Shown: piece by piece, positions 1 through 64,000 of the stretch
Layout of the letters: every line of letters begins with the position of its first letter
Position numbering within the stretch: the first letter of the stretch is position 1
Assembly: GCA_025210805.1 (NCBI GenBank)
Contig: JAOAQX010000001.1
Location: 62,001 to 126,000, forward strand
DNA length: 64,000 nt
From: Flavobacteriales bacterium
GTDB taxonomy: Bacteria > Bacteroidota > Bacteroidia > Flavobacteriales > CAJXXR01
Direction: 5' to 3'
Translations under genes and position numbers: made by a program
Notes under the pieces: model-generated
The model's database searches: none
What the model was told of the DNA's origin: nothing
The model's input: only the letters and a program-made list of their open reading frames with translations

Positions 1-977
1 ACCACTTTCGTGTGATTTTGAGTAAGCATTGTAGGTACTGGATCCCATTTTGCTGAAAAATCAAACAGTGTGAAGAAATCTTGTGAAGCGTTTACTTTTC
101 TTGTTCTTGTGGCATCAATGGAAGAAAATTCATATTGAAACGGGTCATAAAGAACTTTATAGTCTTTAAAAGCTATTCCTAGGCTATAATCTATTTTATT
201 ATTGGCATTAGTTTCAATGGGATCTCCGTCAAACATAGGGCCACAGATATCTGTATTCTGAGCGGCTAACGCAATGTCATAAGAGTCCGTTGCAGAGCAC
301 ATCGCAAACATGAATCCTCCTCCAATAACAAAATCTTTTATTTTCTTCACAACAGCTAGTTTCGCTTTAGAAACTTTTTCGAAGCCGTGTTTATGTGCAT
401 TGGCTTCAAAGTCTTTTTTTTGTTTAATATACCATGGAGCGTGTCTATAAGCAGCATAAAATTTCCCATATTGTCCTGTAAAGTCTTCATGGTGGAGATG
501 TAACCAATCATATTTTGCTAATAAATCTCCCAAGATTTCATCATCATAAACAATATCATAAGGGATTTCTGCATAAGTGAGTGCCAAGGTTACGGCATCA
601 TCCCAAGGCTGCTTGCTTTTAGGCGAATACACCGCTATTTTAGGCACTTTTTCAAGCTTTACGATATCCTGATTAATCTCAGGATGTTGAATGCTTTGGT
701 AAATCTGATTTTTTTCATTATCGGATATCAACTCATAAGAAACACCTCTTAATGATAATTCTGTTTCAAATTCTTTGAGATAACTCAATACAAAACTCCC
801 TCCTTTATAGTTTAATAACCAATCTACTTCTACTTCGTTTTCCAAAAGCCAATAAGTAATTCCATAAGCTTTTAGATGGTTTTTTTGGCTTTTTTCATCC
901 ATGGGAATAAGGATATTTGCTCCTTTGGAAACAAAAACGCAGAATATAAATAGTGAAAATAATAGCTGTTTTTTCAT
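1..977 (-). CDS. Periplasmic protein of the family labelled asparagine synthetase B (partial, C-terminus outside window)
   Basis: The reading frame is open from an ATG at 977 to the window edge, about 325 residues. It begins with a signal peptide (MKKQLLFSLFIFCVFVSKGA) and then reads ILIPMDEKSQKNHLKAYGIT, a start I recognise from a conserved Bacteroidota family whose members are habitually annotated asparagine synthetase B. I see no glutaminase or Asn-synthetase motifs, so that name looks like a legacy transfer. Other conserved stretches are the LHHEDFTGQYGKF segment and the glycine-rich GGGFMFAMCSATDS segment, which resembles the turn of a class I glutamine amidotransferase-like fold. It lies divergently from the DUF4920 lipoprotein across a 564 bp spacer with two palindromes. 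Function is not known; the family assignment is from memory. Confidence 0.75.
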   Translation of the reverse strand, partial: MKKQLLFSLFIFCVFVSKGANILIPMDEKSQKNHLKAYGITYWLLENEVEVDWLLNYKGGSFVLSYLKEFETELSLRGVSYELISDNEKNQIYQSIQHPEINQDIVKLEKVPKIAVYSPKSKQPWDDAVTLALTYAEIPYDIVYDDEILGDLLAKYDWLHLHHEDFTGQYGKFYAAYRHAPWYIKQKKDFEANAHKHGFEKVSKAKLAVVKKIKDFVIGGGFMFAMCSATDSYDIALAAQNTDICGPMFDGDPIETNANNKIDYSLGIAFKDYKVLYDPFQYEFSSIDATRTRKVNASQDFFTLFDFSAKWDPVPTMLTQNHTKV

Positions 978-1052
978 AGTTATTAGCGGATATTGAGAAT
1001 ATATCGATGTACAAATTAATCGATTTTGATTGATTTTTATAAATATTTACCA

Positions 1053-1088
1053 CAAAAAAAAGCCATTCAATTTTTTGGACTGAATGGC
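1053..1088 (-). terminator. Intrinsic terminator reading on the minus strand
   Basis: The 8 bp arms GCCATTCA/TGAATGGC at 1062-1069 and 1081-1088 are a perfect inverted repeat, followed on the minus strand by a run of eight to nine Ts. No annotated minus-strand gene ends just upstream, so it either ends an unrecognised RNA starting around 1250-1450 or is an attenuator in the leader of the gene starting at 977. Confidence 0.7.
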
Positions 1089-1268
1089 AAAAACACTAAA
1101 AAATAAAGAAAAACGGAAATTCTTACGAATTGAAAAATAGAAAATAATAAAAACTAAAAAAAATAAAAATAGGTATTGATTTTTCGTTTCGTGTTTTTCA
1201 AATGTCCATATTATTCTTGGTGGAACAAAAAAAATAGTAAGACGAAACATGCGACAATTTTAAAACGC

Positions 1269-1286
1269 TTAATAACAGGTTATTAA
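1269..1286. promoter_or_regulatory. Operator-like palindrome, site 1
   Basis: TTAATAAC-AG-GTTATTAA is a perfect inverted repeat of 8 bp arms. A second copy of the same core lies 58-59 bp away between the two divergent transcription units. A dimeric regulator site is the inference; the regulator is unknown. Confidence 0.45.
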
Positions 1287-1329
1287 AATTTTTTGTCTCT
1301 AAAAAGTGGACAGTTATTTTTACTTATAT

Positions 1330-1345
1330 ATAACATGGTTATTAA
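1330..1345. promoter_or_regulatory. Operator-like palindrome, site 2
   Basis: ATAAC-ATG-GTTAT followed by TAA repeats the core of the site at 1269-1286 with one extra spacer base. It sits in the same divergent spacer. Confidence 0.4.
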
Positions 1346-1515
1346 GGTTTTGAGTGTTTTTTTATCATCTAACAATTTAATTAAAAATGTTTAGACCGCT
1401 CTTTTTTTAGCTTGTGAAGCTAGTCTATTTCTGAATTTTGTTGACTAATGAATATTTTTAATGAGAATCATTTTGTTATTCGACTTAAGTCTTCAAGAAA
1501 TGTGGATATATTTAC

Positions 1516-1523
1516 TACATTTG
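1516..1523 (+). promoter_or_regulatory. -7 box of the DUF4920/heme-lipoprotein operon
   Basis: TACATTTG matches the Bacteroidota -7 consensus TAnnTTTG exactly. Transcription would start near 1529, which fits the lipoprotein start at 1542 and rules out the longer frame beginning at 1461. No clear -33 TTG was found. Confidence 0.55.
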
Positions 1524-1541
1524 ACGAAAATAAAAATCATT

Positions 1542-2048
1542 ATGAAAAAAATAGCTATCGCTTTGTTAAGTGTTTTTATGATATCATCTTGTTCTCAAGA
1601 AGCACCAAAAGAGAAAAAAACGAATCTATTTACAGGAGATATTAAGAAAGAAAATCATATTGCCTTTGGTGAAGACTTAGTGCTTGAAAATAAGAAAGTG
1701 TACAAGATGAGTGCCTTCAACGAGCTTACAAAAGGAAAGGAAAATGAGGAACTCATTTTAGCAGGTACAATTGATAAAGTTTGTACAAAAAAAGGTTGTT
1801 GGATGTCTATGAAAAATCCAAATGGAGAAAGTGTATTTGTAAGTTATGATTACAAATTTCTGCTCCCAATAAATGTAGATGGAAGAAATGCTATTTTAAA
1901 AGGTGTAGTGAGCAATGACACTACTTCAGTTAAAGATTTAAAGCATTATGCCGAAGATGCTGGGAAAACAGAAGCAGAAATTGCTAAAATTACTGAACCA
2001 AAAATTGAGAAAACTATTTTGGCTTCTACTGTATGGATTAAAAAATAG
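1542..2048 (+). CDS. DUF4920 domain lipoprotein
   Basis: This is a 168-residue protein. The start at 1542 gives a clean lipoprotein signal (MKKIAIALLSVFMISSCSQ) with the lipidated Cys at residue 18; an upstream in-frame ATG at 1461 would precede the predicted promoter. The domain, roughly residues 35-168, carries the DUF4920 signature: AFGEDLVLEN near its start, then GTIDKVCTKKGCWMSM with the conserved Cys pair, and a final STVWIKK. DUF4920 proteins are small envelope lipoproteins of Bacteroidota with no established function; the two Cys suggest metal or redox chemistry but this is inference. It is followed after 8 bp by a heme-motif lipoprotein, so the two are probably co-transcribed. Confidence 0.85.
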   Translation: MKKIAIALLSVFMISSCSQEAPKEKKTNLFTGDIKKENHIAFGEDLVLENKKVYKMSAFNELTKGKENEELILAGTIDKVCTKKGCWMSMKNPNGESVFVSYDYKFLLPINVDGRNAILKGVVSNDTTSVKDLKHYAEDAGKTEAEIAKITEPKIEKTILASTVWIKK

Positions 2049-2056
2049 TCTTGAAG

Positions 2057-2524
2057 ATGAAAAATGCTATAACTTTCTTAATGTCGATCTTGGCATTATC
2101 GGTTTTGTCTTGTAATAGTCCCGATACTGCTCATACTAAATCTGAGGATGCCGCCGCTGTCTCAGAAGAACCTTGGGTACCAGAAGTTCCTAAATCTAGT
2201 GAGTTAGCAGAGCTAATGAGGTTGATGTTCGAAACAAATAAATTAAGAAAGCAAGCCTTGCTTAATGGGGAGTCTTTTCTACCTTATTCTGATAATTTTA
2301 GAAGGCTACATACCGCAAAGCATACAGACGAAAGTAAAAATAATGCATTGTTTCATTCATTGGCGGAAGCACATATTATTTCAGATTCTTTATTGACCAG
2401 CTTGAAGGGGTTTCAAAAAAAGAAAGAAGCCTTCAATGGTCATATTAATAACTGTGTGGCTTGTCATGATAATTTTTGCGGAGGTCCGATAAATAAAATA
2501 AAAACCTTGTTGATACTGGATTAG
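2057..2524 (+). CDS. Lipoprotein with one c-type heme motif (CxxCH)
   Basis: This 155-residue protein begins with a lipoprotein signal (MKNAITFLMSILALSVLSCN). I start it at the ATG at 2057; a TTG two codons earlier is also possible. The middle is predicted mostly helical, and the C-terminus carries NNCVACHDNFCGGPI, a CxxCH heme-attachment motif followed by a C-G-P-I element typical of a group of Bacteroidota monoheme proteins resembling cytochrome c prime. It would be exported and lipid-anchored. It lies 8 bp after the DUF4920 gene. The electron-transfer partner is unknown. Confidence 0.75.
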   Translation: MKNAITFLMSILALSVLSCNSPDTAHTKSEDAAAVSEEPWVPEVPKSSELAELMRLMFETNKLRKQALLNGESFLPYSDNFRRLHTAKHTDESKNNALFHSLAEAHIISDSLLTSLKGFQKKKEAFNGHINNCVACHDNFCGGPINKIKTLLILD

Positions 2525-2682
2525 TAATATAGTCAATTAATTTCTTGGCTAGTATTAATTTATGGTGACCATTCTAAACGATAGAAAGAACTATTATTTG
2601 CGTTTATTTAACGAAAAATTGTTTTATATTTAGTTTTAGTTTTATAATATCGCTTTAGTATTAATTTTTTAAAAAAGACACA

Positions 2683-3159
2683 ATGTTAGAACAACTTATA
2701 CAATCTTTTAAAGGAGAAGCCTTAGGACAATTGATGGGGCAATTTGGAATGAGCGAAAAAGAAGCAGATCAATCTGTAGATGTTGTTGGTGAAGAAGTTC
2801 AATCTTCGGTATCAAACCAGCTAAGTTCAGGAAATATCTCTGGTTTATTGAATATGTTTGGAGATGCTGATGGTGATGGAATCCCTGATGTATTGGAAGG
2901 AATAGGAGAGAATGTAATCTCTGGTTTGGTTTCAAAAGTTGGTTTTTCTCAAGAAAAAGCAGGAGCAATTTCAGAATTTGTATTACCAATGGCTGTAAAG
3001 TTCTTTGGAGGTAAAATGAAGAAAGAATCAGATGACAATGGTGTTGATATGATGGATCTTATCGGACAATTTGTTGGTGGTGGAGCTTCTAAAGAAAGCA
3101 AAAAAGACGAAGGTCTTTTAGGAGGAATAGGAGATGCCTTAGGAGGATTGTTTAAATAA
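2683..3159 (+). CDS. Gly-rich protein with a thrombospondin-3-like Ca motif
   Basis: This is a 158-residue protein without a signal peptide, starting at an ATG (MLEQLIQSFKGEALGQLMGQ). Residues 1-55 resemble the helical start of DUF937/YidB-like proteins. A DADGDGIPDVLE segment near residue 65 is a calcium-loop motif of the thrombospondin type 3 kind. The tail is rich in Gly and ends GDALGGLFK. An intrinsic terminator follows 74 bp downstream, so it is a single-gene unit. I do not know its function; the family link is weak. Confidence 0.6.
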   Translation: MLEQLIQSFKGEALGQLMGQFGMSEKEADQSVDVVGEEVQSSVSNQLSSGNISGLLNMFGDADGDGIPDVLEGIGENVISGLVSKVGFSQEKAGAISEFVLPMAVKFFGGKMKKESDDNGVDMMDLIGQFVGGGASKESKKDEGLLGGIGDALGGLFK

Positions 3160-3232
3160 TTGTAGGAGTTTCAAATTTCTTCAGAATAAAAGGGCAGTGC
3201 TATTTTTAATACAATACTGTCTATGAAATATA

Positions 3233-3268
3233 AACCAGAGTCAATTCTATTGGCTCTGGTTTTTTATT
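3233..3268 (+). terminator. Intrinsic terminator after the Gly-rich gene
   Basis: AACCAGAG at 3233-3240 pairs with CTCTGGTT at 3254-3261 (inner CAAT/ATTG also pairs), followed by a T run. Confidence 0.8.
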
Positions 3269-3330
3269 TTCAAACGAAAAGTGTATTCAGTAAAATAGGC
3301 TTATTGTACGTCTGTTATAACGATGTGATA

Positions 3331-3966
3331 TTAACAAAATCCATCGGCAATTATCGCAATTTGCTTTTCCGTTTTGGGGTGAATAAACACTAATTTTTGT
3401 GCGTGGAGTTTTATGGATCCTGTATATTGGTCTTTGTTTTGATATTTATAATCGCCAATAATTGGATGATGAATATGTGCGAGTTGAGCCCTTATTTGAT
3501 GAAATCTACCCGTTTTTGGTTTTATTTCTAGGAGTGCCGATTGAGTCTTGGTCTCAATAATTTCATATTTTAGGCTACAATTTTTAGCTTCCTTTGTTTG
3601 CTGAGCGACTATTTCTGCTTTTTTTTCTTTTTTATTAACACTAATAAAATTAATAAGTTCCATTTTTTTGTTTTTGGGAACACCTTCAACCCATGCCCAG
3701 TAAGTTTTTTGAATAGAGCGATTTGCAAATTGTTCTTGAATCCCTTTTAGGATAGATTTTTTCTTTGCAAAAAGCAAAACACCACTGGTTACCTTGTCCA
3801 GTCTATGAACCACACCTAGATATGGTGCTTTTTTATTGGGTTTACTTAAATAGTCAAATACCCAAGATTCAGCAGATTTTTCAAATGGATTTTTTTCTGT
3901 AATCCAGCCACTAGGTTTATTGATTACAATTAAATCCTTGTCCTCAAAAAGTATTTGAGGAATCAT
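3331..3966 (-). CDS. RluA-family pseudouridine synthase
   Basis: This 211-residue enzyme should convert a specific uridine in rRNA or tRNA to pseudouridine in the cytoplasm. The catalytic motif HRLDKVTSG is at residues 54-62 with the nucleophilic Asp57. The later GRFHQIRAQL and GDYKY segments are the usual RluA core elements. It has no N-terminal S4 domain and is shorter than RluD (about 320 residues), like the small RluA/RluC-type enzymes common in Bacteroidota; the target site cannot be read from sequence. Its start overlaps the stop of the DUF983 gene upstream by 4 bp, so the two are translationally coupled. Confidence 0.9.
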   Translation of the reverse strand: MIPQILFEDKDLIVINKPSGWITEKNPFEKSAESWVFDYLSKPNKKAPYLGVVHRLDKVTSGVLLFAKKKSILKGIQEQFANRSIQKTYWAWVEGVPKNKKMELINFISVNKKEKKAEIVAQQTKEAKNCSLKYEIIETKTQSALLEIKPKTGRFHQIRAQLAHIHHPIIGDYKYQNKDQYTGSIKLHAQKLVFIHPKTEKQIAIIADGFC

Positions 3967-4364
3967 TTATTGTTTTTCACCTTATTGGCAACTTCTTCAT
4001 CATAAGAAGAAAATAGATTAAGCCAAATAACTCTTGAGAATCGAAAGTTTATAGGAGCCATGATGAGCAAAAATCCAAGTAAAATACCTACAAATTGCCA
4101 AATTCCTAATTCTAGCCCTAAGAATGTTTTTAATAGAAATAGAATAATAAATTCTCCAGCAACTAAAGCATAAGTAATATACATAGCTCCAAAATAGAAA
4201 CCAGGTTCTGGATAAAAATTAAATCCACAACTTGGACAGTTTAAATGCATCTTTGTCATGGTTGCAGCCTTGTAAGGATTTGGCTCTACATACATTTTAG
4301 ATTGCACACATTTTGGACATTTATGTTCTAAAACGCTTTTAACTAATGCTTGATTTTTGGTCAT
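3963..4364 (-). CDS. DUF983 membrane protein
   Basis: This 133-residue protein has two zinc-ribbon-like Cys pairs in its N-terminal 50 residues (HKCPKC, then LNCPSCGFNF), followed by PEPGFYFGAMYITYAL and two to three membrane helices. That order is the DUF983 family pattern. Its biochemical role is unknown. It overlaps the downstream pseudouridine synthase gene by ATGA. Confidence 0.88.
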   Translation of the reverse strand: MTKNQALVKSVLEHKCPKCVQSKMYVEPNPYKAATMTKMHLNCPSCGFNFYPEPGFYFGAMYITYALVAGEFIILFLLKTFLGLELGIWQFVGILLGFLLIMAPINFRFSRVIWLNLFSSYDEEVANKVKNNK

Positions 4365-4524
4365 TTTGTCTCGATTTACTTTTTTGAAATGAATGATATT
4401 TTTTCTATCTAATTTTAGAATGATAAAAAGAAATCATCTTTTATTTCATGAGCAAAATTATGATTTTGCGACTAGTTATTGAGTAATTTATAGCGAAAAA
4501 GGCTACTTATTTAAAAAAATAGAC

Positions 4525-4562
4525 AAAAAAAAGTCAGATTTTATTAAAATCTGACTTTTTTA
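4525..4562 (-). terminator. Terminator after pyruvate dehydrogenase E1 beta
   Basis: AAGTCAGATTTTA at 4531-4543 is perfectly repeated in inverse at 4545-4557, with A runs on the left and T runs on the right, so it can work in both directions. It lies 19 bp past the stop of the E1 beta gene. Confidence 0.85.
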
Positions 4563-4580
4563 AGATATTTCGAAAGTTCA

Positions 4581-5561
4581 TTATTTAACGTAAAGAACTT
4601 TTTTTATTTTTTCAACAACTTCATTTGCATCTGGCATAAACTCTTCCACAAGTGTCGGAGCATAGGCCATAGGTGTATCTGCAGTATTGATTCTTTGAAT
4701 TGGTGCATCAAGATAGTCAAAGGCTTTTTCTTGAACCTGAGCAATAATTTCTGAAGAAACAGACGCAAATGGCCATGCCTCTTCGAGAATAACTAATCTA
4801 TTGGTCTTTTTTACTGATTCCAATACGGTATTGATATCTAGCGGACGAATTGATCGAAGATCAATAACTTCAACAGAAATTCCTTCTTCTTCGAGTCTGT
4901 TTGCTGCTTCTAAGGCAATTTTAGTAATTTTTCCAAAAGTTACCAAGCTTACGTGTTCACCTGCTTTCTTTATATCGGCAACTCCTAAAGGAATGATATA
5001 TTCTCCTTCAGGTACTTCACCAGTATCTCCATACATTACTTCTGATTCAAAGAAACAAACGGGATCATTATCTCTAATAGCCGCTTTTAGTAATCCTTTG
5101 GCATCATAAGGGTTTGAAGGAACAACTACTTTAAGTCCTGGGCAGTTGGCAAACCAGTTTTCAAAAGACTGAGAGTGTTGTGCCGCCAATTGACCAGCAG
5201 AACCAGAAGGTCCTCGGAATACAATAGGTACATTGAATTGCCCACCAGACATTTGGTACATTTTTGCAGCAGAATTAATCACTTGGTCAATCGCTACAAG
5301 CGAAAAGTTAAAAGTCATAAATTCTACAATTGGACGAAGTCCATTCATGGCAGCTCCTGTGGCTATTCCTGCAAAACCTAATTCAGCAATAGGAGTGTCA
5401 ATAACTCTTTTGGAACCAAATTCGTCCAACATTCCTTTACTTGCTTTGTAGGCTCCGTTATATTCTGCGACTTCTTCTCCCATAAGGAAAATTTTCTCGT
5501 CTCTTCGCATTTCTTCAGACATTGCCTCAGCAATGGCTTCTCTAAATTGTATGGTTCTCAT
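4581..5561 (-). CDS. pdhB: Pyruvate dehydrogenase E1 component, beta subunit
   Basis: This 326-residue protein is the beta subunit of the thiamine-diphosphate-dependent E1 of a 2-oxoacid dehydrogenase complex, most likely pyruvate dehydrogenase. It starts MRTIQFREAIAEAMSEEMRR, and contains GEEVAEYNGAYKASKGM, DTPIAELGFAGIATGAAM and FRGPSGSAGQLAAQHSQSFE, all characteristic of E1 beta. I chose the ATG at 5561; the frame extends 10 codons further (MKRAHYLYLI) but that stretch is not family-like. The alpha subunit and E2 are not adjacent, as in many Flavobacteriia. A TATCTTTG -7 box lies at 5600-5607, leaving a leader of about 30 nt. A fused E1 alpha/beta paralogue is at 61810-63795. Confidence 0.9.
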   Translation of the reverse strand: MRTIQFREAIAEAMSEEMRRDEKIFLMGEEVAEYNGAYKASKGMLDEFGSKRVIDTPIAELGFAGIATGAAMNGLRPIVEFMTFNFSLVAIDQVINSAAKMYQMSGGQFNVPIVFRGPSGSAGQLAAQHSQSFENWFANCPGLKVVVPSNPYDAKGLLKAAIRDNDPVCFFESEVMYGDTGEVPEGEYIIPLGVADIKKAGEHVSLVTFGKITKIALEAANRLEEEGISVEVIDLRSIRPLDINTVLESVKKTNRLVILEEAWPFASVSSEIIAQVQEKAFDYLDAPIQRINTADTPMAYAPTLVEEFMPDANEVVEKIKKVLYVK

Positions 5562-5599
5562 AATCAGATAAAGATAATGTGCTCTTTTCAATCAATGTC

Positions 5600-5607
5600 C
5601 AAAGATA
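5600..5607 (-). promoter_or_regulatory. -7 box of pdhB
   Basis: On the minus strand the sequence is TATCTTTG, an exact TAnnTTTG match, 39 bp upstream of the chosen pdhB start. No convincing -33 TTG at standard spacing was found. Confidence 0.55.
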
Positions 5608-5651
5608 TTATAAATTGATGGGATTTGTGGATTTGATTACAAAAATTGGAA

Positions 5652-6506
5652 CTAGAAAACTCTTGTTATATTAAATCCGAAAAAGATATTTCCTTCAGTC
5701 CAGTCTCCATCAGATCTGCTGAAATGCCCTGGGATCGAAGTGCTTTGTGCACTTGAGAACATCATTTGGAATACATGCCCGCCTGTTTCTATATCCACTC
5801 CCAATGTTAGGGGATTTTTGAAAACACTGTTTTCAGGTCTAGAAAAGTTATAAGCATATTCTAAATTTACAGAAAAACGTTTACTGAGTTTGTATCTTCC
5901 TCCAATTCCCAAAGCAATTTGATCATGATTGTAGTTTTCGTTCAATACTAAATTCTCTCTGATATAGGTAGGAGAGAGTTGTAAAGAAAGTTTATCATTA
6001 ATTTTCCTAGATGCCAAAAACTGTAATCCATAACTCATACGGGTAGAGAATTGATAGTTTTTGATATTATCAGAATTGAGTTCTGTATTTACATTTGCAG
6101 TAGTATAAAGCGCTAAATGTAGTGGGAATTCTTGTGTTTGCTTTGCGAGTTTATATTTTAAAGATCCCGTATAGGTTTTTTTAAAAGATTCTCTACTAAT
6201 TCCAAGTTGAACTTTATCACTGATACCATAGACAAATTCTATTGTAGTACTTGCTTGGTCTAAACCAAAGAATTCTTCAACACCACCTTTTATCGTTCCA
6301 AAGCGGTGAAAAATATTAAAATATAAATCTCCTTTTGCCGCTAATTTTGTACTCTGTTGAGAAGCAATCCTCATTCCCTTAAAAGCAGGGAGTTCAAAAA
6401 CTTCTGCAGTAGTTTCCGATTCCAGTTCAGCCAACAAATCGTCTTGAGCTTTTAAATGAGCCGTTCCTAAGAGCAGAACTCCTGATAATATATAAGTTTT
6501 TAGCAT
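5652..6506 (-). CDS. DUF5777 family outer-membrane beta-barrel protein
   Basis: This 284-residue protein has a signal peptide (MLKTYILSGVLLLGTAHLKAQ). The mature part contains LYFNIFHRFGTIKGG, GLDQASTTIEFVYGISD and FKKTYTGSLKYKLAKQ, the pattern of DUF5777, a beta-barrel family. Alternating hydrophobic strands continue to a C-terminal Phe (FNITRVF), consistent with outer-membrane insertion. It is the last gene of a four-gene minus-strand operon (cytochrome lipoprotein, YceI, OB-fold, this). The substrate is unknown. Confidence 0.82.
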   Translation of the reverse strand: MLKTYILSGVLLLGTAHLKAQDDLLAELESETTAEVFELPAFKGMRIASQQSTKLAAKGDLYFNIFHRFGTIKGGVEEFFGLDQASTTIEFVYGISDKVQLGISRESFKKTYTGSLKYKLAKQTQEFPLHLALYTTANVNTELNSDNIKNYQFSTRMSYGLQFLASRKINDKLSLQLSPTYIRENLVLNENYNHDQIALGIGGRYKLSKRFSVNLEYAYNFSRPENSVFKNPLTLGVDIETGGHVFQMMFSSAQSTSIPGHFSRSDGDWTEGNIFFGFNITRVF

Positions 6507-6519
6507 ATTTTATTCTAAT

Positions 6520-6909
6520 TTATTTTGACAATACAATTGTTTGATCCATTTTAAGTTCCATTAATAAATCATCAAATCCAATGATTCTTCCTTTTATTTT
6601 TGCTTTGTCTTGCTGATTAATCGTTTTAGAATTACTGGGATCTAGTTGACAAAAAACACTACTATTTATGGTTATAGAGGTCGCATTTACTTTGGTAACT
6701 AGTCCACTAATTTCTACAATTTTATTATTCCAATTTTCAGGATTTTCGGATACTTTATTTAATAATTCTTTTGCTGTACCCGAGTATTCTGTAGATAACT
6801 CCTGAATGGTGTCGTGATCTTTATAGATATATCGGTAGCCAAAAAAACCTGCAATAAATCCTAAGATACAGAATACTAAAAGAAATTTTTTACCTTTTTT
6901 CCAGTTCAT
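6520..6909 (-). CDS. Membrane-anchored OB-fold (tRNA_anti-like) protein
   Basis: This 129-residue protein has one N-terminal membrane helix (LLVFCILGFIAGFFGYRYIY) and a periplasmic domain. The region from about residue 45 (TAKELLNKVSENPENWNNKIVEISGLVTKV) to the end reads like the tRNA_anti-like OB fold, which in Bacteroidota occurs in small exported proteins and need not bind RNA. It overlaps the upstream YceI gene by 20 bp and lies 13 bp before the DUF5777 gene. Confidence 0.7.
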   Translation of the reverse strand: MNWKKGKKFLLVFCILGFIAGFFGYRYIYKDHDTIQELSTEYSGTAKELLNKVSENPENWNNKIVEISGLVTKVNATSITINSSVFCQLDPSNSKTINQQDKAKIKGRIIGFDDLLMELKMDQTIVLSK

Positions 6910-7435
6910 AGTGATAGCTTATAATGAGTTCTTTTGCAATTTTATTTCTTACAGCACTTGGGATTTCTATATCAAAATCTTGAGGTTTTACTTTAAAAAA
7001 ACCTTTCACCATGATTTTTCCATTTTTCAGGCTGATCATAGGAGTTGTTTCAATTTTTTTTGAAATTCCTCTAATGGTAAGCGTTCCCATCAACTGATGT
7101 TTTTGAGGTGTAGCAGTTAAACTCTCTACTTTTAGAGATTCAAAACTTCCTTTGAAACTGGCTTTAGGAAATTTGTCAGAATCCATATAATTTTCATTGA
7201 AATGCTCTTGCATAAGGGCGATTTCAAATTTAAAAGCATTCACAAAAACCAATGCAGCCATAGTTCCTTTTTCACTGTCAATGATGGCTGTAGTACTTTT
7301 GTTTTCAGCTTCTACTGGTTCAAAAGCTTCCACCGAAGCTTTAAAATCGGTATGACCAGTTCTTGTAAAATACTTTTGTGCCCAAGTTTGATGAAACCCT
7401 AGCAAAAGTAATGCGGTAATAAATAGTTTTTTCAT
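6890..7435 (-). CDS. Periplasmic YceI-like protein
   Basis: This 181-residue protein has a signal peptide ending near HQTWAQ. The mature chain is a YceI lipocalin-like domain: TDFKASVEAFEPVEAENKS at the start, FKFEIALMQEHFNENYMDSDKFPKASFKG in the middle (the family's M-x-x-x-Y-L-x-x-x-K-P region) and GTLTIRGISKKIE later. YceI proteins bind polyprenyl chains in the periplasm. It overlaps the following OB-fold gene by 20 bp. A second YceI protein, lipid-anchored, is at 50101-50739. Confidence 0.85.
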   Translation of the reverse strand: MKKLFITALLLLGFHQTWAQKYFTRTGHTDFKASVEAFEPVEAENKSTTAIIDSEKGTMAALVFVNAFKFEIALMQEHFNENYMDSDKFPKASFKGSFESLKVESLTATPQKHQLMGTLTIRGISKKIETTPMISLKNGKIMVKGFFKVKPQDFDIEIPSAVRNKIAKELIISYHYELEKR

Positions 7436-7474
7436 AATAAGTTGTTTGGTTTTATTTTTTAAGTTTCTGTTTGC

Positions 7475-7840
7475 TTATTCCTTTAAGCCTTGATCCACCC
7501 AGTTTTCAATTGTTTGAGTCTTTTCAAAAGACATTTTTCCACTTGGTGGCATTATAGGTGCACCTTGAAGTCCAAAAATATATTGAACCAGTTTTTGGCT
7601 TTTTGCCGATGCTTTTGCTTCCTCGTAAGTGGTGAGCCTAAGATTTGCAACGGGCGTATTTCCACCATGACACGAAATACAATTTTGATCCAAAATGGGC
7701 TTCACATGTTTTGCGTAGGTAATATTTGTATCCGATGGAGGTGTGGGATTCGCTTCGTTTTCATACTCTTTACTACAGCTTATTGCCGTAAAAAGCATCA
7801 GTAAAAAGGTAAAAGTTCTTTTAAAGTGTAATGTTTGCAT
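7475..7840 (-). CDS. Lipoprotein cytochrome c (single heme)
   Basis: This 121-residue protein has a lipoprotein signal (FLLMLFTAISCSKEY) and a compact cytochrome c domain: YAKHVKPILDQNCISCHGG holds the CxxCH motif, and QGAPIMPPSGKMSFEKTQTI holds the likely distal Met ligand in the M-P-P-x-G motif. The final helix NWVDQGLKE is typical of these domains. It is the first gene of the four-gene operon running to 5652. The expected role is envelope electron transfer; donor and acceptor are unknown. Confidence 0.85.
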   Translation of the reverse strand: MQTLHFKRTFTFLLMLFTAISCSKEYENEANPTPPSDTNITYAKHVKPILDQNCISCHGGNTPVANLRLTTYEEAKASAKSQKLVQYIFGLQGAPIMPPSGKMSFEKTQTIENWVDQGLKE

Positions 7841-8411
7841 AATTTGTCAAAAAAAAAATAAAGTTTAAAAGGTTCTATAAATTATAAAATGAACAATAAA
7901 ATAAGACTGTTTTTTTATTTTTAAGCAGTGTTATATTGTTGATCGTTAGTTTGATTGCTTTGTTTGAGTTATGAAAGTTACATAATTTTAGGCAATCATA
8001 TTTCACATTTACAATAGTCAACAAAAATTTGACCAAAAAATTTGATGTAAGTCAAAATGAAATATAATTTTAGTATATATAATAGATTGTTAGGTATTTA
8101 CGAGTTATTTGTTTTAACAATAATTTTAAATAAATCAGTTTCGGTTTTTAAAAACGTTCTAAAGAAGGAATTCATTCTTGATTTTTCACCTGCCAAACTT
8201 TGATATTTTATACAAGGTATGGTGAAAAATGAATAGAAATATTTTTATCAAGAAAAAAAAGAAGATTCTACATTTTTAACTTTAAATTTGTCGTTCGTCA
8301 ATATCTTAAATTATGATTAGGTGTTAAAAGATTATTGACAAAAAAATAGGTCGAAATAGTACAGTTTAAAGGTGCATTTCGTATGGGTATAAAGCATGTT
8401 AGGAAGAAAAA
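7841..8411. other. Divergent spacer between cytochrome operon and arginase
   Basis: No gene was found in these 571 bp, which are very AT-rich. The only structured signal I note is an FNR/CRP-like inverted repeat at 8041-8056. A TAAATTTG box at 8283-8290 could serve the arginase but leaves a leader of over 110 nt and has no -33 partner. Confidence 0.5.
8041..8056. promoter_or_regulatory. FNR/CRP-like inverted repeat
   Basis: TTTGATGTAAGTCAAA has 5 bp arms TTTGA/TCAAA around 6 bp, like the TTGAT-N4-ATCAA class of Crp/Fnr-family sites. It lies 200 bp upstream of the cytochrome operon. Such a short site can arise by chance in AT-rich DNA. Confidence 0.3.
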
Positions 8412-9350
8412 ATGGATCGAATTAGGATTATAAAAACGATGTCCGAATTAGGGGCAGGAACAAGAGGAGCAAGTTTAGGGTATGATGCCCTTTGGGTGGC
8501 ATCTATCAATGCTGGAAAGAGAGATTTTTTTAATCAATTTCCTACCACAAGTGTGGCTGTAAGAAATGATTTATTGTTTGATGAAACCGATACGCCTCAA
8601 GCAAAATATTTAGAAGGAATTGCCGAGGTGTATGAAAATTTGTCTCAAGAAGTGCAAAATGCTTTTGAAAACAAAGAATTTCCGATCCTTATTTCTGGAG
8701 CACATTCGGTTTCTGGAGGAACAATAAAAGGAATTGCAGATGCTTTTCCTGATGCAAATATCGGGGTTGTATGGATAGATGCTCATGCCGATATCCATTC
8801 GCCATACACTTCTCCAAGTGGAAATGTACACGGTATGCCATTGGCAACAGCATTATGTCTTAATGATAATGAATTCCAGTTGGATGACCGAGTAATTGAC
8901 CCTAAAACGAAAGAAATTTGGGATGAATTGTGTGGTGATAAACCTAGAATTTCTCCAGATGATTTGGTGTATTTTGCGGTAAGAGATACCGAAATTCCTG
9001 AAGATGAGATTATAGAAGATTTGGGAATTAAGAATTTCACGGTAGAAGAAGTGAGAATGAAGGGGCCCAAGAAATGTGTGAACGAAGCTCTTGAAAGTTT
9101 GAATCATTGTGATATTCTCTATATCTCGTTTGATGTAGATAGTATGGATTCTATGATTTCAAAAGGAACAGGAACACCTGTTTTAAACGGACTTACTCAA
9201 GTGGTAGCGGAAAAGATTATTTATTACCTTTTCCAGTCTCAAAAGGTGGCTTGTTTTGAAATGGTAGAAATCAATCCAACCTTAGATGATAAAGAAAATA
9301 AAATGGCAGAAACAGCCTTTTCCATTTTGGAAAAAATAGTAAAAATGTAA
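8412..9350 (+). CDS. Arginase
   Basis: This 312-residue cytoplasmic enzyme belongs to the ureohydrolase family and most likely hydrolyses arginine to ornithine and urea. The binuclear Mn ligands are visible: His98 in SGAHSVSGGT, Asp123/His125/Asp127 in WIDAHADIHSP, and Asp241/Asp243 in SFDVDSMD. The start MDRIRIIKTMSELGAGTRGAS is typical of Bacteroidota arginases rather than formimidoylglutamases. It precedes argS by 4 bp, so arginine use and charging are co-expressed. A polyamine operon lies 2.6 kb further on; ornithine could feed it, but no ornithine or arginine decarboxylase is in the window. Confidence 0.88.
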   Translation: MDRIRIIKTMSELGAGTRGASLGYDALWVASINAGKRDFFNQFPTTSVAVRNDLLFDETDTPQAKYLEGIAEVYENLSQEVQNAFENKEFPILISGAHSVSGGTIKGIADAFPDANIGVVWIDAHADIHSPYTSPSGNVHGMPLATALCLNDNEFQLDDRVIDPKTKEIWDELCGDKPRISPDDLVYFAVRDTEIPEDEIIEDLGIKNFTVEEVRMKGPKKCVNEALESLNHCDILYISFDVDSMDSMISKGTGTPVLNGLTQVVAEKIIYYLFQSQKVACFEMVEINPTLDDKENKMAETAFSILEKIVKM

Positions 9351-9354
9351 GCTT

Positions 9355-11133
9355 ATGCAACAAATAGAAAATATACTTACCAGTCAAGTTCAAAAAGTAG
9401 TAGAAGAACTTTACGGACTAGAAAATGCACCAATTTCTTTTCAGAAAACAAGAAAAGAATTTGAAGGAGATATTACTTTAGTTACTTTCCCTTTTCTAAA
9501 AGCAGCTAAGAAAAAACCAGAGATGGTGGGTGAAGAAATTGCTCACAAACTTATGGAGATTGAACCTAAAGTAGTAGGTTTTCAAGTAGTAAAAGGTTTT
9601 TTGAATCTTTCAATTTCTGATGAGTACTGGAAATCCATTTTAGCAGAATCTCTTAAAAAAGAAAACTATGGGTGGCAAAAAGCCAATGAAACATCAGAAA
9701 CTGTTTTGGTGGAATTTGCATCACCTAATACAAATAAACCACTTCACCTAGGTCATATACGAAATATCCTTTTGGGGTATTCTGTTTCTCTTATCAATGA
9801 GGCAGCAGGAAATTATGTAAAGAAAGTACAAGTGATCAACGATCGTGGAATTCATATTTGTAAGTCTATGTTGGCTTGGCAAAAATATGGAGCTGGAGAA
9901 ACACCAGAATCTTCGGAAATGAAAGGGGATCATTTAGTAGGAAAATACTATGTGAAATTTGATCAGGTTTATAGAGAAGAAATCAAGGCATTGAAGGAAA
10001 AAGGTATGGAGGAAAAAGAAGCGAAAGCTCAAGCTCCAATCTTTTTAGAAGCCCAAGAAATGCTTAGAAAATGGGAAGGAAATGATCCCGAGATCATGAA
10101 GCTTTGGGAAATGATGAATCAATGGGTTTATGATGGCTTTGAGGTGACCTTTAAAAGAATGGGGGTAGGGTTTGATAAAAATTATTACGAATCAGATACC
10201 TATATTCTTGGGCGTGATGTGGTTTTGGAAGGTCTGGAGAAAGAAGTTTTCTATAGAAGAGAAGATCAATCTGTATGGTGTGATTTAACAGATAAAAAGC
10301 TGGATGAAAAGCTTGTTTTACGTTCAGATGGGACTTCAGTGTATATGACACAAGACATTGGAACAGCCATAGAGCGTCATAAAGATTTTTCTTTTAATAA
10401 GATGATTTATACCGTAGGTGATGAACAGAATTATCACTTCAAAGTACTCTTTTTAATTCTAGAAAAATTGGGATACTCATGGGCACAAAACTGCTCGCAT
10501 CTTAGTTATGGAATGGTCGATTTGCCTTCGGGAAAAATGAAATCTCGAGAAGGAACGGTGGTAGATGCAGACGATTTAATGGAAGCCATGTTTCTTGAAG
10601 CTCAAAAACAAGGAGCAGAGCGAGGTTCTTATGAAGGAGTAGATGCAAAACTCCAAGAAGAACTGAATGAAATCATCGGACAAGGTGCTTTGAAATATTA
10701 TATACTAAAAGTGGATCCTAAGAAGCGAATGACTTTTAATCCAGATGAATCTGTAGATTTACAGGGAAATACGGCTCCGTTTATCCAGTATGCACATGCA
10801 CGTATTTGCTCGATTCTTAGAAAATATGAAGGAGTAGAGAATGTGGATATCCACAAGGCAGAACTCGATACTTATGCCAAAGGATTGGTAAAACTCATTT
10901 ATGATTATCCAGAGGTTATTCAGTTAGCTGCTCAAGAATCTAGCCCAGCTTTGATTGCTAATTATACCTATGATTTGGTGAAGAATTTTAATCATTTTTA
11001 TCAAAACTCACCAATCTTGAGCCTAGAAGATGAAAATCTGAAGGCTTTGAGAATCAATGTATGTCAATCGGTAGCTAAAATTATTAAATCTTCTATGAGT
11101 TTATTAGGAATTCAAGTTCCCGATAGAATGTAG
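9355..11133 (+). CDS. argS: Arginyl-tRNA synthetase
   Basis: This 592-residue class I synthetase charges tRNA-Arg. The N-terminal additional domain is residues 1-110, the HIGH motif is HLGH at 131-134 within SPNTNKPLHLGHIRN, and the KMSKS-equivalent region is GKMKSREGTVV. The C-terminal DALR anticodon-binding domain contains IQYAHARICSILRK and ends with the usual GIQVPDRM. The length is normal. It follows the arginase gene by 4 bp and ends about 100 bp before a bidirectional terminator. Confidence 0.95.
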   Translation: MQQIENILTSQVQKVVEELYGLENAPISFQKTRKEFEGDITLVTFPFLKAAKKKPEMVGEEIAHKLMEIEPKVVGFQVVKGFLNLSISDEYWKSILAESLKKENYGWQKANETSETVLVEFASPNTNKPLHLGHIRNILLGYSVSLINEAAGNYVKKVQVINDRGIHICKSMLAWQKYGAGETPESSEMKGDHLVGKYYVKFDQVYREEIKALKEKGMEEKEAKAQAPIFLEAQEMLRKWEGNDPEIMKLWEMMNQWVYDGFEVTFKRMGVGFDKNYYESDTYILGRDVVLEGLEKEVFYRREDQSVWCDLTDKKLDEKLVLRSDGTSVYMTQDIGTAIERHKDFSFNKMIYTVGDEQNYHFKVLFLILEKLGYSWAQNCSHLSYGMVDLPSGKMKSREGTVVDADDLMEAMFLEAQKQGAERGSYEGVDAKLQEELNEIIGQGALKYYILKVDPKKRMTFNPDESVDLQGNTAPFIQYAHARICSILRKYEGVENVDIHKAELDTYAKGLVKLIYDYPEVIQLAAQESSPALIANYTYDLVKNFNHFYQNSPILSLEDENLKALRINVCQSVAKIIKSSMSLLGIQVPDRM

Positions 11134-11230
11134 TACCAATACTTACGCTTCTAGTTGTAATTTTTCCACAAGTATGATTTCTAAACATAGAGACATCAGA
11201 GGGAAATTGTAGAAGTACATGCATAAAAAA

Positions 11231-11265
11231 AAGCGGAAATTCAAAATGAATTTTCGCTTTTTTTA
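11231..11265. terminator. Bidirectional intrinsic terminator
   Basis: AAGCGGAAATTCA (11231-11243) pairs with TGAATTTTCGCTT (11247-11259, one G-T pair), with A and T runs on either side. It serves argS on the plus strand and the secreted protein gene at 11287 on the minus strand. Confidence 0.85.
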
Positions 11266-11286
11266 TACCTCTATTGAGCATAAAAA

Positions 11287-11796
11287 CTATTTTTTCTCTA
11301 CAGCCTTAAAGGTTGTTTGAAGAAAAATTTGTTTCCAGTTATTATTTTCATAAAAACCAACAGTGAGTTTATAAGTATTCTCATCTATATATTCCCAAAG
11401 GTCTGTTACTCTAAAGTTTTGATATTGATATTGGTACATTAGGTTTCTTCCGAGTCCAAAAACACTTCCTTTGGTAAGGTTTCCTTGATAATCAAACTCC
11501 CAAAATCGTATAATTCCGTTTTCTTTTTCAAATTGTCTGATTCCATGGTTTCTATCACCTACTTTAGCCGTTTTTTCGTCTATAATACCTTTGGTTTTTA
11601 CCACAATAACTTTTCCATTTGCTCCATATTCAAAAGAACTTTCTTGGATGAAAGGTTTTCCATTTTCCCATTTTCCTTCAGCTTTCCATGTTCTATTGAC
11701 TAGATTAGAAAAAATGGATAACTGCTCATTCTGAGCAAATACAGAAGCAGATGAAATAAATAATAATAAAGTAAGAAGTGTTTTTTTCATTTTCAT
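11287..11796 (-). CDS. Secreted hypothetical protein
   Basis: This 169-residue protein has a signal peptide (LLTLLLFISSASVFAQ). The mature part, starting NEQLSIFSNLVNRTWKAEGKW, has alternating strands with many aromatic residues (IIRFWEFDYQGN, NLMYQYQYQNFRVTDLWEY) and looks like a small all-beta, calycin-like domain of the DUF1579 kind. Either Met at 11796 or at 11790 could be the start. It is monocistronic, with a -7 box upstream and a terminator downstream. I cannot name a function. Confidence 0.65.
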   Translation of the reverse strand: MKMKKTLLTLLLFISSASVFAQNEQLSIFSNLVNRTWKAEGKWENGKPFIQESSFEYGANGKVIVVKTKGIIDEKTAKVGDRNHGIRQFEKENGIIRFWEFDYQGNLTKGSVFGLGRNLMYQYQYQNFRVTDLWEYIDENTYKLTVGFYENNNWKQIFLQTTFKAVEKK

Positions 11797-11817
11797 TTTG
11801 CTAAATCATAATTTGTA

Positions 11818-11825
11818 CAAAAATA
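11818..11825 (-). promoter_or_regulatory. -7 box of the secreted protein gene
   Basis: TATTTTTG on the minus strand is an exact TAnnTTTG match, 21-28 bp upstream of the two candidate starts. Confidence 0.5.
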
Positions 11826-11986
11826 GAAGATTTTATACATAAAAATAAGATTTTTCTTTTAACAGTGGCAAATTGAAACTAAATAGAATGTCTTAGTGGT
11901 CTAAGTGAGCATTGGTGTTTGTTTAGGTAATACGAATCAAATATTGAATAAATTGATTAGTTTAGCTCATAATTATTGAAAATAAG

Positions 11987-12364
11987 ATGAATAAACATTT
12001 GGGAAATCAAGTAACGATTGATTTTTATGATTGCTCTTATTCTGTCATAAATTCTGTAGAAAAAATAACGGAAATTATGGAAGGAATCGCTAAATATATG
12101 GGCTTGCATATTGTAAATACTACTATTCATGCCTTTTCTCCTATCGGGGTGAGTGGAGTAGTTGTTATAGAAGAAAGTCATATTGCGGTGCATACTTGGC
12201 CAGAATATGGTTTTGTAGCAATTGATTTTTTTACGTGTAATCAAACCGTGGAGATCCTTAAAGCAAAAGCTTGGTTAAAAGAACAATTAGAATCTCAAAA
12301 AGAAGAAATTCAAGAAATTAAAAGAGGTAATCCTGCATTTTTAAACAAAAAAACTCCTGTATAG
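11987..12364 (+). CDS. speD: S-adenosylmethionine decarboxylase proenzyme
   Basis: This 125-residue protein makes decarboxylated AdoMet, the aminopropyl donor for spermidine. It belongs to the small prokaryotic class: autocleavage is expected at Glu63-Ser64 in IEESHIAVHTWPE, producing the pyruvoyl group, with His69 and Cys84 (FFTC) in their standard positions. It is the first gene of a four-gene cluster, 3 bp before DUF4178 and ending with the membrane-bound aminopropyltransferase at 13604, which is a natural user of its product. Confidence 0.93.
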   Translation: MNKHLGNQVTIDFYDCSYSVINSVEKITEIMEGIAKYMGLHIVNTTIHAFSPIGVSGVVVIEESHIAVHTWPEYGFVAIDFFTCNQTVEILKAKAWLKEQLESQKEEIQEIKRGNPAFLNKKTPV

Positions 12365-12367
12365 ATC

Positions 12368-12841
12368 ATGTTTTGGAAAAATAAGAATAGTCAATTGGAT
12401 GATTGGAAAATTGGTGATCAGATTAAATATATGTCTGAAAAATGGGAAATTATTGCCAAAGATAGATATGAATGGATTCCTTCGGGAAACAGTGTTGAAT
12501 ACACCTTAAAAAGTGGATTTGATGAAATGTTTCTAGAGGTGGAAAAAGAAAAAGATCAGTGGGAACTTACTTTAACAAGAAAAATAGATCTTGGTCTCGA
12601 TGAAATGAAAGAAGCTTTGGAGAATAAAGAATTTGAATACCAAGGAATGTTTTATGAGCTCGAAGAAAGTTATAAAGGAATTTTTAGCTCAGAAACCAAT
12701 AATTTGGGAAGAGAAAGGGTTGAGGAGTTTGTATTTTATTCTGATGAAAATCAGCTAATTTGTATCAGTTATTGGGGGCAGGATGATTATGAAGCTCATT
12801 TTGGAAAAGAAATAAGCATTAACGAAATAAAGAAAAAGTGA
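12368..12841 (+). CDS. DUF4178 domain protein
   Basis: This 157-residue protein has no signal peptide. The region WKIGDQIKYMSEKWEIIAKDRYEW followed by EYTLKSGFDEMFLEVEKEKDQWELTLTRKI matches the DUF4178 pattern, a beta-rich domain. From general knowledge DUF4178 recurs next to SpeD, aminopropyltransferases and small membrane proteins in many bacteria, so it belongs to a polyamine-linked envelope system of unknown chemistry. Its TGA overlaps the ATG of the next gene by one base (TGATG), which implies coupled translation. Confidence 0.8.
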   Translation: MFWKNKNSQLDDWKIGDQIKYMSEKWEIIAKDRYEWIPSGNSVEYTLKSGFDEMFLEVEKEKDQWELTLTRKIDLGLDEMKEALENKEFEYQGMFYELEESYKGIFSSETNNLGRERVEEFVFYSDENQLICISYWGQDDYEAHFGKEISINEIKKK

Positions 12842-13614
12842 TGAAGAAGGTTTTAATATTTTTTTTAAGTTTTACTGCACTATTTTTAAGTAGTTGTGGA
12901 AGTAGTGAAAAAGAAGTCAAAGAAGTTAAAAACGATAGAATCGACTATTATAAAATGAAATATTCTGGAGATAATTTCTCTATTGTTTTAGATGATATGA
13001 AAATCAATGAAACACAAGAATATTTTGTGCATCAACATAAATATCAAATTTTGATTCTCAAGAACGATTCTCTTCATCAGGTAAATAAAGAATGGGTAGA
13101 TGTAAGTAAAGCCCTCTACGAAAAACATAAAAACGATTTGGGAATGGAAATTCTAACCTTTCAAGATGGAGTCGTTTCCGATGTAGCTCGTCCTGTGGGA
13201 TATGGTTGGGCTGTTGGAAATGAAAAACATGGAGAGTGGGTTGCTCCAGATTCTACGAACAATCATTCATCATCCAATTCCTCAGGTCATAATAGAGTGT
13301 GGAGACATTCCAGTACTAGTCCATTTTTCTGGATGTGGTTGGCATCTTCTGGAAGAAGCGGTGTGAGTCGAGGACATTATAACAATTTCCAAAATCACGC
13401 TACTAGTAACAGAGCATTCTACGGAGCAGGTACTAATGGGAAATATGCTCATGGAACCCGAAGTGAAGAACAAAGAACAGCCAGAGCGGGTTATTATACC
13501 CGAAGAGCCACTTCATCGGCAGTAAAAAATTATAATAATAGAAAAACACGTTCCTCTTCTCGTTATTCAAGAGGTTCATCTACAAGATCACGATCAGGAG
13601 GATTTGGAAAATAA
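12841..13614 (+). CDS. Ser/Arg/Gly-rich lipoprotein of the polyamine operon
   Basis: This 257-residue protein starts with a lipoprotein signal (KKVLIFFLSFTALFLSSCGS). I use the ATG at 12841 rather than the preceding GTG because it overlaps the upstream stop as TGATG. Residues 25-125 form a globular domain; from about 135 the chain becomes low-complexity and basic, rich in Ser, His, Arg, Gly and Tyr, ending RSRSGGFGK. That layout (lipoprotein, Ser/Gly-rich tail, GGFG end) resembles the DUF1190/YgiB-YjfM proteins that sit in comparable polyamine-linked operons in Proteobacteria; homology is not proven. The cationic tail could contact anionic surface polymers. Its last 11 bp overlap the next gene. 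Confidence 0.65.
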   Translation: MKKVLIFFLSFTALFLSSCGSSEKEVKEVKNDRIDYYKMKYSGDNFSIVLDDMKINETQEYFVHQHKYQILILKNDSLHQVNKEWVDVSKALYEKHKNDLGMEILTFQDGVVSDVARPVGYGWAVGNEKHGEWVAPDSTNNHSSSNSSGHNRVWRHSSTSPFFWMWLASSGRSGVSRGHYNNFQNHATSNRAFYGAGTNGKYAHGTRSEEQRTARAGYYTRRATSSAVKNYNNRKTRSSSRYSRGSSTRSRSGGFGK

Positions 13615-15145
13615 ATATTCTAAAAAGCAGAAATCTAGGGCATTAAAAATTGCCCTTTTTGCTACAGGTGTTAGCGGAATTGTAGCCGAGTATATTCTTT
13701 CTACTCTGGCGTCTTATTTTATTGGAAATGCGGTTCTTCAGTTTACACTTATTGTTTCTATTATGCTCTTTTCCATGGGATTGGGGAGTAGGATTAGTAA
13801 GTGGTTTACAAAAGAGGTGATTTTTTATTTTATCATCACAGAATTGGTTTTGTCTGTTTTGGTTTCCTTTTCTGCACTCATCGTTTACACCACATACAGT
13901 TACGGAGATGTTTATTGGATTCTCATCTATTTGCTCTCCATTTTTGTTGGAGTTTTGATAGGTCTTGAAATCCCTTTTGCCACAAGAATCAATGATTCTT
14001 ATGAAAGTTTAAGATTAAACATTTCTAGTATTCTAGAAAAAGACTATTTTGGAAGCCTTATCGGAGGTTTGTTTTTTGCCTTTGTAGGCTTACCCTATTT
14101 TGGTCTTACCTACACGCCTTTTATCCTTGGTTTATTGAATTTATTGATTTCTTTTTATCTATTTCGGGTATTAGATGAATATATCTCCAAGAGGAAAAAA
14201 CGCTGGCTTTGGGTGCTTTACCTTATTATTTTTTCTGTTCAAATGATTGGTTTTGTCTTGGCAGAACCTATCGTAAAATATGGAGAACAAAAGAAATATA
14301 AGGACAAAATAGTTTTTAGTAAACAAACGAAATATCAAAAAATCATTCTAACCGAGTGGCAAAATTGGCACTCATTGTATATCAACGGAAATCAGCAACT
14401 CTCTACTTTTGATGAATTTCTTTATCATGAACCCATGGCACATATACCGTTACTGCTTCAAGGTCATCCAAAAAATATTCTAATTTTGGGTGGAGGAGAT
14501 GGATGCTTATTGCGTGAAATATGGAAATATTCAAATATAGAATCAGTGGACTTAGTAGATTTAGATCCTGAAATGGTTCGATTAGGTAAAGAACATCCCG
14601 TTTTTATTGAGTGGAATAAAAATTCCATGAACGATTCACGATTAAAAACTTATGCCGAAGATGGATTCCAGTTTGTAGAAAAATCTAAGAAAAGTTATGA
14701 TATCGTGATGATTGATTTGCCTGACCCAAATAGTGTAGATATTAATAAGTTATACACAAAAGAATTTTACCGTTTACTAAAATCAAAAGTACAAGCCAAT
14801 GGTTTTATTATCACTCAGGCAGGCTCGCCCTATTATGCTACCAAGGCTTTTTATTGTATCCAAAAAACCATGAAAGCAGCCGGATGGAATACATTGCCCA
14901 TGCACAATCAGGTCCTGACTCTAGGAGAGTGGGGATGGATTGTGGGAAGTCATTTTCCACTTGAAAAAAAGCAGGTTGTAAATCTAGAACCTTCAGAAAA
15001 TTTAAAGTGGCTCAATAAAGAATCGCTTACTCAGTTAGTTTCTTTCGGTAAACCTTTAGTAGATACTTCTGGTATTGAGGTGAATACCATTTTTAAACCT
15101 ACTCTTTATCAGTATTATAAAAAAGGTAATTGGAATTTGTATTAA
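13604..15145 (+). CDS. Membrane-anchored polyamine aminopropyltransferase
   Basis: This 513-residue protein has about seven membrane helices in residues 1-225 and a cytosolic spermidine-synthase domain in 235-500. The donor-binding motif is ILILGGGDGCLLREIWKYS, followed by VDLVDLDPEMVRL, and the catalytic region is YDIVMIDLPDPNSVDINKLY. Fusions of this kind are annotated speE-like but their product need not be free spermidine. The start is a TTG at 13604; no ATG occurs until about codon 57, inside a membrane helix. It overlaps the previous lipoprotein gene by 11 bp. The AGGAGG at 13596-13601 is too close to TTG to act as a normal Shine-Dalgarno and is part of the Gly-Gly codons. Confidence 0.85.
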   Translation: MENKYSKKQKSRALKIALFATGVSGIVAEYILSTLASYFIGNAVLQFTLIVSIMLFSMGLGSRISKWFTKEVIFYFIITELVLSVLVSFSALIVYTTYSYGDVYWILIYLLSIFVGVLIGLEIPFATRINDSYESLRLNISSILEKDYFGSLIGGLFFAFVGLPYFGLTYTPFILGLLNLLISFYLFRVLDEYISKRKKRWLWVLYLIIFSVQMIGFVLAEPIVKYGEQKKYKDKIVFSKQTKYQKIILTEWQNWHSLYINGNQQLSTFDEFLYHEPMAHIPLLLQGHPKNILILGGGDGCLLREIWKYSNIESVDLVDLDPEMVRLGKEHPVFIEWNKNSMNDSRLKTYAEDGFQFVEKSKKSYDIVMIDLPDPNSVDINKLYTKEFYRLLKSKVQANGFIITQAGSPYYATKAFYCIQKTMKAAGWNTLPMHNQVLTLGEWGWIVGSHFPLEKKQVVNLEPSENLKWLNKESLTQLVSFGKPLVDTSGIEVNTIFKPTLYQYYKKGNWNLY

Positions 15146-16209
15146 ATAAGATTTCTTTCCTTTTTAATTTGTTTTACCATTTCAATAACCTGAGGTTGAT
15201 AGTTTATGGCATTCTCTAAAACTTTATCTAGCTTTTCATCTGTGTACTCAGAATAGGTCTTTTTCAATAGTTTTATGTCCAAAGGGGTGTTTTGAAGGGC
15301 TTTTTCTAAGAAAATTGTTTTGTTTATTGTTTGAATAGGTTTATCAAAATAAAAGTAATTAACATTTAATAGTTCTAACAAACTTGAGAGTTCTCTATGG
15401 CTGAATGTTAAACTTGTTAAGAAATGTTGCTCTTTATTTTTTAAGGTAATTACTACGTTTGAGCAAGAAGACCAAGGTAACCTGTGATTGGTGGAATAAA
15501 CGAAAACACATTGTTCAATATTTTTAGTTTCAATGATTTTTTCTTTTTTAGAATAATAGAGAACTAGAGTTTTGTCTGTAAAAGAGTATTTTGATTTCAA
15601 TAATTTTGGTTTAGAAAAATATTGAAACAGGATTACAAAAAAAGGTATCAAGAGGATTATTGTTCCTAAAGTTCCATAAATGAGTATTCGAATAATTGCA
15701 CTACTGTTCTCAAAATTTCCTTGAGAAAATAATACGATTCCCAACGGAAAAAGAAGAATTACAAGATAGATTAAATACTTTTTGAGACTATAATTTCCAA
15801 GCTCAATCTCGTCTTGTAAAATAGGTTGATCTTCCAGTTTGATCGTCGCTTTTAGGTTTCCCTTGAAAAAATCGACTATATAATCATGAGGAGAAAATCC
15901 CTTGTTTAGAGTAACGTCATTGGTGATGATAGCCGTACCAATTTTATCTTTTTTTTGATATATTATTTCAAAACATCCTTCTTTTATACCATAGATGAAT
16001 AAGGATTCAATGTCTTTCTCTTTTGATATTATGAATGTTGGAATTGAGGATGTTAATTTTTTTAAGCTCCTTTGATTCATAATTTCATATTGCTGCCCCC
16101 AGTTAAATTCATTAAAAATATTTATGATTTTTTCAAGACTAACAATTCCATAATCTTCAAAATCTAATTTATTTCTATCGGCATATTGAATTTGTACATT
16201 GCCCTTCAT
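15142..16209 (-). CDS. Two-helix membrane protein with PH-like domain, unknown function
   Basis: This 355-residue protein has an N-terminal soluble region (1-150), two membrane helices near 155-205 (YLIYLVILLFPLGIVLF and ILIYGTLGTIILLIPFFVILF), and a C-terminal region (215-300) reading KYSFTDKTLVLYY...ETKNIEQCVFVY, which looks like a bacterial PH-type domain. The end (EYTDEKLDKVLENAINYQPQV) resembles a helical repeat common at the end of Bacteroidota membrane proteins. It converges on the aminopropyltransferase with a 4 bp overlap. I do not recognise a named family. Confidence 0.6.
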   Translation of the reverse strand: MKGNVQIQYADRNKLDFEDYGIVSLEKIINIFNEFNWGQQYEIMNQRSLKKLTSSIPTFIISKEKDIESLFIYGIKEGCFEIIYQKKDKIGTAIITNDVTLNKGFSPHDYIVDFFKGNLKATIKLEDQPILQDEIELGNYSLKKYLIYLVILLFPLGIVLFSQGNFENSSAIIRILIYGTLGTIILLIPFFVILFQYFSKPKLLKSKYSFTDKTLVLYYSKKEKIIETKNIEQCVFVYSTNHRLPWSSCSNVVITLKNKEQHFLTSLTFSHRELSSLLELLNVNYFYFDKPIQTINKTIFLEKALQNTPLDIKLLKKTYSEYTDEKLDKVLENAINYQPQVIEMVKQIKKERNLI

Positions 16210-16229
16210 ATTTGTCTATCAAATTAACT

Positions 16230-17699
16230 TTAGAGATGTTGATTTTCAATAATTTTAATCAAAGTGACGTTTTGATTTTTTGACAAAATCTCAAATGAAT
16301 GAACCTTACTGTTAAATTGGATGGTATTCTTTGAGTAATTGATAGTTAAAATTTTTTCTGACTGAGAAGCATTGGATAGTAGGAGTAATCTGTTGCCATT
16401 AAATTGTATGGATTGTTTTAATTTTTTAATAATTTCAGAATCCTGAGAATACTGGTTGATAAAGCTAATATTCTTATGGTGAACTCCAGAATTTAATCCA
16501 ATATAATAAGTATTATCCCATCCCCAATCATCGATGTAAAGTGAGGTGGAATTTCCTTTGTATTTGGTGATTTTCTTTGCAATTTCCTTTGCATTTTGGT
16601 TTTCTAATCGGGGTATTGGTTTTACATTAGAAATATTATAGAAAAAGGATAAGCCTACAGAAAGTGATATAAATAAAACAGACAGTTTTCTTGTTTTAAT
16701 AGTGTTCTCCCTAAAGAAGTTGGCTGCAAAAGGCAAACTAAAGATAAGTATTGAGCCAACAAAGCGAGCATGCAATAATAGAGTTCCTTTTAATGAATTA
16801 ATAATGATAAATACGAAAACAATAATGAGTGTTATGAACCAAATATTGGAATAAAATTTAGCATTATTGAATTTTTTAAATTGAAAATGATCTTTTAGTA
16901 AAATAAAGGCAAGTGGAGGTCCAACAGAGATAACCCAAATAAAAGGAAAATACCATATACGTCTCAAATAAGATTCAAAATTGAGATTCGCGTTATTATC
17001 CATAACATCCATAGTCCACTTGAAGTTACCTTCTATTCCAGAGAATGGATTTCCTGTGTTTAAATAACTTTGCATCATCCAAATAAATGGAAATATTAAG
17101 GCGAACACACTAAAAATGAAAGCGTTTTTAAAATCATATTTTACCAAAACAAAAACTCCCCAAATAGCCATAATCATCCAAGCCTCATAGCGAATTCCAG
17201 AAGCAATTGTGATGGCTATTCCAGATAAAATGAGGAATAATGTTTTTCTTTCCTTTATCCATTTAGATAACCAATTCATAGCTAAGACTAAAAAAAATAA
17301 ATAGGGTGTTTCTGATAATCCAAAGAAGCTGTTGCGAAATAAAATAGGTGAAAGTGCTAGGAAAATTGTTGTAATTAACGCTCCATTATTATTAAATTCT
17401 CTTTTTGTAAAATAATAAAATGGAATTAAGGAAAATGTACTTAATATGATATTAAGGATTTTGGGTGTGTAAACTGGGTTTTTCCATATCGCTAATGCTA
17501 ATCCGTTTAAATAAAAATGTAAAGGACCCCAAACACTTTCAGAGATCCATGTTGGATTTTCTATCCAATCTAATGATAGAAAAATCCGAGTAACGGCATC
17601 AGCATCCACAGTTTGTGAAAAGGGCATGATGAGCAGTTTTAATAACAAAATCAATAAAACTAACCCAACTATGTTGAATTTATTAGTGTTTGTCTCCAT
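16230..17699 (-). CDS. GT39-like polyprenyl-sugar glycosyltransferase, integral membrane
   Basis: This 489-residue protein has about ten membrane helices. The first periplasmic loop contains SQTVDADAVTRIFLSLDWI, with the acidic pair expected at the active site of ArnT/PMT-type (GT39 and GT-C) enzymes. Repeated helix-loop segments and a smaller soluble C-terminus (395-489) follow. It probably transfers a sugar from a polyprenyl-phosphate donor to an envelope glycan or protein; substrate unknown. It lies 20 bp upstream of the PH-like membrane protein gene, in the same direction, so they may be co-transcribed. Confidence 0.75.
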   Translation of the reverse strand: METNTNKFNIVGLVLLILLLKLLIMPFSQTVDADAVTRIFLSLDWIENPTWISESVWGPLHFYLNGLALAIWKNPVYTPKILNIILSTFSLIPFYYFTKREFNNNGALITTIFLALSPILFRNSFFGLSETPYLFFLVLAMNWLSKWIKERKTLFLILSGIAITIASGIRYEAWMIMAIWGVFVLVKYDFKNAFIFSVFALIFPFIWMMQSYLNTGNPFSGIEGNFKWTMDVMDNNANLNFESYLRRIWYFPFIWVISVGPPLAFILLKDHFQFKKFNNAKFYSNIWFITLIIVFVFIIINSLKGTLLLHARFVGSILIFSLPFAANFFRENTIKTRKLSVLFISLSVGLSFFYNISNVKPIPRLENQNAKEIAKKITKYKGNSTSLYIDDWGWDNTYYIGLNSGVHHKNISFINQYSQDSEIIKKLKQSIQFNGNRLLLLSNASQSEKILTINYSKNTIQFNSKVHSFEILSKNQNVTLIKIIENQHL

Positions 17700-17841
17700 T
17701 TCTTTACTTCAATATTTTTTTATTCTAAAGATACAGCATGAGTACTTTGTTTAAATACATTTCTAAATTTATCATAAATAATTTAGTCTACAAGTCCAAT
17801 AAAAGCTACTTTTCTATTTGACAATAAGAGATCCAAGAAAA

Positions 17842-18873
17842 TTACAGCTCATTCTTTTTTAGGATTTTTACAATTCTGTTTATGGTAATTTCAGATAAAT
17901 TCCATTCATAACCCGTAAAATCTGTGGTGTTGATGAATTGAACAACAACAGCATCTATCTCTTTGTGATATTCTGCTAAACTTTGATAACCAACAACTAA
18001 ACCTCCATGGTTGTAAACGTAGGGATAGATTTCCTGTTCTCCATTGTGAAATACAGAACCATCATTTAAGGCACGTAAAAATACAGCAACATCTTTTGCT
18101 GTGGCAAGCATTCCATATTCACGAGCTTTAAAATCTTCTTCAAAACCCACGTAGTATCCACTCATAACATTTTCTAAATCAACTTCAGTGATCGAAAAAA
18201 AAGTGTTCTTTAGTTTTAGAGGAACCAATATTTTTTCTTTGATATAAAGATGGTGGTTATATCCTAAAGTAAGATCCATAATCCTGCGAAGCAATAAATA
18301 ATTTGTGTTTGAATACTCATATCCTCGGTTAGGTTTAAAGCTGGCAGGTAGATCGAGTGCAAAATCCAAGGGTTTTTTTCCGTTCTCCTGTTCGTTTTCC
18401 CAATATGCAGGATTATCTGTGAAATTTGGAATACCAGATCGGTGCTGAATCATCATTCTCAAGGTAATTTCTTCAGCATTTTCAATCCTATCTCTAAGTT
18501 CTGGAAGATAATCGGTAAGAGTTTTATCAAAAGATAAGCGTTTTTCATTGACCAATTTAGTAGCCGCTACGGCAGTATATAATTTACTAATACTGGCAAT
18601 TTTGAACAAGGCATTTGGATCGGTAGGTATTTTTTTTTGTCTATCCTTCCATCCACCAGTGAAAAATGCTGGTGGTTTCCCTGCTTGATCTACGTAAACG
18701 ATCATTCCATCAAATCCATGTCCAATGGCTTCTTCTACTTGTTCTTGAATCGAATTTGGTAGTGGTAAAATCCATGCTTTCACCAAAATCCATGGCACAA
18801 AAAACAAGGAGACCAGCGTACCCGTAAGTAGTAATATTCTAGCAATCAGTTTGACTTTTTTCTTTTTCATCAT
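17842..18873 (-). CDS. Serine hydrolase of the class C beta-lactamase/DD-peptidase family
   Basis: This 343-residue protein has an N-terminal signal anchor (LIARILLLTGTLVSLFFVPW) and a periplasmic serine hydrolase domain. The three active-site motifs are present: SxxK as SISK in FKIASISKLYTA, YxN as YSN in YEYSNTNYLL, and HxG as HGG in YVYNHGGLVVGY. Members act as D-alanyl-D-alanine carboxypeptidases, esterases or beta-lactamases; this one cannot be assigned further. A 59 bp repeat upstream (19035-19093) is shared with the next gene's upstream region. Confidence 0.85.
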   Translation of the reverse strand: MMKKKKVKLIARILLLTGTLVSLFFVPWILVKAWILPLPNSIQEQVEEAIGHGFDGMIVYVDQAGKPPAFFTGGWKDRQKKIPTDPNALFKIASISKLYTAVAATKLVNEKRLSFDKTLTDYLPELRDRIENAEEITLRMMIQHRSGIPNFTDNPAYWENEQENGKKPLDFALDLPASFKPNRGYEYSNTNYLLLRRIMDLTLGYNHHLYIKEKILVPLKLKNTFFSITEVDLENVMSGYYVGFEEDFKAREYGMLATAKDVAVFLRALNDGSVFHNGEQEIYPYVYNHGGLVVGYQSLAEYHKEIDAVVVQFINTTDFTGYEWNLSEITINRIVKILKKNEL

Positions 18874-19034
18874 TTTCTTTTGATTGTAAATAAAACTCTG
18901 GTTTTGTGTGTTTTATTATTTGTGCTTTTTAGCCTTTTTCAAATTAACTACACTAGGGTTATAAAGGGGTTTTTGTGTGAAGAATATTTTTCATTCTTTA
19001 GAATATTGCCCTAAATCACTCAAAAAAATGGCGG

Positions 19035-19093
19035 TTAAGTCTCCATTTTATAAAGGTACTTTTTTTTTATAAAGTATCGGAAAATGAATTTTG
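19035..19093 (-). repeat. 59 bp upstream repeat, copy 1
   Basis: The 59 bp here recur at 20523-20582, differing only by one T in a poly-T tract (nine against ten). On the minus strand each copy is followed 16-17 bp later by a TTTGAG element resembling a -7 box and then, after 90-150 bp, by a gene start (18873; 20416). The inner GGTACTTT/AAAGTATC arms can form a hairpin. Confidence 0.9.
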
Positions 19094-19111
19094 AAAGGTT
19101 CCATTTTTTTC

Positions 19112-20416
19112 CTAATTCCAAAAGTTATATAAGCCCCAATATCCAAATCCTAAAACGAGAAGGAAGTATATGATATTATTTAAGACTAAAATAGTTTTAA
19201 ACCAGAGTTTTGTTTTATCTGATGTTAATCTATTTCTTGTATAAGATGTAATGGGAATGAATAATAACAAAAGTAAAAAAGGTGTGTAGGAAGTAGCACT
19301 TATTAAATTTGAATGATGATGTTTAAAGGGAACATCAAAATAGAAAATGCTTTTATTTGTAATTAGAACTGCCATATATACAATGAGTAGTATGTTTAAA
19401 GTTATAAACAAAATGACAGATTTTGTAGAAAGTGAGCTGTTTCTCTTTTTTCGTATTTGTACAATAAACAAAGCAAAAGAAATAAGCGCTAATAAACCCG
19501 CAATCAATACCATAGAAATTCTAAGAGCAATTGTATTGGAAGGAGTTTTAAAGTTCACAAGTTCTTCAAATTCACGATTCTTTGGGAATATTTCAGAAAG
19601 ATTGAGAACATAGTCTCCTTTTGATAATTCATTTGTTAAATTATACTGTATAGAGGTATCAAAGTTGTGATAAAAGTACACGTTCACTATTTGCTTTTTG
19701 GTATCAAAAATAGAAGTGATTAATGTTCCGTCTCCTTTTCTGTTTCTACAAACAGACATAGAGCCTGAAAGTGCAGTACAAAAATCTACGGAAGCGATTG
19801 CTTTATGAGTTTTTAAAAAATCTTCCCCGTTCCGGTATCTTTCCATTTGCCGTGCTTGCTCATTATTCGTTCTAGAGGGACAAAAATTCGCCAAAACATA
19901 ATTAGAGTCTTTCCCATCTATAAGGTTATAAGGTTCAACAATTAAATAGTCGCCTAAGCTGTCAACATATATAAAAACATCATTCAAAAAGAGGCTATGG
20001 TCATATTGTTCAATATGTTTCTTAACCGCTCCTACAGTTGCACACTTATGAAGTATCTCTGATAAGTAGTCAGCTTCATTTGTTATTTTTTGTCTGTTTG
20101 CAAATGGATTTTTTTGTAGCGGGTGATATGAGGCTAATCGTGAAAATACAAGACCAACGGTGTTCATTCCTGATTGTGGAGTTGTCCTTGTAGGAGAAAT
20201 TTCTCTTGATCCTGTAAAGACGGTTCCATACTCATTTTTATTTTTAGCATTCTCAAACCATATTTTGGGAGTAATCAACCAAGCATCGTGATTACAGCCA
20301 ACCATTGTTTTTCCGTCAACAGTTATTTTATACATGCTACAAGCTATTATTTCACCTTGAAATATTGTCAAAGCAAAGATCGTAAGTAGAATGATATGAA
20401 TTTTTTTAATTGTCAT
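19112..20416 (-). CDS. Exported Ntn-type (choloylglycine hydrolase/acyltransferase-like) amidase with C-terminal membrane helices
   Basis: This 434-residue protein has an N-terminal signal ending at IIA and then Cys26 in ACSMYKITVDGKTMVGCNHDAW. In the linear-amide C-N hydrolase (penicillin V acylase, choloylglycine hydrolase, AAT) families a mature N-terminal Cys is the nucleophile, and the G-x-N-x-D element after it is present here. The sequence IIAC also fits a lipobox, so lipidation is an alternative; catalysis and lipidation of this Cys would exclude each other. Residues 290-434 contain four membrane helices, an unusual addition. The substrate is unknown. It is flanked by the two copies of the 59 bp repeat. 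Confidence 0.72.
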   Translation of the reverse strand: MTIKKIHIILLTIFALTIFQGEIIACSMYKITVDGKTMVGCNHDAWLITPKIWFENAKNKNEYGTVFTGSREISPTRTTPQSGMNTVGLVFSRLASYHPLQKNPFANRQKITNEADYLSEILHKCATVGAVKKHIEQYDHSLFLNDVFIYVDSLGDYLIVEPYNLIDGKDSNYVLANFCPSRTNNEQARQMERYRNGEDFLKTHKAIASVDFCTALSGSMSVCRNRKGDGTLITSIFDTKKQIVNVYFYHNFDTSIQYNLTNELSKGDYVLNLSEIFPKNREFEELVNFKTPSNTIALRISMVLIAGLLALISFALFIVQIRKKRNSSLSTKSVILFITLNILLIVYMAVLITNKSIFYFDVPFKHHHSNLISATSYTPFLLLLLFIPITSYTRNRLTSDKTKLWFKTILVLNNIIYFLLVLGFGYWGLYNFWN

Positions 20417-20507
20417 TTTTTGTAAGCAGTATTACGATTGTTTAATTGTTAGATTTTGAGTGATAGAACAAGTCTTCATTCTTTCAATTGTGAAGGACTC
20501 TTTTGCT

Positions 20508-20515
20508 CAAATCTA
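20508..20515 (-). promoter_or_regulatory. -7 box of the Ntn hydrolase gene
   Basis: TAGATTTG on the minus strand is an exact TAnnTTTG match, 92 bp upstream of the start at 20416 and just downstream of repeat copy 2. Confidence 0.5.
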
Positions 20516-20522
20516 TTAAGGT

Positions 20523-20582
20523 TTAAGTCTCCATTTTATAAAGGTACTTTTTTTTTTATAAAGTATCGGAAAATGAATTTTG
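20523..20582 (-). repeat. 59 bp upstream repeat, copy 2
   Basis: This is the second copy of the repeat at 19035-19093, with one extra T. See that entry. Confidence 0.9.
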
Positions 20583-20736
20583 CTTACTTTAAGAAGTTTG
20601 TGAATTGAAGAGGACACTATTGTCAATAGCGATAGCTATCTGTTTGATAAGTAGTGGTTATTTGTTATTAATGGGGTTGTTTTTAGATAATTCGTGTAGT
20701 TTTTCTATAAAATCATTTTGATTTGGCTGGTGATTT

Positions 20737-20946
20737 TTAATCTTTTTTGCCAATAAATTTCCCAATAATAATACTTGTAAGAATTACCATATAGAATTGT
20801 CCAGCTAAGCCAATTAGAACCGCGGCTTTTTGAGCAAGATCGGTATTGGGAGCAACACAAAACTTGTATTTGAACACAATCTGATTCACGGTAGATTTAT
20901 CAAAAATACGTGGAATGAAGAAAGCATCTTCTTTTAAGAAAGTCAA
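20737..20946 (-). pseudogene. Fragment of an ion channel (two-helix potassium-channel type)
   Basis: The 69-codon frame ends APNTDLAQKAAVLIGLAGQF followed by YMVILTSIIIGKFIGKKD, which reads like the segment after the selectivity filter plus the second helix of Ion_trans_2 channels (typically ...GYGDI-x-P-x-x-x-x-A-...-GQ-Y...). The TTxGYGDI filter and first helix are missing and the 37 residues before are unrelated, so this looks like a deletion remnant. An intrinsic terminator lies just upstream. The assignment is by pattern only. Confidence 0.5.
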
Positions 20947-20957
20947 AATTACGACAC

Positions 20958-20997
20958 AAAAAAAGACCTTTGATTGCTCAAAAGTCTTTTGATGTTT
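20958..20997 (-). terminator. Intrinsic terminator
   Basis: AAAAGAC-TTTGA / TCAAA-GTCTTTT arms with a central TTGC, followed on the minus strand by seven Ts. It stands between the broken membrane protein gene (21117-21572) and the channel fragment. Confidence 0.65.
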
Positions 20998-21116
20998 TTT
21001 GGAAACGTATTTTGTTAATACTGATTGCTTTTAGGACAGATTACCTAGTGCAAGCTTTGTTCTTTGAGTAATTTGGAGACTTAGTTATTTAGTGTGATAC
21101 TAATCAATGAAAATTT

Positions 21117-21572
21117 TCAATTCGCAAAGTGAATTTTTATATGAGATCTATAATTTAGCAGATAATAAACACCAGTTGATAAAATAAAACATAAAATCCA
21201 AGCAATGAATTCAGCAATTGGAAGATAGTAATCATTATGATTCCAATTCATTAAAGACCAATAATATATTGGTGTAGTCATTGTTAGAAAAAAGCCTGTT
21301 ATTAATAATCTTAATGTACGAGATCAAATTATAATTTTTTTGAAAATATAAAAAATAGGAAAATAGGTTATTAAACTAAAAATTAAAGTCGTTAAGTTGT
21401 AGAAAATGGAACCTTGTATAATACTCCAAATACTCCATTCAGAAACAGTTGGATGATTTTTTAATGCTTGAATTAATACAGATTCGTTTGTTATATTATA
21501 TTTCATTAGCAAGAAATAAAAAAACATAAATGACAAATCTTTAATTAGTATGTGCAATAGGAAAAATCTCAT
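21117..21572 (-). pseudogene. Membrane protein interrupted by an in-frame TGA
   Basis: A frame starting at 21572 (MRFFLLHILIKDLSFMFFYF) gives 82 codons to a TGA at 21324-21326. The same frame stays open for another 68 codons (SRTLRLLITGFFLTMTTPIY..., ending HIKIHFAN) to a TGA at 21117. Both halves are hydrophobic with helices of similar composition, so I read one roughly 151-codon, four-helix membrane protein with a nonsense codon (for example CGA to TGA). Family unknown. Programmed readthrough is possible but there is no sign of it. Confidence 0.6.
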
Positions 21573-21596
21573 TTACATATATTTTAGTTCGTTTTT

Positions 21597-21743
21597 TTAT
21601 TCAATTTTCTGATGATCTAAAACAAATTCATCAAAAAGTAATTGTTCATTCTGTTTTGGAAGAGACATTTGAGATGATTTCAAATCACTCATTCCTCTCG
21701 GTGAAAAGAAAAACAGTTTCCAAGGTCTATACTTAATTGTCAT
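21597..21743 (-). CDS. Small hypothetical protein
   Basis: A 48-codon frame begins MTIKYRPWKLFFFSPRGMSD and ends VLDHQKIE, stopping 24 bp before the broken membrane protein gene in the same direction. Composition is protein-like rather than poly-Lys/Phe noise. No family recognised. Confidence 0.4.
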   Translation of the reverse strand: MTIKYRPWKLFFFSPRGMSDLKSSQMSLPKQNEQLLFDEFVLDHQKIE

Positions 21744-21798
21744 AATCAAAAACACAAAAAGCCCAGTAAATATAGGTTTTGGAAGTGAATCTAGAGGT
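21737..21798. repeat. Degenerate accessory-region repeat, copy 1
   Basis: About 62 bp match 33013-33074, including a 23 bp block with one mismatch ending GTGAATCTAGAGGT. The adjoining 21800-21843 also resembles 34069-34118. These are flanks shared between unrelated minus-strand genes. Confidence 0.7.
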
Positions 21799-21909
21799 AC
21801 TATTTATATTTTTGAATATTATGAGACTAAGGTACAAAAAACATTCTAATCCAGAAGAGAGAACAAGAATAAATACTTATTGTTTTTTTTGGCTTTTACT
21901 TTTTGTCCG

Positions 21910-21981
21910 ATGCCGATGCATAGTTAAAACTCACTTATAAATAAAGTGAAGTAAGTGAGTTTTGAACAAGTAATCGGTATT
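21910..21981. repeat. Imperfect palindromic element (MITE-like), copy B
   Basis: The left arm starts ATGCCGAT and continues through AACTCACTTA; the right arm in reverse reads ATACCGAT and continues to the same AACTCACTTA. The terminal motif and the GTGAAGTAAGTGA centre recur at 34265-34336. Confidence 0.75.
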
Positions 21982-22012
21982 GAGCAGAAAGCGGATTTCT
22001 GCTCAAAAAAAA

Positions 22013-23929
22013 CTAGTATTCGCCTCCATACACTCGCTTATTCCATTCAGGATTTTTGAATTTTGGGAGTGTTTCTTTTGTTTGATTGATAAAGGGATTA
22101 TCAGATAATTGGTTCATAAAGGAGATCAGGTCTTTTATTTCTGTGGGACTGAGGTTTAGCTTGTCTGGTGCTAAAGTTTGATGCTCCACATTGAGTCCTA
22201 CGCCTTGTCCTCCGCCACGGTTATAGAAGTCTAGAACTTCTTCTAGGCTGGTAAATGCTCCGTGGTGCATATAGGGTGCGGTTTCTTTTATGTTTCTTAT
22301 TGTGAGTGTTTTAAATGAGTTTTTGTAAAAGTGCATTTTGTCTCTTACAACCTTGTTATTCCATCTTCCTAGGTCTTCGTCTAGAGTAGGGTTTAGGGTG
22401 TCGTATTGGTTCCATACACCTAGTACTTCGCTTTCAGATTCTGTATAAAACGGTGGTACGAGTCCTGAGTAGAGTGGGGCAAAATGGCAGGTGGCACATT
22501 GTCCTTTGTTCATAAAGAGATTGAAGCCTCTTTTTGCAGATTCTGGGAGTTCTTGTTTTTCTTTTCTGACGTATTGATCAAAGGGCGAATTGAAGCTTTT
22601 TAGGGTGTGGAGGTAGCTGTTTATGGCTTTTGAAACACTGTATTTGCTGATACTTTTTTTGTGAGAAGGAAAGGTGTTTTGAAATCGTTTTTTGTATTCG
22701 TCGCTTTGGTTGAGTTTTTCTTCAATGGCTCCAAAATTTGTATTGAATTCATGAGGATTTGTTACCACATGGTCTATTTGTGCTACTAAGTTTTCGGCTC
22801 TTAAATCATAAAAATACTTTTCTGCAAAAATAGCATTGATGAGTCCTGGGGCATTTCTTTTGATAAATCCATCTTTCCCAAATTTCACACTGGTTGTCAT
22901 CCCATCTGCAAAGGCTTTGTTTGTATGATGACAAGAGGCACAAGCTCTTTGGTTATTGGCAGAAAGTATGGGGTCATTGAATAAAAGTTTCCCCAGTTTT
23001 ACCATTTCTTGATGGTGTTCATCGGGGTGCATTCCACTAAAGTAATTGGCGTTTAAAAAATCTTCTGCGAAAAAATGATCAGCTTTGGGGTTGTAGGATA
23101 AAACACGGTCCGAAACTTCGTTCTTAAACTCGATTCCCAATGATTCTTGGGTATCTTTTATCAGTTTTTGTAAAGGAAGTACGCCTTCTCTCAATAGGGA
23201 AAGGTAGTTGATTGATGGTTGATTGATAGCATGCAGAAGTTGGTCAAAATGTTTTTCGTACTCCTTGATGATATTGCTTTTTTGATGTTTTTTTAAAATA
23301 GGATAAAGAAATTCTTTATTCATCTCTTGCCAAGCAAGAACCATTTCTTTTGCGTCTGTAATTTCTGATGGAGTTCCTGGGGTGTCAAAATTAGAAAGCC
23401 CGAAATTATACCATCTATTTACCGCCATTGTCATAGATTCCATAAAAACTCGCTGGTTTAAATAGCTTCTTTTTATGGTAATAGAAAAGTTTTTGGTCTC
23501 TTTTTCTATTAAAGATATTTGTTTTTTTATTGCTATTTCTGAAGGGTTTTCTTCTGCCAAAATTTCATCAATCACTTGAAAACCTTGTGGGTATAAAAAG
23601 GCAAAATCTACTACGCCTTTTTCGGGTTTTAAGAGGGGAGCGGCATTTACTTTTGCATTATATTGTTCTGCATCTACAAAAGCCCAAAGGGTTTCCAGTC
23701 TTTTAAGGTGTTTTCGGGCAAGTTGATATTTTTTGAAGTCTGTGGGATGTTTTTTCCATTCTTTAAGTGCAAACGATAGCTTGGTGATTTCATCCTGTGT
23801 AAATTGTGATAATTGGCTATGGAAGTTTTGCTTTTTAGCGTTTGTAGCAATAGGGTAGGACGGTTCTTTTTCATGAGTAAAAAAGAGTACAAAAGGAAAA
23901 ATAAAAATGGAAAGTAACCACGTTTTCAT
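22013..23929 (-). CDS. Diheme cytochrome c peroxidase (CCP/MauG type) with long N-terminal extension
   Basis: This 638-residue exported protein starts MKTWLLSIFIFPFVLFF; the frame extends 16 codons further but the signal peptide fixes the start. Residues 40-320 are helical and resemble the imelysin-like extension seen in Bacteroidota CCP homologues. From 330 on comes the CCP_MauG region: GKLLFNDPILSANNQRACASCH with the first heme, NAPGLINAIF, then GQCATCHFAPLYSG with the second heme, and TIRNIKETAPYMHHGAFTSLEEVLDFYNRGGG. It should reduce H2O2 or oxidise a substrate in the periplasm. It follows the PhoX-like gene, separated by a terminator. Confidence 0.88.
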   Translation of the reverse strand: MKTWLLSIFIFPFVLFFTHEKEPSYPIATNAKKQNFHSQLSQFTQDEITKLSFALKEWKKHPTDFKKYQLARKHLKRLETLWAFVDAEQYNAKVNAAPLLKPEKGVVDFAFLYPQGFQVIDEILAEENPSEIAIKKQISLIEKETKNFSITIKRSYLNQRVFMESMTMAVNRWYNFGLSNFDTPGTPSEITDAKEMVLAWQEMNKEFLYPILKKHQKSNIIKEYEKHFDQLLHAINQPSINYLSLLREGVLPLQKLIKDTQESLGIEFKNEVSDRVLSYNPKADHFFAEDFLNANYFSGMHPDEHHQEMVKLGKLLFNDPILSANNQRACASCHHTNKAFADGMTTSVKFGKDGFIKRNAPGLINAIFAEKYFYDLRAENLVAQIDHVVTNPHEFNTNFGAIEEKLNQSDEYKKRFQNTFPSHKKSISKYSVSKAINSYLHTLKSFNSPFDQYVRKEKQELPESAKRGFNLFMNKGQCATCHFAPLYSGLVPPFYTESESEVLGVWNQYDTLNPTLDEDLGRWNNKVVRDKMHFYKNSFKTLTIRNIKETAPYMHHGAFTSLEEVLDFYNRGGGQGVGLNVEHQTLAPDKLNLSPTEIKDLISFMNQLSDNPFINQTKETLPKFKNPEWNKRVYGGEY

Positions 23930-23969
23930 ATCGTTAAATTGATGTTTGTAAAATTTTTGGGAATAAACG

Positions 23970-24003
23970 AAAGCCACTGTTTTGATAAAAACAGTGGCTT
24001 TCT
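23970..24003 (-). terminator. Terminator between PhoX-like gene and peroxidase
   Basis: AAAGCCACTGTTTT (23970-23983) pairs with its inverse at 23988-24001; the minus-strand tail is CTTTCGTTTATT, only partly T-rich, so readthrough into the peroxidase gene is likely. Confidence 0.7.
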
Positions 24004-24020
24004 AGTGAAAATATATAGAA

Positions 24021-25835
24021 CTATTGAATAATCAATTTTTGTGTTGTTCCATTATTTGCTTGAATATAATATGCTCCTTTTGCGAACGCAGAAACATCAA
24101 TAGATTTTACGTTTCTATACACTCTTACTCTGTTTCCAAGAGCGTCGTAGATAGCGATATCCATGATTTCTGATAATTCGATATTTCTTGAAGCGGGATT
24201 TGGGTAAAAACCGAAGGTCTTTTCTTCCAAGTCGTTTTCCTCTATTCCTACCAAGAAATCTTCCCATCCATTAATAGCAATAGTTAAAGAATTGTTATAA
24301 GGATAAGGATTGTCTGCTGATGGGTGTTGAGAATTTACCAATAAAGTTTTTCCGTCAGGAGTTGACATTGCTCCAGTGATTTCTGCACCTGTAGGAGTTG
24401 CTGTTATACGGATCAAGTCATCTACAGTTGGGTTGGCAATAGCCATGTCTAAGAACCACATTTCACAAGTTCTTCCTGAAGCGATGTCCTCTGGTACACG
24501 TCCATAAGAAGAACCGTTTAAGTCTTCACAGATAAACATATAAGACTTATCGTCTTTTTTCATAATATGCAATCCATCAGGATTTGAAAGATGCTTGTCT
24601 GGATATAGGTTTGAAGGAACTGAATCCATATTGTATTCTGGTCCTGCAGCTAAGTAAACACCCATTTTATTGTTTGTAAGGTCTAATTTCATCACACGTC
24701 CGTAGTAATCAGCATAGAGTGAAGAGTCTGGTGTTGTACCTTGTTGTGCTGCTCTCAAAACATGGTGATTTGCAAATTTTGCACCTTCTGCAAATTCATC
24801 TTTCCAACGACTTGCTGGGTGGTCTCTTCCTGTTTCTGTAAAGTAGATGGCATTAGAGTTTTCGTCTGCCTGTACCCATTCAATTCTATTATACATGGTT
24901 GCTTTTGCATCAACTCCTTGTTGTTTGATACTAAAGATATCATTCATAGAATTATTATTAATTTTTATCCATTTATTTGCGGCATCTTCTTTATATAGAA
25001 AAAGGTCTCCTTTTGTGAAGTCACCTGCTGTAGTGGCTACAAATTTCATAAAGAATGACGGTGTAGCATCTACTCCTAGGAACACAGTTTTGTTATCACT
25101 CAAGATGGCTCCACCTTCAAAATCCCAACGTCCCCAGTTGTATTGTTTTCTAATTGCAACGGCTTCTTTTGGGTCAATTTCTACCATATAGTTTAGGTTT
25201 TTGTAACGCTCAACAGATTGTCCATCAGCAAAAGAAATTCCGCTGTTAGAAATAGTATAATCTGAAGTATCACGTATACCCTGTCCGTCATAATAGATAT
25301 GAGCATTGGATTTTCTACCCCATTCTTCGGCAGTCCATATTCTACCATCAGGTCCTACGATTCCACCACAGTTCATTCCTGTTTCACCCACGGTGTTTAC
25401 AAAATCTACATTGAAGAAATCACCAGATCTACCATCTGTTAAAGTTTGTGGTACTACTGCCAAAGAATCACCAGATCTTTTTACTTTAAAAACAGTCATT
25501 CCTCCACCGTCACCAATTTTGTCATCCATAGAAACTCTTTCGTGGTTGATAGATACCCACCCCATGCTGTTTCCAGAATTATCTGGTGTAAAACCGATGA
25601 AATCATGCCATTGTTTTGCTACTGCATCTCCGTTTGGATTTCCATTTGAATCTACTGTCTGTACTTTATCAACTCCTCCTATAAATAGTACTTGAGTACT
25701 CAATGGAGAAGGTGGCATTAGTAAGGTGTTTGAAGAATAATTTGGATCTATTGACTCTGGGAAAATAGTTTGGGCATCTGCCATTCCACTAAGGAGAATA
25801 GCACTTACCGCAAGAAGTGATAAAGGTTTTTTCAT
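24021..25835 (-). CDS. PhoX-like (DUF839) secreted protein with T9SS sorting domain
   Basis: This 604-residue protein has a signal peptide (MKKPLSLLAVSAILLSGMAD). Residues 30-525 are a DUF839/PhoX beta-propeller: GWVSINHERV, GETGMNCGGIVGPDGRIWTA (the Cys next to Gly-Gly matches the iron-ligand region of PhoX), YMVEIDP, YFTETGRDHP and NPDGLHI. PhoX enzymes are Ca/Fe-dependent alkaline phosphatases; activity here is inferred. The last 75 residues (FGFYPNPASRNIELSE ... AYYIQANNGTTQKLIIQ) are a type A T9SS sorting domain, so the protein is secreted to the surface. No Pho box was identified. Confidence 0.85.
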   Translation of the reverse strand: MKKPLSLLAVSAILLSGMADAQTIFPESIDPNYSSNTLLMPPSPLSTQVLFIGGVDKVQTVDSNGNPNGDAVAKQWHDFIGFTPDNSGNSMGWVSINHERVSMDDKIGDGGGMTVFKVKRSGDSLAVVPQTLTDGRSGDFFNVDFVNTVGETGMNCGGIVGPDGRIWTAEEWGRKSNAHIYYDGQGIRDTSDYTISNSGISFADGQSVERYKNLNYMVEIDPKEAVAIRKQYNWGRWDFEGGAILSDNKTVFLGVDATPSFFMKFVATTAGDFTKGDLFLYKEDAANKWIKINNNSMNDIFSIKQQGVDAKATMYNRIEWVQADENSNAIYFTETGRDHPASRWKDEFAEGAKFANHHVLRAAQQGTTPDSSLYADYYGRVMKLDLTNNKMGVYLAAGPEYNMDSVPSNLYPDKHLSNPDGLHIMKKDDKSYMFICEDLNGSSYGRVPEDIASGRTCEMWFLDMAIANPTVDDLIRITATPTGAEITGAMSTPDGKTLLVNSQHPSADNPYPYNNSLTIAINGWEDFLVGIEENDLEEKTFGFYPNPASRNIELSEIMDIAIYDALGNRVRVYRNVKSIDVSAFAKGAYYIQANNGTTQKLIIQ

Positions 25836-26146
25836 TTTTTCTAATTGTTTGTTTGAACATTCCAAAAATCGAATTCTAAGGTTAAATGATTGTTGGTGTT
25901 TTTTTACAATTAGATAAAAACAATATTATGTATGTGCTAAAATTAACATCAAAACAAGATTAAAATTTCTTTGTCTAAACAAAGAGTTAATAGTAAAGGT
26001 TATTATACGTTGTTATGTATTGAGTTTCTCTAAAAACGTTTTTTTAGCTTTTTTAGTTGCGGTTCTCTTTAGGGCTTTCTTTTCTAATGTTTTTTGAGGA
26101 TATGCTCCCGTGTGTGTGTAAGTTTTTGAAATCTATATTAGTGTCT
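25836..26146. other. Intergenic region, possible coding remnant
   Basis: No intact gene. On the minus strand 26013-26111 reads a 33-codon Lys-rich tail (GAYPQKTLEKKALKRTATKK ... LEKLNT) that looks like a C-terminal leftover but has no start and no recognised family. Confidence 0.35.
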
Positions 26147-26752
26147 TTATTTTAAGTCTTTTAATTCTCTTTTTGCTCTGTTATTTCCATTTTGTTCAGC
26201 CTTTTCAAAGTAGTATTTAGCCCATCGATTTGATTGGTTAACACCATCGCCATATTTGTAGCACAAGCCCAAATTCAGTAAGGCTTTTTCATCATTATGT
26301 TTTGCTGCTTTTTTATAGAGCTCAACTGCTTTTACCATATCAATTTCTACACCTTCTCCATAAAAGTAACAATAAGCTAAATCTCGTAAAGAATCAAAGT
26401 GTCCTTGAGCAGCTCCTAGCGTATACCAGTAGACCGCTTTTTGATAATCTTGCTTTACTAGCTCTCCATTGTAATAAAAAAAACCAATGTTGTATTGACT
26501 ATCTCTATGACCTTGATTCGCTGCTTTTAGATACCAATCAAATGCAAGTCGAGTATTTTTAGCGACACCCCAACCATTATCATAACAAACTCCAACATAA
26601 TATTGCGCTCGTTTATATCCAGAGTTTCCTGATAGGAGCCACAAATCAAAGATTGTTTTCCAATCTTTACTCTTTCTCTTAGATTCAAAAGCTAACTTGT
26701 ACCCAAGATTAAAATATTCTCTTGATTTGTGTTTACTTATTTTAGTTTTCAT
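26147..26752 (-). CDS. Sel1-repeat protein
   Basis: This 201-residue protein has no signal peptide and consists of about four Sel1-like repeats between residues 50 and 190, for example AQYYVGVCYDNGWGVAKNTR, SQYNIGFFYYNGELVKQDYQ and ALLNLGLCYKYGDGVNQSNR, each with the A-x-x-x-L/I-G-x-x-Y-x-x-G signature. Such helical repeats mediate protein-protein contact. It stands alone in the accessory region; partner unknown. Confidence 0.85.
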   Translation of the reverse strand: MKTKISKHKSREYFNLGYKLAFESKRKSKDWKTIFDLWLLSGNSGYKRAQYYVGVCYDNGWGVAKNTRLAFDWYLKAANQGHRDSQYNIGFFYYNGELVKQDYQKAVYWYTLGAAQGHFDSLRDLAYCYFYGEGVEIDMVKAVELYKKAAKHNDEKALLNLGLCYKYGDGVNQSNRWAKYYFEKAEQNGNNRAKRELKDLK

Positions 26753-26892
26753 AATTCTTGTCCGACTTTTTTAACTCAAATTGATACCAATGTTACAGCC
26801 AAAAAACGAAGAAGAAAATTTGGTTAGGTCTATGGTTTTTAACCTTTGCTCTGTAAAGAATTCAAAAGTTTAGTTATTGTGCTTTTGTACAT

Positions 26893-27201
26893 TTATTTAA
26901 AACGGATAGAAATATCTAAATGTCCACCTAAACCTTCGTTAATAATTCTTTGCAATGTAGAAAATCGGATATCTTTTAAATTTCTTTCTAATTTTGAGAT
27001 ATAGGACTTATTAGTTCCAGCTAATTCAGCGAGTTGTTCTTGCGTAAGTCCTTTTTCTTCTCTTGCTTGTTTAATTAAAATTCCAAGTTTGAAAGCATCA
27101 TAATCTGATTCAAATTCTTCACGTTTTTTCGTTCCTCTCTGACCAATTTTTTCGTCTACAAACTGGTCGAGGCTTTTTAGGTTTTTATTCTTTACTGTCA
27201 T
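26893..27201 (-). CDS. HigA-type antitoxin, XRE helix-turn-helix
   Basis: This 102-residue protein is read from the ATG at 27201 (MTVKNKNLKSLDQFVDEKIG); the frame extends 25 codons upstream, but the toxin gene already covers that DNA. The XRE domain runs 40-90: ILIKQAREEKGLTQEQLAEL followed by AGTNKSYISKLERNLKDIRF. It should neutralise the adjacent RelE/HigB-like toxin and repress the operon at the palindrome 27542-27565. The toxin gene comes first, as in higBA loci, and the two genes overlap by 17 bp. Confidence 0.9.
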   Translation of the reverse strand: MTVKNKNLKSLDQFVDEKIGQRGTKKREEFESDYDAFKLGILIKQAREEKGLTQEQLAELAGTNKSYISKLERNLKDIRFSTLQRIINEGLGGHLDISIRFK

Positions 27202-27553
27202 AATACTCTTTTTTGATCTGTTCCGCTCTCTCGATTTGTTTTTTTGGTGTTTTTTGAGTTTTTTTTTGAAATCCATGTCCGATAACTACTAAATTGTCTA
27301 AATCAAAAAAGCAAAAAATTCTGAAAATATTGCTTCCTACTTGAATCCGAATTTCGTAAAGTCCTGTAGTGTTTTTCAGATGTTTAAAATAAATTTCGGG
27401 AATTCGGTCAAGTTCTTCAATGATTTTCAAAGTCCAAATGATTTTCTTTTTTACTTTATCTGTCTGATTTTCGTAAAAATCTTCAAAGTAGTTTTTAAAG
27501 AAGAATATTTCCCTTTTTTTATTCCTAAAGCAAATATACAAAAAGTAGTCCAA
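27185..27553 (-). CDS. HigB/RelE-superfamily toxin (Gp49-like)
   Basis: The protein is about 110-122 residues. FFFKNYFEDFYENQTDKVKK, then IWTLKIIEELDRIPEIYFKHL and GLYEIRIQVGSNIFRIFCFF with VVIGHGFQKKTQKTPKKQIE are the phage-derived Gp49-like/HigB signature; members cleave mRNA at the ribosome. The start is uncertain: there is no ATG, only TTG at 27553 and 27541, and both lie on or upstream of a -7 box (TATATTTG at 27531-27538). Either the -7 box is not used or the toxin begins at a rare codon or is expression-impaired. It precedes and overlaps the antitoxin gene. Confidence 0.85.
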   Translation of the reverse strand: MDYFLYICFRNKKREIFFFKNYFEDFYENQTDKVKKKIIWTLKIIEELDRIPEIYFKHLKNTTGLYEIRIQVGSNIFRIFCFFDLDNLVVIGHGFQKKTQKTPKKQIERAEQIKKEYYDSKE

Positions 27554-27565
27554 TTAGACTACTTT
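27531..27565 (-). promoter_or_regulatory. higBA operator and -7 box
   Basis: AAAGTAGTC at 27542-27550 is perfectly inverted as GACTACTTT at 27557-27565 around a 6 bp spacer. A TATATTTG -7 box follows directly at 27538-27531. A repressor bound there would block the promoter, the usual autoregulation of type II toxin-antitoxin operons. Confidence 0.7.
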
Positions 27566-27872
27566 GTCATTTTATAAGTTTGAGGCACAAAAGCCATATA
27601 TCACACTCTTGTAAATGTGGATGCCTCATATATATGTTTATCCAAATCTAATGAATTCAAAAGATTTGCCCTACCAATGAATTGATTTTTTGCACTATGC
27701 GTAAAATTTCGGTTGTATGATCAGGAATTTGTCTAACCGAATAATTTGAAAGTGCTTAAATGAGTTTACGTACTTCATAAAAATGCCCGGAAACTATGCT
27801 TGACTTTTATTATAAATCTGTCGGAAAATCCATGTTGATTTGAAAATGTTATTGAAACACAAGTAATGGTTT
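27566..27872. other. Spacer without a gene
   Basis: No reading frame of interest. A TGAGGCA / TGCCTCA inverted pair (about 27581 and 27625) could form a long-loop hairpin. Confidence 0.4.
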
Positions 27873-28228
27873 TTAGTCATTTTTTCTTTTATCAATTGTG
27901 ATATTCGCACAGAATTTCATTTTGTTATCAATTGATTTTACGCTTTTTGATTTTTTGTCAATTAGGATTTGACGAGTCAATTTTTTATTTGGATCAAATT
28001 CTTCGAACTGGTCTTCCTTGTAGGTAATAGAATTGTGTCGCTTTTTAGGGTGTATGTTCCTACAGCAATATTAAATCCATTATATAGTATTTCAAATTCA
28101 TTCCCTTTTTTATAAAGAATGATATAATGAAGTTCGTCAAATGCGCTAAACAATTTATCATTTCTATTTGAGCAAGATTGACTCAGTAAAAGTCCTAGGA
28201 TTGAGAATTGCAGTAGTATTTTTTTCAT
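27873..28228 (-). pseudogene. Small lipoprotein gene with a frameshift
   Basis: From the ATG at 28228 the frame gives a lipoprotein signal (MKKILLQFSILGLLLSQSCS) and then FDELHYIILYKKGNEFEILY...GTYTLKSDTILLP. Just after ILLP (near 28020-28026) the open frame turns into RKTSSKNLIQIKN and stops at 27977, whereas the neighbouring frame continues smoothly as YKEDQFEEFDPNKKLTRQIL ... ITIDKRKND to a stop at 27873. A one-base deletion explains this. Total restored length is about 118 residues. No family recognised. A sequencing error in this spot cannot be excluded. Confidence 0.6.
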
Positions 28229-28279
28229 TTTTTTGAATGCCACATTATGAAGTGTTAGCTTCATTTTTTGATTTTGAAC

Positions 28280-28380
28280 ATGCCGATTGATTTATAAAAA
28301 TTATATCGTCTACTTGTTCAATACTCACACAATGTATCGGCATTATACCTATGCGTAAATTAATACCATAAATGGTATTA
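28280..28380. repeat. Imperfect palindromic element (MITE-like), copy C
   Basis: It contains an ATGCCGAT (28280) / ATCGGCAT (28336) inverted pair and, at 28331-28380, a 50 bp block that is the reverse complement of 34165-34214 with about 46 of 50 bases identical. A shared TGTTAGCTT flanks the spacer on both sides (about 28249 and 28416). Confidence 0.8.
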
Positions 28381-28438
28381 TTTGAGTTTTCGTTAATCAT
28401 TCTTCTTCATAGTTTGTTAGCTTTAAAAAAATGGTTAT

Positions 28439-29278
28439 TCAATTTAGTGAAGTTTTATTATTTCTTATTCTGTATGTCCTTATTATGTTTTCTAATTCTC
28501 CATGAGTTACATTAAGAGAGCCAATTTCTATTTTTTCAATTTTATTTTTATCGTAGAAATAGATTAGATAGGATCTAGTGAGTTTCCCATAATCAATTAG
28601 GGCAACTTCTTCTTTTTCAATATTTTTCCATTTTTTGAATTCTACATTTTTAGTTTGAATTCCTTTTGAGTCAACTACTATTATTGGTTTAGAATCAAGA
28701 ACTTTTCTTAATTTATTTATTGTACCATAAAGTCCAAAAATAGTTGTAATTCCACCTAAAATATAATGATTGATTTCTCTTGTAGTGAAAAAATAAAGTC
28801 CAATTCCAATGATAAAAATTGAAACTCCGAGTTCAAAATAATTATATGTTTTCGAGTTGTGAATTTCCATTTTAGCCGGAAGAGAATAGTCTTCTTTATA
28901 TTCATCTTCTTGCTCAAATTTCTTTTCGATTTTTTTTAGTTTACTCGTATCTTCGGTATTTCTAATTTCTGTTTTTTCGAAAATATTTCCATCATTCCAA
29001 ATCAATTTTTCTTGGATTGCTTTTTTCTTTAATTCGTGAACGTTTCTGACATTTTCAAATGCCCAAATTCTCCATTTGGTGATCATGAAACTCCATACTA
29101 ACCATGCAAATAAAAATCCAATAAGAAAAGCTACTCCAATTCCCCAATCAGGAATGAGGTACTTTTTTTTGAAATATAAAGCCAAAGCAGGACAGCTGAT
29201 AATCGTGATAAATACGGGGATATTCACTATTAAATGACCTCTTTTTATTGCTTTGTCAACTGTTATTTGTTCTTTCAT
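28439..29278 (-). CDS. Multi-helix membrane protein, unknown function
   Basis: This 279-residue protein has two N-terminal helices (HLIVNIPVFITIISCPALAL; GIGVAFLIGFLFAWLVWSFM) followed by ITKWRIWAFENVRNVHELKK, then two more helices near 150-190, and a C-terminal PH-like strand region (DSKGIQTKNVEFKKWKNIEK). I recall similar sequences in other Flavobacteriia but no function. It lies between two accessory repeats. Confidence 0.6.
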   Translation of the reverse strand: MKEQITVDKAIKRGHLIVNIPVFITIISCPALALYFKKKYLIPDWGIGVAFLIGFLFAWLVWSFMITKWRIWAFENVRNVHELKKKAIQEKLIWNDGNIFEKTEIRNTEDTSKLKKIEKKFEQEDEYKEDYSLPAKMEIHNSKTYNYFELGVSIFIIGIGLYFFTTREINHYILGGITTIFGLYGTINKLRKVLDSKPIIVVDSKGIQTKNVEFKKWKNIEKEEVALIDYGKLTRSYLIYFYDKNKIEKIEIGSLNVTHGELENIIRTYRIRNNKTSLN

Positions 29279-29349
29279 TTATTTTTCATTAACAAGGTTT
29301 TATATTAGTTATAAGGAGTTCGATGATGTAGATGTTTTTAAAGTGTTTG

Positions 29350-30063
29350 TCAGTATTTCATAATGGTATCAATAATTATCTTTCCTGTCAAATAGTTTTC
29401 TTGCCAAGTGGCAAACACTAATTTAAATTGAAACCTATTGTCAACGTGTTTTATATCAATTTTGTAGAGCGAATTTTTTAATTCAATTTCATTACGCCAA
29501 CTTGAACAAATTTCATCAATAAGGGGTCTAGCTGAGATGTTTTTATCTTTAATTATACACTCAATTGTTAACATTTGATTTTTGTTGGAAATAGATTTTG
29601 TGAATTTTAATTTTCCTTTTTTCCTAATAAAATCCAATCCATAATGGATGTTTTCGATAAAAGCATCAAGATTTTGATTGTCATAAGGTTCGATTTCTTT
29701 CGTTAGATTAAAAACAAAACTACTCGGATCCCAATATTTGAAATTTTGTTTTAGGATTTTCGTGATTTTTCCAAAACCAACTGTCTTTGCACCTTCTCTA
29801 ATTTCAAATGATTTTCCGATAAAAAATTGACCAGCGTGAAGATCAGGACTGGTAGTTTGTAGTCGAACATTTATCATTTCTCCCGGCTTACATACTTCTT
29901 TATCAATAAATTCTTGAGATGCATCCCAGTTTTTGTTGTCATAGAAAAACTGTCCACGGTAACCAGTATGGATATTGCTTTTTCGTCCGCCTTCTTGTTC
30001 GGTCAAGTAATAAATTTCTCCTTCAAGCTCTGGGTTTGGAAGTTTGAATTTTTCGTTTGACAT
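29350..30063 (-). CDS. Free-standing EF-Tu domain III-like protein with extra C-terminal domain
   Basis: This 237-residue protein lacks any GTPase domain. Residues 12-107 align by eye with domain III of elongation factor Tu: EGEIYYLTEQEGGRKSNIHT and GYRGQFFYDNKNWD against the EF-Tu EAEVYVL-x-K-EEGGRH-x-PF and GYRPQFYFRTTDVTG, then KPGEMINVRL and FEIREGAKTVGFGKITKIL against MPGDNI-x-V and FAIREGGRTVGAGVVTKI. Residues 108-237 are a separate alpha/beta region of unknown type. EF-Tu domain III is a beta-barrel that contacts tRNA and EF-Ts. A second such protein is at 33116-33451. Role unknown; it could mimic or decoy EF-Tu. Confidence 0.75.
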   Translation of the reverse strand: MSNEKFKLPNPELEGEIYYLTEQEGGRKSNIHTGYRGQFFYDNKNWDASQEFIDKEVCKPGEMINVRLQTTSPDLHAGQFFIGKSFEIREGAKTVGFGKITKILKQNFKYWDPSSFVFNLTKEIEPYDNQNLDAFIENIHYGLDFIRKKGKLKFTKSISNKNQMLTIECIIKDKNISARPLIDEICSSWRNEIELKNSLYKIDIKHVDNRFQFKLVFATWQENYLTGKIIIDTIMKY

Positions 30064-30111
30064 TTCTCAAAAAATTAGTTTTATTTCTTTAAAAATCCAA
30101 TTAAGCATTGG

Positions 30112-30435
30112 TTATTCTCCATACATTTTGTTTAAATCTAAAAGTTTATGTCCGAAAATCAATTTAGTTTTCAAGTCAACAATTATCGTCATAAATACAT
30201 TTTGGGTGTTTGTTGGAAGTAATATATGGTCATATGTTTTCAAATCATTCCGATATACTTTCTCAACAAGTTCCTTCTCGAACACAAAATTGTCAATGGT
30301 CCCACTTTCAAATTCAATCAATTTTTTTACATAGTTCCAAATATTAATCGGTTCATCAATTTCCATTTGAGTAATATCTGTCATTCCATTACCAAAAGTT
30401 CTTCTAAATTCTATTTCAGTCAATTCTCTCATCAT
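30112..30435 (-). CDS. Hypothetical protein upstream of the EF-Tu domain III-like gene
   Basis: This 107-residue soluble protein (MRELTEIEFRRTFGNGMTDI ... GHKLLDLNKMYGE) lies 48 bp upstream of the EF-Tu domain III-like gene in the same direction and may be co-transcribed. Start at 30435 or the next Met. No family recognised. Confidence 0.55.
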   Translation of the reverse strand: MMRELTEIEFRRTFGNGMTDITQMEIDEPINIWNYVKKLIEFESGTIDNFVFEKELVEKVYRNDLKTYDHILLPTNTQNVFMTIIVDLKTKLIFGHKLLDLNKMYGE

Positions 30436-30808
30436 TTTGAAGATTACATATCCAAAAGCAAAAACATTAAAAAAAAATACATTTTTGTTTTTGAATACGT
30501 TAGTGTTTTATCTATTTCAGTTTATCAGGGTTTTTTCCAAGTTTTTTTGGTTCTGAATTTACCCTTCTTTCTAGTTTTTTAATCTTTTTTCTTTTGTGTT
30601 ATATACTGTGATTTCCGTAGCAAAATCTTTAGCCTTTATCATGATAATCGGTTGAAATCAACTAAATCTCTTTCGTTAGGAACTTCCAACTTGTTTTTCA
30701 TTTAAGTAGTGAAATCATCAGAGTAAATTAACTAATTCAATTTTTGAAAGTCCATAATTCCTTTTTTAAAAGGTACAAATTATTAAAATAAGGATTTGTT
30801 TTTCCTTT
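30436..30808. other. Spacer with decayed coding sequence
   Basis: No intact gene in these 373 bp; a degraded minus-strand gene (30560-30755) is described separately. Confidence 0.5.
30560..30755 (-). pseudogene. Decayed small gene
   Basis: From the ATG at 30755, with a GGAATT in front, the frame reads MDFQKLN-stop-LIYSDDFTT-stop-MKNKLEVPNERDLVDFNRLS and then stops twice. Another frame carries on as IKAKDFATEITVYNTKEKRL. Protein-like segments broken by stops and a frame change indicate a dead gene. The family is unknown and the 3' limit is approximate. Confidence 0.45.
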
Positions 30809-31864
30809 TTATTCGTTGTACAATTTTTCTCTTAGCCTAAAAGTTAAATTATTAATCATTTCTCTGTTTGGTTTTTCCATTAGATCAGATTTTTCAAATG
30901 CAATTTCCATTTCTTTTTGTAATTGATTTGCCTTGTTTACCAAATCTTCATATTCAAATTTCCCAGTTTTTATATCAAGTAAATAATCTCTATTAGGTCT
31001 TTTCACATTTACATTTTTCTCTTTAGCGATCTCTACAGCCATTTCTAAAAGTCTAAACGTATGCATCATATTTTTTGAGTCGTAGTTCTTTCCGTGACTT
31101 TTTGTGTTTTGATACCGTTCTTCGTTTCTATTTTCTACCCAATCCCAGTACTCTTTGTATTCTTTACAATATTTAGAATAACCCTCTTTATTAAAAAAAA
31201 GAAGACCAATTTCTTTTTCTTCTTTAGGAATTGAACTTAGAGAAATATCATTTGAATTTTTGTCCTGAATTATTCCTTTATAACCAAGTTTTTCTCCGTG
31301 AAAAAGAGCATAAATATCTTTCATGTTTGCAACATTCACTAATCCACAATTTTCTTGTTTTAGGTTATTTTTTTCTAAGTATTTGGATAGTGAAATCGAA
31401 CCTTGATTATGGTTGACGTAGCAGAACGCAAGAACACTTTTACGTTCTTTACTTACAGGGTTTACAATTTTCTTTTTTAATCCTTTAGCTTTTTTTATTT
31501 GAGAAACTGCAAATTTTCCGAAAGTGTTTTTACAAAGTTTAGAGAGAATGAAGTCTGGGTCAATTTCTTTAAATATTGGATGTTTAATTAAAACCGACTC
31601 TTTTGGCGTGTTCAGCAACTCTAGTATATTAGGGTTGTTGACAGATAATAACTCCATAAAACGACCAAATTCATAATAAACAATGTCGTTTGTGGAATTA
31701 CTAATTTGTGGAATATAGTCCAAACCATAGTATTTTTCTTTCGGAAGTATAAAAACACCTTTTATATCTGTATCTGAAGTTGGAGTGTCTAAGCCATAAG
31801 CCTTACTGCCACTTATACATTCTAAAATGATAAGATTTTTATCTTTTAAATCTTTAATTGTCAT
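30809..31864 (-). CDS. RlaP/YcgL-type nucleotidyltransferase, second of a tandem pair
   Basis: This 351-residue protein begins with a polymerase-beta-type nucleotidyltransferase core: ISGSKAYGLDTPTSDTDIKG carries the G-S and D-x-D metal-binding motif. The rest is helical (FAVSQIKKAKGLKKK, NMMHTFRLLEMAVEIAKEKN), as in the predicted nucleotidyltransferase family COG3541 (PF10127). Related RlaP proteins are associated with RNA repair ligases, so terminal nucleotide addition to RNA is a plausible but untested role. Its start overlaps the stop of the upstream paralogue by 4 bp. Confidence 0.85.
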   Translation of the reverse strand: MTIKDLKDKNLIILECISGSKAYGLDTPTSDTDIKGVFILPKEKYYGLDYIPQISNSTNDIVYYEFGRFMELLSVNNPNILELLNTPKESVLIKHPIFKEIDPDFILSKLCKNTFGKFAVSQIKKAKGLKKKIVNPVSKERKSVLAFCYVNHNQGSISLSKYLEKNNLKQENCGLVNVANMKDIYALFHGEKLGYKGIIQDKNSNDISLSSIPKEEKEIGLLFFNKEGYSKYCKEYKEYWDWVENRNEERYQNTKSHGKNYDSKNMMHTFRLLEMAVEIAKEKNVNVKRPNRDYLLDIKTGKFEYEDLVNKANQLQKEMEIAFEKSDLMEKPNREMINNLTFRLREKLYNE

Positions 31865-32622
31865 TTGGAGAGTGTTTTAATGAAAAATTGGTTCAGTTCT
31901 TCAATTTTTCCTTTAGAAGAAGGTAATTTTAAACGATTCTCTTCTGCTTCGTTTATACAAGTTTCAATAAAGCTCAAAAGTTTGGGTTCTCCATGATGGT
32001 AATAACTCTCGCTTTTAGTAGATTTTAATTCTATAAGTTCGTTTATACGTTTCACTAAAATAGGGTCAATAGCGAGGTTATTAATCATTTTCATAAATTC
32101 GATTGGAGGCATTTCATCTTTTTCTAAAATCCATTTACACGCTGTTGCTGAACGTAATATATAGAAGAATCTTTTGAGTTTATATTCTTCATTTTCTTTC
32201 AATTCTTCAATAAATTTTTTAGCCATACTCAAATAATGATGCATGGTGGCAATTCTTGAATATTGATTTTGTGCAATAACTTTTATTTCCTCTAAGAACT
32301 CATGATCCTTTTTATAGATTATTGGAGATTGAATCCGTTCTAAAAGTGGGGCATTTGATTTCTGTAAGAGTTTTAAGGATTTTTTTAAGTCCCAACCTGT
32401 TATATCAATCTCATTATTTTCAAACATCAAGTCAATACTGTCTTTTTGTTCATTTAATGATAAATACCAATCTTTTTTGTGCTGGTATATAATTCTAATG
32501 TCAAAATCACTATCGGGAGATGGAAAACCCCAAGCTCTTGAGCCAGTTTCACAAGCCAATAAGATTTCTACATTTTTGGCTTTTTCAATTTCGTTTAGAT
32601 AGTGACTTATTTTTTCGTTCAT
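31861..32622 (-). CDS. RlaP/YcgL-type nucleotidyltransferase, first of a tandem pair
   Basis: This 253-residue protein is read from the ATG at 32622 (MNEKISHYLNEIEKAKNVEI), where family members usually begin; the open frame extends 24 codons further but runs into a dinD remnant. The active site is CETGSRAWGFPSPDSDFDIR with G-S and D-x-D. Later segments (HYLSMAKKFIEEL, KRFFYILRSATACKWI) match PF10127 helices. It and the next gene are distinct paralogues of 253 and 351 residues in a coupled pair, suggesting two cooperating transferases. No RNA ligase or RtcB is in the window. Confidence 0.85.
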   Translation of the reverse strand: MNEKISHYLNEIEKAKNVEILLACETGSRAWGFPSPDSDFDIRIIYQHKKDWYLSLNEQKDSIDLMFENNEIDITGWDLKKSLKLLQKSNAPLLERIQSPIIYKKDHEFLEEIKVIAQNQYSRIATMHHYLSMAKKFIEELKENEEYKLKRFFYILRSATACKWILEKDEMPPIEFMKMINNLAIDPILVKRINELIELKSTKSESYYHHGEPKLLSFIETCINEAEENRLKLPSSKGKIEELNQFFIKTLSK

Positions 32623-32890
32623 CTTTGTTTTGTCTGTCTTCAGTTTCTCTTTCACTTCCTGAGTTAAGTTTAACCATTTTGTTGATGTCAACAAAATGGT
32701 CTAAAACATCATTTCCAGTTGTTTCACAAGAGGTTCTAGCTTTCATGATTACTTTCATTAAAATTCTCCATTCAGAGTACCCTAATAGGTGTTGTATATC
32801 TCTTGCAAACCAAAATCCAATTCCATTTTCAGTAGTTTATTAATGGTCTTCAAAATTATTTGATAATGATTTTATTATTTCTGATTTCAT
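32623..32890 (-). pseudogene. dinD: N-terminal remnant of dinD (DNA-damage-inducible protein D)
   Basis: From the ATG at 32890 one frame reads MKSEIIKSLSNNFEDH, two consecutive TAA stops (32837-32842), then TTENGIGFWFARDIQHLLGY and SEWRILMKVIMKARTSCETT, GNDVLDHFVDINKMVKLNSG, SERETED. This is the conserved N-terminal part of DinD. The sequence breaks off where the nucleotidyltransferase gene begins, so the transferase pair appears to have replaced or been joined to the rest of dinD. A TATCTTTA near-consensus -7 box lies at 32893-32900, so the old dinD promoter may now drive the transferases. Confidence 0.72.
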
Positions 32891-33012
32891 TTCGTAAAGA
32901 TACGATTTATTAAAATTTTAGCTGAATTCTCACATTATACACAATAGTCTAATAAACAATCTATTAAATAACATAAGTGTATTTACACGCCTAAGTAAGT
33001 TTGTGCTTTTTC

Positions 33013-33074
33013 TTGTCAATAATCAAAAACAAAATAACTCCAGAAATACAGGTTTTGAAAGTGAATCTAGAGGT
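33013..33074. repeat. Degenerate accessory-region repeat, copy 2
   Basis: This matches 21737-21798 over about 62 bp. The next stretch, 33075-33122, also resembles 33545-33592, so the DNA following two different minus-strand genes (ending 33116 and 33602) is related. Confidence 0.65.
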
Positions 33075-33115
33075 TTGTTATGTTTTTAGATTTCGCTCCG
33101 TGGGTAATGCTAAGA

Positions 33116-33451
33116 TTAAATTATTGTAGGTAGTATTATTTCTAAGATTTCTGCTTCTCCGGTACATTGAGCCCCTTCATGTATCCACCATTTTCGACCT
33201 ACTTGAAGATATTCATGGATAGATAGACAATCAATAAATCTAACAAATACTTCTTTTACTTCTCCAGGCAAAATGAGTTCTTGTTCTTCAAATATAATAT
33301 CCCCAACATAGGTTCTCAAAATTCCATCATTATGATATTCAAAGACATGATTAGGTCTTAATCCAGAAATGAATCCAGTTTTACGTCCACCTTTTTCAGT
33401 GAATAGCATTGTTAATCTTGTTTTAACTAATATGAGTTCTGAGTTTTTCAC
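33116..33451 (-). CDS. Free-standing EF-Tu domain III-like protein, short form
   Basis: This 111-residue protein consists of a single domain resembling EF-Tu domain III: VKTRLTMLFTEKGGRKTGFI, then LRPNHVFEY, LILPGEVKEVFVRFID and GRKWWIHEGAQCTGEAEILEI, in the same order as the E-x-GGR, R-P-x-F, PGD and F-x-IREG-x-x-x-G-x-G motifs of EF-Tu. There is no GTPase domain and no extra C-terminal region, unlike the paralogue at 29350-30063. Function is unknown. Confidence 0.7.
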   Translation of the reverse strand: MKNSELILVKTRLTMLFTEKGGRKTGFISGLRPNHVFEYHNDGILRTYVGDIIFEEQELILPGEVKEVFVRFIDCLSIHEYLQVGRKWWIHEGAQCTGEAEILEIILPTII

Positions 33452-33601
33452 TTTTCAATTTTTCTTTGCATTCCTCTTCATGCGCTCAAATAATATTCGA
33501 CTTTTTAGAATAATTTCTATGCAGCTTTCTTTATTTTGGAATAACAGGGTTTTGGATTATGCTCTGCGAGTAATTCTAAAATTTAGTTATTGACGCTGGC
33601 T

Positions 33602-34013
33602 TTATTTAATTCCGATAAATTTTGCAGGTGCTCCAATTTCCTGTTCAGTCTTTATAATATTTTTTTCTGTTTTGACACACTATAAGTCCAGCAAATCCAC
33701 TTTTTTGAATTACATCAAATGCCTTTTTCATCTCTATGAATTGTCTGTCAAATTCACTATATGAAATCACGTAGTACAAGTCAGAATCTTTAAGTTTTAA
33801 TTCAGACTTAATTTTCACATAAGTCTCAAAGTCCGATTTTGTATTCAATTCAGTCAGGTTTCTTTCAGCAATCATTTCATTCCAGTTGTGATTGAATTTA
33901 TCTATAAAGTTAGTTCTTTTCTTTTTATTATTCAATGTCCAAAGACTTCGCTCTCTTCGTTCTTTAATGATAAAATTTTTAATGAAATTCTTTTCAGTTT
34001 CTTCTGCGTTCAT
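33602..34013 (-). pseudogene. Hypothetical gene with a C-terminal frameshift
   Basis: The frame from 34013 (MNAEETEKNFIKNFIIKERR ... IQKSGFAGLIVCQNRKKYYKD) stops at 33645. The next frame continues naturally as VKTEKNIIKTEQEIGAPAKF-IGIK to 33602; that ending looks like a genuine C-terminus. A small indel near 33675-33682 accounts for it. Restored length about 136 residues. No family recognised. The truncated product could still be made. Confidence 0.5.
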
Positions 34014-34164
34014 AATTGACTTTTAGTAATGTATTGATATTGTGTCTATGTGTGAATTAGCTCTATGAATAGTTTTATTTATATCTATGATTATCATGAG
34101 ACAAGGTACAAAAAAAACAATTTGATTAAGAGAAACAAAGGGAAATAAACACAAATCACTCAAA

Positions 34165-34367
34165 TTATACCATTTATGGTGTTAATTTACTCATGGGTAT
34201 AATGCCGATACATTGCTAAAAGCCAGTTATGAACGCAGTGAAATTGGACTTCACCTTTTTGTCTAATGCCGATATATTGGTAAAAATCAATTACGAACGA
34301 AGTGAAGTAAGTGATTATTTAACAAATAATCGGTATAAGTGGGTGATTTTAGCAAGTAATCGGTATT
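34165..34367. repeat. Composite palindromic repeat, copy A
   Basis: It starts with a 50 bp block shared inverted with 28331-28380. Two tandem 42 bp units follow (34201-34242 and 34265-34306, 35 of 42 identical, both starting AATGCCGATA), then two right-end motifs TAATCGGTAT (34327-34336 and 34356-34365). The second unit and the first right end form a hairpin like copy B. Confidence 0.85.
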
Positions 34368-34440
34368 ATTTATATCAGATATTATACAGCTTCAAAAACA
34401 AAACTTATCAACAGATCTTATAATCCCTTTTAAAAAAACT

Positions 34441-34448
34441 TATCTTTG
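34441..34448 (+). promoter_or_regulatory. -7 box of dnaE
   Basis: TATCTTTG is an exact TAnnTTTG match, 25 bp before the ATG at 34474. It lies just beyond the accessory repeats. Confidence 0.6.
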
Positions 34449-34473
34449 AAATTCCCAAAATCGGCAAAGAAAT

Positions 34474-37400
34474 ATGTATTTAATATTTGATACGGAAACT
34501 ACAGGTTTACCAAAGGATTTTAATGCTCCCATTACCAACACAGAGAACTGGCCAAGGCTGGTTCAAATAGCTTGGCAGATCCATGACAAGGAAGGAAAAC
34601 TGGTAGATGTTCAGAATTTTATTGTAAAGCCAGAAGGATTTACCATTCCGTTTAATGCCGAAAAAATCCACGGAATTTCTACAGAACGAGCCCAAAGACA
34701 AGGAATGTCTTTGGAGTATGTATTGGAAGAATTCAACAAAGCAGTTAGCACCAGTGAATTTATCATTGGGCATAATATTGTTTTTGATAACAATATTATG
34801 GGTTGTGAGTATTACCGTAAATCTCATGATACAGAACTTCTGGAAAGAAAAACGATTGATACCAAAAATGTTTCGGTAGATTATTGTGCAATTCCCGGTG
34901 GGAAAGGAGGGAAATTTAAATGGCCTACCCTTACAGAACTTCACACAAAATTATTCCAAGAAGGATTTAATGAAGCACACAATGCCTCTGCCGATGTGGA
35001 AGCCACAGCAAGATGTTTTCTAGAACTCTTGCGTTTAGGAGTAGTTAGTGCCGAAATGGCTCACCTGACAGAAGAAGAATTTCAGAATTTTCAGGAACTC
35101 AACCCCAACCCTTTTGAGCTAATAGGCTTAAATATTCAGCCCTATGCGCCCGATGATTTGGAAACCGATGAGGAGACCAAACCTGAAGAAGAGACCGAAT
35201 TAAAAGATATAGATTTAGATGCCAATAGAGTGTTATTGGCGGAAGCCGAATTTACCCACCTACACACACACACTCAGTTTTCTGTGCTCCAATCTACCAC
35301 ACAAGTGGGCGATTTAGTGGCGTATGCTTCAAAAAATAAACAAAGAGCCATTGCCATGACCGATAGAGGAAATCTCATGGCAGCATTTAATTTTGTGGGA
35401 GCTATTACAAAAGAAAATGCGGCAATAAAAAAGAAAATAAAAGAGGCTGAGGAAGCAGGAGAGACGTATTTTCAGCCCGAACTAACTCCAATCATTGGTT
35501 CTGAGTTCAATGTGTGTAAAAACCATCTGGACAAATCCTTTAAAGACAATGGAATATCTGTAAGTCTTTATGCAAAAAATGCCAATGGATTTACAAATTT
35601 GAGTAAGCTAAGTTCTTATTCTCAGGTAAATGGATTTTATTATGTTCCAAGAGTCGATAAAGAACTAATCCTTGAATACAAAGAAGACCTCATGGTTCTC
35701 ACAGGTGGTTTGTATGGGTTTCTTTACCAAATGATTTTAAATGAAGGGGTAGAAAATGCAGAAAAAGAATTGCTTTGGTGGAAAGAACAGTTTGGCGATG
35801 ATTTATATGTGGAAATTAACCGTCATGGACTCGATGAAGAAAATGTAGCCAATAAAATTATTCAGGACTTAGCAAAAAAACATCAACTAAAACTACTTGC
35901 TACAAACGATACTTTTTACACCTATAAACAGCAACATAATGCCCATGATATTCTTTTGTGTATCAAAGATGGGAACTATCAAAGTACACCAATAGGTAAA
36001 GGGCGGAATTTTAGATACGGATTAGAATCCAAAGAATATTATATGAAATCTCCCGAAGAAATGAAGGAGCTTTTTGTGGATATTCCCGAAGCGATTCTCA
36101 ATATTCAAGAATTTATTGATAAATGCTCTTTTTATAAACTGAAAAGAGATATTCTACTTCCAAATTTTGATATCCCAGAAGAATTCATCGCTCCCGAAGA
36201 TGAGGAAGATGGCGGAAAAAGAGGGGAAAATGCTTTTTTAAGACATCTGACCTATGAAGGAGCCAAGGAACGGTATGGAGAAATTACAGAAGAAATAGCA
36301 GAACGTTTAGATTTTGAACTTGCAACCATAGAAAATACAGGTTATCCAGGATATTTTCTTATTGTACAGGATTTTACACGAGAAGCCAGAAATATGGGAG
36401 TTTCCGTGGGTCCAGGGCGTGGTTCTGCGGCAGGTTCTGCGGTGGCATATTGTATTGGGATTACCAATGTAGATCCAATACGGTATGATCTACTTTTTGA
36501 GCGTTTCCTAAATCCTGATCGTGTTTCCATGCCCGATATCGATATCGATTTTGATGATGAAGGTAGAGATCGTATTATCCAATGGGTAATTGATAAATAT
36601 GGGGCAAGTCAAGTAGCACAAATTATTACTTATGGAAGTTTGGCTGCTAAATCGGCTTTTAGAGATACCGCAAGGGTGCTAGAATATCCATTGGTGGAAA
36701 CAAATGAATATGCCAAATTAATCCCAGACGGAGCTAAGCTCAAGAAAATTGCCAAAATGGATGAAAAAACCTTGGAAGATAAATTCAAGGGAGATGATTT
36801 TGTCAATGTAAAAAGATTATTAGAATTAAAAGACACTCCTTCAAAAATATCGGATGTACTCAAGCAAGCTGAAATTGTTGAAGGATCTTTAAGAAATACA
36901 GGAGTGCATGCTTGTGGGGTAATTATTACTCCAGATGATATTACCAATTTTGTTCCCGTTACTCGTGGGAAAATGGAAAATATCTACCTGACCCAGTATG
37001 ACAATGCCGTCGTAGAATCCGCTGGGCTACTAAAAATGGATTTCTTGGGTCTTAAAACCCTCACCATTATTAAAGAAGCTTGTAGGATTATAAAACTTAG
37101 GCATGGAATAGAAATTGATCCAGATAAAATTCCTTTAGATGATAAAGTGACTTATGAACTGTATCAAAGAGGAGAAACCAATGGTACTTTTCAGTTTGAA
37201 TCTGAAGGAATGCAACAACATCTTCGATCTTTAAAGCCTACTCGTTTTGAGGATCTAATTGCCATGAATGCCTTGTATCGTCCTGGTCCTATGGAGTATA
37301 TTCCAGAGTTTGTAAAGCGTAAACACGGACTTTCAGAAATTACTTACGATCTCGAAGGAATGGAGGAGTATCTGGAAGAGACTTATGGAATTACGGTTTA

Positions 37401-38937
37401 CCAAGAGCAGGTAATGTTGCTTTCGCAAAAGTTGGCTGGTTTTTCAAAAGGTGATGCCGATACTTTGCGTAAAGCAATGGGTAAGAAAGTTTTTGCACTT
37501 CTAGAGCAACTCAGACCAAAATTCCTTGAAGGTGGGCAAGAGCGAGGACACGACAAAGAAACCTTACTCAAAGTGTGGAATGACTGGGAAGCTTTTGCAG
37601 CTTATGCATTCAACAAATCTCACGCTACGTGTTATAGTTATGTAGCCTACCATACTGGGTATTTAAAAGCCAATTATCCTGCCGAGTTTATGGCGGCAGT
37701 TCTTACACATAATTCCAATAATATCAAGAAAGTAACTTTTTTGATGGAAGAGTGTAAAAGAATGGGAATGAAAGTTTTGAGTCCAGATATCAATGAATCT
37801 ATAGATACTTTTATGGTAAACGAACAGGGGGAAATTCGTTTTGGAATGAGTGCCATAAAAGGAGTAGGGGAGGCAGCCGTTAAAGCCATTGTAGAAGAGC
37901 GAAATAATGGTGGGAATTTTCAAGAAATATTCGATTTTGTAAAAAGAATAGACTTGAGAGCCGTAAACAAAAAAACGATTGAAAACCTTGTACTAGCTGG
38001 AGCTTTTGATAGTTTTAAAGAAACACATAGAGGAACATTTTTTCACGAAGTAAATATCAAAGGAGATACTTATCTCAATGAGATCGTTAGGTTTGGACAG
38101 AAGTACAAGGAGCATTTAAACCGTCCACCAGATTTGTTTGGAAACTCTGAAGAATTTAGCATTAGTAATCCTGCCATTCCTCAGGTAGAATTACCCAATA
38201 AGATTGAATCACTCAAAAGAGAAAAAGAGGTGGTGGGAATCTATATTTCTGCTCACCCATTAGATATCTTTAAAGAGGAAATAGCTCATACAAACACTAC
38301 CCGATTAGCTGATCTTGATTTTGATATAGAAATAGATGATAAAGAGATCGAAACCGATGACCCTAAGGAAAAAGAGGAGCTGATGAAAGCGGCGGTTTAT
38401 GAAAGACAAAAGCAAATTCAAAAACTCTCAAATCAACAAAAAGTAATTGCAGGTCAGGTAGTTGAATTTCAAGAGAAAATAACCAGAAAAGGTGATCCAT
38501 TCGGAATATTTATTATGGAGGATTATTCTGGTTCGAAAAAATTTCTTGTTTTTAATCAGCAATATGCTTTATTGAGACCATTTTTAACCGTAGGTGCTTT
38601 TGTGAGTTTTAAGATAAAATTTCAGCCAAGAAGATTTAATCAAGACGAACTAGAAATTCATTTTATGTCGGGTTGTTATTTAAGTGAAGTTTTTGAGAAA
38701 CAATTTCATGAACTTAATATCATTATGCGTGCTGGCGATGTAGATGAAACACTCATCAGTCAAATTGGCAGTGTTTGTGAGCAATATCCAGGGACTAAAC
38801 GTCTTTTTCTAAACATTTTTGACAGTGAATCTAAAAAGACTCTGAAACTCTTGTCACAGAATACTAAGGTAGAAATTAATTCAGAAATTATAAAGGAACT
38901 AAAAGATATTGAGAAGCTTATCGTGAAGGTTAACTAA
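34474..38937 (+). CDS. dnaE: DNA polymerase III alpha subunit with N-terminal proofreading exonuclease
   Basis: This 1487-residue protein is the replicative polymerase. Residues 1-200 are a DnaQ-type 3'-5' exonuclease: FDTETTGLP (Exo I), FIIGHNIVFDNNIM (Exo II) and HNASADVEATARCFL (Exo III). A PHP domain starts near 258 (FTHLHTHTQFSVLQSTTQVG). The catalytic core contains GRGSAAGSAVAYCIGITNVDP and MPDIDIDFDDEGRDRI near residue 687, where the first and second Asp correspond to the palm metal ligands, then the thumb and fingers, helix-hairpin-helix and an OB fold near 1325 (GQVVEFQEKITRKGDPFGIF). E. coli DnaE is about 1160 residues; the extra length is the fused exonuclease, common in Bacteroidota. 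Confidence 0.95.
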   Translation: MYLIFDTETTGLPKDFNAPITNTENWPRLVQIAWQIHDKEGKLVDVQNFIVKPEGFTIPFNAEKIHGISTERAQRQGMSLEYVLEEFNKAVSTSEFIIGHNIVFDNNIMGCEYYRKSHDTELLERKTIDTKNVSVDYCAIPGGKGGKFKWPTLTELHTKLFQEGFNEAHNASADVEATARCFLELLRLGVVSAEMAHLTEEEFQNFQELNPNPFELIGLNIQPYAPDDLETDEETKPEEETELKDIDLDANRVLLAEAEFTHLHTHTQFSVLQSTTQVGDLVAYASKNKQRAIAMTDRGNLMAAFNFVGAITKENAAIKKKIKEAEEAGETYFQPELTPIIGSEFNVCKNHLDKSFKDNGISVSLYAKNANGFTNLSKLSSYSQVNGFYYVPRVDKELILEYKEDLMVLTGGLYGFLYQMILNEGVENAEKELLWWKEQFGDDLYVEINRHGLDEENVANKIIQDLAKKHQLKLLATNDTFYTYKQQHNAHDILLCIKDGNYQSTPIGKGRNFRYGLESKEYYMKSPEEMKELFVDIPEAILNIQEFIDKCSFYKLKRDILLPNFDIPEEFIAPEDEEDGGKRGENAFLRHLTYEGAKERYGEITEEIAERLDFELATIENTGYPGYFLIVQDFTREARNMGVSVGPGRGSAAGSAVAYCIGITNVDPIRYDLLFERFLNPDRVSMPDIDIDFDDEGRDRIIQWVIDKYGASQVAQIITYGSLAAKSAFRDTARVLEYPLVETNEYAKLIPDGAKLKKIAKMDEKTLEDKFKGDDFVNVKRLLELKDTPSKISDVLKQAEIVEGSLRNTGVHACGVIITPDDITNFVPVTRGKMENIYLTQYDNAVVESAGLLKMDFLGLKTLTIIKEACRIIKLRHGIEIDPDKIPLDDKVTYELYQRGETNGTFQFESEGMQQHLRSLKPTRFEDLIAMNALYRPGPMEYIPEFVKRKHGLSEITYDLEGMEEYLEETYGITVYQEQVMLLSQKLAGFSKGDADTLRKAMGKKVFALLEQLRPKFLEGGQERGHDKETLLKVWNDWEAFAAYAFNKSHATCYSYVAYHTGYLKANYPAEFMAAVLTHNSNNIKKVTFLMEECKRMGMKVLSPDINESIDTFMVNEQGEIRFGMSAIKGVGEAAVKAIVEERNNGGNFQEIFDFVKRIDLRAVNKKTIENLVLAGAFDSFKETHRGTFFHEVNIKGDTYLNEIVRFGQKYKEHLNRPPDLFGNSEEFSISNPAIPQVELPNKIESLKREKEVVGIYISAHPLDIFKEEIAHTNTTRLADLDFDIEIDDKEIETDDPKEKEELMKAAVYERQKQIQKLSNQQKVIAGQVVEFQEKITRKGDPFGIFIMEDYSGSKKFLVFNQQYALLRPFLTVGAFVSFKIKFQPRRFNQDELEIHFMSGCYLSEVFEKQFHELNIIMRAGDVDETLISQIGSVCEQYPGTKRLFLNIFDSESKKTLKLLSQNTKVEINSEIIKELKDIEKLIVKVN

Positions 38938-39067
38938 TTTTTAGATTAAGAATCGATGGAAATCTCTAAGTTTCAAATGTGAATTTGAGGAAAAAGAATA
39001 TATTTGGATTGACATTTGATAAAAGTCGAATGTAAGTATTAACACAAACAAAAAAACAAAATAGAAA

Positions 39068-39385
39068 ATGGCTTTAGAATTTACAAAAGATAATTTCGAG
39101 ACAGAAGTATTAAAAACTGATAAAGTTGCCGTAGTGGATTTCTGGGCAGTATGGTGTGGACCATGTAGAATGGTAGGACCTATCATCGATGAGCTAAGTA
39201 CGGAAATGGCAGATGTTGCCTCTATCGGAAAAGTAAACGTTGATGAGCAAGGAGATATTGCTGCAGAATATGGTATTAGAAATATCCCAACAATTCTTAT
39301 CTTCAAAAATGGAGAAATTGTAGATAAACAAGTAGGAGCAGCATCAAAATCAGCTTTAGAAGCAAAAATCAAAGCACATTTGTAA
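39068..39385 (+). CDS. trxA: Thioredoxin
   Basis: This 105-residue cytoplasmic thioredoxin has the active site WCGPC (Cys30, Cys33) in VDFWAVWCGPCRMVGPIIDE and the cis-Pro in IRNIPTILIFKNG. Length is standard. It follows dnaE by 130 bp and ends at an intrinsic terminator. Confidence 0.95.
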   Translation: MALEFTKDNFETEVLKTDKVAVVDFWAVWCGPCRMVGPIIDELSTEMADVASIGKVNVDEQGDIAAEYGIRNIPTILIFKNGEIVDKQVGAASKSALEAKIKAHL

Positions 39386-39411
39386 AAACTACAAGTTTGT
39401 TTGAATAATTA

Positions 39412-39439
39412 AGACCACCTTATTTGAGGTGGTTTTTTG
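39412..39439 (+). terminator. Terminator after trxA
   Basis: ACCACCT (39414-39420) pairs with AGGTGGT (39427-39433) and is followed by six Ts. Confidence 0.85.
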
Positions 39440-39448
39440 TTTTAATAA

Positions 39449-39590
39449 AATTTATGGTGTTCGTTTACTCACGGTATAAGTCCCTTCCAAGAGCTTGTCC
39501 CGACATTTCGGGAGGGGAATTGAACATCATTCGGCAAAGATAAATTTTAGCAAGTAATCAGAATTAATTTACACATCGGTATAGTCGGTG
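39449..39590. repeat. Composite palindromic repeat, copy D
   Basis: It begins TTTATGGTGTT as in copy A, carries AGCTTGTCCCGA...TTTCGGGAGGGGAA at 39492-39519 (found inverted at 42561-42587), and has the right-end TTTTAGCAAGTAATC at 39546-39560. The TATTTTTG promoter of the next gene starts at its edge. Confidence 0.75.
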
Positions 39591-39598
39591 TATTTTTG
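39591..39598 (+). promoter_or_regulatory. -7 box of the MATE exporter gene
   Basis: TATTTTTG matches TAnnTTTG and lies only 5 bp before the ATG at 39604, so the mRNA would be leaderless or nearly so. Confidence 0.4.
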
Positions 39599-39603
39599 AA
39601 GAT

Positions 39604-40929
39604 ATGGAGAAGGTTGAACAGCTGATCGGTTTTAAAAATATCAATAAACTAGCAATTCCCGCAATATTTGCAGGAATTGCCGAACCCTTTCTTTCTCTTA
39701 CAGATTTAGCAATTATAGGTCAAGTAGAGCAAGATCCAGTAGAAGTTTTAGGAGCGGTGGGTGTTGTAGGTTCTTTTATTTCTGCCATTATTTGGATATT
39801 AGCACAAGCCAAAACGGCTATTTCTACTACGGTGTCTCAGTATTCAAATCCTGAAAAGAGTATTCATGCAAAGAAACTATTTCCACAGTTGGTCTTGGTA
39901 AATTTAGTGGTATGTTTTCTAATACTGATGTTTACAATACCCTTTGCAAATCAGCTTTTTGAACTCTATAATTTGGGAGGAAAAACCCTTGATTATTCGG
40001 TGTCTTATTATCAGATTAGAGCTTTTGGAATTCCTATAACCTTGCTTACTTTTTCAATGTTTGGTGTATTTCGAGGTTTACAAAATACGCTTTGGGCAAT
40101 GATTATCTCTATTTCTGGAGGGGTTCTGAATTTAATTCTTAATATCTTTTTGATTCATGGATTAGGCGATATTATCCCTGCTATGCATATAGAGGGTGCG
40201 GCTTGGGCAAGTTTGATAGCTCAATTATTTATGTTCTTTTCTGCTTTGTGGTTTTTATATATGAAAACAGATTTTAGATGGAAATTGCAGTTACCATTTC
40301 ATCCAGAGCTTAAGCGTTTATTGCTTTTTTCTCTCAATCTTTTTATCAGAACTTTGGCACTAAATATTGTTATCTATCTTACAAATCGTTATGCTGCTTC
40401 AGAAGGAGACTTGACACTTGCCACACATACCATTATGCTTAATATTTGGCTTTTTACCTGCTTTTTTATTGATGGGTACGCCAATGCTGCCAATGCCATT
40501 TCAGGAAAACTTATTGCACTCAATAGAGAAGATATGCATCATCCACTTTGGAAACGGATTGTAAAACTCTCTTTTCTTCTTGGGCTTATTACCTCAAGTA
40601 GTATCTTCTTTTTTGATGATTGGATTGCTCAAAATTTCTCAGAAAAATCAGAAGTAATTAATTTCTTTGTTTCGGTGTCTATGTATTTAATCTTATTACA
40701 ATTCCTTAATGCATTTACTTTCTCCTTGGATGGAATGGGAAAAGGAATGGGGAAAGGAAAGGAACTAAGAAATACCTTATTAATTGCCACATTTTTTGTT
40801 TTCTTGCCGCTATTGATTACCTTGAGATACTATGATTTAGGTTTCCACGCAATTTGGATCGCATTTTTATTTTGGATGTTTGCAAGAGGAGGAATTTTGT
40901 ATAGATATTTATTCCTTGCCAAAAAGTAA
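39604..40929 (+). CDS. MATE family efflux transporter
   Basis: This 441-residue protein has twelve predicted membrane helices in two related halves. The first helix region NKLAIPAIFAGIAEPFLSLT with LAIIGQV and later AQAKTAISTTVSQY, and FRGLQNTLWAMIISISGGVL with LNLILNIFLI, are typical of the DinF-like branch of MATE exporters. It should export drugs or metabolites using a cation gradient. The start at 39604 is well supported by the family N-terminus. Confidence 0.88.
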   Translation: MEKVEQLIGFKNINKLAIPAIFAGIAEPFLSLTDLAIIGQVEQDPVEVLGAVGVVGSFISAIIWILAQAKTAISTTVSQYSNPEKSIHAKKLFPQLVLVNLVVCFLILMFTIPFANQLFELYNLGGKTLDYSVSYYQIRAFGIPITLLTFSMFGVFRGLQNTLWAMIISISGGVLNLILNIFLIHGLGDIIPAMHIEGAAWASLIAQLFMFFSALWFLYMKTDFRWKLQLPFHPELKRLLLFSLNLFIRTLALNIVIYLTNRYAASEGDLTLATHTIMLNIWLFTCFFIDGYANAANAISGKLIALNREDMHHPLWKRIVKLSFLLGLITSSSIFFFDDWIAQNFSEKSEVINFFVSVSMYLILLQFLNAFTFSLDGMGKGMGKGKELRNTLLIATFFVFLPLLITLRYYDLGFHAIWIAFLFWMFARGGILYRYLFLAKK

Positions 40930-40977
40930 TGTATTCATAAGTATAATCCAAAAAATTATCTGATTAACATAAGAACC

Positions 40978-41745
40978 CTAAAAAGTCATACTTAAAAGAA
41001 AGCCTTTGTTAAAAAAATCGGGGACAAAATGAAAGCTTACTTTACTGGATTGCTCATTTTTTCGTTTTCTATTTAAGCGAAACCATTTTCCCCATCTGTT
41101 TTGATGGGTTGCATAGATAATTCTTGTTCCCAAAATACCTAAACCTGCACCAAATAAAACATCCGAAGCCCAATGTTTGTCATTTAGAATTCTAAAGATT
41201 CCTGTTTTTATAGCAAGTAAGTATCCTGTGTAGGATAATATTGGATAATGATTTTTAAGTTCTTGACGAAAAACCTCAGCAGAAACAAAAGCCATAGTCG
41301 TATGTCCTGAAGGAAATGAAGGCTTTGAAGCAATTGGTCGGTCTCTATTAATGATGCTTTTCATGGCTGCCATAACTCCAAGAGAGAGTACGGTACTTTT
41401 TAAAGAAAGCATAGACTTGTTCCATACATCATGCTCCGTTTTTCCTCCAAGGGCATTTACGGCAAACACACCTGCCATAGGAGCAAATTGAGAATAATCA
41501 TCTGATTTAAAAGTGAAATCTCCAAATGTTCTTTTTTTCCATTTGTGTATTTTTATATCAGTGTTTGTTACCCATGATGTAAAGCCCAAAGTCATGAGTG
41601 CACAAGGTACAAGAGCTTTTTTGTATTGAAGGTCAAAATTTAATTTTGGTTTTTCTTTTTGGGTTCTTTTTTTGCTCTCTTGACCACAAACTGGAATAGA
41701 AAAAAGAAATATAAAAAGGAGAAAATACGGCCAAAAGCTTTTCAT
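40978..41745 (-). CDS. PAP2-family membrane phosphatase
   Basis: This 255-residue protein has a signal peptide (FLLFIFLFSIPVCGQ) and a PAP2 acid-phosphatase domain. The motifs are K-x6-RP as KSIINRDRP, PSGH as KPSFPSGHTTMAF, and R-x5-H-x3-D as RILNDKHWASD. It probably dephosphorylates a lipid phosphate (such as undecaprenyl diphosphate or a phospholipid) on the periplasmic side. It converges with the MATE gene and is divergent from ung, 34 bp apart. Confidence 0.87.
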   Translation of the reverse strand: MKSFWPYFLLFIFLFSIPVCGQESKKRTQKEKPKLNFDLQYKKALVPCALMTLGFTSWVTNTDIKIHKWKKRTFGDFTFKSDDYSQFAPMAGVFAVNALGGKTEHDVWNKSMLSLKSTVLSLGVMAAMKSIINRDRPIASKPSFPSGHTTMAFVSAEVFRQELKNHYPILSYTGYLLAIKTGIFRILNDKHWASDVLFGAGLGILGTRIIYATHQNRWGKWFRLNRKRKNEQSSKVSFHFVPDFFNKGFLLSMTF

Positions 41746-41779
41746 ATTTTGGTACTTTTACTTAAAACAATCTAAAACA

Positions 41780-42466
41780 ATGGATGTAAAGATAGAGAAT
41801 TCATGGCGAACTCAAATCGGAGAAGAGTTTAAAAAAGAATATTTTATTGAATTAGTAGATAAAATCAAAGAGGAATACCATAATTATACGGTTTACCCAA
41901 AAGGAAGTGACATTTTTAGAGCCTTTGATTTATGTACTTTTGATCAGTGCAAGGTGGTCATTATTGGGCAAGATCCTTATCATGGACCCAAGCAAGCCAA
42001 TGGATTGTGTTTTTCTGTTCATGAGGATGTTGCAATCCCTCCTTCCTTAGTGAATATTTACAAAGAAATCTCAAAAGACTTAGGATTCGATTATCCTGAA
42101 CATGGTGATATAAGTGCTTGGGCAAAAGAAGGTGTATTACTCCTAAATGCTACTTTAACTGTGCGTGCAGGTGAGGCGGCTTCTCATTCAAAATTAGGTT
42201 GGCAAAAATTTACCGATGCTGTTATCAAAAAAATTAGCGAAGAAAAAGAAGACGTGGTATTCCTACTTTGGGGTGGTTTTGCAAAAAAGAAGGCAAAATT
42301 GATAGATTCTTCAAAGCATTTGATACTCACTTCTGGGCATCCTTCTCCTTTGAGTGCAAATAGAGGGTATTGGTTTGGAAACAAACACTTCAGTAAAGTG
42401 AATGACTTTCTCATTCAAAAAGGTAAAAAGCCTATAAATTGGCAAATTATACCATTTGTGGTGTGA
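41780..42466 (+). CDS. ung: Uracil-DNA glycosylase
   Basis: This 228-residue family 1 enzyme removes uracil from DNA. GQDPYHGPKQANGLCFSV holds the catalytic Asp65, LLLNATLTVRAGEAASH the middle motif and HPSPLSANRGYWFGNKHF the His-containing DNA-intercalation loop. The final five residues (IPFVV) and stop codon come from an intergenic repeat (TTATACCATTTGTGGTGTGA), so the protein is a few residues longer than the usual ...WQ-L-P-x-x end. Confidence 0.95.
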   Translation: MDVKIENSWRTQIGEEFKKEYFIELVDKIKEEYHNYTVYPKGSDIFRAFDLCTFDQCKVVIIGQDPYHGPKQANGLCFSVHEDVAIPPSLVNIYKEISKDLGFDYPEHGDISAWAKEGVLLLNATLTVRAGEAASHSKLGWQKFTDAVIKKISEEKEDVVFLLWGGFAKKKAKLIDSSKHLILTSGHPSPLSANRGYWFGNKHFSKVNDFLIQKGKKPINWQIIPFVV

Positions 42467-42642
42467 ATTTACCGATAAGAATTCTTATACTGTTTACGGT
42501 GTTAATTTGCCAAAGTTTTAGCTTCTTTTTCGGGTGTATTTACTTGATGTAATATCTCCCTTCCCCTCCCGAAAATCGGGACAAGCTATTCAAAAGGGGG
42601 ATTATAGTAGTGAGTAAAGTAACACCGTAAATGGTATTAAGT
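42449..42642. repeat. Composite palindromic repeat, copy E
   Basis: It contains three copies of the ACCATTTAYGGTGT block: at 42446-42477 (overlapping the end of ung), at 42485-42511 and inverted at 42611-42642. The inverse of the copy D hairpin lies at 42561-42587. It fills the whole space between convergent ung and the symporter, reaching the stop codons of both. Confidence 0.8.
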
Positions 42643-44076
42643 CGTTTTTTCTTTTTCAGGTTTCGAAATGAGGAACAAACCTAGATAATTCAATGCACCA
42701 TTTATTGGAAGTAGGGTAAAGCCTAGATCAAACTTATAATACTCTTTTAGATAATATTGAAGAATAAATGTAAGAATTGGTGATAGGATTGTTATGGGTA
42801 TTACTAGATCTTTCCGCAAGCTTCTATTGCTCCAAAGTGCAAAGAAAAATAAACCCAAAAGAGGGCCATACGTATATCCTGCGGCTTTAAAAAGGCTTGA
42901 GATTATATTAGGACTTACAAAGTTTTTGAAGTTAATGATAATTATAAAAAGTAAAATGCTAAAACCGATATGTACAATTGTTCGAGTTCTTTTTTTAACT
43001 TCTTTTGTTTTAAGAAAATCTACACAGAAAACTGTGGTAAGAGAAGCCAAAGCCGAGTCGGCACTCGAGTAAGCTGAAGCAATAAGTCCCAATACAAAAC
43101 TTGTGGCAACTATCGCTCCTAGTTTTCCACTCATGGCTATACCAGGGAATAAGGCATCGTTGTGTAAATTCATTCCATGGGTATCCGAGAAAACGGTGAG
43201 AATTCCTCCAAAATATAAAAACAAGAAATTAACAAAAACCAGTATAATCCCAAAGGTTAGCATATTCTTTTGAGCTTCTTTTAGACTTTTACAAGTCAGG
43301 TTTTTTTGCATCATATCTTGGTCTAGTCCCGTCATGGCAATGGTAATAAACATTCCAGAAATAAACTGTTTTACAAAGTGATTTTTACTAGCCCAGTCTT
43401 CCCAAAAAAAGATTTTATTCAAAGATTCATCACCTAGAATATACCAGCTATCTGCAAAACTCAAACCTTGTTTTTCTAATAATAAATAGACACTGATTCC
43501 TACTGCTAAAAGCATAAAAGAGGTTTGGAGTGTATCAGTCCATACAATGGTTTTAATTCCTGATCTAAAGGTGTATAGCCATATTAGGATAATGGTAATT
43601 AATACGGTAACAGAGAAAGAAATGCCAAATTCTGAGGCAATGTATTTTTGAAAAATATTGGCAACCAAATACAAACGAAATGAAGCACCGATCAAACGAC
43701 TAATGATAAAATAAAAAGAACCAATTTTATGTGCATTGGATCCAAATCTTTCACCTAGAAATTGGTAAATGGAGGTTAAATTGTATTTGTAATAAACAGG
43801 AAGTAATAATTGGCTAATAACTATATAACCAGCTACATATCCTAAACACATTTGCAGGTAAGCAAAACCATCTGCTTCCACCCAGCCCGGTACAGACACA
43901 AATGTAACACCGCTTAACGAAGCTCCAATCATCCCAAAGGTGACAATATACCAAGGTGAAGATCTCTTTCCTGTGAAAAAAGTTTCGTTGGAGGTATCTT
44001 TTCCTGTTAAATAAGAAATTCCAATAAGTAGGGCAAAATAAGCAACAATGAGAATAATGGTAAGTTGAGCGTCCAT
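42637..44076 (-). CDS. Sodium:solute symporter (SSS family)
   Basis: This 479-residue protein has about thirteen membrane helices. It begins TIILIVAYFALLIGISYLTG followed by KDTSNETFFTGKRSSPWYIV, GMIGASLSGVTFVSVPGWV, and GSFYFIISRLIGASFRLYL, all typical of SSS transporters. The substrate is not readable; sugars, organic acids or sialic acid are possible. It lies 51 bp downstream of the uridine kinase gene in the same direction. Confidence 0.88.
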   Translation of the reverse strand: MDAQLTIILIVAYFALLIGISYLTGKDTSNETFFTGKRSSPWYIVTFGMIGASLSGVTFVSVPGWVEADGFAYLQMCLGYVAGYIVISQLLLPVYYKYNLTSIYQFLGERFGSNAHKIGSFYFIISRLIGASFRLYLVANIFQKYIASEFGISFSVTVLITIILIWLYTFRSGIKTIVWTDTLQTSFMLLAVGISVYLLLEKQGLSFADSWYILGDESLNKIFFWEDWASKNHFVKQFISGMFITIAMTGLDQDMMQKNLTCKSLKEAQKNMLTFGIILVFVNFLFLYFGGILTVFSDTHGMNLHNDALFPGIAMSGKLGAIVATSFVLGLIASAYSSADSALASLTTVFCVDFLKTKEVKKRTRTIVHIGFSILLFIIIINFKNFVSPNIISSLFKAAGYTYGPLLGLFFFALWSNRSLRKDLVIPITILSPILTFILQYYLKEYYKFDLGFTLLPINGALNYLGLFLISKPEKEKTT

Positions 44077-44127
44077 TGAATTTTTAAAATAAAATTTGGC
44101 TCAATCTACAAAAATTTAATGATTGAA

Positions 44128-44724
44128 TTACATTTCGATAATGGAACAAACAAAATCTTTGTAATCCAAAACATCTTTTTCCCCAGAAACAATAAAATCA
44201 GCCTCTCCTTTGTAAGAAATAGAGTATTGATACATCCCTTTTCTAACTGTTTTAAAGTATTGATCTCGAATGTCTGATGCTGTGCGGTCTCTTTCTTCAA
44301 TATCTCTGGTGATTCTCCTAACAATGGCGATATCCATAGGTGTATGAACAAAAACTTTGATATCCATCAAATCTGTGAGATCTTTCTGAGTGAAAATCAT
44401 GGTTCCCTCTAACAGTAGAATATCCGTAGGTTTTACCACCACTTTTTTCTCAGAACGGGTATGCTTCGCAAAATCATAAATGGGGATTTCTGTTTCTTTT
44501 CCATTAATTATCTCCTTTACTTTACTAGTAAATAAAGAAAACTCTATGGCATCAGGTTCGTCATAATTAGTTGTAATTCTCTTTTCAAATATCTTATCAC
44601 TTTGATCATGATAAAAATTGTCTTGATGAATCACAAGGATTCGACCACCGTAATGTTTTGCTAAAGAATTTGTGAGCCTAGATTTACCAGATCCACTTAT
44701 TCCAGATATTCCTATAACTTTCAA
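44128..44724 (-). CDS. udk: Uridine kinase
   Basis: This 198-residue P-loop kinase has the Walker A motif GISGSGKSRL in its first 20 residues, then LVIHQDNFYHDQSD, NYDEPDAIEFSLF, IPIYDFAKHTRSEKK and DILLLEGTMIF, the pattern of uridine/cytidine kinase and phosphoribulokinase-like enzymes. It should phosphorylate uridine or cytidine in nucleoside salvage. It is the fourth gene of an operon starting at 49850, 7 bp after the MbnP gene. Confidence 0.88.
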   Translation of the reverse strand: MKVIGISGISGSGKSRLTNSLAKHYGGRILVIHQDNFYHDQSDKIFEKRITTNYDEPDAIEFSLFTSKVKEIINGKETEIPIYDFAKHTRSEKKVVVKPTDILLLEGTMIFTQKDLTDLMDIKVFVHTPMDIAIVRRITRDIEERDRTASDIRDQYFKTVRKGMYQYSISYKGEADFIVSGEKDVLDYKDFVCSIIEM

Positions 44725-44731
44725 TACCGTC

Positions 44732-45466
44732 TTAGTTGTTTGTTAAAAAAACATTGCTTTGGATATTATCCGCAATTTTGTGTGCAATATTAATGTTTTG
44801 TGGCGTAGTATGAGTGATTTTTTCCTCGGGTAAGGAAAGATTTTTTGTTAAATTATTGAGGTTGAGGTTAAAATTTAGGTTAACCTCTTTTTGTGAATAG
44901 TATTTTGAGGGAATAGCAAAACTTACTTTTCTTAGTAATGGGGATTTTCCTGTATGCCAAGCAAAATCTTCACTTAATGTTTGTCCTTTTTCTCCGTATT
45001 TACCTTCTATCAGTGCAAATCTGTAAAGGGTTGCCCAGCTCCAGTGCATTCCAGTAATTGAATGCAAAGGCGATTCCGCTTCCACATCAGTAGGGTCTGT
45101 TTTGTTTACTTGTGAATCTAGACCAAGCAAAAATTCAATCTGTGTATATTTTTTTCTTGCTAATTGCTTTGAGAAAGACCATGATTCAGGTTTTGATAGG
45201 TCAATTAAAGCCACATTTTTTAGCGTATCCGATTCATTTCCTGATTTGAGTACAATATTGGATACATAGAATTTGAAAATTTTGAATTTAAAATCATCAT
45301 TAGCAATGTCATGAACTTCATCTACTTGAACCACTTTTCCATTTGCAGTTGCTTGGATATTAAATGTGAATTCTTGTTGATCAAAAACTTCATTTTTAGA
45401 ACAGGATTCTAAAGAAAATAAAGCAATGAAAGATAATGTCAATAGACTCAAGCTAACTTTTTTCAT
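44732..45466 (-). CDS. MbnP-family lipoprotein
   Basis: This 244-residue protein is read from 45466 to give a lipoprotein signal (MKKVSLSLLTLSFIALFSLE then SCSKN). The domain contains FKIFKFYVSNIVLKSG, LIDLSKPESW, IEFLLGLDSQVNKTDPTDVE and SPLHSITGMHWSWATLYRF, the MbnP pattern with the GMHWxW element. MbnP was named from methanobactin operons and binds copper with a kynurenine-modified Trp in partner systems; here no MbnH-type peroxidase is adjacent, though a diheme peroxidase lies 20 kb away. It begins 1 bp after the lnt stop. Confidence 0.82.
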   Translation of the reverse strand: MKKVSLSLLTLSFIALFSLESCSKNEVFDQQEFTFNIQATANGKVVQVDEVHDIANDDFKFKIFKFYVSNIVLKSGNESDTLKNVALIDLSKPESWSFSKQLARKKYTQIEFLLGLDSQVNKTDPTDVEAESPLHSITGMHWSWATLYRFALIEGKYGEKGQTLSEDFAWHTGKSPLLRKVSFAIPSKYYSQKEVNLNFNLNLNNLTKNLSLPEEKITHTTPQNINIAHKIADNIQSNVFLTNN

Positions 45467-45467
45467 A

Positions 45468-47042
45468 TTATGATATTTTTCTGATGAGTACAACTTCAAG
45501 CTGTAAAATTAGTAAAACCAGTACAAACAAACTGATACGAGCTACTAAGTTACCATTTTTGGCATAAAAACTAGGTGATGCTTGTAACGCAATTTTTCCT
45601 GAAATATTTCCTCGTTCTTTATATCCTAAGAATTGGATTATTTCTCCTTTATTAGAAATAATGGCTGAAATTCCCGTGTTTGCAGAACGAATGATTGTTT
45701 TGTTGTTTTCTATCGCTCTTATTTTTGATAAAGCTAAGTGTTGTTTATGTCCTGCACTATTTCCCCACCAGTCATCATTGGTAATTACAGTAATTAACTG
45801 ACTTCCTTGTTTTGTGAATTCTCCGATATATTCAGAAAAGGTTGATTCAAAACAAATAATGGGAGAAAGGTTAAAGGTCTCTGTGGAAAGATTTTTTGGT
45901 TGAGCATCTTTGCCTAAAGCACCCGAAACGCCTCCTAGGTCTACATTAAAACCTTTCAGGATAACACTAAGAAGCTCAGGATGTGGTGCGGTTTCTACAC
46001 CAGCTACCAATTTTGATTTATGATACAAACCAAATACTTTTTCTTTATTAAAAAGAATTGCTGTGTTAAATTTTCTATGAAAACCTTTTGAATGAGAATT
46101 TCTAACAGTAAAAGGGTCCAAGGTGGTTTTTGGGTTAACGCTATGATAACTATTTGCTCCCATCAAAACAGTTGCGTTTTTCGGAAGTTTTTTCTGTATA
46201 TAGTTGATAAATGGATTTGAATCAATTTCGTTTTCATTTATTTCTTCTTTCAAAAAAGTTTCTGGGAAAACAATGAGTTGAGGGCTGATGGTATCTAAGG
46301 ATTTAAAATCTTTAAAGAATGCATCAATCTGAAAAACCATAGGAGTAGAAAATTTCTCTTGATAGGCATCATAATTTGGTTGATGAATAATGACATTCAA
46401 TTTTGAATCACTTGAATCATATTTCACGGAATCTTGAAAATTTAAGCTCACAAATACTCCATTCATCAATACTAAAGCCAGGATGATTTTTACACGGTTA
46501 TGACCTTTTAACCATAGGAAAATAAGTATTGTGGTGGCTAGCATCCAAAATGTTCCTCCAGAATATCCTGTGAATTCATAAAACTGGATCAGTTTTGGAA
46601 AATTGGAAAGTGCATTTCCAAGGTTATTCCAATGCCAAGTGAAATCCCAATTGTTTTGTAAATATTCTAGTCCTACCATAGAGAGGACAAAAACAAAACC
46701 ACCATATTTCACTTTCTTTTTTCTGTTATAACGATAGAAAAGAGAGAAAGGAATACTCAGTAATAGTGTGAGAAAAAATGCCGAAGCAACTGTTCCAGAC
46801 CAATGAGCATTGCTTATCCAAGAGTTTGTCCAGAGTGCAGGGAGTAAATAGATGAGAAAAGTGGTACCATAAACTTTCCATGATTTTCTACCTTTTTCTG
46901 CCCATCGGTTTAAAAGAATTAGATAAGGTAAAAAGACTATAAAACCCAGTAGAGACCAGTGCAAGGGAATCCAGATTGCATAATAGAGAACAACGCTCAA
47001 CAGAATCAATAACCAATTGGGAATTTTTTCAATTTGTTTCAT
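45468..47042 (-). CDS. lnt: Apolipoprotein N-acyltransferase
   Basis: This 524-residue inner-membrane enzyme adds the third acyl chain to lipoproteins. Six or so N-terminal helices are followed by a nitrilase-type domain from about 215. The catalytic triad is visible: Glu in VFPETFLKEE, Lys in GLYHKSKLVAGVE and Cys in PIICFESTFSEYIG. The window's many lipoproteins are likely clients. It is followed after 1 bp by the MbnP lipoprotein gene and preceded by 15 bp from the metallopeptidase gene. Confidence 0.92.
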   Translation of the reverse strand: MKQIEKIPNWLLILLSVVLYYAIWIPLHWSLLGFIVFLPYLILLNRWAEKGRKSWKVYGTTFLIYLLPALWTNSWISNAHWSGTVASAFFLTLLLSIPFSLFYRYNRKKKVKYGGFVFVLSMVGLEYLQNNWDFTWHWNNLGNALSNFPKLIQFYEFTGYSGGTFWMLATTILIFLWLKGHNRVKIILALVLMNGVFVSLNFQDSVKYDSSDSKLNVIIHQPNYDAYQEKFSTPMVFQIDAFFKDFKSLDTISPQLIVFPETFLKEEINENEIDSNPFINYIQKKLPKNATVLMGANSYHSVNPKTTLDPFTVRNSHSKGFHRKFNTAILFNKEKVFGLYHKSKLVAGVETAPHPELLSVILKGFNVDLGGVSGALGKDAQPKNLSTETFNLSPIICFESTFSEYIGEFTKQGSQLITVITNDDWWGNSAGHKQHLALSKIRAIENNKTIIRSANTGISAIISNKGEIIQFLGYKERGNISGKIALQASPSFYAKNGNLVARISLFVLVLLILQLEVVLIRKIS

Positions 47043-47057
47043 AGAGACAATTTAGTC

Positions 47058-49850
47058 TTAAAAATTTAAGTTAATTGTGGGAATAATGGCAAACTTTCTA
47101 TTTTTATCTAGAGGATCCGTATTTAGTAAATAAGCAAACTCTAAACCGAGCTTCAAAGGTATTAAATTTAGCATCTGTTTGTCAAAAAATATTCCCGCTC
47201 CTATAGAATTAAAAGTATAAAATTTGTCTTTTCTTTTTTCATTGGAAAAATCATAAAAAACTGAAGCGCTAATTCTCTTGAAATAACCAATATCTCCATA
47301 GCCAAAATCGGGATAAGAAAGAGGGAAACGATAAGCAAATTTAAAGGCGTGTCCTTCCTCAAGGTCACTTTTGAGTATATAGCCTTTAGGGTTCGAAAAA
47401 TAGAAATTTGCAAATACACCTGTAAAGTCAAACATTTTTTGAAACTGATACTCCATCTGAATTCCATGATTTTTTGTAATACCAGGGAAATAGAGTGTTG
47501 TTTTTGAATACAGTGCTTGATCACTCGAGTAGAAATCGCTAAATTGTCTAACACCAAATTTTGGAATGATTTGTTGAATCGTCGGTCTTCTTATCCAATA
47601 TGAATCCAGTTTTAAGCCTGCATCGTATTTGTTTTGAGTTCCCATAGGAATTTTTTCAAAAAATCTTCTAAATCTTGAAAAAACTCGAACTCTAGGTTCA
47701 ATTTTGACGAAATAGTGTGCATTTTTTTCTGTTCCTAAAAGCACCAATGGATATTTTAAAGCAAGATCTGTTTCATTGAAAACAATATTGTTTGAACTCC
47801 TTAACCATCGAGCATTAAAACTCAAATGAACTGATTTTAAGAAATTTCTTTTAAAATGGTAATCAAAACCAAAATAGGGTAAATTAAACTCCCGATTCCA
47901 TCCTGCACGGAGTTGAACTTTGTTTTCATTGAGAATGTCACGTCCATCAAAAACCAATTCTATTTTGTTATTTCTTAAATCAAAATATCGACTATGTAGC
48001 TTGATTTTTGAAATTCCAGATCGGTATTTTTTAGCTATTGGTGAGTTTTTAGGTTCTTCAAAATGATCTAAAATATCACCACCTTCTAATTGGAAATTTG
48101 CTTCAGGAAAGTTTTTTAGTGTACTGTTTTCCTTTACAGAAATTGGCTTTAAATACTGGCTTTTTAAATTAGTGGATTGGATTTCAAATCCATTGCTGTT
48201 GGTTTGCGTAAAAATGAGCTGATTGTGATATACATCTGGCTGATATGCTCCAATTTTTGCTTGGGTTAACTTATAGGAATTTTCGGAAAAACGATCTGTA
48301 GGAATAAAGAAAATATTTTGATCACCACCCAGCGAAGAGCTCAGCAATATTTTATCCTGAAAGACTCTCAAATTATCAATAATATGATGCGTCCAAGGGC
48401 ATAATTGTAATTCAATTCCTTTCGATAAATCATATCGAAATACAGCCAGTTTTTGATTTTTTCTTTTGATATAAAATATTTCGTTATGATGTTCTCTAAG
48501 GGTCATTTGTGCAATATATTCTTCTTTCGGGAATACTTTTACGGTATTCTTTTCTCCATTTTTTACCGATATTTTATGGATAGAAGAATTATTTTGTTCA
48601 TCAAAAGATAAGGCATAAATCCACAGATGATCTTTTGTGATTTGCGGTGAATGAAATTTACCTTTATGGGTGATTTTTTGCTTTTTATTATCTTTGAAAA
48701 GGTAAATATTTTTATAATCATGGTTGTACTCAAAGGTATTATTGCTAAAGGCTGTCCAGACAAAAGCACCGTTGTTTTCATGAAAATTTTTACTTGAATT
48801 TCGTCCCACAGAGCAAATTTTCTGCTCAATTCCGTTTTTTATGGAAACCAATGTTTCTAGGTCGTTATAAGAGGTTTTTATTGCAAATACCTTTTCGCCA
48901 TCAATAGAAAATTGAGGATAATAGTAGGATTCGTTCGCTGTTTGTTTTGGCGAAATTGATGAGTAATTTTTGAATTCCCCACGGTTAAGATGATTTTGGT
49001 ATTTTGTATTAAAATCATTTAGAGCAAGCTTGTAAATTTCCTTGGTAGTTTTACCTGTATAGTCTTGTAAGGAATTTTTGAAAGTATGAAAAGGTGTGTC
49101 AAAAGAATTGGCTTGGGCTACAACTTTTTTCATGATGTCGTTTCCATAGGTTTTCCTGATATAGCTTTGCATAAGATATCCCAAGGTATAATGATTCATC
49201 CTTTTTTCTACAAAAGATGAATTTCTCAATTCATGGTATTCAAATGTTTTATGATCAAGGTAATTTGCCTTTAATAATTGAAAAAAATACGGATTTCTTC
49301 CTCGTCCTCCTTTTGTTAATGCTGTTTCCATAATTACGGCATCTCCTTCAAAATACCAGTTGGGTAATGCCAAATTACTGAATGCTGCATGTCCTATATC
49401 TCCAAAAATGAGTTTTGCTATTTTAGTAATACCTTCTAAAGAATTCATAAATTGTTGATGATGACGATATTCGTGTATCGTTAGTGCATCAAGCCAATTG
49501 ACACTTCCGAGATTTGAGAAATTTTCGGGAGGAGTAGCAAAAAAAGCTGATCGCCATGGTGCAAGTCCTACATATCCGTTTGCAGTGGTGGTTTTATTGT
49601 GTAAAAGGATGTCTATTTTTTTGTCATGGACATATACAGAGCGAGATTTTTTTTCGGCAAGCAAAGTGGATAGGTGTAAAATTCTTCGAGCCTGATTTTC
49701 CATTCCAGGATTATAGATAACACGGGTATGTTTACTCTCTATAAATTGCCAAGTATTCTTGGTACCAAAACCTCCAAAATTTTGTGCAGATAGATGATTG
49801 TACACGAAAAAACAACAGAAGAAAATAAATGTTTTAATATTGAAAATCAT
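47058..49850 (-). CDS. Metallopeptidase-TolB propeller-beta-barrel fusion, outer membrane
   Basis: This 930-residue protein has a signal peptide (FIFFCCFFVYNHLSAQ). Residues 35-280 are a gluzincin-type metallopeptidase region: HEYRH at 126-130 is an HExxH zinc motif and WYFEGDAV provides Glu168 as the probable third ligand. Residues 300-600 are TolB/WD-like propeller blades (SYYYPQFSIDGEKVFAIKTS, HKGKFHSPQITKDHLWIYAL). From about 650 to the final Phe the chain alternates as beta-strands (KIELVFDGRDIL, FAIIPTINLNF), an outer-membrane barrel. All three parts look intact. It heads an operon with lnt, MbnP and udk. Confidence 0.75.
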   Translation of the reverse strand: MIFNIKTFIFFCCFFVYNHLSAQNFGGFGTKNTWQFIESKHTRVIYNPGMENQARRILHLSTLLAEKKSRSVYVHDKKIDILLHNKTTTANGYVGLAPWRSAFFATPPENFSNLGSVNWLDALTIHEYRHHQQFMNSLEGITKIAKLIFGDIGHAAFSNLALPNWYFEGDAVIMETALTKGGRGRNPYFFQLLKANYLDHKTFEYHELRNSSFVEKRMNHYTLGYLMQSYIRKTYGNDIMKKVVAQANSFDTPFHTFKNSLQDYTGKTTKEIYKLALNDFNTKYQNHLNRGEFKNYSSISPKQTANESYYYPQFSIDGEKVFAIKTSYNDLETLVSIKNGIEQKICSVGRNSSKNFHENNGAFVWTAFSNNTFEYNHDYKNIYLFKDNKKQKITHKGKFHSPQITKDHLWIYALSFDEQNNSSIHKISVKNGEKNTVKVFPKEEYIAQMTLREHHNEIFYIKRKNQKLAVFRYDLSKGIELQLCPWTHHIIDNLRVFQDKILLSSSLGGDQNIFFIPTDRFSENSYKLTQAKIGAYQPDVYHNQLIFTQTNSNGFEIQSTNLKSQYLKPISVKENSTLKNFPEANFQLEGGDILDHFEEPKNSPIAKKYRSGISKIKLHSRYFDLRNNKIELVFDGRDILNENKVQLRAGWNREFNLPYFGFDYHFKRNFLKSVHLSFNARWLRSSNNIVFNETDLALKYPLVLLGTEKNAHYFVKIEPRVRVFSRFRRFFEKIPMGTQNKYDAGLKLDSYWIRRPTIQQIIPKFGVRQFSDFYSSDQALYSKTTLYFPGITKNHGIQMEYQFQKMFDFTGVFANFYFSNPKGYILKSDLEEGHAFKFAYRFPLSYPDFGYGDIGYFKRISASVFYDFSNEKRKDKFYTFNSIGAGIFFDKQMLNLIPLKLGLEFAYLLNTDPLDKNRKFAIIPTINLNF

Positions 49851-49892
49851 AAAAATAAGAACTTAAAACCATTTTTTTGCTAAAATTACTCA

Positions 49893-49910
49893 CATATACC
49901 GATTTCGGCA
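49893..49910. repeat. Short ATACCGAT/CGGCAT palindrome, copy G
   Basis: ATACCGATTTCGGCAT joins the two terminal motifs of the palindromic repeat family with almost nothing between, like an internally deleted element. Confidence 0.4.
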
Positions 49911-50004
49911 TTTACAAAAGAAAAATTCTAAATAGGATTTAACCATGTATGCTATTATATTTCCCATAAAAAGAAAGATGAGAAATGGTATAATTTAATC
50001 AAAT

Positions 50005-50012
50005 CAAAGATA
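50005..50012 (-). promoter_or_regulatory. -7 box for the 49850 operon
   Basis: TATCTTTG on the minus strand matches the consensus, about 155 bp upstream of the start at 49850. The distance makes it tentative. Confidence 0.4.
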
Positions 50013-50100
50013 CTTTACAATTTTTTAAGGAAGGGCTAATGATTAGTTTTTCTTTTTTTATAATTTTACGGATAATAATAAACATAAAAACAACCTGAAG

Positions 50101-50739
50101 ATGTTATTAAAAAGAATTGTACTTTTTGCAGTACTTATTTTTGGAATTGTAGCTTGTAGCTCAGATTCTCAAAAAAACAAAGAAGAAGTGAAAAAGGAGA
50201 AGAAAGTAGAAACTTTGAATTTTTCTAAAGAAGAAGTTTCTGTAAAATGGACCGCCTATAAATTCACTGAAAGAGTAGGAGTTTCTGGAACATTTAAAGA
50301 TGTGAAAACAGATAGCAAGCTTTATGGTGCTACGTTTAAAGATGCTTTAGAGAATGCTCGTTTTGATATCAATATCAGTAGTGTATTTTCTAATAGTGCG
50401 GATCGAGATAAAAAATTGGTACAACACTTTTTTGGAAAAATGGCAAAAACTTCGGTCATTAAAGGTTTTGTTTCTGAGGTAAAGGGAACCGATAAAAATG
50501 GTCAATTGAGTCTTTCTATTCAAATGAATGATGTCTCTAGAACTTTAGCAATGGAATATCGTCTAATGACCAATAACGCTTATTCTGTAAAGGGAATCAT
50601 GAATTTATCAGACTGGAAAGCTGATGATGCTGTAACAGCATTAAATAACGTTTGTAAGGATTTGCATAAAGGTGCTGACGGAGTTACAAAACTTTGGCCA
50701 GATGTAAAAATTGAAGTGGTTCTGCCATTCAAGAAATAA
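50101..50739 (+). CDS. YceI-like lipoprotein
   Basis: This 212-residue protein has a lipoprotein signal (LFAVLIFGIVACSSDS), a charged linker and a YceI-like domain: VSVKWTAYKFTERVGVSGTF then ENARFDINISSVFSNSADRD, KTSVIKGFVSEVKG and LSLSIQMNDVSRTLAMEYRL. It probably binds a lipid or amphiphile at the membrane surface. A terminator follows after 30 bp, so it is monocistronic. Confidence 0.8.
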   Translation: MLLKRIVLFAVLIFGIVACSSDSQKNKEEVKKEKKVETLNFSKEEVSVKWTAYKFTERVGVSGTFKDVKTDSKLYGATFKDALENARFDINISSVFSNSADRDKKLVQHFFGKMAKTSVIKGFVSEVKGTDKNGQLSLSIQMNDVSRTLAMEYRLMTNNAYSVKGIMNLSDWKADDAVTALNNVCKDLHKGADGVTKLWPDVKIEVVLPFKK

Positions 50740-50768
50740 GATTTCGGAAACAACCAATGATAGATAAA

Positions 50769-50806
50769 AAGGATTCTCCAACAGAATAAGAGAATCCTTT
50801 TTTTTT
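50769..50806 (+). terminator. Terminator after the YceI lipoprotein gene
   Basis: AAGGATTCTC (from 50769) pairs with GAGAATCCTT (50790-50799), followed by a T run to 50806. Confidence 0.88.
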
Positions 50807-50825
50807 ATGATAGATAGCGGGCTAT

Positions 50826-52136
50826 ATGAAGCATTTTTTAAGAGGAAAATATACATTTAATCAAATCCGAGAAGTACTATTTGGAGTACTCTTTCTTTCT
50901 TTACTTTTAAAAGAATCCATCTCAACGTTTGTTTTGATGATTCTGTTGCTTTTCACTCTTTCAAGAAAGGAGTTTTGGAATCAAAAATGGAAATGGAAAA
51001 ATCAGATTGTGAGTATTCTGATGATTTTGTATTATTTACCATTTTTATATAGTTATTTCTATTCTACAAATCTGCCATTATGGAGGAAAGAACTCTTTTT
51101 TTTATTGCCCTTTGTGCTGTTGCCTGTTGCTTTTTATGGGCTTCATTTTAGCAGAAAAACGGTTCGAAAAATTATAGACTATTATCTCATTGGGTTTTTA
51201 TTACTGATTATTTATAGTTTAGTTATTCACACTTTTCAAATTGATTGGACGGGAAAAGAAACTTCTGTTTTTAATCAGTATTATAAGTTTCCTAAGCATA
51301 TTCGGTACCATTATACCTCTTTTTCTTTTGCCGCGGTTTGCTTAATTTATTATGTTCTTTATTCTGAAAAAATCTTAGAGCGAGATTTCAAGGTTTACCC
51401 AAAAATAGTTGTTGTTTCTATTTTGCTCATAGCCATTATTTTGCCACAGTCTAGGCTCTCAATTATAATGATTTCTGTAGGATTTGCGATTCAGTTAGTT
51501 CGTTTTATAATCAAGTATAAGACAAGTCTAAAAAGAAAAATGGGAATTGCTGTTGTATTGAGTATTTTGGGCGTGTTTTTCGCTTTTAAGATTTCAGAAA
51601 CGGATCGATTTAAACAAATGTTGCAAGTGGATACCACAGGAAAATTTAAAGATCATTATGATCAAGATATTCACTATAATTCCTCTGATATTCGTTTGTT
51701 GTTGAATCATTTAGCTATTGGAGTGCTTCATGAGCAAGATGCTTGGGTTTTTGGAATAGGGTCTTCTAATGCATTACCTGTTAGACGTGCCTATATGAAA
51801 AAAATAGGGCTGGATAAGCACGGTATTTATGATGGTCAAAAATTTATTCATTCAAACTTTAACCAGCACAACCAGTATTTTGAAACACTTTTGAGTGGTG
51901 GAATTTTTCAATTTATGGTTCTGATAACACTTTTGTTCATCACACTAATAAAGAGTGTGCAGAGAAGGCATTATTATATGATTTTTACAGTGTTTGCTTT
52001 TAGTTTGTTTTTTCTTACAGAGTCTTTATTAATGAAAAGTAAAGGTATGATGCTTTTTCTTATATTAATAGGAATCTATAATGCAATTGTTTCAAGAGAA
52101 GACGAGATGAAAATCTCATCAAGAACTACAAGATAA
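50826..52136 (+). CDS. O-antigen ligase-like (Wzy/WaaL) membrane protein
   Basis: This 436-residue protein has about eleven membrane helices and a large periplasmic loop (residues 255-350: SETDRFKQMLQVDTTGKFKD ... HSNFNQHNQYFETLLSGGIF). The H-N-Q-Y-F motif near 345 and the preceding R-rich helix (LPQSRLSIIMISV) match the Wzy_C superfamily of O-antigen polymerases and ligases. It should join polysaccharide to a lipid or polymerise it. Its 3' end overlaps the convergent selO gene by 18 bp. Confidence 0.78.
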   Translation: MKHFLRGKYTFNQIREVLFGVLFLSLLLKESISTFVLMILLLFTLSRKEFWNQKWKWKNQIVSILMILYYLPFLYSYFYSTNLPLWRKELFFLLPFVLLPVAFYGLHFSRKTVRKIIDYYLIGFLLLIIYSLVIHTFQIDWTGKETSVFNQYYKFPKHIRYHYTSFSFAAVCLIYYVLYSEKILERDFKVYPKIVVVSILLIAIILPQSRLSIIMISVGFAIQLVRFIIKYKTSLKRKMGIAVVLSILGVFFAFKISETDRFKQMLQVDTTGKFKDHYDQDIHYNSSDIRLLLNHLAIGVLHEQDAWVFGIGSSNALPVRRAYMKKIGLDKHGIYDGQKFIHSNFNQHNQYFETLLSGGIFQFMVLITLLFITLIKSVQRRHYYMIFTVFAFSLFFLTESLLMKSKGMMLFLILIGIYNAIVSREDEMKISSRTTR

Positions 52137-53666
52137 CGTTGATGAATTCGGGTTTTCCTTAGTCCAGAACGGATTTCTTTTAAACCATTTTTCATATTCA
52201 AATTGTTCTTCATAAGGATTTTGGAGCAGTAAATAAAACTCATTAAAAAGTGAAAAATCCCCCTTTTCAGCCGCAGAAATACATGCATCAGCCATGTAAT
52301 TTCTGAGGATATATTTAGGATTCACTTGATCCATTTCTTCTTTTCTACGAAGTCTAGAATTCCCTTGATTTTTTAATTCTGAGGCATAAGAGTGAAACCA
52401 TTTTTCCCAAGATAAAAGCTGATTGGTTTCTAGTTCTTGATACAAACTATCTTTTATAATATCAAACCATTTGTGCGGATTTTCTTCATCAAATTGGCTT
52501 AAATTTCTAAAAAATATCGTGTAATCTACGGGAGTTTTAGTCATATTCTCTTCAAGTTTCCACACAAAATCGTCTAATTGAGGATCTATATTTAAACCCA
52601 ATTTTTTAAGCATTACAGTAAGATAATTTTTATGAGCGGTATTTTGATAATCTTTAAGAATTCTTTCTAATTCTTTGGAGTCTTCAATAATTGGATAAAG
52701 CGCATTAGCAAGTTGATACAAATTCCAAAGTCCGATAGAAATTTGAGAAGAAAAGCGATACCTTTTTTGATCAAAATCAGAAGTGTTTGGAGTCCAGTTG
52801 GGGTCAAAATGATCTAAAAAACCAAAGGGACCATAATCAATTGTTTGTCCAAGAATAGACATATTATCCGTATTTAAAACACCATGAACAAATCCTACTC
52901 TAAGCCATTCCATGGTGAGTTTTTGAGTTTTTATCGCTATTTCTTCAAATAATTCCAAATAAGGTGACCTACTTTTTTGAAGAGTCGGAAAATGATATTT
53001 TATCACAAAATCCGCCAATTTTTTAAGATTCTTTAAGTCATTTTGTGACGATAATAGCTCGAAATTTCCAAAACGAATAAAAGATTCAGAAACTCTACAA
53101 ACAATGGCTCCTTTTTCATAGATTGGATTTCCATTATAGAGCGGATCTCTCATCACATTTTTTCCCGATGTTAGGATCCCCAAGGCTCGTGTGGTAGGTA
53201 CTCTTAGGTGATGCATAGCTTCACTTGCCAAATATTCCCTAATAGAAGAGCGTAAAACGGCGTAGCCATCACCTTTTCTTGAATAAGGTGTAGGGCCTGC
53301 ACCTTTTAATTGTAAAGAAAACAATTTTGACTGAACCAAAAGATCTGTGAGATTAATGGCTCTTCCATCTCCTAATTGCCCAGCCCAATTACCAAATTGA
53401 TGTCCTGCATAGTTCCAAGAATAGGAAACGCTGTTGAGGAGCTTGTTTTTACTGGAAAAGTACATTAAAATATCGTTGGAATTTGATAATCCAGGAATGT
53501 CCAATTTCTTCAATAAATCATGATTTATATGAATTATTTCAGCATTCGGAAATACTTCTGGATCTACTTCAGAAGAACAAGCATTCTTTACCGATCGTCT
53601 ATAATTTTCTTTGATAGAGTCTAAGGGAAGTTCTTCTACGATAATATTTTTTAAGGTTGTGGACAT
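52119..53666 (-). CDS. selO: Protein adenylyltransferase SelO (YdiU family)
   Basis: This 515-residue pseudokinase-fold enzyme transfers AMP to protein hydroxyls. Family landmarks are YAGHQFGNWAGQLGDGRAI, LKGAGPTPYSRKGDGYAVLR, SSIREYLASEAMHHLRVPTT, VHGVLNTDNMSILGQTIDYG and NPKYILRNYMADACI. It ends STLSCSS: the Cys occupies the antepenultimate position where eukaryotic SelO carries selenocysteine. Length is close to the family norm. It converges on the O-antigen-ligase-like gene with overlap. Confidence 0.93.
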   Translation of the reverse strand: MSTTLKNIIVEELPLDSIKENYRRSVKNACSSEVDPEVFPNAEIIHINHDLLKKLDIPGLSNSNDILMYFSSKNKLLNSVSYSWNYAGHQFGNWAGQLGDGRAINLTDLLVQSKLFSLQLKGAGPTPYSRKGDGYAVLRSSIREYLASEAMHHLRVPTTRALGILTSGKNVMRDPLYNGNPIYEKGAIVCRVSESFIRFGNFELLSSQNDLKNLKKLADFVIKYHFPTLQKSRSPYLELFEEIAIKTQKLTMEWLRVGFVHGVLNTDNMSILGQTIDYGPFGFLDHFDPNWTPNTSDFDQKRYRFSSQISIGLWNLYQLANALYPIIEDSKELERILKDYQNTAHKNYLTVMLKKLGLNIDPQLDDFVWKLEENMTKTPVDYTIFFRNLSQFDEENPHKWFDIIKDSLYQELETNQLLSWEKWFHSYASELKNQGNSRLRRKEEMDQVNPKYILRNYMADACISAAEKGDFSLFNEFYLLLQNPYEEQFEYEKWFKRNPFWTKENPNSSTLSCSS

Positions 53667-53700
53667 TTTCTCAGTTTGGTTGATTCAACAAATTTGAATA

Positions 53701-53730
53701 AAAAAATCCCAAACAGGTGTGTTTGGGATT
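53701..53730 (-). terminator. Terminator after the T9SS VPS10/BNR gene
   Basis: AATCCCAAAC (53705-53714) pairs with GTTTGGGATT (53721-53730), followed on the minus strand by a T run. Confidence 0.85.
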
Positions 53731-53755
53731 AGGATCTTTATATTTTTTTAAAAAA

Positions 53756-56700
53756 CTATTCTTTTACCACCTTATGGGTTTCTTTACCCGTTTTTGTATC
53801 GATATTTAAAAAATAGATTCCCGAAGGGATTTTCTCTGTATCGATAATCTCTTTTTCTCCAAATCCTTGTTCTTTTACCCAGATAAGCCTTCCTTGGCTA
53901 TCTGTCAAGGTCATTTTTTCAACTTGAATGCTGTTTAAATTAACTTGTAAAACATTCGAAAATGGATTTGGGCTAATGCCAAATAAAGAATTTTCTACAT
54001 TTTCTACAGACAATGGAACAAAGAACCTACAAGAACTTACGGTTTCGCAGTCTGCTTTGGTCATTTTTACGGCATAAGATCCAGAAGATGTTGGGGTATA
54101 AGAGCTATTTGTCGCACCTGATATCTCTGTCATGCTTGGACAAGTAACCCATTGGTAGCTATCCGCTTGAGCATCTTGAACGCTTAATCCTGTGGCACTT
54201 GCAATAATGGTAGTGTCAAAAGTAATATTGTTAATGATAATTTCCACGGTGTCCTTAATACCATTATAAGTACCTATAGCAAAGATGTTTCCACCTGTGG
54301 TATTACCTATAATATAAGTTGCATTCACACTTATTTGTTGAAATGAATCATTAAACCATCCGATACTATCAGCAATGTTTGTGGATACTAATTTAACATC
54401 TCCTTTACAAAGATTTACCACACTATCAGAAGCCGTAAATTGAAAAGCCGAAGTAGTGTATGCTGGTGCCTGCCAGATTCCTCTACCGTAGGTTGCGATA
54501 CTAATTTTTGAGTCACTTATATTTAAACCTTTGTAAATTTTAATATCTCTTGCAGAAATATAATTCGGTAAACCATCGGTGATTTCTAGCCATATTGATT
54601 GACCTTCGGGTAAAAAGTAAACACCTAATGCATCTACAGTGTAGAGTCCTTTTCCATTTGGAATATCTACCCAAAGTAAACTTCTTTTTATCACAGAAGT
54701 ATTTAGGTTATAATTGATGTCTTGCCAAGAAATTCCACCATTTGTAGATTGATAAACTTTTTGATCAATTGTTATGAAAAGTTTTAAAGAATCATTTGGA
54801 ACAGTTTCTATAGCATAAATATTATCTGCATTCCCAGGAGTACCAGAAAGGCTAACATTTGACCAATTTGGACTGAGACTATTTACATTTTTTGAAACTT
54901 TTAAACCTGTGCTTTCCGCTGCATACAGTATATTGGAATCTGCTCTCGAAGCTTCTAACACTCTTAATTTTTTTGTAGAACCAATTAAATTAGTTGAAAT
55001 TTGCTCCCAATCAATGTTTTGGTTGTTAAATTCTTGATAGTTGTCAGTGGTCCAAACATTTCTATATCCTATATACATTCTGTTTGGATTAAACTCGTTC
55101 AATACAAATGGCGTAACCCAAGCACCACTTTCTGTTATTCCATTAACATTATCTGCTGCAATAGTTGTGAAAAATCCATTTCCTGAGCTTAAATTACGTC
55201 TGATACTTCCGTAGTATAAAGAACCTAATAGAACATTCGAATCATTTGGGTGAATAATACAATTCATTCCATCACCCCCAATAACTCTTTGCCAATTTCC
55301 ACCTCGATAAAGTGCTGTACCATTATCTTGAAAACCTGCCATAATTAAATTCGGGTTTTGTGCCGAAACACTGTGTTTATATATTTGAGAAATAACTAAA
55401 CCATCTGATTTTAAGGTGAAAAGGTTGTCATTTTTTCTTATGAGTAAACCTCCGTCATTACAAATAAACATTCTTCCATGTGGGTCATATCTAAATCGAT
55501 GCTGATCCGCATGAACATTTGGATTTCCTCCGCCTCCATACCAGTGTGTTACTATAGACCAGTTTTGACCTCCGTTGATACTTTTCCAGATATTTACTCC
55601 ACCCACATATATTTCATTAGCATTGGTGGGGTTTACTACGATTGCCATATCATACCAAGATTGACCGCCAGAATCATTTCCACTCACTTGCCATCCCATC
55701 AGGTTAGGGGTATTTGCATCTGTTTGTGCAAGGAAACTAACTCCCTGATTCGTAGATTTATAAAAAGCTCCAAATCCTGAGCCTGTAGCAGCAAAGAGAT
55801 ATACGGTATTGGCTTGGTTCGGAGAAACTCCAATGGTGAGTCTTGAATGATTTCCTCCACCGATATTTTGACTTGTCCAAGAAGACCCTGCATTTATGGT
55901 TCTGTAAAATCTACTGTCTTTTACTGCATAAACTTTATTAGAATCTGTTGGGTGATATGCGATATCTCTAAAATTTCCGCTAATGCTCTCTGTCCAGTTT
56001 ATTCCTGCATCATGAGAGACATAAACACCATCATATCTAACTGCAGCATAAAGCGTATTAGGGTTTGATGGATTTGCAACAATAGTAGAGACGGTTCCTG
56101 TTGGAGGTCCCGTAGTTGAAGCAATCCATGTACTTCCTGCATCAGTTGAGTAGAAAAATCCAAATGCTAAAGCATCAGAACCATCTGCATCACCTGTACC
56201 TATTACAATATGATTGGGGTTTGTTTTATGAACATAAATATCAGAAATTCCCATAGTACCAAGTTGATTGGTCAAACAGGTATAAGTGTTTCCTCCGTCT
56301 GTTGTTTTCCAGACACCTCCCGCTGGTGCACCTACATAGAATGTATTACTATCAGTAGGGTGGAATGCAACGGTATTTAATCGTCCTATTCCAGGAGAAG
56401 AACTAGTCCAGTTGGTGGTAGATGGAACATTGATAGGACCCAAAGAGTTCCACGTCGTTGAGGTGTTTGCAGTATTTTGACTAATGAATTGTGCTTGAGT
56501 CGATTCATTATTAGAAGATGAAATACTTGATTTTATTCCTTCTATGATTGTACCTTGGTATTTAGAGCTATTGGGTTTGTTTCCTTGTTTATCAACCCAG
56601 TATTGCATACTTTCTTCCCATCTCTTAAAGGGTTTATAACCACAACCTTTGGTGATTTCTCTACCTTCCCAATAAAGTTTAAAGGCTTTTTGGGTTTCGT

Positions 56701-56848
56701 AGAAATTGGCTTCGGGATTACTCATCATTTCAATCCAGTGTGGATTGTTTTTGTATTCAGTATCGGAATATTTTTGAGCTTTACTTTCTATTGATAACAA
56801 TAAGCTGAAAGTAACCAAAAGACCAAGGGAGATTCTTCGCAATTTCAT
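53756..56848 (-). CDS. T9SS-secreted protein with VPS10/BNR beta-propeller
   Basis: This 1030-residue protein has a signal peptide (LGLLVTFSLLLSIESKAQ). Residues 130-760 contain many BNR/Asp-box-like turns: VWKTTDGGNTYT, FYSTDAGSTW, VYVSHDAGINWTESI, IWKSINGGQNWS, VYQSTNGGISWQ, consistent with one or two sortilin-type propellers. An Ig-like region (800-930) includes SVQDAQADSYQWVTCPSMTE. The last 80 residues (FGISPNPFSNVLQVNLNS ... SGIYFLNIDTKTGKETHKVV) are a type A T9SS sorting domain. Such proteins are surface adhesins or glycan-acting enzymes; no catalytic residues were identified. Confidence 0.85.
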   Translation of the reverse strand: MKLRRISLGLLVTFSLLLSIESKAQKYSDTEYKNNPHWIEMMSNPEANFYETQKAFKLYWEGREITKGCGYKPFKRWEESMQYWVDKQGNKPNSSKYQGTIIEGIKSSISSSNNESTQAQFISQNTANTSTTWNSLGPINVPSTTNWTSSSPGIGRLNTVAFHPTDSNTFYVGAPAGGVWKTTDGGNTYTCLTNQLGTMGISDIYVHKTNPNHIVIGTGDADGSDALAFGFFYSTDAGSTWIASTTGPPTGTVSTIVANPSNPNTLYAAVRYDGVYVSHDAGINWTESISGNFRDIAYHPTDSNKVYAVKDSRFYRTINAGSSWTSQNIGGGNHSRLTIGVSPNQANTVYLFAATGSGFGAFYKSTNQGVSFLAQTDANTPNLMGWQVSGNDSGGQSWYDMAIVVNPTNANEIYVGGVNIWKSINGGQNWSIVTHWYGGGGNPNVHADQHRFRYDPHGRMFICNDGGLLIRKNDNLFTLKSDGLVISQIYKHSVSAQNPNLIMAGFQDNGTALYRGGNWQRVIGGDGMNCIIHPNDSNVLLGSLYYGSIRRNLSSGNGFFTTIAADNVNGITESGAWVTPFVLNEFNPNRMYIGYRNVWTTDNYQEFNNQNIDWEQISTNLIGSTKKLRVLEASRADSNILYAAESTGLKVSKNVNSLSPNWSNVSLSGTPGNADNIYAIETVPNDSLKLFITIDQKVYQSTNGGISWQDINYNLNTSVIKRSLLWVDIPNGKGLYTVDALGVYFLPEGQSIWLEITDGLPNYISARDIKIYKGLNISDSKISIATYGRGIWQAPAYTTSAFQFTASDSVVNLCKGDVKLVSTNIADSIGWFNDSFQQISVNATYIIGNTTGGNIFAIGTYNGIKDTVEIIINNITFDTTIIASATGLSVQDAQADSYQWVTCPSMTEISGATNSSYTPTSSGSYAVKMTKADCETVSSCRFFVPLSVENVENSLFGISPNPFSNVLQVNLNSIQVEKMTLTDSQGRLIWVKEQGFGEKEIIDTEKIPSGIYFLNIDTKTGKETHKVVKE

Positions 56849-56977
56849 AAAAAAGTGTTTTTCTAATAAATCATGCTAAACTACATAATTTAAATTTGGT
56901 CTAAATTATTAGTTAAAACTTACACTTATTATGACAATTTTATTGATTTTTCGAATTTTTAACAGAGCAACAAGATT

Positions 56978-57490
56978 CTATTTTATTAAATATTTTGAAA
57001 CCCGTTGATAGTTGGTGACCAATAAATAACCTATTAAGGAATTTAAAAAGCTTGAAAGCCAAGGTAGATAGCTATTAGATGCTGAATATTTTCCTGTGAC
57101 CATGCCTAAAGATTCAGCCATTACCGAGGTTTTAAATGCTAAAAAGGTGTGACTAAGAAATGTTGAGATATTTTGGATAAATATAAATCCTCCCAGAATA
57201 ATTAGTGCAATTTCTAATATTTGTTTCGGTTGAAGAGCAGGAGAAATTGTTTTTCCTTCAAATTCTTTCTCTAGCTTGAAAAGACGTATAATCATATTGG
57301 TATCAAGAATGAAAATCCAAACGATTAAAAGAAGCGCAAGGCTAGATAAGAAAAAGAGGAAAGTATATTCTAGACGTGGTTCAGAAATAATTGATATAAG
57401 TGGATTTAATAAAAGGAGATTGAAATTTGTAAAGAAGAGGTATAATCCAAACAACTTTATCACAACACGGAATAATTCTTTATAGGTCAT
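56978..57490 (-). CDS. Small multi-helix membrane protein
   Basis: This 170-residue protein has four predicted helices (FGLYLFFTNFNLLLL; FLFFLSSLALLLIVWIFIL; ILEIALIILGGFIFIQNIST; SFLNSLIGYLLV). It starts 3 bp after the stop of the DUF418-type gene, so they are co-transcribed. No family recognised. Confidence 0.6.
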   Translation of the reverse strand: MTYKELFRVVIKLFGLYLFFTNFNLLLLNPLISIISEPRLEYTFLFFLSSLALLLIVWIFILDTNMIIRLFKLEKEFEGKTISPALQPKQILEIALIILGGFIFIQNISTFLSHTFLAFKTSVMAESLGMVTGKYSASNSYLPWLSSFLNSLIGYLLVTNYQRVSKYLIK

Positions 57491-57493
57491 ATT

Positions 57494-58591
57494 TTATTTT
57501 AAAATTTTGTTCATAATCCATTCAAAAGGTCCATATTTCTTATTTTTCAACCAAATATTGGCAAATATTGAACAAAATATGCAGAAAAGCAAAGCATATC
57601 TCACCGAAAATTGAATGGAAAATTGACCGAGAGATTTAGAAGTTATAACTTCGGGTAACACCATTCCAATAACCACGTGAATGATATAGAAACTTAAAGC
57701 TAGTTTTCCCGTGTTCGCCAAAAAATGAATGAAATGATTGTCTTTACATTTTTTTCCAAGCCAAATGCTTCCTGTTAACACAAAAGTAGCGAAACTCATA
57801 CCATTAATCAAATAGAGTGGCAGTGGTGGCATAGGAGAAGTCGTGAAAAACCATATTTCTTGTTCCCAATCTATGGTTCTATTCGCAGGGGTATAAAAGG
57901 TTTGAAGTAAAAATGAGAGTAATTGAATCAATAGAAAAATCATTAGACTATAGCCAAAGTATTTCTTGATAACTTTAAGATTGTTTAAGTCCTTTTTACC
58001 CAGCCAAAGACCATAAAGCATGAAAGAAACCCAAGGGATTACTGGGTGAAAACCATTATAAAATAGATTTCTAAAAAAACCAATTGGAGACCAAAAATCT
58101 TGATAATCTAAAGTTACAAAGTCCCAGCCCTTTTCATAAGGTAAAAGAACTAACAATACTGGGAATAAAAGTGTGAAAAACGCAATTCCGAGAAATATGG
58201 TGGATGATTTTTTTCTTAAAAACCATAAACTTATAAGCATATAGATGCCATAAAAGTGAAGAATATCGGCAGGCCAAATCCATATATAGGATAGCCCAAT
58301 CAAAAATAGGAGAAGGGCTCTTTTAAAGATGTTTTTTCGAATTATTTCCTGTTTGTGCAGGTCATTATTCGCAATGGCATTGTTAGACATCAGTGCTAAG
58401 CCAGTACCAGCTAGAACAACGAATAAAGCAGCAGCTTTTCCACTCAAAAATTCTGAGAAATGGTATTCCCAGCCATTACCTTTGGATCCTAACACCATTT
58501 TGAAATTAACCACAATCATTCCGAAAATTGCCAAGGCACGTGCAATATCAATTCCAATAATTCTATTTGCTATATTGTTCTTTTTAGACAT
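57494..58591 (-). CDS. DUF418/DUF1624-type membrane protein (YeiB-like)
   Basis: This 365-residue protein has about ten membrane helices. The start RIIGIDIARALAIFGMIVVN is the signature of YeiB/DUF418 and heparan-alpha-glucosaminide acetyltransferase-like proteins, followed by AALFVVLAGTGLALMS and a C-terminal LALSFYIIHVVIGMVLPEVI. These are probably membrane acyltransferases, but no substrate is known. It is preceded by a terminator that closes the ribH unit. Confidence 0.8.
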   Translation of the reverse strand: MSKKNNIANRIIGIDIARALAIFGMIVVNFKMVLGSKGNGWEYHFSEFLSGKAAALFVVLAGTGLALMSNNAIANNDLHKQEIIRKNIFKRALLLFLIGLSYIWIWPADILHFYGIYMLISLWFLRKKSSTIFLGIAFFTLLFPVLLVLLPYEKGWDFVTLDYQDFWSPIGFFRNLFYNGFHPVIPWVSFMLYGLWLGKKDLNNLKVIKKYFGYSLMIFLLIQLLSFLLQTFYTPANRTIDWEQEIWFFTTSPMPPLPLYLINGMSFATFVLTGSIWLGKKCKDNHFIHFLANTGKLALSFYIIHVVIGMVLPEVITSKSLGQFSIQFSVRYALLFCIFCSIFANIWLKNKKYGPFEWIMNKILK

Positions 58592-58612
58592 TTATTAGGA
58601 AAAAAATGATTC

Positions 58613-58640
58613 AAAAAAAAGTCCCTTTATAAAAAGAGAC
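58613..58640 (-). terminator. Terminator after ribH
   Basis: GTCCCTTT (58621-58628) pairs with AAAGAGAC (58633-58640, one mismatch), and the minus strand continues with eight Ts. Confidence 0.8.
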
Positions 58641-58665
58641 TTAAAGATATGAATTTATGTTTTTT

Positions 58666-59196
58666 CTACAAATTATCAAAGTCGATATCATCTGAGTCGT
58701 AGTCCTCATCTTGCATCATTACTTGGTTTAAAGCTGCCATTTTTAGAGCTGCCACAGCACATTCAACACCTTTGTTTCCTTTGTCTCCTCCAGATCGGGC
58801 TACAGCTTGATCATAAGAATCATCTGTAAGTAATCCAAAAATTACTGGAGTTTCGAAATTCAAATTAATGTCTTTAGTACCTTGAGCTACGGCATCACAA
58901 ACAAATTCAAAATGAGGTGTTTCTCCTCTAATTACAGAACCTAAAGCTATCACTGCATCCACATTAGTTGTTTGAATCATCAATTTTGATGCATAGATTA
59001 ATTCAAAACTCCCAGGGACATTTAATCGAATAATATCTGAAGGGTTGACACCGTTTTCTACGAGTGTTTCATAAGCTCCATTATAGAGGTTTTCAGTGAT
59101 ATCTTTGTTCCATTCCGAAACTACGATACCAATTTTAAATCCTTCCCCGTTAGGTACTGATTCTGAGTTGTAATCTGATAAATTGCTTGTAGCCAT
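58666..59196 (-). CDS. ribH: 6,7-dimethyl-8-ribityllumazine synthase
   Basis: This 176-residue enzyme performs the penultimate step of riboflavin synthesis. It is read from ATG 59196 (MATSNLSDYNSESVPNGEGF); the longer frame would start inside a terminator hairpin. Landmarks are GIVVSEWNKDITENLYNGAY, VPGSFELIYASKLM, and ALGSVIRGETPHFEFVCDAV with the active-site His. The C-terminus has an acidic extension (QDEDYDSDDIDFDNL as MQDED...) absent from E. coli RibH. Confidence 0.93.
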   Translation of the reverse strand: MATSNLSDYNSESVPNGEGFKIGIVVSEWNKDITENLYNGAYETLVENGVNPSDIIRLNVPGSFELIYASKLMIQTTNVDAVIALGSVIRGETPHFEFVCDAVAQGTKDINLNFETPVIFGLLTDDSYDQAVARSGGDKGNKGVECAVAALKMAALNQVMMQDEDYDSDDIDFDNL

Positions 59197-59201
59197 AATA
59201 T

Positions 59202-59240
59202 AAAAAAGGTTATACTTTTGCAAGTATAACCTTTTTTTTG
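59202..59240 (-). terminator. Terminator between the TPR protein gene and ribH
   Basis: AAGGTTATACTT (59207-59218) is perfectly inverted at 59222-59233, with A and T runs on both sides. The loop-side strand includes TATACTTG, one base off the -7 consensus, so the hairpin may also hold the ribH promoter. Confidence 0.75.
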
Positions 59241-59278
59241 TTTGTATTGGCGAAAAATCCTACAATTGGATATTTTCT

Positions 59279-59995
59279 TTAGAATTCTCCGTGTTTTGCA
59301 AGCATTTTCTCAGCAAATCTTCCGTCTTGAGACTTTTTGTCAATTGACAAAATTTGCTTGTAATAATCTTTTGCAGAAGAAACATCTCCTTCTTTTTCTG
59401 CAAGTAGAGCTGCTTTTTTAAGAAGGTTAGATTTCAAAAACTTATTTTCGGTAGAAGCAATCGCTGTTGATAGCGCTCCTTTGGCTGCAGCCATATCTTG
59501 TGTTTGAACATAACAATCTGCCAAAGCCGACTTTACCATTGGTAAAACCACTTTAGAATCTCCTGAATAAGCTTCAAGGTAGTCAATGGCTTCAGCGAAG
59601 TTTCCTTGTTTTGCAAGGCAAATACCTGCATACGCATTGGCTAAGTTACCTGCTGGAGTTCCAGAATAATCTGAAGCAACATCTAAGAATCCTAAATCCT
59701 GTCCATCTCCATTCAAGGCCATTTCCCAGTTTCCATTTTTGAAATAGCTCTCAGCAGTAAACATATTATCTTGGGCTTCTGTCATTTTAGGTTTTACCAC
59801 AAATGCTTGATAAGCATAATACCCTGCAAAAAGCACAATAATTGCTGTAAGGATGATTGAAATAGATTTCTTATTTTCTTCAATATACAACTCCGTTTTT
59901 GTCAGAGACTGCTCAAAAGCTTCAAGGGTTTTTTCTGTTTCTTGAATTTCTTGTTCTGATTTAGATAACTTCTTTTCGTGTTTCTTCTTTGCCAT
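59279..59995 (-). CDS. Membrane-anchored TPR protein
   Basis: This 238-residue protein is read from ATG 59995 (MAKKKHEKKLSKSEQEIQET); the seven codons upstream lie next to the -7 box. An acidic/basic helix (1-45) precedes one membrane helix (SIILTAIIVLFAGYYAYQAF) and a periplasmic TPR region (75-235), with AGNLANAYAGICLAKQGNFA and SALADCYVQTQDMAAAKGAL. The topology resembles YfgM, which works with PpiD and the Sec translocon, but homology is only at the TPR level. Confidence 0.82.
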   Translation of the reverse strand: MAKKKHEKKLSKSEQEIQETEKTLEAFEQSLTKTELYIEENKKSISIILTAIIVLFAGYYAYQAFVVKPKMTEAQDNMFTAESYFKNGNWEMALNGDGQDLGFLDVASDYSGTPAGNLANAYAGICLAKQGNFAEAIDYLEAYSGDSKVVLPMVKSALADCYVQTQDMAAAKGALSTAIASTENKFLKSNLLKKAALLAEKEGDVSSAKDYYKQILSIDKKSQDGRFAEKMLAKHGEF

Positions 59996-60013
59996 CTTTA
60001 TAAATTTGATGCA

Positions 60014-60021
60014 CAAAAATA
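60014..60021 (-). promoter_or_regulatory. -7 box of the TPR protein gene
   Basis: TATTTTTG on the minus strand matches TAnnTTTG, 19 bp before the start at 59995, and argues against a start at 60016. Confidence 0.55.
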
Positions 60022-60221
60022 ATAGCTTTTATTTTAAATATAAACAGTAGTTGGAAAAAAATATGCATTTTATTGATACAAGGTGCTTTGATTTTACTCG
60101 TTTTAATTTTTAGGGGAAAAAATGACTAAAATTTTTCGTTTTTTTTTGAAATGGTTTTCCTTTTTGTTAAAATGATTTATGGGATTAGCTGACTCATAAG
60201 AATACTCTAAGTGAAATATTG

Positions 60222-60250
60222 TTGCATTTAATATTTATCTCATATATTTG
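60222..60250 (+). promoter_or_regulatory. Promoter of the methyltransferase-ZIP operon
   Basis: TTG at 60222-60224 and TATATTTG at 60243-60250 are separated by 18 bp, an exact Bacteroidota promoter (-33 TTG, -7 TAnnTTTG). Transcription should start near 60257. Confidence 0.75.
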
Positions 60251-60273
60251 TGGCAACAATCGAAATATTTGGG

Positions 60274-61008
60274 ATGAGTAAATGGTATGAATCATGGTTT
60301 GATAGTCCTTACTATCATATCTTATATAATAATAGAAATCATAAAGAGGCCGCACATTTTATTAATAAATTATGCGATTTTCTTCCTTTAAATGCAGATG
60401 ATCAAGTGGTTGATATGGCTTGTGGAAAGGGTAGGCACGCACGTATTTTTGCTGATAAAAGATATGATACAATAGGTTTAGATTTATCGCCAGAAAGTAT
60501 TGCGGAAGCTAAAAAATATGAAAAATGTAATCTTCATTTCTTTGAACACAATATGCTTAATAGCCCCGCAGGAGTATTTCAAAATGCTCATTTAGTTTGT
60601 AATCTTTTCACTTCATTTGGCTATTTTGATACTCTTGAGCGTCATGAGATGGTTATTAAAAACTTTGCTCAGTGTATTCGATCTAAAGGGTATTTTGTTT
60701 TTGATTTTATGAATGCTCATTTGGTGAAAAACAACATTATAGAAAAAGAAGAAATTGTCAAAGAAGGTATTCACTTCAAAATTTCTAGATCTGTTGAGGG
60801 TGCAAAAATCAAGAAGAATATTTCTTTTAATGACCAAGGACATCAGTTTGACTTTCAAGAAGAAGTATTTGGTTTAGAATTATTGGATTTTAAAAAGATG
60901 TTTGAATCCAATGACCTTGAAATTGTTCAAACTTTTGGAGATTATGATTTAAATCCTTTTGACCTTCAATCTTCCACAAGATTGATCTTAATTGCACAAA
61001 AAAGATAA
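60274..61008 (+). CDS. Class I SAM-dependent methyltransferase
   Basis: This 244-residue protein is read from ATG 60274 (MSKWYESWFDSPYYHILYNN); the frame opens with a GTG at 60250, but that base overlaps the promoter's -7 box. The SAM-binding motif I is VVDMACGKGRHARIFADKRY, followed by IGLDLSPESIAEAKK and later FDFMNAHLVK. The N-terminal W-F-D-S-P-Y-Y-H motif is typical of a widespread small-molecule methyltransferase group in Bacteroidota. Its stop is immediately followed by the ATG of the ZIP transporter. Confidence 0.87.
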   Translation: MSKWYESWFDSPYYHILYNNRNHKEAAHFINKLCDFLPLNADDQVVDMACGKGRHARIFADKRYDTIGLDLSPESIAEAKKYEKCNLHFFEHNMLNSPAGVFQNAHLVCNLFTSFGYFDTLERHEMVIKNFAQCIRSKGYFVFDFMNAHLVKNNIIEKEEIVKEGIHFKISRSVEGAKIKKNISFNDQGHQFDFQEEVFGLELLDFKKMFESNDLEIVQTFGDYDLNPFDLQSSTRLILIAQKR

Positions 61009-61725
61009 ATGGAATTTGCATTACTTACCTTAGCAGGATTATTCTCTTTTTGGTATTACTATCATGGTTTTAAATTATTTAGTAGTCCAGTGGTGCGTTG
61101 GCTTACTACTTTTAGTGGTGCATATCTACTGGGAATCGTTTTTCTTCATATTTTGCCAGAAATTTATTCGCAGGGAGCGGTAGCGCATTCCGACCACCAT
61201 GGACATCAACATCAAGAAGGTGTTTATTTAGGTTTATGGATTTTTATTGGTTTTTTTATTCAATTAATTTTAGATTATTGGAGTAAAGGTATAGAGCACG
61301 GTCATGTTCACGGTAAAATAGGTTTGGGGGTTGTAGTAGCCTTGAGCCTTCATTCACTGATAGAAACCATGCCTATTTTGGGGCATACTCATGCACATTC
61401 ATCTATGCTTTATGGAATCGTTTTACATAAAATTCCAATTGCTTTGGTTCTAGGGAATATTTTAAGAAAAAACCCTAACAAACTAAATATTCTATTTCTT
61501 GTACTATATGTGATTTCAGCGCCGTTAGGGCTTTGGATTGGAGGAAGTGTAAGTATTTTTTCTACTTATCATAACGAACTTATGGCACTTGTAATAGGTT
61601 TGCTATTGCATATTTCTACCACCATACTTTTTGAGTCTGCATCAGATCATAAAATTCAACTTAAAAAAATTATCGCCATCGTTCTTGGATTTTTAATTGC
61701 TTTTTTTGCAAATTTTTCTTTCTAA
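61009..61725 (+). CDS. ZIP-family metal transporter
   Basis: This 238-residue protein has eight short helices. Metal-site signatures are HSLIETMPILGH in helix 4 and HKIPIALVLG in helix 5, and loops rich in His (HSDHHGHQHQE and EHGHVHGK) suit zinc or other divalent ions. It begins directly after the methyltransferase stop with no spacer. Confidence 0.85.
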   Translation: MEFALLTLAGLFSFWYYYHGFKLFSSPVVRWLTTFSGAYLLGIVFLHILPEIYSQGAVAHSDHHGHQHQEGVYLGLWIFIGFFIQLILDYWSKGIEHGHVHGKIGLGVVVALSLHSLIETMPILGHTHAHSSMLYGIVLHKIPIALVLGNILRKNPNKLNILFLVLYVISAPLGLWIGGSVSIFSTYHNELMALVIGLLLHISTTILFESASDHKIQLKKIIAIVLGFLIAFFANFSF

Positions 61726-61809
61726 ATCGGAAAAATGAGTAATTTGCCACAGAATTTGTGTTAGGAATTTAACACTAAAAAGACTTTTAGTTTTTTTTGA
61801 AAAAAAATA

Positions 61810-63795
61810 ATGGAAATAAAATTTAACCGTCAAGGTTTTGAGAACAACGAATTAGTTGATCTCTATAAAGCCATTCTTTTACCAAGGTTGGTAGAAGAAA
61901 GAATGCTGATACTTCTCCGTCAAGGGAGAATTTCTAAATGGTTTGCAGGAATAGGGCAAGAAGCCATTGCTGTGGGAGTAACCAAAGCATTGGAAGCAGA
62001 AGAATATATTTTACCTATGCACCGAAATTTAGGTGTGTTTACAACTAGAGACATTCCTCTAAGAAAACTTTTTTCTCAATTCCAAGGGAAAGATAATGGT
62101 TTTACCAAAGGAAGAGACCGTTCTTTCCATTTTGGAACACAAGATTACAATATCGTTGGGATGATTTCTCACTTAGGTCCACAGTTAGCCGTTGCCGATG
62201 GAATAGCCTTAGCGAATCTTTTGGAAAACAACAAAAAAACTACTGCAGTTTTTACAGGTGATGGAGGAACCTCAGAAGGAGATTTTCATGAATCATTGAA
62301 TGTTGCTGCAGTGTGGGATTTACCTGTTATTTTTGTGATAGAAAATAATGGATATGGTTTATCTACTCCCACTTCTGAGCAATACCGATGCAAGGATTTG
62401 GCAGATAGAGCTGTGGGATATGGAATGGAATCTCGTATTGTAGATGGAAATAATATATTAGAAGTTTACAAAACCATCAAAGAGATAAAAAGTATTCAAG
62501 CTGAAAACCCTCAACCATTTTTGGTGGAATTCAAAACTTTTAGAAGAAGAGGGCATGAGGAAGCTTCAGGAACAAAATATGTACCACAAGATCTGATGGA
62601 TTTTTGGGAGAAAAAAGATCCTGTAAACAATTTTGAAACGTTCCTTTTAGAAGAAGAAATTATATCAAGTTCTGAAGTAGAAGAACTCAAAAAAACATTG
62701 AATGCTCATATTCTTTCAGAATGGCAAATAGCTTATGAAGAAGAAGCTAAGAATGGTGATATTGCAAAAGAATTAGCAGATGTTTACGCACCTTATACTC
62801 CTGTTTTGATTGAACCAAAATATGACAAAACGGAGAATATAAGAATGGTAGATGCCATCTCTAAAGGATTGCAACAAGCCATGGAAAAACATGATGATTT
62901 AGTGATCATGGGGCAAGATATTGCAGAATATGGAGGTGTTTTTAAAATTACCGATGGCTTTATTGATCAATTTGGAAAAGAACGAGTAAGAAATACACCA
63001 ATATGTGAATCGGCAATTGTATCAGCAGGGCTAGGACTTAGTATCAATGGGAAAAAAGCCGTTATGGAAATGCAATTTTCAGATTTTGTAAGTTCAGGAT
63101 TTAACCCTATTGTAAATAATTTGGCAAAGTCTCACTACCGATGGGAGCAAAATGCAGATGTAGTAGTCAGAATGCCTTGTGGGGCAGGAGTAGGGGCAGG
63201 TCCTTTTCACTCTCAAACAAATGAAGCTTGGTTTACAAAAACCCCAGGACTAAAAGTGGTTTATCCTTCTTCACCTTCAGCAGCCAAAGGTTTACTTATT
63301 GCTGCTATCGAAGACCCTAATCCAGTAATGTTCTTTGAGCATAAAGCATTATATAGGTCTTCTTATGAAGATGTTCCCGTAGATTATTACAATATGGAAA
63401 TAGGAAAAGCTCATATTGTTCAAGAGGGTGACGATCTATCAATCATTACTTATGGAATGGGAGTTGTTTGGGCGAAAAAATATGTAGAAAAACATCCAGA
63501 AAAATCCATAGAAATATTAGATCTACAATCTTTAGTTCCTTTAGATAAAGATGCTGTTCTGGAAACTGTTAAAAAAACGAATAAAGTTGTGATTCTTCAT
63601 GAAGATTCTATGTTTTCTGGAATCGGTGGAGAACTTTCTGCCTTAATTGCCGAAGAATGTTTTGAATACCTAGATGCACCCATAAAACGGGTTGCCTCTT
63701 TGGATACCCCAATACCTTTTGCAGCAAGTTTAGAAAAAGATTATTTAGCAAATAGCCGATTAGATAAAGCTATTGAAGATTTGATGGAATACTAA
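61810..63795 (+). CDS. 2-oxoacid dehydrogenase E1, alpha and beta subunits fused
   Basis: This 661-residue protein joins both E1 subunits in one chain. The alpha part (1-335) has HRNLGVFTTRDIPLRKLFSQ, the thiamine diphosphate motif GDGGTSEGDFHES ... ENN and RRRGHEEASGTKYVP. The beta part (345-661) has MGQDIAEYGGVFKITDGFID, TPICESAIVSAGLGLSINGK and PFHSQTNEAWFTKTPGLKVV. This fused form is usual in Bacteroidota and is generally assigned to branched-chain 2-oxoacid (2-oxoisovalerate) oxidation rather than pyruvate; substrate inferred. A strong terminator follows at 63827. Confidence 0.9.
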   Translation: MEIKFNRQGFENNELVDLYKAILLPRLVEERMLILLRQGRISKWFAGIGQEAIAVGVTKALEAEEYILPMHRNLGVFTTRDIPLRKLFSQFQGKDNGFTKGRDRSFHFGTQDYNIVGMISHLGPQLAVADGIALANLLENNKKTTAVFTGDGGTSEGDFHESLNVAAVWDLPVIFVIENNGYGLSTPTSEQYRCKDLADRAVGYGMESRIVDGNNILEVYKTIKEIKSIQAENPQPFLVEFKTFRRRGHEEASGTKYVPQDLMDFWEKKDPVNNFETFLLEEEIISSSEVEELKKTLNAHILSEWQIAYEEEAKNGDIAKELADVYAPYTPVLIEPKYDKTENIRMVDAISKGLQQAMEKHDDLVIMGQDIAEYGGVFKITDGFIDQFGKERVRNTPICESAIVSAGLGLSINGKKAVMEMQFSDFVSSGFNPIVNNLAKSHYRWEQNADVVVRMPCGAGVGAGPFHSQTNEAWFTKTPGLKVVYPSSPSAAKGLLIAAIEDPNPVMFFEHKALYRSSYEDVPVDYYNMEIGKAHIVQEGDDLSIITYGMGVVWAKKYVEKHPEKSIEILDLQSLVPLDKDAVLETVKKTNKVVILHEDSMFSGIGGELSALIAEECFEYLDAPIKRVASLDTPIPFAASLEKDYLANSRLDKAIEDLMEY

Positions 63796-63826
63796 ATAAA
63801 CGTATTGTCATAAAATATAATCATCA

Positions 63827-63870
63827 CAAGCCCTTTGTAATCTTATTACAAGGGGCTTGATGATTTTTTT
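63827..63870 (+). terminator. Terminator after the fused E1 gene
   Basis: CAAGCCCTTTGTAAT pairs with ATTACAAGGGGCTTG (63845-63859) with a two-base loop region and is followed by ATGATTTTTTT. Confidence 0.88.
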
Positions 63871-63889
63871 AGTTTGATTTTATCGCTGT

Positions 63890-63912
63890 GTTAGATCATT
63901 TATGGTATTAGA
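63890..63912. repeat. Fragment of the palindromic repeat family, copy F
   Basis: GATCATTTATGGTATTAGAC resembles the ACCATTTATGGTGTTAA block of copies A, C and E and supplies the stop codon of the minus-strand gene at the window edge. Confidence 0.35.
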
Positions 63913-64000
63913 CAGGTTCAGAACGCTGTTTTTTCCTGAAAAATCGAAATAATTTTCTAAAAAAGAATAAAATTACAAACACAAAAACAATGGCCAAAAT
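63908..64000 (-). CDS. C-terminal end of a membrane protein (partial)
   Basis: On the minus strand the last 30 codons in the window read ILAIVFVFVILFFFRKLFRF followed by FRKKQRSEPV and a TAA at 63908. A helix followed by a basic tail is a typical membrane-protein end. The rest lies beyond the window. Confidence 0.5.
   Translation of the reverse strand: MLAIVFVFVILFFFRKLFRFFRKKQRSEPV

Follow-up and report, generated by a model that had tools for sequence, protein, structure and literature searches.

An aminopropyltransferase built into a membrane raises the question of which amine it modifies. We consider this question for a tight 3.2-kb operon in the window, meaning the whole 64,000-nucleotide stretch of Flavobacteriales DNA analyzed here. 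All four genes lie on the forward strand and encode S-adenosylmethionine decarboxylase (SpeD), a DUF4178 protein, a lipoprotein designated LP, and a membrane aminopropyltransferase (APT). We judge the chances evenly balanced that the APT uses the C-terminal lysine of LP as its aminopropyl acceptor, instead of making free spermidine.

The operon and its enzymes

The packing in the original prediction, four genes overlapping or no more than 3 bp apart, is confirmed by the coordinates in Table 1 (gaps and overlaps of 3, 4, and 11 bp). An Rfam scan of positions 11000-16500 found no RNA elements. SpeD shows the marks of a class 1b AdoMet decarboxylase, with an AdoMet_dc domain above cut-off (PF02675, E=4.9e-36), a score above cut-off to the equivalog model TIGR03330, and the processing serine (ESH). 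As to substrate, the TIGR03330 match is suggestive only that SpeD makes decarboxylated AdoMet (dcAdoMet) from AdoMet; SpeD paralogues with changed substrate are known (PMC10407285). The DUF4178 protein (PF13785, 51.7 bits against a cut-off of 25) has no evident signal peptide and is predicted to be cytoplasmic, and its gene accompanies that of the APT in most related loci. Searches of Pfam and NCBIfam gave no match above cut-off for LP.

Table 1. Positions of the operon's genes and key motifs, counted from the first nucleotide of the window.
Feature	Position	Strand	Description
speD	11987..12364	+	125 aa; class 1b S-adenosylmethionine decarboxylase proenzyme; EESH processing site, HTWPE, FFTC motif
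DUF4178 protein	12368..12841	+	157 aa; 3-bp gap after speD
Lipoprotein (LP)	12838..13614	+	258 aa; GTG start; 4-bp overlap with DUF4178 gene
LP C-terminal Gly257-Lys258	13606..13611	+	codons GGA AAA; proposed acceptor lysine
Membrane APT	13604..15145	+	513 aa; TTG start; 11-bp overlap with LP gene
APT catalytic motif D371-L-P-D374	14714..14725	+	counterpart of D-S/T-S/T-D-P in spermidine synthases, by alignment to solved APTs

The APT scores 142.6 bits against PF01564 and 527.6 bits against NF002956 (PRK03612; cut-off 472). Seven predicted transmembrane (TM) helices (residues 7-222) precede a C-terminal domain with the spermidine synthase (SpeE) fold (about 231-513), including GGGDG and D-x-x-D-P, and D371 and D374 are invariant in 52/52 APTs. 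The AlphaFold2 model (pLDDT 92.8) gives Foldseek matches to 1UIR/3ANX at E 1e-15 to 1e-16, and the nearest solved enzymes include the Thermus thermophilus triamine/agmatine APT and a thermospermine synthase. The protein departs from SpeE, a soluble enzyme without a TM domain, in its seven hydrophobic segments, and the acceptor-loop Tyr/Phe of the soluble enzymes is mostly Leu/Met in these APTs. The positive-inside pattern predicts a cytoplasmic N-terminus and seven crossings, and therefore a catalytic domain on the outer face; this topology is not certain, because the AlphaFold2 model merges TM5 and TM6 into a single helical stretch (136-189). The TM domain has conserved acidic residues at E29, E80, E122, and D147. 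Flavin amine oxidases with Tat or lipobox-type signals adjoin many APTs.

The genome encodes one SpeD and one true APT. A search for soluble speE elsewhere in the genome, as the original prediction had advised, found one other PF01564 match, a 212-aa protein (37.7 bits) rejected as a second APT because it lacks the D-x-P/T-D-P catalytic motif. The view that dcAdoMet is usable only by the operon's APT therefore holds within the reach of PF01564 and PF02675. A genome profile search for putrescine-forming decarboxylases found no ODC/ADC, OKR-type, or pyruvoyl arginine decarboxylase (PvlArgDC), so that the putrescine source expected in the same cell as a SpeE is not supplied by known decarboxylase genes. 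Two OKR_DC matches were rejected as BioF-like and DegT-like by sequence. Of two Orn/Arg-decarboxylase matches, also rejected, one is LysA, encoded beside aspartokinase, and the other is decarboxylase-like and lies in a polysaccharide cluster. The latter was also the best match to NspC of the carboxyspermidine route, at E=1e-4, far below cut-off.

Given a single SpeD, a single true APT, and no recognizable putrescine-forming decarboxylase, ordinary spermidine synthesis appears unlikely, and an ordinary spermidine operon was rejected as the first choice. The gene content, lacking a true NspC as well, thus supports the earlier expectation of membrane-tied aminopropyl chemistry that probably does not yield soluble spermidine. 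That expectation was to fail if the enzyme were both the only aminopropyltransferase and a full account of cellular spermidine; the APT is the sole true one, but gene content lends no support to the second part.

A Gly-Lys terminus on the lipoprotein

LP has the lipobox LFLSSC, with Cys20, and a folded domain at about 25-237 followed by a disordered tail rich in Arg, Ser, and Gly (AlphaFold2 pLDDT 84 overall, about 50 over the last 20 residues). The fold has no PDB match at E<0.001. The low-complexity tail terminates precisely in Gly-Lys (...SRSGGFGK-COOH). The Ser/Arg/Gly-rich tail was thus seen correctly in the original prediction, but what is informative in it is the Gly-Lys that invariably closes a tail end otherwise without lysine.

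All 69 LPs encoded beside such APTs end in Gly-Lys (68 distinct sequences from several phyla, forming 23 clusters below 45% identity), compared with 6 of 992 other ORFs in the same loci. Even a far diverged Alteromonas LP ends in SSGK. The 12 residues preceding the terminal lysine contain, in total, 1 Lys and 150 Arg, in contrast to an N-terminal domain in which K/(K+R)=0.77. Overlap with the downstream gene was rejected as the source of this ending, since in most related loci the gene after LP is DUF350 or another one, and both the Gly codon and the stop codon vary; because of that variation, selection acts at the protein level.

LP also tracks the APT between genomes. Exactly 7 of 60 related genomes have LP, the same seven that have an LP-type APT, and none of the 53 others does. 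Some APTs are solitary, and for these the argument from operon structure is weakened; the argument from co-occurrence is unaffected. They were rejected as counter-examples because nearly all their genomes carry LP elsewhere: LP was present somewhere in 18/21 genomes, even with the APT unlinked. Among 14 further LPs, 13 end in Gly-Lys and the remaining one, a second copy, ends in RRK. Against a role of LP as acceptor, two genomes (G070 and G071) have DUF350-APT operons and no LP at all.

Distant APT operons encode instead a small protein of 48-78 aa with one TM segment, unrelated to LP, and this protein has a C-terminal Lys in 6/6 lineages. Sister operons that have a peptide-spermidine ligase encode a DUF1190 lipoprotein ending in Gly in 11/11 cases and in Gly-Gly in 10/11. 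LP and the DUF1190 lipoproteins have no detectable profile homology beyond the signal peptide, and the window operon has no ATP-grasp ligase gene. Unrelated scaffolds end in Lys beside an APT or in Gly beside a ligase, and the terminal residue would therefore offer an amine to the former enzyme and a carboxylate to the latter.

Related systems and alternative acceptors

Li et al. 2019, under the title 'A polyamine-independent role for AdoMetDC', reportedly linked AdoMetDC to MFS/membrane-spermidine synthase fusions in genomes without a spermidine pathway, and are said to have proposed a non-putrescine acceptor while leaving its identity open. The window likewise has speD beside a membrane-domain fusion, and our analysis differs in proposing a specific acceptor. 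The operon type is already known (Ravi et al. 2024, PMC11237479; Li 2019). Ravi et al. describe a CesT/Tir-PspA operon with a 7TM-spermidine-synthase, DUF350, a lipoprotein (Ctha_1186 domain), and DUF4178, in passages that make no mention of a C-terminal Lys on the lipoprotein. Compared with that description, the window operon likewise has a membrane APT, a DUF4178 protein, and a lipoprotein, but contains SpeD, lacks DUF350, which is absent genome-wide, and has its PspA-CesT/Tir dyad at a separate locus, where PspA adjoins a CesT/Tir protein and NfeD. Relatives from the same family and the same order have full sets of this operon type. DUF350 is also absent genome-wide in the five nearest APT relatives, which form a six-row clade with the window APT (SH-aLRT 99), and the operon is therefore a lineage variant. 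The earlier description of a reduced or lineage-specific version without DUF350 and PspA was right about DUF350; PspA and CesT are unlinked, not lost.

Escherichia coli YjfC/YgiC are reported to be peptide-spermidine ligases with the DUF1190 lipoproteins YjfM/YgiB (Pederick 2023, pmid 36745518). On that account these systems share DUF350, PspA, DUF2170, a lipoprotein with an RGGFG-type tail, and the placing of polyamine on a peptide; they differ in using an ATP-grasp ligase rather than an APT and a non-homologous lipoprotein ending in Gly-Gly rather than Gly-Lys. Lysine aminopropylation itself occurs in nature, in the Ser-rich silaffins of diatoms, whose lysine side chains bear aminopropyl units and for which AdoMetDC-APT enzymes of bacterial origin have been implicated (PMC3820600). 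Silaffins are eukaryotic and have many internal lysines, unlike the single C-terminal lysine of a bacterial lipoprotein. Pseudomonas aeruginosa SpeD2-SpeE2 (PA4773-PA4774) is likewise a speD-APT pair tied to surface polyamine, but SpeE2, a thermospermine synthase of 349 aa, acts on free polyamine, and the passages describing it name no lipoprotein partner (PMC11107197).

An invariant C-terminal lysine can have other uses, as Braun lipoprotein illustrates: in E. coli Lpp the epsilon-amine of this lysine is linked to mDAP of peptidoglycan (PMC5442458). LP similarly is a lipoprotein with a C-terminal lysine on a flexible arm, and an L,D-transpeptidase might join it to peptidoglycan while the APT and SpeD act otherwise nearby. 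We consider this very unlikely, since it leaves unexplained the presence of SpeD, the tracking of the APT by LP (7/7 versus 0/53 relatives), the Lys end of the unrelated one-TM partners, and the Gly-Gly end of ligase-linked DUF1190; Lpp, moreover, is a small helical protein with no APT or SpeD, and LP is a folded protein of 258 residues. The Gly-Lys end could instead be a non-covalent recognition tag for the APT, a protease, or a partner, as invariant C-terminal residues often are, and the rest of the tail is rich in Arg, Ser, and Gly. This explanation is unlikely, because unrelated scaffolds bear whichever residue suits the reaction of the enzyme class linked to them, and because lysine is kept out of the remaining tail end, a pattern that regiospecific chemistry would lead one to expect.

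Other acceptors are conceivable. The APT is embedded in the membrane and its operon class is tied to PspA and envelope stress (PMC11237479), so the substrate might be a membrane lipid or envelope glycan with the lipoprotein as accessory or sensor; we rate this as quite unlikely, given a core operon without a lipid- or glycan-handling gene and no account of the invariant lysine or the Gly-Lys/Gly-Gly split. That the APT turns an imported or unusual amine into spermidine or an analogue, and is anchored in the membrane for export or sensing, accords with the intact fold and catalytic Asp residues and with the small-molecule enzymes among the nearest structures. This is very unlikely, given that no known putrescine-forming decarboxylase was found in the genome and that the acceptor loop is substituted. 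Such fusions also reportedly do not complement an E. coli speE mutant, with spermidine absent (Li 2019).

A proposed polyamination module

The invariant terminal lysine of LP homologues suggests that the APT attaches polyamine to the lipoprotein tip. The original prediction had named a polyamine-decorated lipid, peptide, or polymer as the possible product, and the evidence points to one of these, the co-encoded lipoprotein itself. The operon would then be a dedicated protein-polyamination module. SpeD probably decarboxylates AdoMet to dcAdoMet, as its family and motifs indicate, and the APT, judging from its fold and catalytic Asp residues, probably moves the aminopropyl group onto an amine. 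In our central proposal that amine is the side chain of the LP C-terminal lysine, and the product would be an aminopropyl- or oligo-aminopropyl-lysine tip on a flexible, envelope-anchored arm. The predicted topology points more tentatively to a periplasmic APT domain, where the LP tail lies. Cationic dcAdoMet would need to traverse the membrane, which counts against the proposal; the acidic residues of the TM domain may pass it. One might speculate that the polycationic tip attaches to anionic polymers or lipids of the envelope and that, with the PspA/CesT system encoded elsewhere here, it stabilizes or senses the membrane. The window's lineage has dispensed with DUF350.

More broadly, there is slightly less than an even chance that this represents a widespread, unrecognized bacterial modification, in which a membrane APT aminopropylates a partner lipoprotein or small one-pass protein at its C-terminal lysine, just as an ATP-grasp ligase would attach spermidine to a C-terminal glycine; the two routes would each yield polyamine-tipped envelope proteins whose last residue tells the chemistry. 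The substrate of membrane-bound spermidine-synthase-like enzymes thereby becomes a mass-spectrometry question about one residue, the last lysine, at +57.058 Da per aminopropyl. If the proposal is false, the invariant Gly-Lys end still requires explanation. If it is true, there is a new protein modification, SpeD gains a role outside free polyamines, and two PspA-linked envelope systems would follow the same principle, capping a lipoprotein with polyamine by one of two chemistries, with a terminal Lys or Gly matching the enzyme.

Conserved C-terminus of the lipoprotein

Neither Pfam nor NCBIfam has a family that matches the 258-residue lipoprotein of the speD operon (LP, a term extended here to its homologues) above cut-off. 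AF2 models a folded domain with a disordered stretch over the last 20 residues, and the C-terminal sequence reads ...STRSRSGGFGK. An exact Gly-Lys end is found in 69 of 69 LPs adjoining membrane aminopropyltransferases of this kind (APTs; seven predicted TM segments plus an APT domain), 68 of them distinct and falling into 23 clusters below 45% identity, from Bacteroidota, desulfobacterial and myxococcal MAGs, Binatota, Latescibacterota, Nitrospirota, and Sulfidibacter. The other ORFs longer than 100 aa in the same loci end in Gly-Lys in 6 of 992 cases and in Lys in 133. Codons at the LP end vary (GGT, GGA, GGC, or GGG for Gly), as do Lys codons and stop codons. The 12 residues preceding the last lysine contain, across 68 LPs, 1 Lys versus 150 Arg in total, while K/(K+R) is 0.77 in LP N-terminal domains and 0.70 in other operon proteins. 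Among the other operon families of more than two members, none keeps a single last residue throughout; nearest in constancy is APT, with a Tyr end in 74 of 99.

The operon class is already known (PMC11237479). No mention of the C-terminal lysine was found in the literature covered, which held only part of the key papers and their supplements, and for that reason priority for the observation is not established.

Operon form and polyamine genes

The tight four-gene arrangement of the original prediction was borne out, and the speD, DUF4178, and APT family assignments are firm. Across 80 APT loci from GTDB genomes and 60 related genomes, the operon occurs in fuller and reduced forms, the usual Bacteroidota set being CesT-PspA-DUF4178-LP-DUF350-APT-SpeD-ion channel. 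The window's operon falls in a clade of six rows (SH-aLRT 99) with the order SpeD-(channel)-DUF4178-LP-APT, and DUF350 is missing genome-wide in the five other members; the operon is therefore a genuine reduced, lineage-specific version. Of the two partners originally thought lacking, DUF350 was likewise not found by search of the window's own genome (3.12 Mb, 99.9% complete), but PspA is not lost: it lies, with CesT/Tir and NfeD, at a separate locus, L118. In some same-order relatives (L033-L035), one soluble-looking SpeD-SpeE fusion ORF replaces the membrane APT.

Coordinates of operon genes and associated loci
Feature	Coordinates	Remarks
speD	window 11987-12364	+ strand
DUF4178 gene	window 12368-12841	3-bp gap after speD
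LP gene	window 12838-13614	4-bp overlap with DUF4178 gene; lipobox
APT gene	window 13604-15145	11-bp overlap with LP gene
Arginase gene	window 8412-9350	directly upstream of argS
argS	window 9355-11133	
CesT/Tir-PspA-NfeD, own genome, contig 11	L118:6709-10723	followed by 699-aa flotillin-like protein without Pfam match
Second APT paralogue, polytopic protein, Tat/lipobox-type flavin amine oxidase (PF01593)	L025:7174-11302 (= locus L070)	tail-to-tail with LP-APT operon; also at L082, L086, L092, L093, L095, L097
Sister pair of window's clade	L043:252-6228; L044:467-4559	DUF350 and APT, 556-560-aa polytopic protein between them; LP absent genome-wide; in L043, 448-aa lipoprotein-like ORF ending KIK precedes DUF4178
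Alteromonas mediterranea megaplasmid operon	L123:6941-13599	APT-SpeD-DUF4178-LP-DUF350; gene annotated toxic anion resistance protein (TelA)
Second LP copy of one genome	L148:1309-2526	long Ser-rich tail; RRK at end instead of GK

SpeD is single-copy in the own genome, and a genome-wide check for another speE gave, besides APT, one weak PF01564 match of 212 aa lacking the catalytic motif. No putrescine-forming decarboxylase was found there in searches for the Orn/Arg-decarboxylase fold, OKR_DC, PvlArgDC, and NspC, which makes de novo synthesis of free spermidine unlikely and agrees with the original suggestion of a product other than soluble spermidine. Matches to the Orn/Arg-decarboxylase fold were LysA and a polysaccharide-cluster gene, those to OKR_DC were BioF-like and DegT-like proteins, PvlArgDC was absent, and NspC had no true match. 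The window's arginase could yield ornithine; ornithine decarboxylase was not found in the genome.

The aminopropyltransferase and its topology

The APT domain matches solved aminopropyltransferases, and the catalytic-motif residues D371 and D374 are invariant (52 of 52). The site aligned with the Tyr/Phe that serves solved enzymes as an acceptor-loop residue is mostly Leu or Met. Li 2019 reportedly proposed an acceptor other than putrescine. Hydropathy gives seven segments; Lys+Arg counts lie at 2.3-2.8 in the N-terminus and in loops 2, 4, and 6, against 0.02-0.13 in loops 1, 3, and 5. By the positive-inside rule, this distribution would give a cytoplasmic N-terminus and a periplasmic APT domain, with the caveat that AF2 secondary structure shows TM5-TM6 as one helical run. 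E29, E80, E122, and D147, located in TM segments or next to them, are conserved in 50 of 52 APTs. Beside many APTs lie flavin amine oxidases that have a Tat-like N-terminus and a lipobox, which suggests periplasmic amine chemistry. The set of second APT paralogue, polytopic protein, and flavin amine oxidase is possibly a second modification step.

Partner proteins and the putative acceptor

Among 60 relatives, LP is present in 7 of 7 genomes with LP-type APT and in 0 of the 53 others. In 21 genomes picked mostly because no LP was seen beside APT, LP was found somewhere in 18. Fourteen LPs were new to the set; 13 end GK, and the remaining one, a second copy, ends RRK. The far-diverged LP of the Alteromonas megaplasmid (510 aa) ends SSGK. 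An APT subtype with 31-35% identity to the window's has an operon without LP, with a 48-78-aa one-TM protein that has Lys as its last residue in all six lineages, the ends being FYRYYHK (two relatives), LNSNRVK (Tritonibacter), GGPESGK (Ensifer), ARFRHGK (Gemmatirosa), YTGPSHK/HTGPSHK (Novosphingobium), and SSYGSHK (Burkholderia). For several of these proteins, the short ORF was called in this analysis from an unannotated record.

In the sister system, the enzyme is instead YjfC/YgiC, annotated by RefSeq as a peptide-spermidine ligase and reportedly described as such in Pederick 2023, and the lipoprotein is DUF1190. All 11 DUF1190-type lipoproteins sampled have Gly as the last residue, 10 of them with a Gly-Gly end, and none has Lys there, a count that leaves out an unrelated hypothetical protein ending GS beside an actinobacterial (Tsukamurella) ligase. 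Profile comparison of LP with DUF1190 gave no similarity beyond the signal peptide, yet their tails share an RGGFG-like motif.

The strongest rival reading of the lysine is a Braun-type link to peptidoglycan through this C-terminal residue (PMC5442458), which accommodates the residue but leaves its match to the enzyme unexplained. Aminopropylated lysine has precedent in diatom silaffins (PMC3820600). The end lysine is invariant, and otherwise excluded, in unrelated partners (LP and the one-pass proteins), glycine holds the same place in systems with a carboxylate ligase, and LP and APT tightly co-occur. From this conservation, exclusion, and co-occurrence, together with gene content, we infer a modification, its site, and its function: the simplest account would be that the C-terminal residue of the partner protein is the acceptor, APT adding an aminopropyl group to the last lysine of LP.
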